From an uncultured Eubacteriales bacterium (GTDB lineage: Bacteria > Bacillota > Clostridia > Oscillospirales > Acutalibacteraceae), in NCBI GenBank assembly GCA_900315195.1, contig OMYD01000022.1, positions 1 to 42,050 of the forward strand: 42,050 nt of DNA. The letters run 5' to 3'. The position numbers were made by a program, and so were the translations under genes. Positions 1 to 42,050 of this stretch are shown here, in pieces (the stretch's first letter is position 1; every line of letters begins with the position of its first letter). The notes under the pieces are model-generated. The model ran no database searches. It saw nothing but the letters and a program-made list of their open reading frames with translations, and was not told the DNA's origin.

Positions 1-22
1 ACATATAAAGGGGTAAAAGCAC

Positions 23-1228
23 ATGAGTTTGATTGTACAGAAATTCGGCGGCACTTCGGTGCGCGACGCCGAGCGTGTCATGAACGTTGCGAAAATCGTA
101 ACCGACACCTTTGCCAAGGGCAACGACGTTGTGGTTGTTGTTTCCGCACAGGGCGACACCACAGACGACCTTATAGCGAAGGCTGAGGAGATTAATCCCA
201 ACGCTTCCAGACGTGAAAAAGACATGCTTATGGCGGCAGGCGAGCAGATTTCAATCGCGCTGCTTGCAATGGCAATTGAAAAGCTGGGCTATCACGCGAC
301 TTCGCTTCTGGGCTGGCAGGCAGGCTTCCAGACCTCCTCGGCACACACAAGCGCCAGAATCAGACGGGTAAATGCCGAAAGAATCCGCGAGGCGCTCGAC
401 AAGAAGAACATCGTTGTTGTAGCGGGCTTCCAGGGTCTTTCACGTCACGGCGACATCACAACCCTCGGCAGAGGCGGCTCCGACACCAGCGCGGTAGCAA
501 TAGCGGCGGCAATGCACGCCGACCTTTGTCAGATTTACACCGACGTTGAGGGCGTTTACACCGCGGATCCCCGCAAGGTTGAAAACGCCAGAAAGCTTAA
601 AGAAATCTCTTATGACGAAATGCTTGAGCTTGCCACACTCGGCGCGCAGGTACTTAACAACCGTTCGGTTGAAATGGCTAAGAAATATAACATCGAGCTT
701 GAGGTGCTTTCAAGTCTTGCCAAGGCCTCGGGTACAATAGTAAAGGAGAAAACTAAAATGGAAAAAATGTTAATCAGCGGCGTTGCCAAGGATACAGACG
801 TAGCAAGAATTTCGGTTATCGGCGTTCCCAACACCCCGGGTATCGCGTTTAAGATGTTCTCAAAGCTTTCAGCCAAGGACATCAACGTAGACATCATTCT
901 CCAGTCCATCGGTCACGACGGCAAAAAGGACATCAGCTTCACCGTAGCAAAGTCCAGAGGCAAGGATGCTGTAGCGGCTCTTGAGGATTACATGGTAAGC
1001 CACGGCGCCAAGGAAGTTCTCTACGACGACGAGGTTGCCAAGATCTCTATCGTAGGTGCCGGCATGGAGAGCCACGCGGGCGTTGCCACAAAGATGTTTG
1101 AGGCTCTTTATGACGCTCAGATCAACATCCAGATGATTTCCACCAGCGAAATCAAGGTTTCCGTTCTCATCGACATCAACGACGCCGACAAGGCTGTTAA
1201 GGCTATCCACTCAAAGTTCTTTGATTAA
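23..1228 (+). CDS. lysC: Aspartate kinase (aspartokinase)
   Basis: Phosphorylates L-aspartate with ATP, the first step towards lysine, threonine, methionine and diaminopimelate. The N-terminal kinase signature KFGGTSVRD is at residues 7-15 and the RGGSDTSA substrate/ATP motif near residue 150. The last ~140 residues form two ACT domains (the second near GAGMESHAG), the usual feedback-inhibition module. The 401-residue length is normal for the monofunctional Bacillus/Clostridium class. The ATG at 23 follows an AAAGGGG ribosome binding site. An in-frame ATG at 758 has its own strong AAGGAG (see separate entry), so a separate regulatory beta chain of 156 residues is likely, as in B. subtilis LysC. 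A strong terminator follows, so this gene ends its transcript. Only 22 bases upstream are present, so any lysine riboswitch cannot be judged. Confidence 0.96.
   Translation: MSLIVQKFGGTSVRDAERVMNVAKIVTDTFAKGNDVVVVVSAQGDTTDDLIAKAEEINPNASRREKDMLMAAGEQISIALLAMAIEKLGYHATSLLGWQAGFQTSSAHTSARIRRVNAERIREALDKKNIVVVAGFQGLSRHGDITTLGRGGSDTSAVAIAAAMHADLCQIYTDVEGVYTADPRKVENARKLKEISYDEMLELATLGAQVLNNRSVEMAKKYNIELEVLSSLAKASGTIVKEKTKMEKMLISGVAKDTDVARISVIGVPNTPGIAFKMFSKLSAKDINVDIILQSIGHDGKKDISFTVAKSRGKDAVAALEDYMVSHGAKEVLYDDEVAKISIVGAGMESHAGVATKMFEALYDAQINIQMISTSEIKVSVLIDINDADKAVKAIHSKFFD
743..760 (+). promoter_or_regulatory. Internal ribosome binding site and ATG for an aspartokinase beta subunit
   Basis: AAGGAG (743-748) lies nine bases before an ATG (758-760) that is exactly in frame with lysC (codon 246). 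Translation from here would give a 156-residue protein made only of the ACT regulatory domains. B. subtilis aspartokinase II is known to be made as alpha and beta chains from nested in-frame starts. The arrangement here matches that; use of the site is inferred. Confidence 0.7.
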
Positions 1229-1250
1229 TTCGGAAATATAAAAGCATATT

Positions 1251-1286
1251 AAAAAAGGACACGGCTCTATGGTCGTGTCCTTTTTA
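1251..1286 (+). terminator. Intrinsic terminator of lysC
   Basis: A perfect 12-bp stem (1252-1263 with 1274-1285, core GGACACG/CGTGTCC) has a 10-base loop and ends in TTTTT. The A-run on the 5' side would also allow function on the other strand, downstream of spoIIE. Confidence 0.9.
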
Positions 1287-1318
1287 GTGTAGGGGCGCAC
1301 CCGTGTGTGCGCCCACAC
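1287..1318. repeat. Short intergenic palindrome
   Basis: GGGCGCAC (1293-1300) pairs with GTGCGCCC (1307-1314), extended by GTGT/ACAC outside. It starts with TGTAGGGG, resembling the TGTAGGGCACGG palindrome near 18358 and, more loosely, the hairpin at 40334. Such GC-rich hairpins between genes look like a dispersed repeat family. The stretch to 1436 holds no gene. Confidence 0.5.
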
Positions 1319-1436
1319 AAATGAAAAATATACAAACGCATTTACATAAACGGTCTGGCGCAAGGCTTTTTACAGAACAACCTGTCTGCCAAAATTCTAA
1401 CCGCTGGCCACCAACCACTAACCACTAAAAACCAGC

Positions 1437-3752
1437 TCAGCTTTCCACCAGTCTTATCGCCACCGCCGTGATGTCGTCATCGCGGGTTTCGGCGCGGCGG
1501 CGGATAGCCTCCTGCACTACAGCCTGAGCCAAATCCTGAACGCTGCCCTCGTTCCATGAGCGAATCAGTCTTTCAAGCCATCTTTCATCACCTGTAATTA
1601 CTCCGTCTGACACCATTACCACCATATCTCCCGCACCGAGCTTTATTGTATCCGATGAAAATTTGATATTATTTAAAATTCCCGCGGGCAGCGACGGCAT
1701 TTCACGCGTCGTCAGCCTGCCGTTTTTCTTTATATATGTCAGCGGAGCGCCCGCCTTTTTCAGCGTTAATCCGCCCGTAAACAGGTCAACGCCCGCCAGG
1801 TCGACCGTTGACAGCGACTCGTCCTCGCTTTTTATCATAAGAGCCGAATTGACAATCTGGAGCGAGCTGTCGGGCGAGAGCCCCGACCTGAGCAGCCTGC
1901 CCATAACCGATACCGCCATATTGCCGTCAACCGCAGCTCTGCCGCCTGTGCCCATGCCGTCGCAGACAAGCGCGTAGGTGTTGCCCATTCCGTCGCTGAA
2001 ATAGTCAATGCAGTCGCCGCACAGCTTGCCGCCGTCGGCTATGTGCTGGTCGGTTCCGATTTCAACATCGTAGAGCGGCATTTCACACATCGCCGCGCGC
2101 ACTCTTCCGCCCTCAAAGCTCAGAGCGGGCAAATCAAACCTCCGTCCGCAGCACTTGCTGACCTCGCGCGCCAAGCCGCCCTTTGAGATTTTTTGGTCGG
2201 GGCGCTGAGAAAGCTCAAGCTCAACGGTCATTCTGCCGCCTCCGCTGCGAAGGCAGACGCAGTCCGCCACGGCGTAGCCCGCCGCGCTAAGGGCGACGAT
2301 AATCCTCTCGGCGCTGTCCTCGTCCGAGACCTCGGTCGAGCTGAACTCCTTTGACAGGTCGCGCAGAATGTCGCTCACGCCCGCAAACTGCCCCGCGACA
2401 ACGCCCCTCAGCTCTGCAACACGGCTCTGAGCTTCCTTTGCAGCCAGAAAATGGCGGTAGTTTTGGTTCATATGCTCGGCGATTTCGCCCTTTTTGCAGC
2501 AGTTTTTTACAAAGGCTTCCTCAACATCCCTGTCGCTGAGCCTCCCCTTTTCCGCCAGAACCTCCTCAAGGCGGTAAAAGTCGTCGCGCGTCACTCCGCC
2601 CTTGTGCTCGTAGCAGTACATTTTCAGTCCGCAGCCGCCGCACACATCACGGGCGACGTTTTCGCAGACCCACTCAAATGTCGGTGAATACATTTCACTC
2701 AGCTTTTCCGAAACCGATTTCACGTCGTTTTTCACGTTTGCAATTGCCTTTGAGGTAAAGTCCAGCCGCATTACAACATTTCGGCGCAGGCTCTCGCCCA
2801 GTGACGTCGTTTTCTCGCTGCCGAAAATCGGCGACACAACATTGCCGACCTCCTTTGGCAGAATCATGAAAATCACCGCTCCGAGCATGCTCTCAATAAG
2901 CACCGCGGGCAGCATGTTTTCCCTGCCGAAGGCGAGGCTCATTATTGAATTTGACATCAGAAAGCTTACAGCGCAGCCCAGCTTTCCAAGGGGCGCGAAA
3001 ACCCCCGACATAAGCCCTCCGAAGGCAAAGCCTCCGCAGATATATCCCAAGCCCGTGTCGGCAAGGCTGAAAACCGCGCCCGTCGCGGCGCCGCTTACGG
3101 CTCCTCCGCCGACGCCTCCGTAACGCGCGCAAAGCAGAATAACCGCGACCGCTATTACGCGCCCGACGGACACGCCCTCAACAGCCAAGTCGCCGAGCGA
3201 CAGCATAAGCACGCAGCCCGTCAGCACCACGCCCGCGCTCTCCTGCCGGGTAAACGCCGAAATGCTCCTGTGACGCGTGCTTAATCGGACTGTCATAGCC
3301 ATAAAGTACGCCGCCGCGCCCGCAAGAGCCGCCTCGATAACGCAGTCGGTCACCGAGGATATTGTTCCCATATTGCCGAACACCAGCGCCACGCCCGTTG
3401 ACAAAACGGTTCCGAAGGCCAAAAGAGGCGCGAACAGCCTGCTCTGCCGTATGAAGTCAAGCTCGCTGAACAGCCAGCGCAGCGCGCCGATTGCCACAAC
3501 CACAGCCACATATCTGAAGCTGCCCGATGGAGTCAGCACCGCGTAGCCGATAGCCGTACCCGCAAGCGACGAAGCCAGCCTGTTTTTCGGAACAGCCGCC
3601 GCGTATGACGCCCCGAACGGAGCCAGATTCCCCATAACCGCTCCGCGTGACACCAGAAACCCCAGCAGCCCGTAAATGACATTTGCCGCCGCGTTTTTAG
3701 CAAAGCTTTTTTCTTCCGCACGCCTTACGCGTGCTGTTTTTACGCTCTCCAT
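1437..3752 (-). CDS. spoIIE: Stage II sporulation protein E (SpoIIE), membrane PP2C phosphatase
   Basis: Dephosphorylates the anti-anti-sigma factor SpoIIAA, which frees sigma F in the forespore; SpoIIE also acts at the polar septum. Residues ~20-310 hold about ten hydrophobic segments. A central cytoplasmic region follows, with a conserved cysteine cluster (CGGCGLKMYC, near residue 370). From ~561 to the end is the PP2C phosphatase domain with its metal-binding motifs CDGMG (597-601), VSDGV (714-718) and RDDDITA (757-763). The 771-residue length is slightly shorter than B. subtilis (827). The ATG at 3752 follows AAAGGAAG. It is transcribed alone, divergently from ruvX, from an unusual long-spacer promoter. 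The spo0A, spoIIAA and sigF partners are not in the window. Reliable identification. Confidence 0.96.
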   Translation of the reverse strand: MESVKTARVRRAEEKSFAKNAAANVIYGLLGFLVSRGAVMGNLAPFGASYAAAVPKNRLASSLAGTAIGYAVLTPSGSFRYVAVVVAIGALRWLFSELDFIRQSRLFAPLLAFGTVLSTGVALVFGNMGTISSVTDCVIEAALAGAAAYFMAMTVRLSTRHRSISAFTRQESAGVVLTGCVLMLSLGDLAVEGVSVGRVIAVAVILLCARYGGVGGGAVSGAATGAVFSLADTGLGYICGGFAFGGLMSGVFAPLGKLGCAVSFLMSNSIMSLAFGRENMLPAVLIESMLGAVIFMILPKEVGNVVSPIFGSEKTTSLGESLRRNVVMRLDFTSKAIANVKNDVKSVSEKLSEMYSPTFEWVCENVARDVCGGCGLKMYCYEHKGGVTRDDFYRLEEVLAEKGRLSDRDVEEAFVKNCCKKGEIAEHMNQNYRHFLAAKEAQSRVAELRGVVAGQFAGVSDILRDLSKEFSSTEVSDEDSAERIIVALSAAGYAVADCVCLRSGGGRMTVELELSQRPDQKISKGGLAREVSKCCGRRFDLPALSFEGGRVRAAMCEMPLYDVEIGTDQHIADGGKLCGDCIDYFSDGMGNTYALVCDGMGTGGRAAVDGNMAVSVMGRLLRSGLSPDSSLQIVNSALMIKSEDESLSTVDLAGVDLFTGGLTLKKAGAPLTYIKKNGRLTTREMPSLPAGILNNIKFSSDTIKLGAGDMVVMVSDGVITGDERWLERLIRSWNEGSVQDLAQAVVQEAIRRRAETRDDDITAVAIRLVES

Positions 3753-3783
3753 AGTTTAAACTTCCTTTGTTTTTGATAAGGAT

Positions 3784-3825
3784 ATTATAGGCTTTGGGGC
3801 GCAATCGTTTTGTCACACCGTGACA
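3784..3825 (-). promoter_or_regulatory. spoIIE promoter with 21-bp spacer and a dyad over the -35
   Basis: On the minus strand, GTGACA (3811-3816) and TATAAT (3784-3789) are 21 bp apart. The -35 lies in a perfect dyad, TGTCAC-ACC-GTGACA (3811-3825). The B. subtilis spoIIE promoter is known for a 21-bp spacer and Spo0A activation. No exact TGTCGAA box is present, so Spo0A control is inferred from the spacing. Confidence 0.55.
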
Positions 3826-3867
3826 GGTTGATTTTATATTCTTTTGTAGAAATTTCTTGCCAACCGC

Positions 3868-3896
3868 TTGTATCTTTTCCGCTTTTGAATTATAAT
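3868..3896 (+). promoter_or_regulatory. Sigma-A promoter of ruvX
   Basis: TTGTAT (3868-3873), 17-bp spacer, TATAAT (3891-3896). The ruvX ribosome binding site AAAGGA follows at 3912-3917. Confidence 0.7.
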
Positions 3897-3925
3897 GTAA
3901 TTATCAAGCTGAAAGGAATAATTAT

Positions 3926-4339
3926 ATGATTATAATGTCGGTTGACTTGGGAAAAGCCAGAACAGGGCTTGCGCTCAGCGATAAAACGGAGTTCTTGGCG
4001 TCGCCGTACAAGGTGATTTTTGAAAAATCGCCCAATAAGCTGCCCGATAAAGTCGCTCAGGCGGCAAAAGAGGCAAACGCTGAGCTTATTGTGGTGGGCT
4101 TGCCGAAAAACATGGACGGAACCGAGGGCGAAAGCGCCCAAAACGCGCGCGCCTTTGCCGAAAAGCTGAAGGAGCTGACTGGGCTGCCCGTTGAAATGCA
4201 GGACGAGCGCGGCACAACCGTAACGGCTCATCATTTTTTAAACGATACCAACACCCGCGGCAAAAAAAGAAAAACCGTGGTCGACGAGGTCGCCGCCACG
4301 ATTATTTTGCAGGATTATTTGGATTCTCGCAAAACTTAA
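3926..4339 (+). CDS. ruvX: Putative pre-16S rRNA nuclease / Holliday junction resolvase RuvX (YqgF)
   Basis: RNase H-fold nuclease of the YqgF family, implicated in pre-16S rRNA 5' maturation and Holliday junction resolution. The N-terminal motif SVDLGKARTGLALSD carries the first catalytic Asp (D7). VVGLPKNMDGTEG, QDERGTTVTA and VVDEVAATIIL supply the remaining family blocks. The 137-residue length is normal. The ATG at 3926 follows AAAGGA. Codons 109 to the middle of 129 lie inside a 62-bp sequence repeated perfectly at 5570-5631, and the last codons (QDYLDSRKT) differ from those after the second copy (QNYLDKRKNK). The gene has therefore probably received a replacement 3' end from an inserted element while staying intact. 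Confidence 0.93.
   Translation: MIIMSVDLGKARTGLALSDKTEFLASPYKVIFEKSPNKLPDKVAQAAKEANAELIVVGLPKNMDGTEGESAQNARAFAEKLKELTGLPVEMQDERGTTVTAHHFLNDTNTRGKKRKTVVDEVAATIILQDYLDSRKT
4250..4311 (+). repeat. 62-bp direct repeat, left copy (ruvX codons 109-129)
   Basis: Identical base for base to 5570-5631; identity stops sharply on both sides. It contains CGTGG (4276-4280) facing CCACG (4296-4300), a small internal inverted repeat that could be a recombination core. It acts as the left junction of the 1,320-bp insert. Confidence 0.92.
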
Positions 4340-4376
4340 AACATCCCACATTCAAAAAATTGATGTGGGATGTTGG
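4340..4376. terminator. Bidirectional terminator between ruvX and the insert membrane gene
   Basis: A 12-bp perfect stem (4340-4351 with 4363-4374, AACATCCCACAT/ATGTGGGATGTT) follows the ruvX stop directly. It lies just beyond the end of the converging gene at 4384. The trailing T-rich tract is weak in both directions. Confidence 0.65.
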
Positions 4377-4383
4377 TTATTAT

Positions 4384-5073
4384 CTATAAAAGCGACATTC
4401 CGCAGTTTTCGCAAAACTTTGCGTTGGAAGGCACTACTTTTCCGCAATATCGGCAATACCTTTTTCTGCTTTCCGGCGAATTTATTGTTCTGTTTTGCTG
4501 AATATGTGAATCGTTAAATTGTATAGGTGAAGCTATGGAATAATGGTTATCGTTTTCTACTCTCGCTTGAGGAGCAATTCCATTATATTTGTATTGATGT
4601 TTATAGTAAGCTATTAAAGATATTATTATTATTCTTAAAAGAATTATCAGTATAGCAACCACTATACCCTCGACGTTCGTTGTTCCAGAACCTGTTTTTG
4701 ATTTGGCGTTAATCCTTCCAAAGAATAATACCATTCCGAGTATTAAAAATACAATAGATAAAGCGGCAAATACAATCATCAACACACCGCCACACAAGCG
4801 CCTGTTTTTCAAGCTGATTATACCCGGAATAATAAACGCCAGTTCCCATAATATGTAAAATAAATAAACTACTATTACAATCGTTATTGATGAATCGAGT
4901 GATTGTAATTTCACGTTTGAACCATATAACGTTTGAATATCTTTCTTTATAGTATTAATTTGATCTATAGAGAGTAACAAACCAATAAAAAAATATATCA
5001 TTATTGCGACTGATGAAATTATTGCTAAAAGAGCAATTGCTTTTCTGATAATCTCAGATTTTTTTAATTCCAT
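4384..5073 (-). CDS. Four-helix membrane protein with C-terminal zinc ribbon
   Basis: Unknown function. A short basic N-terminus is followed by four hydrophobic segments (~8-33, ~50-77, ~88-112, ~126-150 from the chosen start). A cytoplasmic tail then ends in a zinc-ribbon module, CRYCGKVVPSNAKFCENCG. The start is the ATG at 5073 because GAGGTGG lies seven bases upstream; an upstream ATG at 5130 would sit on the promoter -35 and has no ribosome binding site. The gene is divergent from the XRE regulator, shares a control region with it, and is part of the insert in ruvX. The pairing with a repressor suggests tightly controlled expression; a toxin or defence role is only a guess. Confidence 0.75.
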   Translation of the reverse strand: MELKKSEIIRKAIALLAIISSVAIMIYFFIGLLLSIDQINTIKKDIQTLYGSNVKLQSLDSSITIVIVVYLFYILWELAFIIPGIISLKNRRLCGGVLMIVFAALSIVFLILGMVLFFGRINAKSKTGSGTTNVEGIVVAILIILLRIIIISLIAYYKHQYKYNGIAPQARVENDNHYSIASPIQFNDSHIQQNRTINSPESRKRYCRYCGKVVPSNAKFCENCGMSLL

Positions 5074-5101
5074 AATAAACCACCTCATAATAACTATTAG
5101 T

Positions 5102-5176
5102 ATTATATAACAACCTTCAGTTGTTGTCAATAACTAATAATAAGATTTTTAACAAACACCTAAAAGTTGTTAATAT
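5102..5176. promoter_or_regulatory. Divergent promoters with two inverted-repeat operators
   Basis: Minus promoter: TTGACA (5125-5130), 17 bp, TATAAT (5102-5107). Plus promoter: TTAACA (5149-5154), 16 bp, TAATAT (5171-5176). ACAAC-N5-GTTGT (5110-5124) lies in the minus promoter spacer. TTAACAA-N11-TTGTTAA (5149-5155 and 5167-5173) spans the plus -35 and touches the -10. The shared ACAA/TTGT half-sites suggest one regulator, probably the XRE protein next door, acting on both promoters. Confidence 0.7.
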
Positions 5177-5195
5177 TATAGCAAGGGGTGTTATT

Positions 5196-5522
5196 ATGGT
5201 TAGAAATCTCAAAAAACTGCGTAACAAAAAGAAAATAAGCCAACAACAATTAGCCGATATTATTGGCGTTAGTCAACAATCGATAAACAAATATGAAAAC
5301 CATAGTGTAGAGCCTGATATTGAAACCTTAATAAAACTTTCTGAATTCTTCCAGACTTCTGTTGACTATCTTATCGGGCATACCGAAGTGGATCATATTA
5401 TTGAGAAACTTGAACCTTTTGAATTAAATGATGAAGAAAAAAGGCTGATTACTAACTTTCGCAGATTAACTGCCAAACAGAAAAAATGTCTATTTACTGT
5501 AACCGATAGTTATTTTGAATAG
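5196..5522 (+). CDS. XRE-family helix-turn-helix regulator
   Basis: 108-residue protein. An N-terminal Cro/CI-type HTH covers residues 1-60, with the classic pattern SQQQLADIIGVSQQSINKYE and the closing VDYLIGHTE. A short C-terminal helix-rich tail may dimerise. The start is the ATG at 5196 after AAGGGG. The in-frame ATG at 5121 is rejected because it lies upstream of the plus promoter and inside an operator. The protein is probably an autorepressor that also controls the divergent membrane protein. Low G+C and AAA/TTA-rich codon use set it apart from the host genes around it. Confidence 0.9.
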   Translation: MVRNLKKLRNKKKISQQQLADIIGVSQQSINKYENHSVEPDIETLIKLSEFFQTSVDYLIGHTEVDHIIEKLEPFELNDEEKRLITNFRRLTAKQKKCLFTVTDSYFE

Positions 5523-5569
5523 GCTATATAAAACTTTGAATAGAAAAACGACCTCCTTTATATAAAACA

Positions 5570-5662
5570 AACACCCGCGGCAAAAAAAGAAAAACCGTGG
5601 TCGACGAGGTCGCCGCCACGATTATTTTGCAAAACTATCTTGATAAACGTAAAAACAAATAA
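5570..5662 (+). pseudogene. Displaced 3' fragment of ruvX
   Basis: Reads in frame from ruvX codon 109 (NTRGKKRKTVVDEV...) through QNYLDKRKNK to TAA at 5660-5662, with no start codon or ribosome binding site. The first 62 bases are identical to the live gene. It is followed at once by a good terminator, so this is probably the original ruvX end, cut off when the 1.3-kb insert entered. Confidence 0.85.
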
Positions 5663-5670
5663 AAACAAAC

Positions 5671-5704
5671 AAGCCGCCGCGAATAGCCGCGGCGGCATTT
5701 TTAT
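5671..5704 (+). terminator. Intrinsic terminator (ancestral ruvX end)
   Basis: GCCGCCGCG (5673-5681) pairs with CGCGGCGGC (5688-5696), followed by ATTTTTAT. It now terminates transcription leaving the insert and converges on the lipoprotein gene. Confidence 0.85.
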
Positions 5705-5705
5705 A

Positions 5706-6107
5706 TCAGCCCTCAAACGGAGCTACAGTATTAAATTCCTCGTCATCCTGATCCTGCTGCTGTTCCTGCTGATGAGTGGTTGACTGTTCCTCATACGGAG
5801 CTACGGTATTGTCCTCCGGGTCATCCTGAGACGACTGAGATGCCTGAGGCGCCTGAGCAGGCGCTGAGCCGTTTTCTTCGTATGGCGCTACGGTGTTGTA
5901 TTCATCTGTCTGTCCTCCGTTATTATCATTATCGGCAGAGGTTTTGGTCTTTTGACCGCTCGCCTTGGTGGTCGCGGCTGCGGTTGTCGCAGACGCTTTT
6001 GACGATGAACTGTTGCTGCTGCTCTTGGAGCCGCAGCCTGTGATTGTAAACATCGCTGCCGCGGCAATTGCCGCTGTCATAACAATAACTAAAAATCTCT
6101 TTCTCAT
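5706..6107 (-). CDS. Small lipoprotein with three NTVAPYE repeats
   Basis: 133 residues, function unknown. A signal peptide ends in the lipobox TITGC, so the Cys should be lipidated and the protein anchored outside the membrane. The mature part is low-complexity Ser/Ala/Thr and Gln/Asp/Glu. It carries three spaced copies of one motif: YNTVAPYEE, DNTVAPYEE and FNTVAPFEG (the last at the C-terminus). The spacers are acidic and glutamine-rich. The ATG at 6107 follows AAAGGGG. It lies downstream of the sensor kinase gene on the same strand, 113 bases away, so it may be co-transcribed. The regular motif suggests a short peptide ligand or a multivalent attachment element. Confidence 0.8.
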   Translation of the reverse strand: MRKRFLVIVMTAAIAAAAMFTITGCGSKSSSNSSSSKASATTAAATTKASGQKTKTSADNDNNGGQTDEYNTVAPYEENGSAPAQAPQASQSSQDDPEDNTVAPYEEQSTTHQQEQQQDQDDEEFNTVAPFEG

Positions 6108-6220
6108 GGTTATCTACCCCTTTAATTACATTTTTCAGTAGGTTTTTCCTTGACTGTGATTAAAGTATAGCAGACAGAGTATGACAAAAACAGGACAAAA
6201 ACAAGCAGTTTTTTCAAAAA

Positions 6221-7855
6221 TTAAAATTTTGCGGTAAAAATAAGGGTTTTGTCTTTAAATTCAAAGCCGTAAGCTTCCTTGTGCAAATCCAGAATTGATT
6301 TAACGATAGACAGTCCCAGGCCGTTGCCCTTTTGGTGGCGGCTTTTGTCTTTTCTTACATAAGGCTGCCAGATTTCCTTCAAATCGCTTTTCGTAAGCGG
6401 CTCGGACTCATTTGAAACGGAAAATGTCCTGCCGTCAAGTGTGACATTTATTTCCGAATCCGGCAGAGAATACTTCACCGCGTTGTCAATAAGGTTCTGG
6501 AGAGCGGTTTTCAGAAGCTCCCTGTCCGCCTCGATGATGTTATCGCCGCTGTGTGTAAACTCAAGCTTTTTGCCGTTTGGCAGCGCGGTGTAGTTTTGCA
6601 GGATAGACTCAGTCAGCTCAAGCAGATCAAACTGTGATTTATTAAGCTTCATACGGTATGAATCCAGCTTACTGTAGCTTAGCATTCTGTGAACAAGTCC
6701 GTTTACCTCGTCGGTTTGCTCAATGATTTTGTCGATATATTCACCGCGCTCCTCAGCGTCGATATCCTCCTTAATGGTGTACGCGTAGCCGCTTATTACA
6801 AACAGGGGCGTTTTTATATCGTGCGCAAGAGCGTTTGTTAGGTCAAGCCGCTTCTGCTCCTGAATAATCTGAGCCTTTACGGTTAGCCAAATCATAACGC
6901 AGAGAATAACGGCAATCGTAAAAAAGAATCCGAAAATAATAGCGACACCGGCGGCTAAATCCCATTTGCAGTTGTCAAAAAGATTAACCTCCCTGGCGTA
7001 TTGAACGATCCAGACATCGTCATTTTCGGCGTACTGTGATTCATTAAAGCCCAGATAGTCGTAAGCGTAAAAAATATAGTTGAGCCCGCCCGTATGAATC
7101 ATATCTACGTTTGATTTGCGCTGTTCCTTTGTAAGCGTACCGATGATATCCTTGTTATATTCTCCGTTAAGCAAAAAATCCTTGGGAATAACATTGCGGC
7201 GTATGTCGCTGCTATCGTAAACCCCTTCCTCGTCGACGGGAACATGATTAAGCTTATAGACAGCCACGTTGTCGTCGATGACAAACCTTTTGTCTTTTGC
7301 GTCGACCAAAACAATCTTCAGCTCAACAGGCTCCAAAACAATGCCAAACTCAAGCTTTGTACATATAAGCTCATAATAATTTCCGTCGCCGCGCTCAGTA
7401 TTGAGCAATTTTTCAATATCGCCGAACTGCCTGTCACTGAGTGAGTTGCGAAGGGTATTGTAGTTAATCAGAGATACAAAACTTACGTTTTTACCCTCAG
7501 GGGTTTTAATACTGAACGGCACGGCTATGCTATCCGCTGTATCGGCAATCACCTTGTTTGTTTTTCGGTTGGTAAACACAACCTGGCTGTCAAAGCTATT
7601 GCAGCCGTCCTGATTGTAAACAAAGTCCATACGGTCGCTCAGAATACGCGAAAACGCCTCAAAGTCTCCGTTTCCCACTGTCAACAGCTGCTTTGACACG
7701 GACAATTCGGCAAGCTCGTTGTTTTGGACGCTTACCTTTTCAATGCTGAGCCGCACACCGCAAAACACCGATGACACCGTCAGCCACACCGCGAATATAA
7801 TCACAATAATCCGCAAAAACAGCTTATTGCGCTCATGTTTTAACCGTTTTTCCAT
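6221..7855 (-). CDS. Sensor histidine kinase (orphan)
   Basis: 544-residue two-component sensor. TM1 (~12-34) and TM2 (~300-326) enclose an extracytoplasmic sensor region of ~265 residues with no family I recognise. The cytoplasmic part has a HisKA box ALAHDIKTPL (His345) and an HATPase domain with LQNLIDNAVKYS (Asn454) and GNGLGLSIVKS (~510-520). The start is the ATG at 7855 (MEKRLKHERN) with TGAGGT eight bases upstream; the in-frame ATG at 7915 lacks a ribosome binding site and would overlap the MITE. No response regulator is adjacent on either side, which is unusual for this VanS/PhoR-like type. A MITE lies directly upstream. Confidence 0.9.
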   Translation of the reverse strand: MEKRLKHERNKLFLRIIVIIFAVWLTVSSVFCGVRLSIEKVSVQNNELAELSVSKQLLTVGNGDFEAFSRILSDRMDFVYNQDGCNSFDSQVVFTNRKTNKVIADTADSIAVPFSIKTPEGKNVSFVSLINYNTLRNSLSDRQFGDIEKLLNTERGDGNYYELICTKLEFGIVLEPVELKIVLVDAKDKRFVIDDNVAVYKLNHVPVDEEGVYDSSDIRRNVIPKDFLLNGEYNKDIIGTLTKEQRKSNVDMIHTGGLNYIFYAYDYLGFNESQYAENDDVWIVQYAREVNLFDNCKWDLAAGVAIIFGFFFTIAVILCVMIWLTVKAQIIQEQKRLDLTNALAHDIKTPLFVISGYAYTIKEDIDAEERGEYIDKIIEQTDEVNGLVHRMLSYSKLDSYRMKLNKSQFDLLELTESILQNYTALPNGKKLEFTHSGDNIIEADRELLKTALQNLIDNAVKYSLPDSEINVTLDGRTFSVSNESEPLTKSDLKEIWQPYVRKDKSRHQKGNGLGLSIVKSILDLHKEAYGFEFKDKTLIFTAKF

Positions 7856-7901
7856 TTTTAACCTCAATATATTTTTACATTTGATTATTTGTATATTACT
7901 A

Positions 7902-8060
7902 ATACTAATTTCCATTAAAATGCTTTAAAACAGATGTTAGCGGAAAATTTCGCAGAACAAGGCGGAGAACGCGGGAATCCTGACGGATTCCGAGGACGAC
8001 AACGCAGTTATGCGGATTTTAACGCAACAGATGTTAAAGTGTTTTATTGGATATTAGTAT
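7902..8060. mobile_element. 159-bp MITE, copy 1
   Basis: Terminal inverted repeats of 25 bp (7902-7926 and 8036-8060) agree at 21 positions. Beyond them the interior is also an imperfect inverted repeat centred on GAATCC...GGATTC, so the whole element can fold into one long hairpin. A TA dinucleotide at each end fits TA target-site duplication (mariner/IS630-type). Copy 2 at 23003-23161 has exactly the same length and shares blocks such as GAGGACGACAACGCAGTTA. No coding capacity. It sits upstream of the histidine kinase. The rest of the gap (8061-8145) is A+T-rich with no gene. Confidence 0.8.
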
Positions 8061-8145
8061 AGGGTTATTATAGAAAATTTTTTTTAAAATGACAAGTTTT
8101 TTAAAAAACTTAATACTTGTGTTTTAAAGATTATTTACAATAAGA

Positions 8146-8182
8146 TTCCCCTGTGTTTCACAAATTGAACTCACAGGGGATT
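8146..8182 (-). terminator. Hairpin after the OB-fold-like lipoprotein gene
   Basis: TCCCCTGTG (8147-8155) pairs with CACAGGGGA (8172-8180) just beyond the stop of the gene at 8207. There is no clear T-run on the minus strand, so its strength as a terminator is uncertain. Confidence 0.4.
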
Positions 8183-8206
8183 AACTATTATTCTTAGTAT
8201 ATTTAA

Positions 8207-8725
8207 TTACTTAACCATGTCGGCGGGGACCGCAAGATAGCAGCCCAGTCCGTTCTCCTCAAGTGTAACGACGCCTGTGACTGTAATTGTAGCGTCATTT
8301 TCGGGATAAGCGTCAATACTGTCCGCGCCGTCAATTTTGTAGGTGGTACCGATTTTTCTGCTGCCGCCGTCGCTCAGGGAGATTGTGGCCTTAGCGCCGA
8401 AGTTTGAGCGGCTGTTAATGCCCGTAATCTTTACTACCTCGCCCTGGTGCTGATTTGACTGCATTTCGGAAGCGTAGGCTTTAAGGGCGTCGTAATCGCC
8501 GTCCCTGAAAGTTATTGTCGGATTATTGAAGTCAGCCTCGCCGGCGTTGCTTGACTCGTCAGCCTTTGACTCAACGCTGCTCTCAGCCGCGCCGCTTTCA
8601 GACTTGCCGCTTACGGCATTACTGCTGTCGGCATTGCTGCTCGACGAAGATCCGCAGGCCGCGAATACGGACGCCGAAAGCGCCAGAGCCATTGAAACAG
8701 CTATGTTTTTAATAAGTTTTTTCAT
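8207..8725 (-). CDS. Lipoprotein with an OB-fold-like C-terminal domain
   Basis: 172 residues. The signal peptide has lipobox FAAC, followed by a Ser/Asn/Ala-rich spacer and a C-terminal domain (~75-172). That domain has alternating strands typical of OB-fold "nucleic acid binding-like" lipoprotein modules (pattern VVKITGI...ATISLSDG...ITVTGVV...GCYLAVPADMV). Function unknown. The start is the ATG at 8725 (MKKLIKN): AAAGGA lies eight bases before it and inside the alternative upstream ATG at 8740. It stands alone, with hairpins on both sides. Confidence 0.75.
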   Translation of the reverse strand: MKKLIKNIAVSMALALSASVFAACGSSSSSNADSSNAVSGKSESGAAESSVESKADESSNAGEADFNNPTITFRDGDYDALKAYASEMQSNQHQGEVVKITGINSRSNFGAKATISLSDGGSRKIGTTYKIDGADSIDAYPENDATITVTGVVTLEENGLGCYLAVPADMVK

Positions 8726-8762
8726 TATAAATCCTTTCATAAATACCGTTAGGTTTAATAGT

Positions 8763-8797
8763 CAGGGCGCAAACCAAAAAGTCTGCGCCCTGTTTTT
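8763..8797. terminator. Hairpin terminator between glgA and the lipoprotein gene
   Basis: CAGGGCGCA (8763-8771) pairs with TGCGCCCTG (8784-8792) and is followed by TTTTT on the plus strand. On the minus strand it is the first strong structure after glgA, though its T-run is poor there. Confidence 0.55.
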
Positions 8798-8850
8798 GTT
8801 GAATAGAGCAAACCATGCTCAAAAGATAATTTTGCTTTACAAATATCGGA

Positions 8851-10257
8851 TTACGCCCAGTTGAGAGTATCGCTGTAAACGTTGATGTAATCCTGAGCCG
8901 AGCGATCCCAGCTGTTGTCGCTCATCATAGCGCGCCACATAAGCTGGTGCCAGCCCTGGTCGTCCTGAATGCCCCACAGAGCGCGGCGAACAGCGTGCTG
9001 CATGTCGGCTGTGTAGTAGTTCTTGAAGGTAAAGCCGTTTCCGTAGTTGTCGGCTGAATCGAATACAGAGTCCTTGAGACCGCCAACCTCGCGTACTACG
9101 GGGATAGTACCGTAGCGGAGAGCGATCATCTGAGCAAGGCCGCAGGGCTCCTGAGCCGAAGGCATAAGGAAGATATCCGCGCCGGAGTAAATCTTTCTTG
9201 CAAGCTCGGGAACGAAGCCGTGGCAGAAGATAAGTCTGCCCGGATACTTAGCCTGCATGTAGTTGAAGTAATCCTCATATTCCTTGTCGCCTGAGCCGAG
9301 GATAACGAACTGCATGTTTTCGGTGTTCATAAGCTCCTCAAGACCCATGCGCACAAGGTCAAGACCTTTGTGTGATACAAGGCGGGTTACCATTGCAACA
9401 AGCGGAATGCTCCAGTTGACTTCGAGAGTAAGTCTTTCCTGAAGTCTGCGCTTGCATTCGCCCTTACCGCTCATATCTTCCTTGGTGTAGTTGCAGTAAA
9501 TCTGATAGTCGGTAGCGGGGTCATAGCTTGCCAGGTCGATACCGTTCTTAATGCCGCAGAGCTTGTAGTGACGGAGGTTCAGCTCGTCGTGCAGACCCCA
9601 GCTGTACCACGGATCCTTGATCTCGGCAGCGTAGCTGGGAGATACGGTGGAAACGCGGGTAGAGGTCTCGATAGCGCCCTTCATCATGTTGAGTTTGCCG
9701 TTCATCTCAAGGATGTTGCACTCGCTTGCGGGAATACCTACGCACTCGGTGTTTACTTCCCAGCCGTACTCGCCCTGATACTGGATGTTATGGATGGTGA
9801 ACAGGCTCTTGATGTTGTAATACCAGGGTCTGTGTGAGTAGAACAGATAGTAGTAAACGGGAACAAGAGCTGTCTGCCAGTCGTTTGCGTGGATGATATC
9901 GGGATGGAAGTCGATGTAAGGCAGCATTTCAAGAATGGCGCGAGAGAAGAACGCAAAACGCTCAGCGTCGTCATAGTGACCGTAAAGTGTGCCGCGCTTG
10001 AAGTAGTAGGTGCAGTCGTTCCAGCGAGCCCAGAACAGTCCGCAGTACTGGTGTCTCCACGCTACGGGTACGGTGAAGTTTGTGATAAAGTTAAGCTGAT
10101 TTCTGAGGTCCTGCGGAATGGTGCCGTAAAGCGGCACAACAATACGGCAGTCCTGACCCTTTCTGCAAAGGGTATGCGGAAGGCTGCCCGCAACATCGGC
10201 AAGTCCGCCGCTGCCGCAGAAAGGATTGGCCTCAGAAGCACAATACAATATTCTCAT
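8851..10257 (-). CDS. glgA: Glycogen synthase (ADP-glucose, GT5)
   Basis: Transfers glucose from ADP-glucose to the non-reducing end of glycogen. 468 residues, normal for bacterial GlgA. The N-terminal GT5 domain starts MRILYCASEANPF. The usual KxGGL motif reads GSGGLADVAGSLP (residues 15-27), so the lysine is replaced. ITIHNIQYQGEY-type motifs, LVAMVTRLVSHKGLDL and the C-terminal EPCGLAQMIALRYG are intact. It is the last gene of glgB-glgC-glgD-glgA, 62 bases after glgD, with the start ATG behind TAGGAGG-like sequence. No glgP follows. Confidence 0.95.
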   Translation of the reverse strand: MRILYCASEANPFCGSGGLADVAGSLPHTLCRKGQDCRIVVPLYGTIPQDLRNQLNFITNFTVPVAWRHQYCGLFWARWNDCTYYFKRGTLYGHYDDAERFAFFSRAILEMLPYIDFHPDIIHANDWQTALVPVYYYLFYSHRPWYYNIKSLFTIHNIQYQGEYGWEVNTECVGIPASECNILEMNGKLNMMKGAIETSTRVSTVSPSYAAEIKDPWYSWGLHDELNLRHYKLCGIKNGIDLASYDPATDYQIYCNYTKEDMSGKGECKRRLQERLTLEVNWSIPLVAMVTRLVSHKGLDLVRMGLEELMNTENMQFVILGSGDKEYEDYFNYMQAKYPGRLIFCHGFVPELARKIYSGADIFLMPSAQEPCGLAQMIALRYGTIPVVREVGGLKDSVFDSADNYGNGFTFKNYYTADMQHAVRRALWGIQDDQGWHQLMWRAMMSDNSWDRSAQDYINVYSDTLNWA

Positions 10258-10319
10258 TGGTGTTTCCTCCTATAAAGATGAATTTGATTTATCTGTTGAC
10301 AGAGCGCAAGACCGCTTTA

Positions 10320-11429
10320 TCAGACTATTGACTTCTTCGCTATATAAATAGGATAGGACTCAAAGCCCATAAGCGAACGCTCGTCCTTGATTGTAACGTC
10401 CTTGTCGATGATAACATAGTTGAGGTTGGTGTTTTTGCCGATTTTTGTATCCTGCATAACAATACAGTTAGAAAGCTTTGCGCCCTCGCCTACATAAACG
10501 CCCTTCGAGATAACGCAGTTCTCGACCTCGCCGTCGATAACACAGCCCTGAGCGATAATGGAGTTCTTGACCTTGCTCTGCAGGCCGTACTTTGAGGGAG
10601 CGTCGTCGCGTACCTTTGTATAGATAGGACGCTTGGGATTAAACAGCTCGTCGCGCACTTCCTTCTTCATCAGGTCCATGTTGAAGTTGAAGTAGTCGTT
10701 GATAGAGCTGATAGCCGCCGTGTAGCCCTTATTTTCAAAGGCGTAAACGTTCATTCTGCCTACGGCGTCCTGAACAAGGCGCTTGATATCGAGCTGGTTA
10801 AGGCTTAACGCCTTGCGGATCTCCTCCATGAGGATCTCCTTTTTGATGAGAACCGAGCCGAATACCTGGTTAACGACCTCCTCTGTAGCGCTGGGCTTAA
10901 CGAATACCTGCTCTACCTTGCCGTCAGCGGCAACGTCAACGGTGATCGGGCGGTCATAGCCGCCGGGAACAACATGGTTCTTGTAAACAAGAGTGATGTC
11001 GGCATTCTTCTTTGAATGGAAGTCAAACAGCTCGGTGTAGTCAAAGTTGCATACAACGTTGCCCGGAGAGATCATAACATATTCCTCGCGGCAGTTTTCA
11101 AGATAGCCGTGCATGTTATAGATCGTCTCAACATAGCTGCCGAACGACTTTCCGCCGTAAGGAGTCAGCAGAGTAAGGCTGCTTCTTCTTTTTGAAAGAT
11201 CATAGGCGCTGCCCGAGCCGACGTGGTCGGTGAGCGAAAGAAAGTTGCTCTTTGCTATGATGCCTACGTTGTTGATACCCGCGTTTGACATGTTTGAAAG
11301 CACAAAGTCAATTACTCTGTACTTGCCGCCGATGGGGATACTCGCCGTTGTGCGGGAAGCGGCAAGCTCGGGAATTTTATCGTCGAGAGTACCCGCGAAA
11401 ATAAAGCCTAATACGTCGTTACTTCTCAT
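10320..11429 (-). CDS. glgD: GlgD, regulatory-type subunit of ADP-glucose pyrophosphorylase
   Basis: 369 residues, homologous to GlgC but with a degenerate catalytic N-terminus: the GGxGxRL pyrophosphorylase loop is replaced by [14 protein letters not shown]. The fold markers [16 protein letters not shown] and a C-terminal left-handed beta-helix ([20 protein letters not shown]) remain. In Firmicutes GlgD pairs with GlgC and tunes its activity. Its ATG overlaps the glgC stop (ATGA), which indicates translational coupling and a fixed ratio. Confidence 0.94.
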
Positions 11430-12637
11430 TTAGCCTCTACCTCCGTTTCACTGTCAATCATTTCTTTTGCCTTGATTACCGCGCCGTCGGCAATTTTGGT
11501 GTTCTCGCCTATTACGGCAATACCCCAGTTGTCGCGGTCCTCAACTTCCTCGGGACGCTGGCCGACCTTGGCGTTTTTGCCGATAACGGTGTTCTCGGCC
11601 ACAATTGCGAACTGAACGGTCGCGCCGTCCTCAATTACCGCGCCGGGCATGATGATAGAGGAGTTGATTGTAGCTCCTTTGCCGACGGTAACGCCCGAGA
11701 ACAGGATTGAGAATTCCAGATTGCCGTCAACCTCGCAGCCGTCCGCAACAAGAGAGTTCTGGATATTGGCTTCGGGTGAAACATAATGAGGCGGCATCAT
11801 GGGATTGCGCGAATAGATGTCTTTTAAGTCAAGGGTAACCTTGGGATCGAGCAGATCCATGTTAGCCTCCCACAGGCTGTCGATGGTTCCGACGTCCTTC
11901 CAGTAGCCCTCAAAGGGATACGCGAACATTCTCTCGCCGGCGTTGAGCATGGCGGGCAGAACGTCCTTGCCGAAGTCGTGGCTTGAGCCTTCAAGCGCGT
12001 CGTCGTCGGTAAGGTACTTTTTCAGCTCTTTCCAGCTGAAGATGTAGATACCCATAGAAGCGTTTGTGCTCTTGGGATGCTCGGGCTTTTCGTCGAACTC
12101 ATAGATTTCGCCGTCCTCATAGGTGTTGAGGATACCGAAGCGCGATGCCTCGGACAGCGGAACGTCGATTACGGCGATTGTGCAGGCGGCGTTTTTCTCC
12201 TTATGGTACTCAAGCATCTTGTTGTAGTCCATCTTGTAGATGTGGTCGCCCGAGAGAATTACGACATAATCGGGGTCGTAACGCTCGATATAGTTGATAT
12301 TCTGGAAAATCGCGTTAGCGGTACCCGAATACCAGTCGGCGCCTTTAATAGCCTGATAAGGGCTCAGACAGTTTACGCCCGAATGCATACCGTCCAAATC
12401 CCACGGCTGGCCGTTTCCGATATACTCGTTGAGGATGAGCGGCTGGTACTGGGTAAGAATTCCCACAGCCTCGATACCGGAATTTACACAGTTTGACAGC
12501 GGGAAGTCAATAATGCGGTACTTGCCGCCGAACGGTACGGCAGGCTTGGCAAGCTTTTTTGTCAGCACGCCCAGTCTGGAGCCTTGTCCGCCCGCAAGCA
12601 GCATCGCAACTACTTCCTGTTTTGGGAACATTTGCAT
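11426..12637 (-). CDS. glgC: Glucose-1-phosphate adenylyltransferase (ADP-glucose pyrophosphorylase)
   Basis: Makes ADP-glucose from glucose-1-phosphate and ATP, the committed step of glycogen synthesis. 403 residues. The nucleotide loop [19 protein letters not shown] is intact. [14 protein letters not shown] and the catalytic region with [10 protein letters not shown] follow, then a C-terminal beta-helix. Among three closely spaced Met codons, the ATG at 12637 is chosen because GGAGG lies eight bases upstream. It lies between glgB and glgD in the operon. Confidence 0.96.
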
Positions 12638-12703
12638 GTAAAAACCTCCGTTTTCTTATATAGATTAAATTGTTTCCAATTATTTGGCTTGTTTTAGGCG
12701 GGC

Positions 12704-14602
12704 TCAGTCGTTTTTGCCCACACATTTAAGATAAATAACACCCATCGGCGGCAGCGTCAGCGCCAAGCCTTGGTTGCAGCCGTGAATCTTCCTCGGAACA
12801 GGACGGATTTCGCTTCCGTTAAGAATTCCCGAGCCTCCGAATTCAACTCTGTCAGAGCTGAAAACCTCGGCGTAAACGGCGTTTTTCGACACGCCGATAA
12901 CATATTTTTCATGCAGAATCGGGCGGAAATTGCACACCGCGATGATTTCGTTGTCATCCTCATCGGTGCGCTTGAAGGCGATAACCGAATTGGTGTAGTC
13001 GTCGTGATGAATCCAGTCGAAGCCCTTCCAGCTCGCGTCGCGCTCAAAGAACGGACGGTTCTCCAGATAAAACTTGTTGAGCTCGCGGAAAAAGTGCTGA
13101 AGCTGGCGGTTCTTCTCGTTTTCGGTAATAGTCCAGCAAACGGGAACACTGTACTCCCAGTTTATAACCTGACCCGTTTCGGCGCCCATAAACACCAGCT
13201 TTTTGCCGGGATGGGCATACATATATGTAATAAACGCGCGGTATTCCGCGAACCTGTCGCGGTTTGAGGACTCAAGCCCTTTGACAAGCATTCCCTTGTC
13301 CCTTGAAACCTCATCGTGCGAAAGCGGCAGAAGGAAGTGCTCGGAAAACGCGTAGAAGAAGCTGTAGGTAAGATTGTCGTGGTTAAACGGCCTCCACTGC
13401 GGGTCGAGCGTCATGTAGTTTATCATGTCGTTCATCCAGCCGCCGTTCCACTTGTAGTCAAAGCCCATGCCGCCTTCTTCGATTTTATGTGTAATCTTAG
13501 ACCACGATGTCTTTTCCTCGGCAAACATAAGCGCTCCGGGATGATACATATGCACGGCCGTGTTAAGGCGCTTTACAAACTCAATCGCCTCAAGGTTTTC
13601 CTTGCCGCCGAATTTGTTGGGCTCCCATTCGCCCGCCGTTTTTCCGTAGTCGAGATAAAGCATCGACGACAGCGAGCCTACGCGCAGGCCGTCAAGATGA
13701 TAGTTGTCGAGCCAGAAATTGGCGCAGGACACCAGAAAGCTCAGCACTTCGGGCTTCGCGAAATTGAACAGGCAGGTATCCCACGACGGGCGCTCGCCCA
13801 GCTTGGGATCCTCGTTCTCAAAAAGCGCGGTGCCGTCAAATTTGGCAAGCGCGAAATCATCCTTAGGGAAGTTTGACGGAACCCAGTCAAGAATTACGCC
13901 GATGCCCGCCTGATGAAGCCTGTCGACAAGATACATAAAGTCCTTAGGCTCGCCGAAGCGTGAGGTCGGCGCGAAGTAGCCCGTAGTCTGATAGCCCCAG
14001 CTTCCGTCAAAGGGAAATTCCATCATCGGCATAAGCTGAACGTGGGTGTAGTGCATATCCTTGACATATTCTGTCAGCTCATCGGCGTAACGGCGGTAGG
14101 AATAAAAGCTTCCGTCCCCGTTTTGCTTCCATGAGCCGAGGTGTACCTCGTACAGATTCATAGGCTCCTTGAGCGAATCCCTGCCGCGGCGGCTTTCCAT
14201 CCACGCGTCGTCGCCCCATTCATAGCCGCTTAAATTGTAAATTCTGGACGCGCGCTTGGGCTGAACCTGAGCGAAAAACGCAAACGGATCTGCCTTTAAA
14301 AGGATCTCGTCTGAGGCGGTACGGATGCTGAACTGATAGCTCTGCCCCTCCTCGGCGCCCTCGGCAAACCGCTCCCACGCGATGTTGTCGCACCTTTGCA
14401 TTTCGCCTTCGTCCCTGTTCCAGCCGTTGAAATCGCCCACAACCGAAACACCCGCGGCATTCGGAGCCCATACGCGGAACAGCACGCCCGACTTACCGTC
14501 ACGCTCCTCAAAATGCGCGCCGAAGTAGTTGTAAGCGCGCACGCTGTCGCCCTCACAGAACATTGTTATTTCGCTGCGTTCGTCGTTAAAGCTGTAGTTC
14601 AT
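12704..14602 (-). CDS. glgB: Glycogen branching enzyme homologue (GH13/CBM48) lacking the catalytic nucleophile
   Basis: 632 residues: CBM48-type N-terminal domain (~25-115, FRVWAPNAAGVSVVGDFNGW), GH13 barrel (~145-530) and beta C-terminal domain. Colinear with E. coli GlgB (PFDGSWGYQ, DWVP, NLEAIEF, LPLSHDEV, FMGAE). The nucleophile Asp of region II (E. coli ALRVDAVASM) is Gly309 here (DGLRVGSLSSM; codon GGC at 13676-13678). The region I His is Asn244 (DWVPSNF), and NEFAQ reads AETGQ. The acid/base AEE (361-363) and HD (429-430) remain. As written it should not branch glucan; it may be a binding or scaffold paralogue. First gene of the glg operon. AGGAG precedes the ATG at 14602. Confidence 0.88.
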   Translation of the reverse strand: MNYSFNDERSEITMFCEGDSVRAYNYFGAHFEERDGKSGVLFRVWAPNAAGVSVVGDFNGWNRDEGEMQRCDNIAWERFAEGAEEGQSYQFSIRTASDEILLKADPFAFFAQVQPKRASRIYNLSGYEWGDDAWMESRRGRDSLKEPMNLYEVHLGSWKQNGDGSFYSYRRYADELTEYVKDMHYTHVQLMPMMEFPFDGSWGYQTTGYFAPTSRFGEPKDFMYLVDRLHQAGIGVILDWVPSNFPKDDFALAKFDGTALFENEDPKLGERPSWDTCLFNFAKPEVLSFLVSCANFWLDNYHLDGLRVGSLSSMLYLDYGKTAGEWEPNKFGGKENLEAIEFVKRLNTAVHMYHPGALMFAEEKTSWSKITHKIEEGGMGFDYKWNGGWMNDMINYMTLDPQWRPFNHDNLTYSFFYAFSEHFLLPLSHDEVSRDKGMLVKGLESSNRDRFAEYRAFITYMYAHPGKKLVFMGAETGQVINWEYSVPVCWTITENEKNRQLQHFFRELNKFYLENRPFFERDASWKGFDWIHHDDYTNSVIAFKRTDEDDNEIIAVCNFRPILHEKYVIGVSKNAVYAEVFSSDRVEFGGSGILNGSEIRPVPRKIHGCNQGLALTLPPMGVIYLKCVGKND

Positions 14603-14672
14603 ATTAGCTGCTCCTATTGGCTCTTATAAGTAAATAGTCATAGTTATCCCAGATTATATCTTTCTAATATAT

Positions 14673-14701
14673 ATAATACCAAAAAATTCTGTGAATTTCA
14701 A
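14673..14701 (-). promoter_or_regulatory. Promoter of the glgBCDA operon
   Basis: Minus strand TTGAAA (14696-14701), 17-bp spacer, TATTAT (14673-14678), about 70 bases before glgB. The rest of 14702-14775 is A+T-rich without features. Confidence 0.65.
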
Positions 14702-14775
14702 GCAAATTGAAAAATTTACAAACGAAATTTTAGTGTAATTTTTATAATATGTTAACAAAAATATCATTCAAAGCG

Positions 14776-14810
14776 CAAAAAAAGAGCGCGCCTCCGAAGA
14801 AGCACGCTCT
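14776..14810 (-). terminator. Intrinsic terminator of gap
   Basis: On the minus strand AGAGCGTGC pairs with GCGCGCTCT (one G-U) around a ten-base loop, followed by seven T. It lies about 120 bases after the gap stop; nothing else is recognisable in 14811-14929. Confidence 0.85.
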
Positions 14811-14929
14811 GAAATGTTAAGTATTAAATCGGAAAACTATTTGTTTCCGCGCTTTAGGACGCGCCGTTACGCAAACATTACCTAAAGAAGTTGCCTGCCA
14901 AAGGCGCGCCGGATACAGCGTCACGTTGA

Positions 14930-15958
14930 TTAAAGTTCTGCGAAATACTTAATTGTTCTTACCATCTGGCTGGTGTAAGAGTTCTCGTTGTCGTACCAGG
15001 AAACTACCTGAACCTCATAGAGGTCGTCAGCAACCTTTGAAACCATGGTCTGGGTAGCGTCAAAGAGTGAACCGTATCTCATACCGATAACGTCGGAAGA
15101 AACGATGGGATCCTCGTTGTAGCCGAAGGACTCGGAAGCAGCAGCCTTCATAGCAGCGTTGATGCCTTCAACGGTAACGTCTGTGCCCTTAACAACAGCT
15201 GTAAGGATTGTGGTTGAACCTGTGGGAACAGGAACACGCTGAGCTGAGCCGATGAGCTTGCCGTCGAGCTCGGGGATAACAAGACCGATAGCCTTTGCTG
15301 CGCCTGTGGAGTTGGGAACGATGTTGGCAGCGCCCGCTCTTGCACGTCTGAGGTCGCCCTTTCTGTGAGGACCGTCGAGGATCATCTGATCGCCTGTGTA
15401 AGCGTGGATTGTGCTCATGATACCGCTCTGGATGGGAGCATACTTGTTAAGAGTATCAGCCATGGGAGCAAGGCAGTTAGTTGTGCAGGAAGCAGCGGAG
15501 ATGATGGTGTCCTCAGCGGTGAGAACGTTCTCGTTTACGCTGTATACGATAGTGGGAAGATCTTTTCCCGCGGGAGCGGAGATAACAACCTTCTTAGCGC
15601 CTGCGTCGATGTGAGCCTGGCTCTTAGCCTTTGAGCAGTAGAAGCCTGTGCACTCCAGAACAACGTCTACGCCGATTTCGCCCCAGGGAAGCTCAGCAGC
15701 GTTGGGCTTAGCGTAAATGGTGATTTCCTTGCCGTCAACGATGATTGAGTTCTCGCCTGCCTCAACAGTGTGCAGGTTCTCGCCGATAGTGCCGCAGTAG
15801 CCCTTCTGAGCTGTATCATACTTAAGCAGGTTAGCGAGCATTTTGGGATCGGTAAGATCGTTGATAGCAACTACCTCGTAGCCCTCTGCGCCGAACATCT
15901 GACGGAACGCAAGACGTCCGATACGGCCGAAGCCGTTAATTGCAACTTTTACTGACAT
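14930..15958 (-). CDS. gap: Glyceraldehyde-3-phosphate dehydrogenase, type I
   Basis: NAD-dependent phosphorylating GAPDH of glycolysis. 342 residues. The Rossmann motif is GFGRIGR (9-15). Asp34 after AIN fits NAD preference. The active site is [12 protein letters not shown] with Cys158, and the proton-relay His185 is in [10 protein letters not shown]. Codon use is highly biased, as expected for an abundant enzyme. Start ATG follows a perfect AGGAGG. Monocistronic, with its own promoter and terminator. Confidence 0.97.
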
Positions 15959-15989
15959 AAAAAATTCCTCCTAAAATTAAGATATGTTT

Positions 15990-16018
15990 ATTATATTACA
16001 TTTTTTTCATTTCTTCAA
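15990..16018 (-). promoter_or_regulatory. Promoter of gap
   Basis: Minus strand TTGAAG (16013-16018), 17-bp spacer, TATAAT (15990-15995), about 30 bases before the start codon. Confidence 0.65.
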
Positions 16019-16162
16019 TAGTTTGTCAAAAAAATAACATATTTTTTTGAAAATTTTTCCACCCGTTAACCAAAATTGTCTGAATGATAGAATTTTTATG
16101 CCGACGCCATGTACTTTATTGCTGAATTGGAATTATTATTCACAAAACAGACACTTTTCTTA

Positions 16163-16191
16163 TTGACATTCACTTGTTTTTATTATAAAAT
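16163..16191 (+). promoter_or_regulatory. Strong promoter upstream of RNase Y
   Basis: TTGACA (16163-16168), 17-bp spacer, TAAAAT (16186-16191). It drives either the RNase Y leader or the small transcript described next. Confidence 0.65.
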
Positions 16192-16197
16192 ATCTGT

Positions 16198-16268
16198 AGA
16201 CTCTATAACTATGGGGTCTGCAATTGTGTGTTCCCGCTAAATCCGGCGGGCTCTGCAATTTGCTTTTT
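16198..16268 (+). ncRNA. Candidate small RNA or attenuated leader ahead of RNase Y
   Basis: Transcription from the promoter at 16163 would begin near 16198. About 20 bases in, a G-U-rich hairpin forms (stem from GCAATTG at ~16219 to CAATTTGC at ~16262, apical CCCGC/GGCGGG), followed at once by seven T. This gives a ~70-nt RNA, or a leader terminator that must be read through to reach rny 180 bases on. A 9-bp perfect inverted repeat (16289-16297, 16372-16380) follows. No known family recognised; no open frame of note. Confidence 0.35.
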
Positions 16269-16448
16269 TTAATCAGACTCTTTCAGGAGCCGTTATATAT
16301 AGATATTTTTTAATTGTTTATCCACGTTTTTATATTAAATTGAAAAATATTATATTCTTACAATTGAATATTATAACGGCACCGAAAGGTTTTGTTTAGA
16401 TTAAAGCTGTTAAACTTTAAAAAAATGAAACAAGGAGGTGTCAGGGAG

Positions 16449-18005
16449 ATGGTTAGCGTAGTGATTTTAATCATCAGCATTGTCGCTGCCGCTGTCATCG
16501 GTATAGCTGCAGGCGTTTTCGTTGGTATTACCGTTAGAAAAAATACCGCCGAAAAAGAGATTGGCAGCGCGGAAGAGGAAGCAAAGCGCATTGTTTCCGA
16601 CGCGATTAAAAACGCCGAGGCTAAGAAAAAGGAACTGGTGCTCGAGGGTAAAGAGGAGGTTCATCGCTTCCGCAACGAAAGCGAGAAAGAGATTGCCGAC
16701 CGCCGGCGCGAGGTTCAGCGCCAGGAGCGCCGTATCCAGCAGAAAGAGGAAACGCTTGACCGCAAGCTCGATAACGTAGAGAAGAAGGACGAAAAGGTTT
16801 CCCGCAAGATTAAAGAAGCCGACGCAAAGCTGGAAGAAATCGAGACCATCAAGAAAAGCCAGTTTGAAATGCTGGAAAAAATCTCGGGTTATACAGCCGA
16901 GCAGGCAAAAAGTTACTTACTCTCCCAATTGGAAAACGAGCTGAACCATGAGAAGTCCGTTAAAATCATGGAATATCAGGAGCAGCTTAAAGACGAAGCC
17001 GATGAAAAGGCTAGAAACATTATCTCACTTTCCATTCAGAAGCTTGCCGCGGAATATGTCGCGGAGGCTACAATTTCGGTAGTACCGCTTCCCAATGACG
17101 AAATGAAGGGCCGCATTATCGGCCGCGAGGGAAGAAACATCAGGGCGATTGAAACCCTTACAGGCGTTGACCTTATTATTGACGATACTCCCGAGGCAAT
17201 TACCCTTTCGTGCTTTGAGCCGGTTAGGCGCGAGGTAGCGAGAATTGCTTTGGAGCGCCTTATTTCCGACGGAAGAATCCATCCCGCCAGAATTGAGGAA
17301 ACAATTGAAAAAGCACGCCGTGAAGTTGACTCTACCATCAAGCGCGAGGGCGAGCGCGCCGTGCTTGAGCTTGGTATTCACAATATTCACCCCGAGCTTG
17401 TCAAGCTGCTGGGCCGCCTGCGTTACCGCACCAGCTACGGCCAGAATGTGCTTAAACACTCTATCGAGGTCGCGTATCTCGCGGGCATGATGGCAAGCGA
17501 GCTCGGACTTGACCCCACGCTTGCAAAACGCGCGGGTCTGCTGCACGACATCGGTAAATCAATTGACCACGAGGTCGAGGGAACCCACATCCAGATCGGT
17601 GTGGATCTCGCCAGAAGATATAAGGAGAGCGACGCGGTTATCCACGCTATCCACGCTCACCACGGCGACGTTGAGGCTAAAACAATCGTCGCGATTCTTG
17701 TTCAGGCAGCCGACGCGCTGTCAGCCGCAAGGCCGGGCGCAAGACGCGAAAACGTTGAAAACTACATTAAGCGTCTGCAAAAGCTTGAAGAGGTTGCCTC
17801 ATCATTTGACGGCGTTGAAAACTGCTACGCTATTCAGGCGGGCAGAGAGGTTCGCGTTATGGTTAAGCCCGAATCGGTTAAGGACGAGCGCATGATTCCG
17901 CTCGCAAGAGAAATCTGTAAAAAGATTGAGGAAGAGCTTGATTATCCCGGACAGATCAAGGTTAATATCATCCGCGAGAGCCGAGCCGCAGAGTTTGCGA
18001 AATAA
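16449..18005 (+). CDS. rny: Ribonuclease Y
   Basis: Membrane-anchored endoribonuclease that starts mRNA decay. 518 residues, almost the family norm. One N-terminal TM segment (3-27) is followed by a long charged coiled coil (~35-200), a KH RNA-binding domain with [15 protein letters not shown] (~221-235) and an HD metal-phosphohydrolase domain with HD at 366-367 (LLHDIGKS) and the HAHHGD motif. The start is the ATG at 16449 because AAGGAGGTG lies just upstream; the upstream in-frame ATG at 16392 precedes that site. The gene is followed by a strong terminator. Confidence 0.97.
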
Positions 18006-18023
18006 ACTTAAACAGTTAAAATC

Positions 18024-18052
18024 ATCCCCTGCTTTTCGGCAGGGGATTTTTG
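18024..18052 (+). terminator. Intrinsic terminator of rny
   Basis: ATCCCCTGC (18024-18032) pairs with GCAGGGGAT (18039-18047) and is followed by five T (18048-18052 with the stem end). Confidence 0.9.
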
Positions 18053-18148
18053 CCGGGAAGGTGACGTTCCATCCAACTCCGCCTTTGGCCGCCACGCGGC
18101 AGGAAGCGCGCCTTTTGATAAATCGGTTTATAGGAAAACTCGCTATAA

Positions 18149-18320
18149 CGGCGCAACTTCTCTCGCGGGTCGCCATGTTTGGTCAATCTCAAACATCTGA
18201 TTCGCGTCGTGAAAGTCGGCTCAGCCGACCGGCGCAACTTATCTCGCGGGAATTTAGTGTTTATATATCTCAAACATCTGATTCGCGTCGTGAAAGTCGG
18301 CTCAGCCGACCGGCGCAACC
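18149..18320. repeat. 81-bp tandem repeat with an internal perfect palindrome
   Basis: CGGCGCAAC begins units at 18149, 18230 and 18311, exactly 81 bp apart; the third unit is cut after ~10 bases. A 52-base block (18187-18238 and 18268-18319) is identical between copies. Within it lies the palindrome GTCGGCTCAGCCGAC, with TCTCGCGGG in each left part. Open frames cross it because 81 is divisible by three, but there is no ribosome binding site or protein-like composition. Probably a structured intergenic repeat. Confidence 0.8.
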
Positions 18321-18354
18321 AGTTTTTGATTTTTATCTAACCATACTATCTTAT

Positions 18355-18383
18355 TTGTAGGGCACGGTCAAGACCGTGCCGCA
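18355..18383. repeat. Short intergenic palindrome
   Basis: GGCACGGTC (18361-18369), AA, GACCGTGCC (18372-18380), preceded by TTGTAGG. It resembles the palindrome at 1287-1318 in layout and leading bases. Confidence 0.5.
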
Positions 18384-18748
18384 GATTGTAAGTCAAACGT
18401 TTCTGCAACGGGTCACACTTGTCACACACATCACAGTAGTTTTTGACTTTATATATTATTATAAATTTCAGATAAACTATATATACACTGAAAAAAATAT
18501 TATTTATATATAAGTGTGATTTCTGTGATTAGTGTGATAATGGCTTACCTAAGCCGTTTTTCAGCGTTTCCATCTGTGATTTATCTGTGAATCACCTGTG
18601 TCTTATTTTTGCTTTATCAGCAATGATATTCCGATATTTTGTACAAAAATTTTCCTGTTACTTTTATAATTATATATTGCACACCGTCTAAAACTATGAT
18701 ATACTTTAGATAATTATTGTACGATAATAATGAAAGGAGTATATAAAA
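18384..18748. other. A+T-rich intergenic stretch with TCACAC/GTGTGA arms
   Basis: No gene seen. TCACAC...ATCACAG (18412-18436) faces AGTGTGAT...GTGTGATAA (18513-18540) as an imperfect long-range inverted repeat, with further TGTGAT words to ~18600. AAAGGAG at ~18734 is the ribosome binding site of the dockerin gene. A TATACT-like -10 lies near 18700 without a convincing -35. Confidence 0.4.
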
Positions 18749-20038
18749 ATGAAAATCGCAAAAATATCAGCCGTTATATTAGCGCTGACACTGATAGTCG
18801 GAATGTTTGGGTATTCAACATTTGCGGCATCTGCCAAACCTCTTCACGTCCAACCCACGGAAGATACCACGATGGATCCAACCGAAAACCCGACAGGTTA
18901 CTGCGTACCATCATACACACTTACGGCTGCATCAAATTACGGCGAACCTGATTACGAAGGACTGACATCCGCAGGCATGACATGCCCTGTGTATTTTTAC
19001 GCACCCGAGGACTTGGAAATAGTCAGCTTTCAGTTTACGCTATACTGCGACTATGGCGATTGTGAGCTGGTAGATTATTCGTCCTTCACCAGACAGATGG
19101 CTTACAACACAAAATGTGACGATTACGATGCTGTTCTCAAGGGCAGCGTGTCATCGCTCAGTCCGATATTTGTAGAAAAAGGCGAGTCACTTCTATATAT
19201 TGAATATCTCTGTAATTATGAAGAAAAATTTAACGTATACCTTGAAATCGAGGATCTTCAGGTGCACACCGAATCGGGCGATAAGATAATCATTCAGGAC
19301 AGCAAGTTTGTTGAGCCTCAAAGTGATCCCACCCAAGCCACCACAGAAGACCCCACTCAGGATCCTACCGGTCACTGCACCGACGACGCCATGTACCATT
19401 TGCTTGGCTGGTCAAACTACTGCCCCGATACTCCCGAATTTACGGGATGGGACTTCGGTACGCACACGCTCGACTTTGTCGCTCCCGAGGATTTGGAGAT
19501 CCTCAGCCTCGACTTTACTCTATATCACGAGTCTCCGATAACTACTTTGGATGAGTATTCCGCGTTTTCCGACGATATGGTTTATGAGCCGGGCAAAGAC
19601 AATGTCCTTCTCAGCGGCAATTTCACTTCCCTCTACCCTGTCTTGGTGATGAAGGGCGAATCTCTGCTTAAAACCGAAATCACTATTGAAACAAGTTATG
19701 ATACTGAACTGCAAGACATAGTTTACTTAGAAATAAATAATCTGACCATCAAAACCGCCGACGGTGAAAGGGTTATTTTTAAAGACGGAATTTACGTCGA
19801 CAAGAACCCCATCGTATTTGTCGGCGACGTTGACAAAAACGGCAAGGTAAATATCGACGACGCGACCCTGCTTCAGCGTCATATTGCCGAGTTTACCGAC
19901 GATAGCGGCAACCGCATTATTGACGAAACCGACTCGGAAATGATCAAGCGCGCCGACGCCAACCGCGACGGCAAGATAAGTGTTTTGGATATTACGGAAA
20001 TCCAGCGCTATGTCGCGGAAATGATTAAAAAATTCTGA
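18749..20038 (+). CDS. Secreted dockerin protein with a duplicated domain
   Basis: 429 residues. Signal peptide 1-28 (cut near FAASA). A Pro/Thr/Glu linker (30-49) is followed by domain copy 1 (~51-188), a second PT linker (190-207), domain copy 2 (~210-350) and a type I dockerin (358-429). The domain copies align along their length, with shared APEDLEI, F-T-L-Y and KGESLL. The dockerin has two Ca-binding repeats: DVDKNGKVNIDDATLLQRHI and DANRDGKISVLDITEIQRYV. The repeated domain is unknown to me; it is beta-rich and could bind carbohydrate or be cohesin-like. The dockerin implies docking to a scaffoldin cohesin outside the cell. AAAGGAG precedes the ATG. Transcribed alone. Confidence 0.88.
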   Translation: MKIAKISAVILALTLIVGMFGYSTFAASAKPLHVQPTEDTTMDPTENPTGYCVPSYTLTAASNYGEPDYEGLTSAGMTCPVYFYAPEDLEIVSFQFTLYCDYGDCELVDYSSFTRQMAYNTKCDDYDAVLKGSVSSLSPIFVEKGESLLYIEYLCNYEEKFNVYLEIEDLQVHTESGDKIIIQDSKFVEPQSDPTQATTEDPTQDPTGHCTDDAMYHLLGWSNYCPDTPEFTGWDFGTHTLDFVAPEDLEILSLDFTLYHESPITTLDEYSAFSDDMVYEPGKDNVLLSGNFTSLYPVLVMKGESLLKTEITIETSYDTELQDIVYLEINNLTIKTADGERVIFKDGIYVDKNPIVFVGDVDKNGKVNIDDATLLQRHIAEFTDDSGNRIIDETDSEMIKRADANRDGKISVLDITEIQRYVAEMIKKF

Positions 20039-20055
20039 CAGCGAATGACAAAGCA

Positions 20056-20087
20056 GCCCCCGCACTTTATCGGTGCGGGGGCATTTT
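20056..20087. terminator. Terminator shared by the dockerin gene and folT
   Basis: GCCCCCGCA (20056-20064) pairs perfectly with TGCGGGGGC (20074-20082), followed by ATTTTT on the plus strand. It separates two converging genes. Confidence 0.85.
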
Positions 20088-20095
20088 TGAGTATT

Positions 20096-20668
20096 TTAAT
20101 ATTTTCTTCCAAGCGACTTTTCGGCGGCGCAAATAAGCTTGCCCGCGCCGAAGATGATCATTATTTCAGGCACGCATTTTACAGCCTGACTTATCACCCG
20201 CGAAAGCAGCCACGCGTTATAAGTCTTGCCCATACTCGCGCTGTAGAGCAAAAACAGCCAGTATGCCGCTAAAAATGTTTCGACAACAAGCGTGTTTACT
20301 ACCCAGGCTATTACCACGCGCGGAATTGTGATTTGATTTTTGTAAAGAGCAAATCCGTAAATAAGTCCGGTCAAAGCGCCGCTTATGGTAAATCCCGGAA
20401 AATACGCGCCCGTAGGCACAATCAAAAATGAGATAATATCGCCCAACGCCCCAATCAGCATCGCGGGCAGAGGACCGAACATCGCGCCAGCAATTGCAAT
20501 CGGCAAAAACGAACCGCTGATTTTAACGGCGTTTCCGAAAACAGGCAGCGTAGTGTTGGCGAACATTCCCAAAACAACACGCAGCGCAAGCAGCATTGCA
20601 ATCATAACAAGCGATTGCAGATTCTTTAATTCTCTAAAAGAATTTTTCACTATTCTGACAGGTACCAT
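20096..20668 (-). CDS. folT: Folate-family ECF transporter S component (FolT-like)
   Basis: 190 residues with about six hydrophobic helices. The ECF S-component pattern includes the N-terminal alanine-rich helix IAMLLALRVVLGMF and GAMFGPLPAMLIGALGDIIS. S components bind a vitamin and use a shared EcfA/A'/T module, here encoded elsewhere. The substrate is taken from the tetrahydrofolate riboswitch in its leader, which makes folate the best assignment. The start at 20668 follows GGAGGGG. It has its own promoter, riboswitch and terminators. Confidence 0.85.
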   Translation of the reverse strand: MVPVRIVKNSFRELKNLQSLVMIAMLLALRVVLGMFANTTLPVFGNAVKISGSFLPIAIAGAMFGPLPAMLIGALGDIISFLIVPTGAYFPGFTISGALTGLIYGFALYKNQITIPRVVIAWVVNTLVVETFLAAYWLFLLYSASMGKTYNAWLLSRVISQAVKCVPEIMIIFGAGKLICAAEKSLGRKY

Positions 20669-20696
20669 ATTTCCCCTCCAAAGTAAGCTGCCTTCA

Positions 20697-20727
20697 AAAA
20701 CAAAAAGGCGGGCAAACGCCCGCCTTA
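20697..20727 (-). terminator. Terminator stem of the THF riboswitch
   Basis: On the minus strand AGGCGGGC/GCCCGCCT (20718-20725 with 20706-20713) has a four-base loop and is followed by TTTTTGTTTTTG. It lies between aptamer and folT start: the expression platform. Confidence 0.85.
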
Positions 20728-20743
20728 AATACTTTTCAAAGTT

Positions 20744-20841
20744 ACAGCGGGATGCGAAACCGACATCGCAGGTTTAAACCCCTTCGTTTTCACGGCAACT
20801 CCCCGTCCGCGAAACACTTCACGCGTCAGCTTCTACTCTGT
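20744..20841 (-). promoter_or_regulatory. Tetrahydrofolate (THF) riboswitch
   Basis: The minus-strand RNA reads ACAGAGTAG...GCGTGAAGTG...GGACGGGGAGTTG...ACGAAGG...GCATCCCGCTGT. This matches the THF riboswitch conserved blocks and ~100-nt length, with ACAG/CTGT closing the outer stem. A downstream terminator and a folate-type S component support the call. Confidence 0.88.
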
Positions 20842-20856
20842 TATTTTTTCATGACT

Positions 20857-20884
20857 ATTATATCACTCTGTCGGGTTTTGTCAA
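20857..20884 (-). promoter_or_regulatory. Promoter of the THF riboswitch-folT transcript
   Basis: Minus strand TTGACA (20879-20884), 16-bp spacer, TATAAT (20857-20862). The -35 overlaps the last codon of ribU. Confidence 0.75.
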
Positions 20885-21516
20885 CCTTTTTTGCGTGACG
20901 AGAGCGAATTGTTCATTCTCACAATCAGATTTGAGAGCGGCTTGTAGACAAACATCGTTATAACAGCCACAATAATTCCCTTAGCCAGCGTAAACGGCAC
21001 ATTAAAAATAAGCAGCGATTTTACAAGCGTGTCCGACGCGGGCAGAATGGTTTTATACATGCCGACAATGGGCTCTGTAGTTCCGCCGAACCACATATTC
21101 GCGTACGCGGGATACACTATGAAATAGTTAGTAGGAAAGCTTACGGCCGCCATCGCGAGCGCGCCCAAACCGCACGCCAAAAGCGCGGTTTTACGGGTTT
21201 TGTTGTGCTGATAAATCAAACCCGCGACAAGCGAGAAGGTGGCGCCGAGTAAAAAGTTTGAAAGCTCGCCTACGCCGCCGGAGGTTCCGAACGGAATGTG
21301 AATCAGGTTTTTCAATAAGCAGATAATAACCGCCCATAACGGTCCCAGCACAAAGGTTCCGATAAGCTCGGGCAAATCGGAGAAATCGAGCTTTAAAAAG
21401 GACGGAACAATCGGAACAGAGAACTCGATGTACTGCAGGACAACCGCGATTGCCGTAAGCATGCCCGTTACGGCAAGCTTTGTTGTAAGTGTTTTTTGAT
21501 TGCTTTTTGCTGTCAT
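20881..21516 (-). CDS. ribU: Riboflavin ECF transporter S component (RibU)
   Basis: 211 residues, about six TM helices. The N-terminal helix KLAVTGMLTAIAVVLQYIEF and the loop PSFLKLDFSDLPELIGTFVLGP are typical of RibU. FLLGATFSLVAGLIY and NYFIVYPAY follow. The FMN riboswitch in the leader makes riboflavin the clear substrate. The start is the ATG at 21516 (MTAKSNQK) behind AAAGGAG; the in-frame ATG at 21636 would lie inside the riboswitch. The energising module is not in the window. Confidence 0.94.
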   Translation of the reverse strand: MTAKSNQKTLTTKLAVTGMLTAIAVVLQYIEFSVPIVPSFLKLDFSDLPELIGTFVLGPLWAVIICLLKNLIHIPFGTSGGVGELSNFLLGATFSLVAGLIYQHNKTRKTALLACGLGALAMAAVSFPTNYFIVYPAYANMWFGGTTEPIVGMYKTILPASDTLVKSLLIFNVPFTLAKGIIVAVITMFVYKPLSNLIVRMNNSLSSRKKG

Positions 21517-21552
21517 AATAACAACTCCTTTAATATAATTTAAAGGCTGAAT

Positions 21553-21590
21553 CGAAGAAAAGCCCCGCTGTACCTTTATACAACGGGGCG
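21553..21590 (-). terminator. Terminator stem of the FMN riboswitch
   Basis: On the minus strand CCCCGTTGTA (21588-21579) pairs with TACAGCGGGG (21572-21563), one G-U pair, then CTTTTCTT. It lies between the FMN aptamer and ribU. Confidence 0.85.
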
Positions 21591-21619
21591 ATAACGCATA
21601 TTTAGGCTGAAACAGCCAA

Positions 21620-21740
21620 AGCGCGTCTTCTTTCATCCGGACTGTAACCGTCGGTGCCTGAATTTCACAGGCTCGGCAAGCTTACGCTTGTTCGTGGACT
21701 TTACCACCGGTGGAGAATTTCACTCCGCCCCGAAGACAAC
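21620..21740 (-). promoter_or_regulatory. FMN riboswitch (RFN element)
   Basis: The minus-strand RNA begins GTCTTCGGGGC, continues GGTGGTAAAGTCCACGA, CCTGTGAAATTCAGG-type helix and GACGGTTACAGTCCGGATG, and closes with GAAGAC. These are the defining RFN blocks in order. It controls ribU through the terminator just downstream. Confidence 0.97.
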
Positions 21741-21750
21741 CTTCTATTCT

Positions 21751-21778
21751 ATTATATGCGGTTTTGTCGGTTTGTCAA
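21751..21778 (-). promoter_or_regulatory. Promoter of the FMN riboswitch-ribU transcript
   Basis: Minus strand TTGACA (21773-21778), 16-bp spacer, TATAAT (21751-21756). The start site would be near 21744, right at the aptamer 5' end. Confidence 0.8.
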
Positions 21779-21801
21779 TAGCCGACACACTTATTTAGCC
21801 A

Positions 21802-22986
21802 TTAAGCGTTGCGGATTGCCTCAAGCAGCTCCTGAGTTTTATCGGTCTGCTCCCACTTAACGCCGAGCTCCTCTCTGCCGAGGTGACCGTAAGCGGCGAT
21901 GTCGTAATACTGGGGCTTTTTAAGCTCAAGCTGATTGATAATTGAGTTGGGGCGGCAGTCAAACACCTTTTCAACCGCCTGAGCAAGCTGCTTGTTGGTG
22001 TACTTTGACGTACCGAACGCGTCTACCATAACCGAAACGGGCTTTGCTACACCGATAGCGTAAGCGAGCTGAACCTCGCACTTTTCCGCAAGCCCTGCCG
22101 CGACAACGTTCTTGGCGATATAGCGTGCGTAATAAGCCGCGCTGCGGTCAACCTTGGTCGGGTCCTTTCCGCTGAACGCTCCGCCGCCGTGACGCGAGAA
22201 GCCGCCGTAGGTGTCAACAATAATCTTTCTGCCTGTAAGTCCGGCGTCGCCGACGGGGCCGCCGATAACAAAACGTCCTGTCGGATTTACAAAAATCTTT
22301 GTATCTGCAAACAGCTCCGCGGGAATCACGGGCTTAATAACATACTCAATCATATCCTCTCTGATTTGCTCAAGAGAAGCGTCGGGATCATGCTGTGTGG
22401 AAATGACAACGGTATCAACCCTGACCGCTTTGCCGTCCTCATATTCAACGGTAACCTGGGTTTTGCCGTCGGGACGGAGATATTTAAGCGTGCCGTCCTT
22501 TCTCACCTTTGTAAGCTGCTTGGCAAGTCGGTGAGCAAGCGAAATGGGAAGCGGCATAAGCTCTGGGGTCTCGGTGCAGGCATAGCCGAACATCATACCC
22601 TGGTCGCCCGCGCCGATTTGATTATTGATGTCTGTTTCGCCGTCTTTAAGCTCAAGGCTCTCGTTAACGCCCATAGCTATGTCGGATGACTGAGCGTCAA
22701 TCGAAGTGAGCACGGCACAGCTTTGAGCGTCAAAGCCGTAGTCGGGATTATTGTAGCCGATGTCATCAATAACTTTGCGCGCGATAGAGGCGATATCGAC
22801 CTGAGCGGTTGTGCTGATTTCGCCCATGATGTGCACCATACCCGTGGTAACGGTGGTTTCGCATGCCACATGAGCGTTGCTGTCCTGCTCGAGAATGCTG
22901 TCGAGAACCGCGTCTGAAATTTTATCGCACACCTTATCGGGATGCCCCTCGGTTACTGATTCCGATGTAAAGAAAAACTTTGCCAT
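21802..22986 (-). CDS. metK: S-adenosylmethionine synthetase
   Basis: Makes SAM from methionine and ATP. 394 residues, normal length. Signatures include [18 protein letters not shown] near the N-terminus, [12 protein letters not shown] in the middle and [19 protein letters not shown] towards the C-terminus. The ATG at 22986 follows AAGGAG. The leader holds a SAM-I riboswitch, then a 159-bp MITE that ends 17 bases before the start codon, so the ribosome binding site is right beside the element. Confidence 0.98.
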
Positions 22987-23002
22987 ATAAACAACTCCTT
23001 AT

Positions 23003-23161
23003 ATACTATTATCTGATAAAACGGTTTAAAACAGATGTTAGTGGAAAATTTCGCATAACAAGGCGGAGGACGCAGGAATCCTGTCGGATTCCGAGGACGA
23101 CAACGCAGTTACGCGGAATTTAACGCAACAAATACTAAACAGTTTTAACAGAAGATAGTAT
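23003..23161. mobile_element. 159-bp MITE, copy 2, in the metK leader
   Basis: The same length and layout as copy 1 at 7902-8060. The 25-bp terminal inverted repeats (23003-23027, 23137-23161) match at 21 positions, with TA at both ends, and the core shares CGAGGACGACAACGCAGTTA. It lies between the SAM riboswitch terminator and the metK ribosome binding site. It would be transcribed in every read-through message and form a long hairpin. Confidence 0.8.
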
Positions 23162-23163
23162 TA

Positions 23164-23197
23164 AATAAAAAACGCGCCCTTCAACCGAAAGGCGCTC
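23164..23197 (-). terminator. Terminator stem of the SAM-I riboswitch
   Basis: On the minus strand GCGCCTT (23195-23189) pairs with AAGGGCGC (23181-23174) around TCGGTTG, followed by GTTTTTTATTT. It is the expression platform of the S-box ahead of metK. Confidence 0.85.
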
Positions 23198-23204
23198 AGA
23201 ATAA

Positions 23205-23298
23205 CTCATCTTTCGGTAATTACCGCAGGATTTAGCACCTTGCAATGCAGGTTGCCGGACTTCACAGGGCCTGTTCCCTCCGTCGCTCTTGATAAGGT
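23205..23298 (-). promoter_or_regulatory. SAM-I riboswitch (S-box)
   Basis: The minus-strand RNA reads CTTATCAAGAGCGACGGAGG, then GGCCCTGTGAAGTCCGGCAA, then the CCTGCA/TGCAAGG helix, GTGCTAAATCCTGCGG and finally GATGAG. All the conserved S-box blocks appear in order. With its terminator and metK downstream, the assignment is firm. Confidence 0.97.
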
Positions 23299-23316
23299 TG
23301 TATTCAACTGTAGAGT

Positions 23317-23345
23317 ATTATATACGATTAGTTTAAAAATAGCAA
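23317..23345 (-). promoter_or_regulatory. Promoter of the SAM-I riboswitch-metK transcript
   Basis: Minus strand TTGCTA (23340-23345), 17-bp spacer, TATAAT (23317-23322), directly upstream of the aptamer. Confidence 0.75.
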
Positions 23346-23375
23346 GTATTTTTTCAAAGATTTTGCCTAAAAGCT

Positions 23376-23404
23376 TTGTATTATTGAAAATGGTGTGGTA
23401 AAAT
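23376..23404 (+). promoter_or_regulatory. Promoter of the acetyltransferase gene
   Basis: TTGTAT (23376-23381), 17-bp spacer, TAAAAT (23399-23404); GAAGGA at 23412-23417 is the ribosome binding site. Confidence 0.55.
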
Positions 23405-23425
23405 GACAGTGAAGGACTGATATTT

Positions 23426-23917
23426 ATGAATATTACCATAAGAGAATACACAAAAAACGACATCGAGCGAATGAATGAAATCTGGAACGAGGTTGTGATT
23501 GACGGCATTGCCTTTCCGCAGACAGAATGTCTTGACGCTGAAAGCGGAGCGGATTTTTTCGGTGCCCAGACCTACTGCGGAGTTGCCGAGGATATCGAGA
23601 GCGGCAGGCTGCTCGGGCTGTACATTCTTCACCCAAACAACGTCGGAAGGTGCGGTCACATATGCAACGCAAGCTACGCGGTAAGCGGCGAGGCACGCGG
23701 CATGAAAATCGGAGAAAAACTTGTTCTGGACTGTATTGAGCAGGGCAGGCTCCACGGTTTCCGAATTCTTCAGTTCAACGCGGTTGTCAAAACAAACACT
23801 GCCGCGCGTCACCTGTACGAAAAGCTGGGCTTTATTCAGCTGGGTACAATTCCGAGCGGCTTTTTGATGAAGGACGGCAGCTACGAGGATATCTGCCCGT
23901 ATTATATTGAGTTATAA
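23426..23917 (+). CDS. GNAT-family N-acetyltransferase
   Basis: 163 residues. The GNAT fold starts with ITIREYTKNDIERMNEIWNE. The acetyl-CoA binding segment (~85-100) has YAVSGEARGMKIGEKLV, close to the V-x-x-x-x-RGxGxG pattern. The C-terminal block NTAARHLYEKLGFIQLGTIP is typical, and the length fits a one-domain enzyme. The acceptor is unknown; family members of this type acetylate amino groups of small molecules or proteins. The cupin gene follows 13 bases after its stop with a leader ORF between, so the two are probably co-transcribed. Confidence 0.88.
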   Translation: MNITIREYTKNDIERMNEIWNEVVIDGIAFPQTECLDAESGADFFGAQTYCGVAEDIESGRLLGLYILHPNNVGRCGHICNASYAVSGEARGMKIGEKLVLDCIEQGRLHGFRILQFNAVVKTNTAARHLYEKLGFIQLGTIPSGFLMKDGSYEDICPYYIEL

Positions 23918-23930
23918 GGGAGAGTTTGAT

Positions 23931-23963
23931 ATGATTTTTGATTTAAAAAACGAAGCGGAATGA
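23931..23963 (+). CDS. Ten-codon leader ORF overlapping the cupin start
   Basis: MIFDLKNEAE then TGA, with GGGAGA seven bases before its ATG. Its stop overlaps the cupin ATG (ATGA). The peptide looks like the natural N-terminus of a longer cupin, so this may be a coupled leader peptide or the 5' remnant of a cupin gene that suffered an internal deletion. Confidence 0.5.
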   Translation: MIFDLKNEAE

Positions 23964-24196
23964 ACAAGATAATTCACGGCACACTGCCGCCTAAGTCAAC
24001 AATCGGCAGGCACACTCACGAGGGCGACAGCGAGATTATTTATATTCTAAGCGGACGCGGCTCGGTTGAGGACGACGGCGAGGTTATCGGCATTGAGGCG
24101 GGTCAGTGTCACTACTGCCCTAAAGGCCACACTCACAGTTTGATAAACAACAGCGACGAGGATTTGGTATTCTTCGCTGTTGTACCGGTACAATAA
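23960..24196 (+). CDS. Small cupin-domain protein, N-terminally shortened
   Basis: 78 residues forming a single conserved beta-barrel. Metal-ligand motif 1 is GRHTHEGDSEIIYILSG (His, His, Glu) and motif 2 is CHYCPKGHTHSLIN (His). Typical relatives have ~30 more residues before the first motif. The ATG at 23960 has no ribosome binding site of its own; translation probably depends on re-initiation from the overlapping leader ORF. Substrate unknown; such cupins are often sugar or small-molecule binding, or modifying, metal proteins. Possibly no longer functional. Confidence 0.75.
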   Translation: MNKIIHGTLPPKSTIGRHTHEGDSEIIYILSGRGSVEDDGEVIGIEAGQCHYCPKGHTHSLINNSDEDLVFFAVVPVQ

Positions 24197-24206
24197 ATAT
24201 GCAGAA

Positions 24207-24243
24207 AACGCGCCGCCGACAAAGCAGTCGGAAGCGCGTTTTA
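24207..24243. terminator. Bidirectional terminator between cupin and phosphopantetheinyl transferase
   Basis: AACGCGC-CG-CCGAC (24206-24219) pairs with GTCGG-AA-GCGCGTT (24226-24241), with a TTTT run on the plus side and AAAAC on the other. The right arm touches the stop codon of the converging gene. Confidence 0.75.
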
Positions 24244-24831
24244 AAAATGTACAAATTCAATATCAAAATCAGCGCTGCTGTTTTTGGCGCAGACGGAGAT
24301 TGTATAATCGGAAAATGCCTTTGTTTTCATATTGTAAATAACGCCGTCCTCGCAAAAGCTGCCATTAATTACCTCAACGGATTTGGCGGCGCGGTGAAAG
24401 CCCTTGCCCATGCATTTAAGCAGGGCTTCTTTTTTTGTCCAAAGCCTGTAAAACACGCCAAGACGGTCGGGATTTTCCCTGATACTTTCAAGCTCGGCGT
24501 CGGTAAACACCACCTTGCCCAGCTTTAAGGCGTCAGCCTGCCTCAACCGCTCAATATCGCAGCCGACCTCGGCGCTGTCAACCGCCATAGCCACCCATTC
24601 GCCGCTGTGGGAAAGGTTAAAGAATATGCCGTTTTTAGCCCTCGGCTTTCCGAACTCATCGGTAAAAATTTCGGTATCGCCCAAAAAGCGGCGCATAAGC
24701 AGTCCGCCCGCAACGCAGCGCTTTTGGTCGTCGTGAAAGCGGTACCGCCGAGCCTTTTCGGCGCGCTCGGGTGAAATCAGCTCCCAATGCTCAGGGGTTA
24801 TTTCCGCTATATTAGCCAGATACAGCTTCAT
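24241..24831 (-). CDS. 4'-phosphopantetheinyl transferase (Sfp type)
   Basis: Transfers phosphopantetheine from CoA to a carrier-protein serine. 196 residues. GKPRAKNGIFFNLSHSGEWV supplies the P1/P2 blocks. VGCDIE has the metal-binding Asp and Glu, and FYRLWTKKEALLKCMGKG carries the W-(S/T)-x-K-E-A signature with the third acidic ligand. The presence of an Sfp-type enzyme suggests a polyketide, peptide-synthetase or lipoteichoic-type carrier system elsewhere in the genome, as no such genes are in this window. It could equally serve as the only AcpS. Ends in a shared terminator with the cupin. Confidence 0.92.
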   Translation of the reverse strand: MKLYLANIAEITPEHWELISPERAEKARRYRFHDDQKRCVAGGLLMRRFLGDTEIFTDEFGKPRAKNGIFFNLSHSGEWVAMAVDSAEVGCDIERLRQADALKLGKVVFTDAELESIRENPDRLGVFYRLWTKKEALLKCMGKGFHRAAKSVEVINGSFCEDGVIYNMKTKAFSDYTISVCAKNSSADFDIEFVHF

Positions 24832-24865
24832 ATTTTCACATACTCTCCAATATAATTATGTAGGT

Positions 24866-25105
24866 TTAGTCTGCTTTAAGGCGCTCAAGACAGTCGGCGC
24901 AGATATATTTGTCCTTAAACGCGGTCAAGTCCTCGGGGTTGTTGCAGAACACGCATTTCGGCTCAGCCTTGCGTATTGTAATACACTCGTCGTCGGCGTT
25001 AATCTGCAAAATATCGCCCGCCTGAATGTTAAAGTGGCGGCGGATATCCTTTGAAATCACAATTCTGCCTGCCTTGTCAATTTCTCTGAAATTAGTATAA
25101 ATCAT
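24866..25105 (-). CDS. AbrB/SpoVT-like regulator with C-terminal zinc finger
   Basis: 79 residues. The N-terminal AbrB-type swapped-hairpin DNA-binding domain is REIDKAGRIVISKDIRRHF...GDILQINADDECITIRK, followed by a short tail with CVFCNN...YICADC, a likely zinc site as in AbrB-like proteins. The ATG at 25105 is preferred. The in-frame ATG at 25141 lies on the -10 element and has no ribosome binding site, whereas 25105 has a weak AAGCGAG. It is divergent from spmAB with 105 bases between. The palindrome in its promoter suggests autoregulation and possibly control of spmAB. Confidence 0.85.
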   Translation of the reverse strand: MIYTNFREIDKAGRIVISKDIRRHFNIQAGDILQINADDECITIRKAEPKCVFCNNPEDLTAFKDKYICADCLERLKAD

Positions 25106-25139
25106 GGGAAAACGCTCGCTTTCGTCAAAATCTAACACC

Positions 25140-25168
25140 ATATTACCATTTTATGGTTAATTTGTCAA
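25140..25168 (-). promoter_or_regulatory. Promoter and putative operator of the AbrB-like gene
   Basis: Minus strand TTGACA (25163-25168), 17-bp spacer, TAATAT (25140-25145). The spacer holds a perfect palindrome ACCAT-TTT-ATGGT (25145-25157), a plausible operator for the encoded regulator. Confidence 0.7.
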
Positions 25169-25210
25169 TAATTTCCGAAGATTTGCGCAAAAAAACATGA
25201 GGTGATGCTT

Positions 25211-25789
25211 TTGCTTAACTATATTTGGAGCTTTCTTATCCTAATTAGCGTTATTTGCTCGGTTGTTCTCGGAAATACACAGAATTTGTCGAACGCCTTT
25301 GTCGACAGCGCCGCCGACGCGATCCAGCTTCTCCTCACGCTTGCGGGAATAATCTGTCTGTGGTCGGGACTCATGAAAATAGCCGAGCGCAGCGGACTGA
25401 ACGCTCTGGCGGCAAGGCTGTTTTCTCCGCTGCTGCGCCCGCTATTTCCAAAGCTTAACAAGGACAGCGCCGCGTTTGAGGCAATTTCAATGAACATCAG
25501 CGCAAATCTGCTGGGGCTTGGGAACACCGCAACGCCGCTCGGCCTGAAAGCGATGAAAGAGCTTCACACGCTTAACGGCAGAAGCGACAGGGCAAGCGAC
25601 GAAATGGTCGTTTTTGTGGTAATGAACACCGCGTCGCTGCAGCTAATGCCGACAACTCTCGGCGTACTGCGCTCAAGCTACGGCAGCGCCGCCCCGTTTG
25701 AGATTCTTGTCCCCGTGTGGATAAGCTCCGCGTGCGCGCTGACGGTTGCGCTTGTTATCGCAAAAACGGGAAACAGAATTACAAGGTGA
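25211..25789 (+). CDS. spmA: Spore maturation protein A
   Basis: Nucleoside-recognition (Gate) family membrane protein needed for spore core dehydration with SpmB. 192 residues from the chosen start, with four to five TM helices. Diagnostic stretches are LMKIAERSGL, MNISANLLGLGNTATPLGL and NTASLQLMPTTL. The start is placed at TTG 25211 (then LNYIWSF, matching MVNMIW of B. subtilis): GAGG at 25199-25202 leaves eight bases to it, whereas ATG 25205 and GTG 25202 lie on the ribosome binding site itself. spmB follows after four bases. Confidence 0.93.
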   Translation: MLNYIWSFLILISVICSVVLGNTQNLSNAFVDSAADAIQLLLTLAGIICLWSGLMKIAERSGLNALAARLFSPLLRPLFPKLNKDSAAFEAISMNISANLLGLGNTATPLGLKAMKELHTLNGRSDRASDEMVVFVVMNTASLQLMPTTLGVLRSSYGSAAPFEILVPVWISSACALTVALVIAKTGNRITR

Positions 25790-25793
25790 CATC

Positions 25794-26300
25794 ATGGAAT
25801 TTATCATGCCCGCATTCGCGGCAATTATTGTACTTTTCGGGCTTGTGCGCCGAGTACCGGTTTTTGATACTTTCATAGCGGGCGCTAAAGAGGGCTTTTC
25901 AACACTTTACAACATAGCTCCCACAATTCTCGGACTGATATTCGCGGTGGGACTTTTGCGCTCAAGCGGGGCTATTGACGTAATCGGTACAGCCCTGTCC
26001 CCTGTCGCGGGCGCTGTGGGGTTCCCGACGGAGGTTGTGCCGATGGCGATGCTCCGCCCTGTTTCGGGAAGCGGCTCAACGGCACTGCTCGTTTCGGTGT
26101 TTGAGGATTACGGTCCCGACAGCTTCGCGGGCAGGGTAGCATCGGTTTTGGCAGGCTCAAGCGAAACGACATTTTTCGCGACTACAATGTATTTTGGAAG
26201 CATAGGTATAAAAAAAATACGGCACACGCTTGCCGCCGCGATCGCCGCGGATTTAACGGCAATGATATTGAGCGCTTTTCTGGTACGCGTACTGATTTAA
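25794..26300 (+). CDS. spmB: Spore maturation protein B
   Basis: 168 residues, partner of SpmA in spore dehydration and cortex maturation. Matches B. subtilis SpmB throughout: RVPVFDTFIAGAKEGF, SSGAIDVIGTALSPV, EVVPMAMLRPVSGSGS, GPDSFAGRVASVLAGSSETT and YFGSIGIKKIRHTL. Four hydrophobic segments. The ATG at 25794 follows AAGGTGA, which overlaps the spmA stop. The two genes form a tight operon; the frame-open ATG at 25746 lies within spmA and has no site. Confidence 0.95.
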   Translation: MEFIMPAFAAIIVLFGLVRRVPVFDTFIAGAKEGFSTLYNIAPTILGLIFAVGLLRSSGAIDVIGTALSPVAGAVGFPTEVVPMAMLRPVSGSGSTALLVSVFEDYGPDSFAGRVASVLAGSSETTFFATTMYFGSIGIKKIRHTLAAAIAADLTAMILSAFLVRVLI

Positions 26301-26618
26301 AAAACAATAATGTAATCAATTAATTCATTTAAGCTATTGACAAGCAGATATTACCATCTGTATAGGAGTATATGGAAATTTCTTTTCCGAAAAATAATAA
26401 AGCAAAACAAAAAAAACGGTGATTTCGCGTCAATAACATAATTTTCAATCTATATGTACCATAATCTCACTATCGTTTTAACATTTTCAACAGAGTTATC
26501 AACATTATATTGAACAAAAAGAATTTTACCGTTAGTATTATTATGATTATTATTTTCAAAGTATCTGTTTTAATTCCAATATATAATAATACAATTTTGT
26601 AATTTGAGGTACATTTTA
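26301..26618. other. A+T-rich intergenic stretch after spmB
   Basis: No gene supported. CAGAT-N6-ATCTG (26345-26360) sits just inside a TTGACA at 26337-26342, and a 16-codon ATG frame begins at 26372 after AGGAG. No terminator hairpin is evident after spmB. Confidence 0.4.
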
Positions 26619-27170
26619 ATGCAAAATAAAAAATATTTACTGCTTGAAGCCGCGGGCGTATTATTCATAGCCGCGGCGTCGGCGTTTATGCAGCATTTAT
26701 ACTCGCTCAGCGGTCAGGAGCTCCTTGGAATTTTGTTCGGCGCCGTAAACGGAAGCGTTTGGGAAGCCTGCAAAACTCTGCTCCTTCCGTTTTTCATCTG
26801 GGCGCAGCTTGAGGCGCTGATTTACAGAACGGCAATTTACAAATACACCGCGTCAAAAACCATTTCACTCTATACGCTGGGCGCTCTGTATATACTGCTG
26901 CGGCAAACGGCGCTCAGCCCGCAATTCTCGGCTGCGGTAAGCGTGGCGGCAGCCGTTTCGCTGTCTGTATTTCTGTACATCTCGCCGCTTCCGCTCCAAA
27001 AGCTTTTTGTCCCTTCGCTGTTGTTGCTATTTTTGTTTATCTCGCTTTATTTTGCTCTTACACCGTTCGCGCCCCACTTCAAAATCTTTCGTGACCCCGC
27101 GACAGGGCTTTACGGAATACTGCCAAAGCACTTTGATTACGGCGCTTTTGTGCCGGATTCGATGAAATAA
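26619..27170 (+). CDS. DUF6512-like integral membrane protein
   Basis: 183 residues, unknown function. Five to six hydrophobic helices, with the loop GAVNGSVWEACKTLLLPFF after the second. This resembles the N-E-S-x-W-E-H-x-K-L-x-F-x-P pattern of DUF6512 proteins, and so does the C-terminal HFKIFRDPATGLYGI. The start is the ATG at 26619 because TGAGGT lies eight bases upstream; the in-frame TTG at 26604 is part of that site. It stands between spmB and rlmB with gaps of 318 and 125 bases, so it is probably a single-gene unit. Confidence 0.7.
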   Translation: MQNKKYLLLEAAGVLFIAAASAFMQHLYSLSGQELLGILFGAVNGSVWEACKTLLLPFFIWAQLEALIYRTAIYKYTASKTISLYTLGALYILLRQTALSPQFSAAVSVAAAVSLSVFLYISPLPLQKLFVPSLLLLFLFISLYFALTPFAPHFKIFRDPATGLYGILPKHFDYGAFVPDSMK

Positions 27171-27295
27171 GCTAAATAACACCTTAGTTTGTGCAAATAA
27201 TCGCTTATAATTCTATTTTGGAATATTACGCTTTATGATAATATGTTATAATTATGATGTATGTAAAGAACAATCACAATTTGTGAGGAATTAAA

Positions 27296-28048
27296 ATGAA
27301 GGATAAAAACATTGAAGCCAAGCCCGACGTAATAGCGGGCAGGAACCCTGTAAGCGAAGCCATCCGCGGCAAGCGGCCGATTGATAAAATTTTGGTGGCG
27401 CGCGGCGAAAAGAACGGCGCGGTTGTCGGAATTCTGGCCAAAGCGCGCGAAAGGCAAATTCCCGTAAAAGAGGTTGACCGCGTAAAGCTTGATTTTTTAA
27501 GCGGGAACGCCCCTCATCAGGGTATTATAGCGCTTGCGGCGGCTAAGGAATACGCCACGGTAGACGACATATTTTCATATGCCGAAAGCAGGGGCGAGCC
27601 TCCGTTTATAATGGTGCTGGACGAGGTTGAGGATCCCCACAATCTCGGAGCTATTATCCGCACCGCCGAATGCGCGGGCGTTCACGGTGTAATTGTTCCC
27701 AAAAGGCGCAGCGCGGGGCTGAGCTACACCGTAGGAAAGGCAAGCGCGGGCGCGGTTGAATACATGCGCGTTGCGCGCGTATCAAATATTTCAAATCTGA
27801 TTGACGAACTAAAGGAGCGCGGCGTATGGGTTTACGGCGCGGACATGAACGGAACCGACTATACACAGTGCGACATGTCGGGCGCCTGCGCAATTGTCAT
27901 CGGCAACGAGGGCAAAGGCATATCCCGTCTGGTACGTGAAAAATGCGATATAATCGTTTCTCTGCCCATGAAGGGAAACATAAACTCGCTCAACGCCTCC
28001 GTTGCGGCGGGAATTTTGATGTACCACGCGCTGAAAGGCAGAAGCTAA
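27296..28048 (+). CDS. rlmB: 23S rRNA 2'-O-methyltransferase RlmB (TrmH/SpoU family)
   Basis: 250 residues. An N-terminal L30e-like RNA-binding domain (IAGRNPVSEAIRG...PVKEVDRVKLD...HQGIIA) precedes a SPOUT methyltransferase domain with the three family motifs: NLGAIIRTAE, IVIGNEGKGISRLV and LPMKGNINSLNASVAAGI. Family members methylate G2251 of 23S rRNA with SAM; close paralogues act on tRNA. The ATG follows GAGGA. The next gene starts 30 bases on, suggesting co-transcription. Confidence 0.92.
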   Translation: MKDKNIEAKPDVIAGRNPVSEAIRGKRPIDKILVARGEKNGAVVGILAKARERQIPVKEVDRVKLDFLSGNAPHQGIIALAAAKEYATVDDIFSYAESRGEPPFIMVLDEVEDPHNLGAIIRTAECAGVHGVIVPKRRSAGLSYTVGKASAGAVEYMRVARVSNISNLIDELKERGVWVYGADMNGTDYTQCDMSGACAIVIGNEGKGISRLVREKCDIIVSLPMKGNINSLNASVAAGILMYHALKGRS

Positions 28049-28078
28049 GCGAAGGTAAGCGAAAGGAAGTGTAAGAAA

Positions 28079-30769
28079 ATGTCGGATAACGAAAAGACAA
28101 ACGACCTGCTTAAAGAGCTTGAAATACAGAGCATCCTTGACGAGAGGCACCGGATCGCGGACGAGGAAAAAATGCAGCGAACCGCCCAAAGGTACCGCGC
28201 GAAACCAAAGGTAGAGGACATTTTCAGCAACGCCGACAAAAAGCCCCGCCTAAAAAATGAGAACCCCCTTGAGGTCGCCGACAAACAGAAACAGCCCGAT
28301 GTATCAAACACAATTGTTGGCGAAAAAACCGCCGCCACAATGAAAACCGAGCTGATGATGGACGGCAGAGAAGGCGGCGAAACGCTCAAAACCCCGGAGG
28401 AAGCCGAGGCAGAGGCACGCGCGCGAGAACAGGCGGAAAAGGAAGAAGCCGAACGCAAAGCAGCCGAGCTTGCCGAAAAGCAGGCCGCGGAAGCCGAAAA
28501 GAATAAAATAATCACACTGGCCCCCGAATATGACGAGTCAACTCAATTTTCCGGCGAGGTGCTTGACGAGCTGGAACAATTCCGTGAATTACCCGCTATT
28601 GAAAGCATAAAGGGAATTGACATCGACCTCAAAACCGAGGAGCCCGAGCCCGAGCAGGAGGAAGAAAAACAGCCGGAAAAGCCCGAATCGGAAGGTCCCG
28701 ATGCCGCGGCGCCTGCCGAGGTTCAGCCCGCGAGCGTTCAGCCCGAGCGGGTTGTATCCAAGGTACCCGTTTATCGGCCTGAGGAACCCGGTAATATTCT
28801 GAACGTAAAAGCAGGCAGATTTTCCGAGGTGGTAGCCCGTGAATACGAGGAGTACATCCGCTCAAAAAGCCCGTCTGTAAGAGCTCATGTCATTCACACC
28901 GAGGCTAAGGAGGAAACGCCCAAGGAGGAAAACGAGGACAACCGTTCAACTCAGGAAAAGCTGCTCAGCGCGGTGGTGGGCTTCTTCTCGAATGATGAAT
29001 CAGATGATGATGACACGCCTAAAAAGAACACAAAGCCTGTCGAGGACTACACAAGCGAAGACGACGAGGAAAGCATAAAATTTGAGCTTAACGAAAATAT
29101 CCGCAAGCTGTTTTTCCGCAGCGTTATTTCGGGCGCCATGGCGTTGGTGGCGGTAATACTTGCCTTTGTAACACGCCTGTTCCCAGACTCGATTATCTCG
29201 GCAATTCCCGTTGCGCCCGCGGCGTACGCGGTGTTCAACTTCCTTATCATCGGCTCGGCGGTTGCGCTCAACCGCGTTGCAATGCTCAACGGTCTGACGC
29301 CGCTTATGAAGCTTAAAGGCAATTCCGACACTGCGGTAGCCGTCGCGGGCGGTGCCGCCGTAATCCAAACGATTGTTTCATTCTTCTGTTTAGGCGACAT
29401 GTCGAGATTCAGCGTCAACTATTACTGTGTGGTTGTTCTGCTGGCGTTCTTCGCGAACAACCTCGGCAAGCTGCTGATGGTGATGCGCGTTAAGGATAAC
29501 TTCCGTTTCCTTACGGCAAAGGGGCAAAAATACGCCGCGAAGATTTATAACAACGAAAGTGTTGCAAACAAAATGCTCAGCGGCACTCCGTCCGACAAGA
29601 GCCTTATTGCCTATCACCATAAAACAAAATTCGCATCAAATTTTCTTAAAATATCGTACGCGCCCGATCCCAGCGAGGATCTTGCGTCAAAGCTTGCGCC
29701 CATAACAATAATTGTGGCGCTTGTAATAACCGTGCTTTACGGTATTGTAAAGGCGTCCTTTTCGGACGCGGTAAATACCCTGGCGCTGCTTACCGCGCTT
29801 TCAATTCCCGTTTCAACTCTGCTTGCGGTCAATTTCCCCGTAAGAAAGCTCTGCAAAACCCTTACGGGCTACGGCGCGATGATGTCGGGGTACCCCTCAA
29901 TCAAACAGTTCTGCGACAGCACCGCGATTATGATTGACGCCGGTGAGCTGTTCCCGGCGGATTCAATCGACCTTGAGGGCATCAAGACCTTTGTTGATTA
30001 CAACGTCGACGAATCTCTGCTGTGCGGAATCGCGATTCTCAAAGAGGCTCAAAACCCGATCGCCAACGCGTTTGACTCGGTTGTTTCCGAAACGCATGAA
30101 ACACTTCCCGAGGTCGAAAGCGTACTTTACGAGGACGAGCTCGGCCTTGTAGGCTGGATCAACGGCGAGAGAATTCTTGTCGGCTCACGCAGCCTTATGG
30201 AAAAATACCAGGTTGAAATACCGTCGGATGACTATGAGGAAAAATATACCGCGAACGGCAGACAAATTACCTATCTGTCACGCGCGGGCAGCCTTGTCGC
30301 CCTGCTGGTTACGCGCTACCGTCCCGACCCCGAGCTTAAAAGCGAGATGCAGCGCGCCGAGGCAAACGGAATCAGCTTTCTTATCCGCACAACCGACTAT
30401 AACATCAACGACGACCTTGTCGCAAAGCTTTATAACCTGTTTTACCGCAGCATCAGGGTGCTGCCCACAGGTCTCGGCAACGTGCTTAAAGAAGCCCAGA
30501 CCGTTGTTGAGGACAGCTCGCGCGCGTATCTTATAACCCACGGAAAAACCTCGGGTCTGGCGCGCGCCGTATCGGGCTGCGTTAAAATCAAGCAGAACAT
30601 ATCAATGGCAATTATAATTCAGCTTATCGCTGTAATTCTCGGTATACTAATCGCATCGCCTTTGGTGCTCTACGCAAGCGTAGGCGTTATGGGCACGCTT
30701 GAGGTGTTCATTTACACCCTGTTCTGGGCTGCGGCGGCAATTATCGCTCCCGCTATTCAAAAGCCGTAA
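28079..30769 (+). CDS. Degenerate P-type ATPase-like membrane protein with long charged N-terminus
   Basis: 896 residues. Residues 1-340 are acidic/charged and partly coiled coil (a Glu/Ala/Lys stretch ~115-145) with no signal peptide. Helices lie at ~345-480, ~541-600 and ~840-893. LSIPVSTLLAVNFP (~573-586) is where P1-type pumps have their CPx/PEGL helix. AIMIDAGELF (Asp620) takes the place of the DKTGT phosphorylation loop. GWINGERILVGSRSLMEK (~691) resembles a nucleotide domain, but IRTTDYN replaces TGD, and no GDGxND is found. It therefore looks like an ATPase fold kept without catalysis, possibly a sensor or scaffold. It lies between rlmB and rpe. Confidence 0.7.
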   Translation: MSDNEKTNDLLKELEIQSILDERHRIADEEKMQRTAQRYRAKPKVEDIFSNADKKPRLKNENPLEVADKQKQPDVSNTIVGEKTAATMKTELMMDGREGGETLKTPEEAEAEARAREQAEKEEAERKAAELAEKQAAEAEKNKIITLAPEYDESTQFSGEVLDELEQFRELPAIESIKGIDIDLKTEEPEPEQEEEKQPEKPESEGPDAAAPAEVQPASVQPERVVSKVPVYRPEEPGNILNVKAGRFSEVVAREYEEYIRSKSPSVRAHVIHTEAKEETPKEENEDNRSTQEKLLSAVVGFFSNDESDDDDTPKKNTKPVEDYTSEDDEESIKFELNENIRKLFFRSVISGAMALVAVILAFVTRLFPDSIISAIPVAPAAYAVFNFLIIGSAVALNRVAMLNGLTPLMKLKGNSDTAVAVAGGAAVIQTIVSFFCLGDMSRFSVNYYCVVVLLAFFANNLGKLLMVMRVKDNFRFLTAKGQKYAAKIYNNESVANKMLSGTPSDKSLIAYHHKTKFASNFLKISYAPDPSEDLASKLAPITIIVALVITVLYGIVKASFSDAVNTLALLTALSIPVSTLLAVNFPVRKLCKTLTGYGAMMSGYPSIKQFCDSTAIMIDAGELFPADSIDLEGIKTFVDYNVDESLLCGIAILKEAQNPIANAFDSVVSETHETLPEVESVLYEDELGLVGWINGERILVGSRSLMEKYQVEIPSDDYEEKYTANGRQITYLSRAGSLVALLVTRYRPDPELKSEMQRAEANGISFLIRTTDYNINDDLVAKLYNLFYRSIRVLPTGLGNVLKEAQTVVEDSSRAYLITHGKTSGLARAVSGCVKIKQNISMAIIIQLIAVILGILIASPLVLYASVGVMGTLEVFIYTLFWAAAAIIAPAIQKP

Positions 30770-30796
30770 TCTGTATTAAGAAAGGGATTATTAATT

Positions 30797-31441
30797 ATGA
30801 AAATTGCTCCTTCTCTTTTATCCTGTGATTTTTCCGTCATGGGTGATGAAATAAAACGCATGGATATCGCCGGCGCCGACTGGATGCACCTTGACGTAAT
30901 GGACGGTCACTTTGTTCCCAATATCACCTTCGGCGCTCCGGTAATCAAGTGGGTGCGCCCCTACTCAGACAAGCCGTTCGACGTTCACCTTATGATTTCC
31001 GAGCCGCTGAGATATATCGACGATTTCGCCGACGCGGGCGCGGATATCATCACCTTCCATGTGGAATGCGATTCTGACATCGACGCGACTATTGAAAAAA
31101 TAAAGTCGCGCGGAATAAAGCCCGGACTTGTAATAAAGCCCAACACGCCCGCCGAGGCTGTTTTCCCTTATTTGGACAAGCTCGCGCTTGTGCTGGTTAT
31201 GACCGTGGAGCCGGGCTTTGGAGGGCAGTCGTTCATGGCTGATATGCTGCCTAAGGTCGGCGCGATAAAAGCGGAATGTCAGCGCCGAGGAATTGATTTG
31301 CTTATAGAAGCTGACGGCGGAATAGGCGAAGCGACAATAGCTCAGGCAGCACAAGCGGGCATTGACGTATGTGTGGCAGGCACAGCCGTATTCAAGGCTG
31401 AAGACGCCGCTAAGGCAATCGCAAAACTAAAAGCGTATTAA
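30797..31441 (+). CDS. rpe: Ribulose-phosphate 3-epimerase
   Basis: Interconverts ribulose-5-phosphate and xylulose-5-phosphate in the pentose phosphate pathway. 214 residues, a TIM barrel with APSLLSCDFSVMGDE, LDVMDGHFVPNITFG (metal and catalytic Asp/His), MTVEPGFGGQSFM and EADGGI. AAAGGG precedes the ATG, 27 bases after the previous stop. A perfect-stem terminator closes the run rlmB to rpe. Confidence 0.96.
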   Translation: MKIAPSLLSCDFSVMGDEIKRMDIAGADWMHLDVMDGHFVPNITFGAPVIKWVRPYSDKPFDVHLMISEPLRYIDDFADAGADIITFHVECDSDIDATIEKIKSRGIKPGLVIKPNTPAEAVFPYLDKLALVLVMTVEPGFGGQSFMADMLPKVGAIKAECQRRGIDLLIEADGGIGEATIAQAAQAGIDVCVAGTAVFKAEDAAKAIAKLKAY

Positions 31442-31449
31442 CGCAAAAG

Positions 31450-31479
31450 CGACCGGCTCCTTACCGAGCCGGTCGTTTT
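31450..31479 (+). terminator. Intrinsic terminator of rpe
   Basis: CGACCGGCTC (31450-31459) pairs perfectly with GAGCCGGTCG (31466-31475), followed by TTTT. The converging esterase gene ends 20 bases further. Confidence 0.85.
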
Positions 31480-31498
31480 GTCAATATAAAGTTTATTA

Positions 31499-32740
31499 TT
31501 ATTTTTTCGTTTGAAGCGGTTCGACGCTCTGAAACACCATCGCTGACAAAAACTCTGAAAAATAGCTGCGCCAGTAGTTAACGTGATGGCCGCCGAACTC
31601 GTTATAACTCAGCGCCGTTTTGTCGGCGGGATAGCCCATATCTATAAGGCGGTTGTACATATCGGTAACGTGCGGATCGGTGTCGCCGCCTGAGGGGCCT
31701 GTGTAAAGATAGACAAACGGGGTGCTTTTGCCAAAATCTTTTCCGCTGAGGTATTTTCTCCACACGTCGTCATTATAGGTCCAAAATGAGGGCGACTGAG
31801 CGCCTGCCGTACCAAACAGTTCCGGATACTCCATGGTAATGTAGAAAGTTTCCAAACCGCCAAGCGACGCTCCCGTAACGGAGGTATGAAGCGCGTCGGT
31901 ATAAACATTGTAGTGCTTCTCAACATACGGCACAAGCGTTTTTGCCATAAAGCGGGCAAAATCTCCGCCTTTCTTTTTTGTGAGCTTGCCGTATTCTTCT
32001 TCCGCAATCTCCCCTATATCGGGAACCAGCTCATCGTCACGATTTATTTTAGTCATATCACCGTAGGTGCTGACTAACACTACAATTGCCTTGTACCCGG
32101 TATTTTCTGTCATGCTTCTGACTTGCTCGGGAATATACATGCAGCCGTCAGACCTGGATTCAGGATTATTGAGATTAATCTCATCATCCCCGTCCAGCAC
32201 ATATATGGTGGCATACTTTTCATCGGAATCGGCGTCATAGTCCTCGGGCGTCCAGAAATAGATTTTCTTTTCATAACCGTTGCAGTCAAGCGTAACCCGC
32301 TTAAACTCCGGAAAGAAATCAGTATCTTTGCCCTGTGTATAAGGAATTAATCCGTTTTTTGATTTATACCAGCCGCTGACGCATTTATTGAAGGCGATTT
32401 TCCTGGTGTTTTTGCCGTCGCAGTTAAATTGAGCAACGTTATAATACTTGACGTTTCCCTCGCACGAAAATGTATACGAATCGTCATCCTCTTCGCATTT
32501 TACCATTTCAACCTCTTCACTCTTCCCGGTTGCGCTGTTCAAAAAAGTAACAACTACCTTTTCGCTTTTGGTACTGTCCTTGAAATACAGAGTATGAAGG
32601 TTTCCGTTGCCCTTAGCGTGCGCGGAATCAGGTGTGGAGGAAGAGCTGCCGGACCGGTTTGCACCGCATGCTGTGATCACCGTGGAAAAAACAAGAATAA
32701 GCGTGATTAATGATAATATATTTCCGTTTATCCGCTTCAT
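31499..32740 (-). CDS. Lipoprotein esterase (EstD/feruloyl esterase-like, alpha/beta hydrolase)
   Basis: 413 residues. Signal peptide with lipobox VITAC (Cys25), a Ser-rich spacer and an N-terminal beta-rich region (~48-135). A putative-esterase-family hydrolase domain (~150-405) follows, with nucleophile TGASLGGLE (Ser292), a likely Asp353 in TGPSGGDTDP and His385/386 in FGGHHVNYW. This layout fits surface esterases that trim acyl groups from polysaccharides; the substrate is unknown. The ATG at 32740 follows GGGGTG; TTG one codon earlier is less likely. Last gene on the strand of the kinase cluster, 39 bases after its neighbour, so plausibly in the same transcript. Confidence 0.85.
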   Translation of the reverse strand: MKRINGNILSLITLILVFSTVITACGANRSGSSSSTPDSAHAKGNGNLHTLYFKDSTKSEKVVVTFLNSATGKSEEVEMVKCEEDDDSYTFSCEGNVKYYNVAQFNCDGKNTRKIAFNKCVSGWYKSKNGLIPYTQGKDTDFFPEFKRVTLDCNGYEKKIYFWTPEDYDADSDEKYATIYVLDGDDEINLNNPESRSDGCMYIPEQVRSMTENTGYKAIVVLVSTYGDMTKINRDDELVPDIGEIAEEEYGKLTKKKGGDFARFMAKTLVPYVEKHYNVYTDALHTSVTGASLGGLETFYITMEYPELFGTAGAQSPSFWTYNDDVWRKYLSGKDFGKSTPFVYLYTGPSGGDTDPHVTDMYNRLIDMGYPADKTALSYNEFGGHHVNYWRSYFSEFLSAMVFQSVEPLQTKK

Positions 32741-32779
32741 CAAAACACCCCAAACCTGAGTTGTTTTATCATTCCGTTA

Positions 32780-33652
32780 TTATGACAGCGTAATCATGTC
32801 AATATACCATTCTCCGTCGATCTTCTTAAAGGAAGCCTTGGGAGAGGTGCTCTGTGTTCCGACAACAGGCAGATCCGCTGATATTTTTATATTTCCGCTG
32901 GCGGTTTCCTCTCCGTCGCCGTACTCCAGGTTTTCAAGCTCGCATTTATATGTAAGAGAATCCTTTGTAAGGCTGTCAAGAGCTGATACAACCGTAAACG
33001 CGGTTTTTGCCTTTGCTTCTCTTCCATCGGGCGTAAACAGCTCCTGCATAGCGCTTTCATCGTTATCGTTGAGAGCCTTTTCAAAGCGCTTTACAACCGC
33101 TTCGGGACCGGATGAACTTGACGGTACGGATTTATCGTCAGAGCCGTTTCCGACTGTGTCCGAAACCGATGAGGACTCTTTTCCTTTTTTGCCGTCATCT
33201 TTGCCGCCGAACAAATTCAGCTTCATGGCGGCAAATATTCCGCCCGCGATAAGCAGCAGCGCAGCACCGGCTATAACGATGATTACCACGATGTTGTTTT
33301 TCTTTTTGGGAGGAGTTGAAGGCGGTTCCAGACGGAACGAGTCATCAAAATCAGAGGGATTCGATACCTGCTCCTGTGCGGGCTCTGTCGGTGCCGAAAC
33401 AGGTTCTCCTGTTCTTTCAACACTAAGCTCAGGCTGCTCATCCGCAAACGGGCTGGCCGTACTTCCGTACATAAGCTCAGGCTGTTCATCCGCAAACGGA
33501 CTGGCCGTACTTCCGTACATAAGCTCATGCTGCTCATCGGTTAACTGTTGATTATTATTGTCTTGCTCCTGAGGCAGCTCAATCTTGGTGCCGCACGCAG
33601 GACAAAATTTTTGATTAGGCTTTAAAAGCTTATCGCAATTCGGGCAATTCAT
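32780..33652 (-). CDS. Zinc-ribbon single-pass membrane protein with external NTF2-like domain
   Basis: 290 residues. N-terminal zinc ribbon (Cys3, 6, 17, 20; MNCPNC...KFCPACG). A linker holds two tandem 16-residue repeats DEQPELMYGSTASPFA and a partial third. The NPSDF motif (~98-102) and one TM (121-143) follow. The external Ser-rich stalk carries a C-terminal domain (~185-290; KRFEKALNDNDESAM...GEWYIDMITLS) like the DUF4878/SnoaL-type fold. Function unknown. GGAGG precedes the ATG. Directly downstream of the kinase gene (19-base gap), so co-expressed with it; likely its partner or substrate. Confidence 0.75.
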   Translation of the reverse strand: MNCPNCDKLLKPNQKFCPACGTKIELPQEQDNNNQQLTDEQHELMYGSTASPFADEQPELMYGSTASPFADEQPELSVERTGEPVSAPTEPAQEQVSNPSDFDDSFRLEPPSTPPKKKNNIVVIIVIAGAALLLIAGGIFAAMKLNLFGGKDDGKKGKESSSVSDTVGNGSDDKSVPSSSSGPEAVVKRFEKALNDNDESAMQELFTPDGREAKAKTAFTVVSALDSLTKDSLTYKCELENLEYGDGEETASGNIKISADLPVVGTQSTSPKASFKKIDGEWYIDMITLS

Positions 33653-33671
33653 TTAATACCTCCAAAATTAA

Positions 33672-35432
33672 TTAGCTTTTGCAAAGGGCTGAGGCGATTA
33701 CTTCCTGATTGGAATCCATATACACATAAGCAACAACAACATTATTGATTCCCGACTCGTTTTTAATCTGCTGCACCGCAGACTTTTGTTTGTCGGGGAG
33801 CAAGCTTGCGTTTTGCTTAATCAGCATTTCTGAGGAATCGGACAACTCATTCTTGTAGTCAAATTCATAAACCAAAACGTTACCGACACAATAAATCTGG
33901 CAGCTATACTCGTCAGTTTCCATTTTCTCGGCAATTTCGTCGCTGTTACTCTCTTCAAGATAGGATGATAATTTCATTTGAGTCGCGACATCGCCTGTAT
34001 CAATATCGTCATCCTCAAGTATTGTGGTATTGTCCTTCTTGTTTACAATAGCGTGCACATTTGTGACCGGGATCGAGGATTTACTGCTTTCGATTTTTGA
34101 CGAAACGGAACTGTCAGAAATTGAACCCTGATTCTGAGACTGATTGTCCGACACTTCAACCGATGTCTGTGACGCGGATGTTCCTTCGGATTCACTTCCG
34201 CCGCCGCTGTTAAGGGCAATAATAAGAGCAATGCCGCCGCCTATCAAAACAACCGCCGCAATGATAACGGCAATAATAATAGGGGTTTTGGACTTTTGCG
34301 CGCGTGGTTCCGATGGCTTTTGCGGCTGAACACCGGTATTTTGAGGCGCCGCTGAGTATTCGGGAACAGACGGCTGAGTCTTCCACGCGTTATTACGGGA
34401 ATTAGGAGCTACAGGAGGCGGCGCAACCGGCTGCTGAGAATTGTCGGCAGCTGTTGTCGCCTCAAAATCCATTATCGGAGTTGTGAACTCCTTAATCAAC
34501 GTATCCATATCGGGAGTACGGTTTTTCCTTGAAAGCGCAAGTCCGTGCATAAGCGCCTTTTCCTGATAAGGAAGCACACTGGCGCCGCGCTGTGACGGCG
34601 TCTTGAGAGTATCTTCAACAAGGCGATCCAAACTGCTCTCGGGAACACTGCCGGTAATGCAGGCGTAAATAGTGGCGCACAACGCGTAAACATCGGTATG
34701 GGGACCCTGCTCACCGTTTTGGCGGTACTGCTCCTCGGGAGCGAAGCCCTGCTTAAGGATAACCGACATTTTGCGTTCTTCATTTGTATAATAACGTGCC
34801 GAGCCGAAATCCATCAGCTTTAGCTTACCGCGCTTTGTATACATTATGTTATCAGGGCTTATGTCTCTGTGGATAATACCCTTTTTATGCATATAGCTAA
34901 GAGATTTCATGAGCGGCAGCATAAGCGTTACCAGTTCCTCAAGCTTGAAGCAGCCGTTTGCGTTGACATAATCCTTAAGATTTTGTCCGTCCAGAAATTC
35001 CATTACGATATACGCGGTGCCGTTTTCCTGGAAGTAATCAAGTACATCTACAGTACCTTCTTCCTCGGAAAAAGCGGCAACATTTTTTGCCTCGAAAAGA
35101 AAGCGCTCTACTCCCTTGTTAAAGAAGCCCTCTCTTCCCTGGGTTACAATTATTTCCTCAGAAATGGAGTTTGTGCGGTTTGCGGCGCCTGAAGGATAAA
35201 ATTCCTTAATTGCAACACGCTTTAGCAGCGTGGTATCAAGGCCTACATAGGTTATTCCGAATCCGCCCTCGCCAAGAACATTACCTACCAGGTATCTTCC
35301 GGCAAGCTTCGTACCTCTGATAAGATGATACGGGGCATCCGATTGGGGCTGATTGGTATTATCATATCCGCAGTTGGAGCATACCATAGAGCCGTTCAAA
35401 GCTCTCATACATTTATAACAATAATCCTGCAT
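33672..35432 (-). CDS. Membrane Ser/Thr protein kinase with zinc ribbon and external DUF4854-like domain
   Basis: 586 residues. A zinc ribbon (Cys5, 8, 18, 21) precedes a Hanks-type kinase (~45-320): GEGGFG (54-59), VAIKEF (Lys76), HRDISPDN (Asp190), DFG (Asp208) and the APE box. A Pro/Gln linker, one TM (~385-408), a Ser-rich stalk and a C-terminal domain (~490-586) follow. That domain matches those of the genes at 35581 and 36648 (VGN-x-x-V, SGxxNxVVAYVYxD), and no PASTA repeats are present. All catalytic residues are intact, so it should phosphorylate cytoplasmic or linker targets in response to an outside signal. The ATG at 35432 (MQDYCYKC) is chosen behind GGATGGG. It has its own promoter. 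Confidence 0.9.
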   Translation of the reverse strand: MQDYCYKCMRALNGSMVCSNCGYDNTNQPQSDAPYHLIRGTKLAGRYLVGNVLGEGGFGITYVGLDTTLLKRVAIKEFYPSGAANRTNSISEEIIVTQGREGFFNKGVERFLFEAKNVAAFSEEEGTVDVLDYFQENGTAYIVMEFLDGQNLKDYVNANGCFKLEELVTLMLPLMKSLSYMHKKGIIHRDISPDNIMYTKRGKLKLMDFGSARYYTNEERKMSVILKQGFAPEEQYRQNGEQGPHTDVYALCATIYACITGSVPESSLDRLVEDTLKTPSQRGASVLPYQEKALMHGLALSRKNRTPDMDTLIKEFTTPIMDFEATTAADNSQQPVAPPPVAPNSRNNAWKTQPSVPEYSAAPQNTGVQPQKPSEPRAQKSKTPIIIAVIIAAVVLIGGGIALIIALNSGGGSESEGTSASQTSVEVSDNQSQNQGSISDSSVSSKIESSKSSIPVTNVHAIVNKKDNTTILEDDDIDTGDVATQMKLSSYLEESNSDEIAEKMETDEYSCQIYCVGNVLVYEFDYKNELSDSSEMLIKQNASLLPDKQKSAVQQIKNESGINNVVVAYVYMDSNQEVIASALCKS

Positions 35433-35482
35433 ATTTTCCCATCCTGTTTTTTCTTTTATCGCGAACACTGCGACATAAATAT

Positions 35483-35511
35483 ATTATATCTCATTATTTA
35501 TCAGATTTCAA
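35483..35511 (-). promoter_or_regulatory. Promoter of the kinase gene
   Basis: Minus strand TTGAAA (35506-35511), 17-bp spacer, TATAAT (35483-35488). It has the same -35 as the promoter at 38293 that heads the cluster. Confidence 0.7.
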
Positions 35512-35544
35512 CAAAATCATGAAGATTACAGACAAATATTTTTC

Positions 35545-35571
35545 AAAATAAAAGGGCGCATAAAGCGCCCT
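35545..35571 (-). terminator. Terminator after the gene at 35581
   Basis: On the minus strand AGGGCGC (35571-35565) pairs with GCGCCCT (35559-35553), followed by TTTATTTT. It divides the cluster into two transcripts, or attenuates read-through into the kinase gene. Confidence 0.75.
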
Positions 35572-35580
35572 CTTAATTCT

Positions 35581-36582
35581 TTACTTTGCAATCTTTTGAT
35601 AAATTATTTCGTCGTCGCTGTCGAGAAGAACATATACATAAACCATATTGCTTACGCCGCTCGCAGAACGCATATTCGTAAGTGTTAAATTTACGTCAGC
35701 TAATTGACCATCCATAACCGTCTTGTATGCCTCTTTTTCGGTTTCGGATGACTTCTCCAAAAGCTGTTCTTCCTGAACATAAGCGTTGCCAACCGCATAA
35801 AATTTAATTGTAGTAAGAGAATTTGTGCTGTCCTCCGCACCCTGAATATTTTGGAGATCGGTAATTTTCGATTCGGCGCCGCTGTCGGTGGTGTCAATTG
35901 AGTAATCGTTCGCGATCTCAACGCCTTTGGAGTTCGTTATTGTATGAGAATCTCCCGAAAGGGATGGCTGTGATGAACTTTCAGAAACCTCTGATGAGGA
36001 ATCGTCATACCATGAGGAACTTTGAGAAACATCGGATGAGGAACCAAAGCCGAAAGCATCCGAACTCTCTGCCTTTGAGCCGGAGGTGCTGTCAATTATT
36101 GAGGTCTGAGAGCTTTCAGGGGAACTGTTTTTATCGCTGTCGCCGTCCTTGTTGCCGAAAATCAGAATAGCGGCAACAACAGCGCCGCCGATTATAAGCG
36201 CCGCTATAACGGATATGAGCACTATCATTGTTGTCTTTTTCTTTTCGGGAGGCAGCGAGCCGTCGCCGCTGCGGGTACCGTGAATGCCCGAGCCCTGCTG
36301 ATACTGCTGAAACTGCTGTGAAAAATCATGTGGATTTGAAGCGGGCTGCTCCGGCGGTTGGTATTGATAACCCTCGGGCTGCTGTGTCTCCTGATACTGC
36401 ATGCCGGCAGGCTGCACCGCAGGCTGATATTGCGGCTCGGCGGGCTGCTCCGGCGGTTGGTCAAACTCATCCGCAGCCATGGTTTTCATCTCGTCTATCT
36501 TTGGCATACTGATTTCGCAACCGCAGTTCTGGCAAAATCTTTGATTGGGTTTTATTTCGCAGAAACATTTAGGACAATTCAT
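35581..36582 (-). CDS. Zinc-ribbon single-pass membrane protein with external DUF4854-like domain
   Basis: 333 residues. Zinc ribbon (Cys3, 6, 17, 20; CPKCFCEI...FCQNCG), then the motif KTMAADEFD (Thr34). A Gln/Pro-rich linker contains NPHDFSQQF (~83-91). One TM (118-143), a very Ser/Asp-rich external stalk and a C-terminal domain (~225-333; YAVGNAYVQEE...SGVSNMVYVYVLLD) follow. That last domain is shared with the kinase and with the gene at 36648. Function unknown; the common layout suggests it senses the same signal as the kinase, or dimerises with it. GAGGAG precedes the ATG. Confidence 0.8.
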   Translation of the reverse strand: MNCPKCFCEIKPNQRFCQNCGCEISMPKIDEMKTMAADEFDQPPEQPAEPQYQPAVQPAGMQYQETQQPEGYQYQPPEQPASNPHDFSQQFQQYQQGSGIHGTRSGDGSLPPEKKKTTMIVLISVIAALIIGGAVVAAILIFGNKDGDSDKNSSPESSQTSIIDSTSGSKAESSDAFGFGSSSDVSQSSSWYDDSSSEVSESSSQPSLSGDSHTITNSKGVEIANDYSIDTTDSGAESKITDLQNIQGAEDSTNSLTTIKFYAVGNAYVQEEQLLEKSSETEKEAYKTVMDGQLADVNLTLTNMRSASGVSNMVYVYVLLDSDDEIIYQKIAK

Positions 36583-36611
36583 AAGTTGCTCTCCTCTTTG
36601 AAAAATGCATA

Positions 36612-36636
36612 CAGAGCGCAGATAATCTGCGCTCTG
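36612..36636. terminator. Perfect hairpin between two companion genes
   Basis: CAGAGCGCAGAT (36612-36623) pairs with ATCTGCGCTCTG (36625-36636) around one base. There is no T-run directly after it on the minus strand, so it may terminate weakly or protect an mRNA end. Confidence 0.5.
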
Positions 36637-36647
36637 GAATTATAAAA

Positions 36648-37622
36648 CTATTTTATTACTTTTTGATAAATCACTGAGTTATCGGCGTCAAGCAGCACAT
36701 AAACGCACACCATATCGTCAACTCCGCTTGCCGCTCGGTAAGAAGGCAGCTTTGCCTCCGCTCCGTTTAGCTGGCTTTCCATTGTTGCTCTGTAGGTGGA
36801 CTTTTCCTGATCGCTTGCTTTGCTCAACAGCTTTTCTTCCTGGACGGCCGCGTTGCCCTTTGCGTAATACTGCATATAGCTTATGCCTGTGTTGGTACCT
36901 GTCAGGCCGTTGTTTTGCAGCATAGCGTTTATCTTTTGTTCGGCGTCGCTGTCGTTGGGGTGGATAGAGCTGTCGCTGGCTATTTCAACGCCGTCGGCGT
37001 TCTTTATAGAGTGCGAGCCGCCCGCGCATGAAGCGATAATGATAATAAGAGCGACTATCAGTCCCACGGCAACTACGGCTGACGTTATAATAATGGCAAT
37101 TTTCTTTTTATTTACGGTTTTAACCGTGCCGCCGGGAACCGTACCGCCGGGAATCGCGTAACCGTAGCCGTTGTTCTGACCGCCCGGAACCGCATAGCCG
37201 TAGCTGTTGTTCTGACCGTTTGAGAACTGCGACGGCTTGTTATAATTCTCGTACATCTGAGAAAAATCTTTAACGGGCGTTTGCCATGCGGACGCTACCG
37301 ACCCGCCTTCGGGCCACACGTTGTCATCAGCCTGAGTCGCGGGCTGAACGGGCTGCTCTGTCACCTGAGGCGCGGGCTGAACAGGCTGCTCTGTCACCTG
37401 AGGCGCGGGCTGAACGGGCTGAACGTAAGGCTCTGCTTCCTGAGGAGCGGGGTTTGACCAAGAAGCCTGCTGTTCCGGCTGCTGCGGGACCTCGGGAACC
37501 TCATCAAAATCCGCCGCCATAGTTCTTTCAACATCAATCTGGGCCTGCCCGAGGACAGCTCCGCAGTTCTCACAGAATTTCTGGTTCGGCGCTGTGGGAT
37601 AGTTACATTTTGGGCAATTCAT
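36648..37622 (-). CDS. Zinc-ribbon single-pass membrane protein with external DUF4854-like domain
   Basis: 324 residues, a paralogue of the protein at 35581. Zinc ribbon (Cys3, 6, 17, 20) and RTMAADFDE (Thr34, same position). The Pro/Gln linker has an 11-residue tandem repeat (PAPQVTEQPVQ, about 2.5 copies, ~72-95) and Gly/Asn/Tyr repeats (NNGYGYAIPGG, ~139-166). The DFSQMYENY motif, one TM (174-199) and a C-terminal domain (~205-324; YAKGNAAVQEE...SGVDDMVCVYVLLD) follow. The C-terminal domain is much closer to that of its paralogue than to the kinase copy, so the pair probably arose by duplication. GGAGG precedes the ATG. Confidence 0.8.
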   Translation of the reverse strand: MNCPKCNYPTAPNQKFCENCGAVLGQAQIDVERTMAADFDEVPEVPQQPEQQASWSNPAPQEAEPYVQPVQPAPQVTEQPVQPAPQVTEQPVQPATQADDNVWPEGGSVASAWQTPVKDFSQMYENYNKPSQFSNGQNNSYGYAVPGGQNNGYGYAIPGGTVPGGTVKTVNKKKIAIIITSAVVAVGLIVALIIIIASCAGGSHSIKNADGVEIASDSSIHPNDSDAEQKINAMLQNNGLTGTNTGISYMQYYAKGNAAVQEEKLLSKASDQEKSTYRATMESQLNGAEAKLPSYRAASGVDDMVCVYVLLDADNSVIYQKVIK

Positions 37623-37705
37623 AAAGCACCTCCAATTGCTTAAATTACTGTATTTGAAAATCTATCTTTCATTGGGTTAAATACAAAAAATACATTTTAT
37701 ATTAC

Positions 37706-38263
37706 TTAATCGTTTTCGCCGTTTTGTACATTTTCGTCATACTGCGTATCACCAGAGTTATCTTCAGTGCTTTCTGTCTGAGAATTACTATCTATGCTCT
37801 CATGCTGAACATTTCTGTTGTTTCTTTCTTCAATCTGCGGATTAGTTATTTCCTGATCAGGTTTTGTCACAACACCCGAAGGCTCAACGGTGGGGGGCTG
37901 CTCTGTTGGCTGTTCTGTTTGCTGCTCTGTTGTCTGAGTCAGTGCAGCAGTCGAAGCCGCAGTTGTTTCTTCCTCGCTTCCGCCGGAATTATTTGTCATT
38001 CTTATAAACATCAAAACAGCAAACACCGCACTGCATACAAGCAAAACAGAAGCGATAATCAAGAACACTATACCTTTTTTATTCTTTGGCGGTTTTCCGT
38101 TTGAATTATCTTTATTATATTGTTTCTGAGGAACATCCTCATCGTAATAAGCTATTTCACCGTCAAAATCCAAAGCTAACTGAGGATCGGAAAATTCCCT
38201 TTCCAATGCTTCATCATCAAAAAATGGCTGTTTCTGCATACAATCGTTTTCGGAATAGTCCAT
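37706..38263 (-). CDS. Acidic single-pass membrane protein heading the kinase cluster
   Basis: 185 residues, no recognised family. A cytoplasmic acidic N-terminus (~1-62, DFDGEIAYYDEDVP) and a Lys-rich stretch are followed by one TM (KGIVFLIIASVLLVCSAVFA, ~64-85). The outer part is Thr/Gln/Glu-rich with TEQQTEQPTEQP-type repeats and an Asn/Asp/Ser-rich end. There is no zinc ribbon, but the topology matches its neighbours. The ATG at 38263 follows AAGGAGG; the ATG at 38281 precedes that site. First gene after the promoter at 38293. It lacks the terminal sensor domain, so it may be an anchor or a divergent member. Confidence 0.7.
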   Translation of the reverse strand: MDYSENDCMQKQPFFDDEALEREFSDPQLALDFDGEIAYYDEDVPQKQYNKDNSNGKPPKNKKGIVFLIIASVLLVCSAVFAVLMFIRMTNNSGGSEEETTAASTAALTQTTEQQTEQPTEQPPTVEPSGVVTKPDQEITNPQIEERNNRNVQHESIDSNSQTESTEDNSGDTQYDENVQNGEND

Positions 38264-38292
38264 TAACAATCCTCCTTCCATATAATATTACA

Positions 38293-38321
38293 ATTATAAT
38301 ATATTTTTAACTGCATTTCAA
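38293..38321 (-). promoter_or_regulatory. Promoter of the kinase-cluster leading gene
   Basis: Minus strand TTGAAA (38316-38321), 17-bp spacer, TATAAT (38293-38298), about 30 bases before the start codon. Confidence 0.7.
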
Positions 38322-38362
38322 TAATTTTATAATAAATTCATAAAAATTTTATATTAACTGAT

Positions 38363-40270
38363 TTATTCCTTTGGTACAATAGTTCCCCTTCGGTAGAAAT
38401 CAAGCAGCATACACAAGTCGGCAATATCTTTTTGAATCAAGTCTCCGTCATCGGTCGCATACACCATAACACGTCGCTGTTCGGTTTCCACGATTTCCGA
38501 GCTTGAACAGATATCCCTGTTTTCGCGCAGGGCTTCATCAATGCTCTCAAACGGCATGTGCGCTTTAAGACGCAGACCGTGTGAATTATAAATAAGCGTG
38601 TAGCCCGCGATACCTGTTTTTGCGTGATAATTCCTGCAAAAGCCGCCGTCTATCACCAGCAGCTTGCCCTCGGCGCGAATCGGCAGCTCTCCCTTAATTG
38701 TCTGAACAGGGGTGTGACCGTTTATAATGTGCGCCGTCGGCGAACTCAATCCAAACTCCTCAAGAATCATCTCACAGGTATTTTTATCATAATAATATCG
38801 GTAGTAAGGATTCTTGTTTTCATGCCATGCGGTTTTATCGGCAATATACGCCCGCTCAAACGCCTTTGTTTTTCGGCCGCACAAAGGTGAATTTTCGGCG
38901 CAGCGCAGATACCACATAAAATCCAGCTCGGACTGCTCCTTCTTTTTGCTGAAAAACGCCGAGCGCGCCTTTATTTCAGCCATATCAAAAAGCTTTTTGC
39001 CGCTGTAAGTTTCTCCGAACAAAGAGATTTCCTTTAATCTTCCGTCATCATTCAGCGGAACACAGCCGTGATACAGCAGATTGCCGTTGAAAATGCGGTA
39101 CATTCCGCCGTTGTCGTAAAGGAACGTAATCTGATTTTTCAGCTGAGGGCTTCCCGTAAACGCCGCTTTAAGGTCGGCAATAACCTCGCTTTCCTCATCG
39201 GTGAGAGCGTATGGATCAGAGGGATCAACCGTCGGGAAACAGGTTGTATTAATCTTATATGTAACGCCGTCAACGCTTACGGTAAAGTTGTTATAATCAA
39301 TCTTGTCGAGCAGCAGCCTGTCGTTCATCAAGAAATCGGGATTGCGCTTAATAAGCTGCCCCTCCAGCTTAAACTGCATTACGGTAATTGCGGCCAGCAC
39401 AGCCTTCATCGGCTCAAAATCTGGATAAAGCCGCTCGGAAAGAAGCGCTAGGCTGCGCAGGCTTATTCCGTAACCGCTCTCCAGTGTGCGCACCGCGTTG
39501 TAATTAACGCAGTTTCTGACCACGCCCGCGACGCAAACCTCGCTGCCCGCTGCGGCGCCCATCCACAGAATATCGTGATTTCCCCATTCGACATCAATTG
39601 AGTGATAGGTCATAAGTAAATCGATTATTTTATCGGCGGAGTCTCCTCTGTCGAAAATATCACCTACAATGTGAAGGTGATCCACCGCGAGCCTCTTAAT
39701 CAGCCCCGCGAGCGAAACAACAAAATCGTCGGCATCAAGGCTTATTATGGCATCAAGTATATTTCTGTGATAAACGATTTGGTTGTCGTCCTCGTCTTTT
39801 TGTGCGTGAAGAAGCTCGTCTATGATGTAGGCGTAATCCTCGGGCATTGCCTTGCGAACCTTTGAGCGCGTGTATTTTGACGACAGCACGCGCGCGATTT
39901 CAAGCATATGCTCAAGCATAAAGCCGTACTGCTCCCGGCTTATTCCTCCCGATTTTTTAAGCAGCCTAAGCTTTTCAACGGGATAATAAATAAGCGTGCA
40001 GATTTCCTTTATTTCATCATCGCTGAGAACTCCGCCGTAAAGCCTTTCGACCTTCTCGCGCACAACACCAGAACAGTTGTTGAGAATATGGCGGAACGCT
40101 TCAAACTCGCCGTGCAGGTCGCTCATAAAATGCTCGGTGCCCTTGGGAAGGTTAAGGATAGCGTTTAAATTAATAATCTCCCGCGTTACCGCCCGCTTTG
40201 AAGGATATTTTTCCGAAAGAAGCCTTAGGTATTTAATTGTTTCAGCCGTGTATTTTGTTTCTGTCATCAT
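38363..40270 (-). CDS. fbp: Fructose-1,6-bisphosphatase, class III
   Basis: Gluconeogenic FBPase of the Firmicutes class III, a calcineurin-like metallophosphoesterase. 635 residues, the family norm (~640-670). Metal-site motifs are HFMSDLHGEF, HIVGDIFDRGD, WGNHDILWMG and INGHTPVQ, with RMFNGN-type and GGFCRNYH (YRIFNGNLLYHG; VIDGGFCR) nearby. The start is either ATG 40270 or the next codon (40267), since GGCGGTGA lies just upstream of both. It is transcribed alone from the promoter at 40291. It complements Gap and the glycogen genes in moving carbon toward storage. Confidence 0.96.
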   Translation of the reverse strand: MMTETKYTAETIKYLRLLSEKYPSKRAVTREIINLNAILNLPKGTEHFMSDLHGEFEAFRHILNNCSGVVREKVERLYGGVLSDDEIKEICTLIYYPVEKLRLLKKSGGISREQYGFMLEHMLEIARVLSSKYTRSKVRKAMPEDYAYIIDELLHAQKDEDDNQIVYHRNILDAIISLDADDFVVSLAGLIKRLAVDHLHIVGDIFDRGDSADKIIDLLMTYHSIDVEWGNHDILWMGAAAGSEVCVAGVVRNCVNYNAVRTLESGYGISLRSLALLSERLYPDFEPMKAVLAAITVMQFKLEGQLIKRNPDFLMNDRLLLDKIDYNNFTVSVDGVTYKINTTCFPTVDPSDPYALTDEESEVIADLKAAFTGSPQLKNQITFLYDNGGMYRIFNGNLLYHGCVPLNDDGRLKEISLFGETYSGKKLFDMAEIKARSAFFSKKKEQSELDFMWYLRCAENSPLCGRKTKAFERAYIADKTAWHENKNPYYRYYYDKNTCEMILEEFGLSSPTAHIINGHTPVQTIKGELPIRAEGKLLVIDGGFCRNYHAKTGIAGYTLIYNSHGLRLKAHMPFESIDEALRENRDICSSSEIVETEQRRVMVYATDDGDLIQKDIADLCMLLDFYRRGTIVPKE

Positions 40271-40290
40271 GAATCACCGCCTTTATATTT

Positions 40291-40319
40291 ATTTTAACAT
40301 TATCGCAAAATAATGTAAA
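40291..40319 (-). promoter_or_regulatory. Promoter of fbp
   Basis: Minus strand TTTACA (40314-40319), 17-bp spacer, TAAAAT (40291-40296). Confidence 0.6.
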
Positions 40320-40330
40320 TAGGAAAAAGT

Positions 40331-40356
40331 GCCGGCGGGCACTCTCGCCCGCCTAT
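40331..40356. repeat. Short GC-rich intergenic hairpin
   Basis: GGCGGGC (40334-40340) pairs with GCCCGCC (40347-40353) around ACTCTC. A possible third member of the palindrome family at 1287 and 18355. Confidence 0.4.
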
Positions 40357-40413
40357 CAAAATGTCCCTTTTCCAATGTGTTCATCAACTGCGGGATTAGA
40401 AGTTTCCTATAGA

Positions 40414-40446
40414 ATAAAAAAGCAGAGGTGATAAAACCACCTCTGC
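40414..40446 (-). terminator. Intrinsic terminator of the PAP2 gene
   Basis: On the minus strand GCAGAGGTG (40446-40438) pairs with CACCTCTGC (40430-40422), then TTTTTTATT. Confidence 0.88.
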
Positions 40447-40458
40447 AAATAATTTATT

Positions 40459-41019
40459 TTACTGAGCTACGAAAAAGATATCCTGCGGAACAATGGCGTG
40501 GAACAGCATTATCGAAGCAACGCCGCAGGCTATTCCCAAAAACATTCCGACTACCACGTCAGTAAGGTAGTGAACTCTGATATACACCCTTGAGAAGCCG
40601 ATTGTCATCGAAAGCATCAAAATCGGAAGAAATACATACACAGGGCATCTGCTCAGAATAATAACAGTCGTTACGGAAAACGACGACGCGGTGTGACCTG
40701 ACGGGAAAGAATAGAACGCGCGCGGATTGTTAATAAGCTTGTCATCCTCCTCAAGCTTGCTGCAGGGGCGCAAACGCTTAACGGCATGCTTTATAATACC
40801 CTCGCCCATCAGGGAAGTCAGGCCGATGGAGAAAATAATTACAAGCCCCGAATAGCGCCATTTGGGGATAATAAGGAACATTGCGCAGACATACCACCAA
40901 ACAATGCCCGCATTGCCGAGCTTTGAAGCAGTTACCATTATTCTATTTATTGCAGGTCGATGAATTCTCGGGATATTGTCAAATATTCTGTCGTCAAGAT
41001 TCTTCAGTCTGGCAAACAC
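40459..41019 (-). CDS. PAP2-family membrane phosphatase
   Basis: 186 residues, five to six TM helices. The three phosphatase motifs are KHAVKRLRPC, YSFPSGHTASSFS (catalytic His) and SRVYIRVHYLTDVV (nucleophile His, Asp). Family members dephosphorylate lipid phosphates such as undecaprenyl pyrophosphate or phosphatidylglycerol phosphate; no finer assignment is possible. The start is the GTG at 41019 (VFARLKN) with AAGGAGGA seven bases upstream. An ATG frame open from 41112 is rejected because it begins upstream of the promoter. Nearby murA would fit a cell-wall lipid role, but the two are divergent. Confidence 0.85.
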   Translation of the reverse strand: MFARLKNLDDRIFDNIPRIHRPAINRIMVTASKLGNAGIVWWYVCAMFLIIPKWRYSGLVIIFSIGLTSLMGEGIIKHAVKRLRPCSKLEEDDKLINNPRAFYSFPSGHTASSFSVTTVIILSRCPVYVFLPILMLSMTIGFSRVYIRVHYLTDVVVGMFLGIACGVASIMLFHAIVPQDIFFVAQ

Positions 41020-41067
41020 TTTTGCTCCTCCTTGTCCTTTATTAGCATTCCGCATTGCTGCAATTTT

Positions 41068-41096
41068 ATTGTAACATATCATTTTTGTTTTTGCAA
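41068..41096 (-). promoter_or_regulatory. Promoter of the PAP2 gene
   Basis: Minus strand TTGCAA (41091-41096), 17-bp spacer, TACAAT (41068-41073), which fixes the GTG start. Confidence 0.65.
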
Positions 41097-41112
41097 TAGT
41101 TGACAAAACCAA

Positions 41113-41540
41113 GGGAAAGCAAATATTTTTTATTTTTTAGGAGATTTTTCATAAAACGCTATAACTAAGTAAATCAAAGTTCAATAGCCGCCGTGCCAAA
41201 GTCCAAAAACCGCTGTAAACGGTTTTTTCGTCCGCAAAACAAAATCATGTCAAACCGCGATTCTATTCTATATCAGTATTTTTAATTTTCCTGCTTATAA
41301 AGCGTTTATACATAAATTACCACGCTCAGAATTTCATCACCCGGCGGAGAACATCCCGTAAATTATTAATAATTTGTTAAAAATCGAATATTTCTCGAAC
41401 GGAAATATACGTATTTTTTATTTCTTTTGAGGAAATTATAACAAAGAATGACACTGCTTGTTCAAATTTAAAACAAAAATAACAGCAATTTAACAATTTG
41501 AGTACAAGTTTGCCAAAATTCGGTTACAATTTTAAGAATA
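41113..41540. other. A+T-rich intergenic stretch between PAP2 and murA
   Basis: No gene found on either strand. It contains the hairpin AAAAACCG (41205-41212)/CGGTTTTTT (41220-41228), terminator-like on both strands, and long A+T runs. AGTACAAGTTTG (41501-41512) resembles half of the palindrome in the murA promoter. Confidence 0.5.
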
Positions 41541-41542
41541 CG

Positions 41543-41571
41543 TTGACTTTACTACAAGTTTGTAGTATCAT
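41543..41571 (+). promoter_or_regulatory. murA promoter with a palindromic operator in the spacer
   Basis: TTGACT (41543-41548), 17-bp spacer, TATCAT (41566-41571). The spacer is filled by the perfect palindrome ACTACAA-GT-TTGTAGT (41551-41566). A related ACCACAA-N-TTGTAGT site lies downstream at 41607-41621. The regulator is unknown. Confidence 0.6.
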
Positions 41572-41638
41572 TTTCTATATGAGAATTGTACCGTTACGCA
41601 TATGTAACCACAATTTGTAGTGTGTTTTAATCAAAATG

Positions 41639-41680
41639 TAATATATTTTGTGGGTCCGAAAATTTCGACCACAATATATT
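41639..41680 (+). promoter_or_regulatory. Leader hairpin upstream of murA
   Basis: AATATATT-tt-GTGG-g-TC-c-GAAA faces TTTCGACCACAATATATT, giving a long stem with small bulges in the ~160-base murA leader. There is no T-run after it, so a processing or stability role is more likely than termination. Confidence 0.4.
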
Positions 41681-41739
41681 GATTCCTTTATATTGAGTTT
41701 TAAATCAAAACAATCTATCTGCATTGGAGTGTACACCAA

Positions 41740-42050
41740 TTGGAAAAGTTTGTAGTTACGGGCGGTAAGCCTTTATTTGGTGAGGTAAACATCAGCGGCG
41801 CTAAAAATGCCGCGGTAGCAATCATTCCCGCGGTAATTCTCTGCGACGAGCCCTGCCAGATCGAGAATATCCCCAACATCAGCGACGTTACGCTCATCAG
41901 CAAAATTTTGCAGCAAATGGGCGCTAAGGTTAGAAGAATCAATAAATCCACTTTATATATCGACCCCACCCACATCGGCACATGCAGCGCAATAACCGAG
42001 CTTGTAAGGGGTATGCGCGCTTCATATTATCTTCTCGGCGCGCTTCTGGG
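41740..42050 (+). CDS. murA: UDP-N-acetylglucosamine 1-carboxyvinyltransferase (partial, 5' end)
   Basis: The first ~103 codons of MurA, which adds enolpyruvyl to UDP-GlcNAc in the first committed step of peptidoglycan synthesis. It starts at TTG 41740 (MEKFVVTGGKPLFG), ten bases after GGAG, with no ATG alternative nearby. NISGAKNAAVAIIPA (the Lys-Asn catalytic pair of KNA), LCDEPCQIENIPNISDV and ELVRGMRASYYLLGALLG (Arg of the RxS motif) are characteristic. The gene runs off the window end, so its length cannot be checked; many Clostridia have two murA copies. Confidence 0.93.
   Translation, partial: MEKFVVTGGKPLFGEVNISGAKNAAVAIIPAVILCDEPCQIENIPNISDVTLISKILQQMGAKVRRINKSTLYIDPTHIGTCSAITELVRGMRASYYLLGALL

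Follow-up and report, generated by a model that had tools for sequence, protein, structure and literature searches.

How did two small genes come to lie directly behind ruvX, between two identical copies of the end of that gene, when neither of them encodes a recombinase? The locus lies in the window, i.e., the whole stretch of 42,050 bp analyzed here (its genome is labeled G000), and a preliminary description had interpreted it as a minimal element mobilized in trans that uses ruvX as an unusual attachment gene.

The ruvX insert and its empty site

The 62-bp direct repeats at 4250-4311 and 5570-5631 are identical and lie 1,320 bp apart from start to start, and their resemblance in ungapped register extends to 98 bp at 86% identity (4237-4334 and 5557-5654). 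In the whole window, a script found just one further perfect direct repeat no shorter than 40 bp (53 bp with 81-bp spacing; 18186-18319). The insert has a G+C content of 31.1%, compared to 37.4% to 58.6% in 192 other stretches of 1,258 bp, and the only genes that the ORF list and Pfam show between the copies encode a zinc-ribbon membrane protein and an XRE regulator, with no recombinase or integrase gene among them. The window contains no tRNA gene. The left copy leads into a complete ruvX ending in QDYLDSRKT, while the right copy is an in-frame 3' remnant ending in QNYLDKRKNK. The features of the locus are as follows:

3891..4311, no strand: recombination tract (from identity and informative sites; left edge picked post hoc)
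3926..4339, + strand: complete ruvX, 137 aa (ORF; PF03652, E 1.9e-42)
4250..4311, + strand: left 62-bp repeat copy, ruvX nt 325-386 (sequence identity)
4312-4339, + strand: imported ruvX 3' end of 28 bp, DYLDSRKT plus stop (unlike the empty site in G113 and the right copy)
4340..4374, no strand: hairpin imported behind the new tail of ruvX, a possible terminator (perfect 12-bp inverted repeat)
4384..5073, - strand: cargo gene, product a membrane protein of 229 aa with a zinc ribbon at its C terminus (PF13240, E 2.8e-07; membrane nature judged by eye; we chose the ATG at 5073 as start, the ORF list has a TTG at 5130)
5102..5130, - strand: consensus promoter towards the cargo gene, TTGACA-17-TATAAT, 12/12 (promoter scan)
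5099..5195, no strand: conserved divergent region, a putative operator/promoter, with an ACAAC-N5-GTTGT repeat and a second GTTGTTAATATTA box (DNA conservation)
5196..5522, + strand: XRE (HTH_3) protein of 108 aa, family marker and putative repressor (PF01381, E 5.1e-19)
5570..5631, + strand: right 62-bp repeat copy, start of the native ruvX remnant (runs on into the native tail and the genes behind it, like the empty site)
5632..5662, + strand: native ruvX tail NYLDKRKNK plus stop, cut off from ruvX (matches the G113 allele with tail QNYLDKHKNK)
5673..5702, + strand: native ruvX terminator (terminator scan; conserved in G113)

The preliminary description had already recognized the identical repeats and their distance, the A+T-rich insert with its two genes, and the new tail of the left copy next to the in-frame remnant on the right, all of which our sequence comparison bore out. 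It had also assigned a terminator to each copy. Our terminator scan called the stem at 5673-5696 on both strands (2 sites compared to 2.0 expected in shuffles, weak alone) and did not call the left hairpin at 4340-4374, though its inverted repeat is present.

The empty ruvX allele that the same description had predicted exists in another genome of the genus, G113. Its locus (L239) has one ruvX that ends in QNYLDKHKNK and is directly followed by the same lipoprotein and histidine-kinase genes that lie right of the insert in the window. Positions 2700-4324 of the window align to L239 1975-3599 at 86.8% identity and positions 5567-7867 to L239 3522-5809 at 82.1%, and L239 3100-4200 contains no direct repeat of at least 24 bp. 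Neither the genomes that match the insert DNA (21 of 161 genus genomes at E <=0.001) nor those that match the XRE protein (33 of 161 at E <=1e-12) include G113, G006, or G013. G006, which also lacks the insert, does not provide a clean empty site, because its ruvX tail differs and the lipoprotein gene finds no match there. When the tails are aligned, the right copy carries the native one and the last 28 bp of the left copy are imported together with the hairpin. Because the empty site in G113 has a native-type tail, the right tail must be native and the left tail must have come with the insert. It is therefore near certain that this is a true insertion with an imported ruvX tail, so that the claim of a new 3' end for ruvX stands and not every relative is filled at this site.

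As judged by sequence comparison, ruvX itself lies in a recombination tract. Positions 3926-4249 of G000 are 97.8% identical to G006 and 93.2% to G113, while in the upstream 771-aa gene and intergenic DNA G006 and G113 are 90-92% identical to each other and each is 84-87% identical to G000; the 2.4 kb before the tract likewise show 84-87% identity between G000 and G006. Informative sites at which the window agrees with G006 or with G113 are split 18:3 in 3881-4311 compared to 82:84 in 1437-3880 (Fisher P 0.002). This tract may belong to the same event as the insertion, but it may also be an unrelated exchange and thus a separate event, and the exchange may have run in either direction.

With middling confidence, we propose that the module was captured behind ruvX by recombination within ruvX, i.e., as an insertion-duplication. 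The incoming DNA would have brought in a stretch of ruvX that ended in a tail of its own and, behind it, a switch module composed of the XRE gene and a divergent gene for a membrane protein. Homologous pairing within ruvX would have made the left join, and the far end of the import would have been joined to native ruvX 62 bp before the native tail, either by circularization of the imported DNA and a single crossover or by end-joining. Because of this position of the right join, the outcome would be a complete ruvX with an imported 3' end and the native 3' end kept as a duplicate stump. An imported tail on the left and a native tail on the right are the pattern expected from pairing within the gene, and it is this pattern, together with the ruvX tract and the lack of shared or inverted ends in nine inserts (see below), that makes us favor capture by recombination. 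We infer the order of events and the action of RecA or other host recombination rather than of a site-specific enzyme. Our search of the 161 genus genomes turned up no donor with this insert DNA beside ruvX, and the donor may be unsampled.

A far more mundane explanation would be an assembly artifact in which contigs of two strains were misjoined through a common 62-bp stretch of ruvX. The assembly of G000 is indeed fragmented (125 contigs) with 6.3% contamination, and the 62-bp identity is perfect. However, the right copy is preceded by module sequence and not by ruvX, so that a false join at this point would need a chimeric read, and the empty sites agree with true insertions (G113 for ruvX and G001 for a related module in G099). 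Because similar scars are found in assemblies of several other genomes, we regard this explanation as very improbable.

A family of XRE modules and their scars

It is well supported that the insert belongs to a widespread family of modules in which an XRE gene is paired with a divergent gene, mostly for an exported or membrane protein. In 11 other genus genomes, the XRE gene and the DNA upstream of it are present at 69-76% identity, and relatives of the XRE protein (49-65% identical) are encoded at 12 further places in 11 genus genomes. A 12-member XRE alignment retrieved 117 relatives from a genome collection, of which 80 loci were kept in addition to two viral contigs. A divergent ORF lies just left of the XRE gene in 71 of 83 sequences, though it is not always cargo (for L107 at the ychF site, the ORF picked was ychF itself). 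The Pfam scan of cargo covered 65 proteins, i.e., 64 of the 71 picked ORFs (7 were left out as unlikely to be cargo) together with the zinc-ribbon gene from L138, and found BspA-type LRR (9), zinc ribbon (6), SHOCT (5), dockerin (3), S-layer (2), and superinfection-immunity (2) domains. Many cargo proteins start with a signal-peptide or lipoprotein-like sequence as judged by eye. A label as defense system was tried for the cargo and rejected, since PADLOC gave no match for the membrane protein and 20 HTH-type matches for the XRE protein.

The insert shows all hallmarks of a switch module, i.e., an XRE gene, a divergent gene for an exported protein (export judged by eye), and a conserved operator/promoter region. 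Across 14 aligned loci, the intergenic ACAAC-N5-GTTGT repeat and the consensus promoter facing the cargo gene are conserved except in L138. In the window, this region contains 12 promoter-like sites compared to 6.5 expected, and the cargo-facing TTGACA-17-TATAAT is the only one that matches at 12 of 12 positions. When no more than one mismatch is allowed in each box, 70 of 81 loci have a divergent promoter (30 perfect), compared to 15 of 368 control stretches (1 perfect). The XRE protein probably represses both itself and the strong promoter of the cargo gene.

Related modules adjoin murC, gpmI, an FkbM gene, glgA, and other genes (murC, gpmI, FkbM, ruvX, and integrase are named from Pfam; glgA, hppA, ychF, thioesterase, spo0A, lipoprotein, and the upstream 771-aa spoIIE-like gene were named by eye). 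Several of these modules are bounded by repeats of their own: about 135 bp at murC (G177), 86 bp at 95% identity at gpmI (L138), 27 bp at an FkbM-type gene (G099), 40-63 bp at 81-92% in the promoter region between ychF and a thioesterase gene (G179 and G181), and 54 bp at 96% at the terminator behind spo0A (L134). Overall, the duplications are 27, ~40-60, 54, 62, 86, ~135, and 189 bp long, the last at a second ruvX locus described below. Comparison of G099 with the empty site in G001 shows a clean insertion with a 27-bp duplication, and the empty site for G179 is found in G002, where the same intergenic region holds other DNA. The relatives G003 and G009 have a single copy at murC; as the G177 contig ends ~100 bp past the right murC copy, this comparison stops short of the right flank.

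Beyond the modules, 116-bp repeats of 98% identity enclose a 2.6-kb insert at the 3' end of spo0A in L134, which codes for a tyrosine recombinase (PF00589, E 9.1e-35); the left repeat copy ends at the stop codon. Neither this insert nor the one in G156 (see below) has an XRE gene inside, and both left similar scars.

Some of these sites argue against capture by recombination. A duplication of 27 bp is short for homologous recombination, murC shows no recombination tract in comparison to G003 or G009, and the spo0A element with its integrase and 116-bp repeats shows that, in this clade, scars of this kind also arise by site-specific integration.

Could the XRE modules instead represent a novel type of small mobile element that inserts at gene 3' ends, terminators, or promoters and, by some undescribed mechanism, copies 27-135 bp of target, with the difference between the ruvX tails arising from later allele exchange? 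Flanking repeats are in fact enriched at the modules: with a local alignment score of at least 50, a cut picked post hoc, they occur at 8 of 77 XRE loci compared to 5 of 512 control ORFs from the same loci, which needed longer flanks than the XRE loci (Fisher P 4.5e-5). The 77 loci are what remained of 83 sequences (82 loci and the window) after removal of four that were too short as well as L149 and L158 (self-matches), and the controls exclude six of 11 high-scoring ORFs that are cargo genes of the same inserts (518 to 512 ORFs and 11 to 5 hits). The enrichment is 7 of 77 (P 2.3e-4) without L131, where the repeat is intergenic and not at a gene end, 6 of 76 (P 0.001) when the same-site loci L096 and L097 are also counted as one, and 5 of 75 (P 0.0045) when the window that prompted the analysis is left out as well. 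The right repeat copy starts 6-123 bp past the XRE stop codon at all eight loci (350 bp searched), and the clean 27-bp duplication in G099 fits such an element, too. Against it, 69 of the 77 testable loci have no such repeat, the inserts show no shared ends, G156 and the spo0A insert are scarred alike without an XRE gene, and the different ruvX tails require a second event. We therefore consider this explanation improbable.

A wider search found more repeat pairs that span XRE genes, most of them weak; the stronger ones at L105 (435 bp, 83%), L113 (42 bp, 88%), L156 (35 bp), and L164 (22 bp) were not counted because a copy lies farther off or the pair falls below the score cut. Among 20 repeat pairs in 853 kb of XRE loci, seven touch a gene 3' end: those of L088, L109, and L138, which bound the module, that of L113, which spans it at a distance, that at spo0A in L134, and two in the tandem genes of L137. 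In 400 kb of G062, five repeat pairs were found, one of which touches the 3' end of a 94-aa ORF while the others are intergenic. The repeat of L131 has no 18-mer in common with the other loci examined and so gives no sign of being a dispersed repeat. Terminal inverted repeats or shared ends are absent from nine delimited inserts, save for two inserts at the same site. A transposon or insertion sequence was rejected, given the lack of a transposase and of terminal inverted or shared ends and given duplications of 27-189 bp that are not short and fixed in length.

It would go further to see the XRE modules as an undescribed family of recombinase-less mobile switches (1.1-2.4 kb) in gut Clostridia that land at gene 3' ends, terminators, or promoters, duplicate 27-135 bp, rely on host recombination or a helper enzyme, and can use any housekeeping gene as dock. 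This wider claim seems doubtful to us, and our limited literature searches do not prove the family to be undescribed.

Other insertions at ruvX

The preliminary description had proposed ruvX as the attachment gene of the element, and our data do not bear this part out. Related modules adjoin other genes, some with duplicated ends of those genes, and ruvX as a regular or dedicated attachment gene is not supported. In a genus-wide search, 149 of 161 genomes had a RuvX match and among these only G000, G156, and G104 had a second one, which in G104 is an N-terminal half at a contig end. Across the order, the C-terminal part of RuvX was found in 368 of 394 sampled genomes and twice in G000 alone (G156 lies outside the sample), i.e., in none of the 367 other ruvX-bearing genomes, though copies shorter than ~25 codons would escape this search.

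In G156, other cargo does lie between ruvX repeats, as the preliminary description had suggested one might find. Behind a complete ruvX lie a radical SAM/SPASM gene, a small zinc-ribbon gene, and then a second ruvX 3' part that forms a 189-bp duplication at 96% identity, again with a tail different from that of the first copy. The left and right tails are thus unlike each other in both cases, and no close relative of the G156 insert was found among 39 genomes. Gene content downstream of ruvX differs between genomes. Among the best 25 of 34 Pfam families, with 60 of 80 ORFs scanned at 54 loci, no integrase was found beside ruvX, while zinc ribbons appeared in at least 4 ORFs and HTH_3 in at least 9; the DNA of these other zinc-ribbon genes is not close to the insert in the window.

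These data bear on whether an integrase acted in trans on a non-autonomous integrative element (resembling a CIME) whose attP carries a ruvX 3' end and replaces the ruvX tail. Such an element would restore the gene 3' end with its own sequence, as observed, and the two independent ruvX inserts have identity blocks that end around nt 381-386 of ruvX by our own count. In L134, the integrase-encoding element at spo0A is flanked by a 116-bp repeat, the left copy of which terminates at the stop codon, and G000 itself has seven tyrosine-recombinase matches, six of them over the cut-off. However, sister modules use other genes, so that there is no common att site, and second C-terminal matches were found in none of the 367 other order genomes and in the genus only in G156 besides G000. 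Furthermore, no integrase appears among the families listed beside ruvX, no ruvX fragment was confirmed in viral contigs, and the identity ends where the naturally variable tail of RuvX begins. We therefore consider an integrase in trans possible though unlikely, and prefer capture by recombination within ruvX.

The idea of ruvX as a regular attachment site of phages or plasmids found no support: viral contigs yielded nothing that could be confirmed, whether scanned with a DNA pattern or at the protein level. The phage collection gave 18 records with ruvX matches (E up to 1), the best of which, MT837064.1, carries a whole ruvX among housekeeping-type genes, and the plasmid collection gave 15 records, 8 of them under an annotated ruvX. 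The insert DNA had no match in either collection. Our literature searches found no combination of ruvX, integrase, and insertion site or of yqgF, integration site, and genomic island. The terms yqgF, integrase, and attB do occur together in one paper.

Comparison with known systems

With its empty sister allele, imported tail, and native stump, the ruvX locus illustrates, in polarized form, that small regulated genes for surface or membrane proteins can get into a genome although they bring along no recombinase. It also opens a general question to testing: are duplications at gene 3' ends left as scars when bacteria capture accessory genes by anchoring in homologous sequence, or are unseen integrases responsible? 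Owing to its conserved operator region, the module family can readily be searched for, and where a module has a fresh duplication, a recent gain is probable.

Integrative elements (IMEs and CIMEs) are known to insert at the 3' ends of protein-coding genes, where an element-borne 3' end restores the target, direct repeats flank the element, and empty sites exist; an IME requires its own integrase, while a CIME lacks one. The ruvX insert resembles both in its restored 3' end, its flanking direct repeats, and the empty site in a relative. Unlike an IME, it has no recombinase, and unlike either kind of element, its related modules sit at different genes with no common attachment gene.

Another likeness is found in E. 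coli, where circularized linear DNA enters by a recA-dependent single crossover and 14 sequenced clones carry duplications of 109-950 bp (PMC3240628). Like the ruvX insert, these lacZ insertion-duplications place foreign DNA between direct gene-end copies of variable length without a dedicated recombinase, while our case is natural, stems from a gut Clostridium, includes duplications from 27 bp upward, and is known from sequence alone. For Vibrio, another study proposes homology-facilitated illegitimate recombination as the origin of displaced 3' gene ends (PMC5361080). In these T6SS/Rhs loci, as at ruvX, DNA anchors in a conserved stretch, adds genes, and orphans older 3' parts downstream, though ruvX is a housekeeping nuclease gene and the cargo is a regulator with a membrane protein rather than an effector with its immunity gene.

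Allele and 3' end of ruvX

Window 3891-4311: recombination tract spanning ruvX, with an allele near that of G006
L003:1893-2145 (G006): variant ruvX 3' end with a further differing tail, QDYLDKAT

The ruvX gene of the window is 97.8% identical to that of G006, another genome of the genus, but the DNA upstream of ruvX only 84% to 87%, and the sequence comparison indicates that 3891-4311 is a recombination tract covering this gene. At the same ruvX 3' end in G006, the lipoprotein gene (named by eye) of G000, the window's genome, and of G113 has no match. A direct repeat pair of 145 bp with 87% identity lies at window positions 7902-8046 and 23003-23147 (spacing 15.1 kb).

An integrase-coding element in spo0A

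L134:2016-4840: integrase-coding element in the 3' end of spo0A (gene named by eye)

This element, from a locus carrying a relative of the window's XRE gene, encodes a tyrosine recombinase of 338 aa, has direct repeats of 116 bp (98% identity) and is directly adjoined downstream by an XRE/SHOCT module, so that spo0A is likely an attachment site beside such a module.

Genes behind ruvX in the genus

L238:3711-6061 (G156): second ruvX 3'-end duplication, 189 bp with 96% identity

HTH_3 matches were found for 9 of 60 ORFs scanned downstream of ruvX (regions from 54 genus loci). By eye, HTH proteins of ca. 300 aa starting MNIETANRLLQYRKENNLSQEELAE turn up repeatedly directly behind ruvX in these loci. 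Two genes lie between the G156 copies, one for a radical SAM/SPASM protein and a small one for a zinc-ribbon protein. Viperin-type PADLOC profiles also match the radical SAM protein (E 3.9e-15), though its SPASM domain points to a peptide-modifying enzyme instead.
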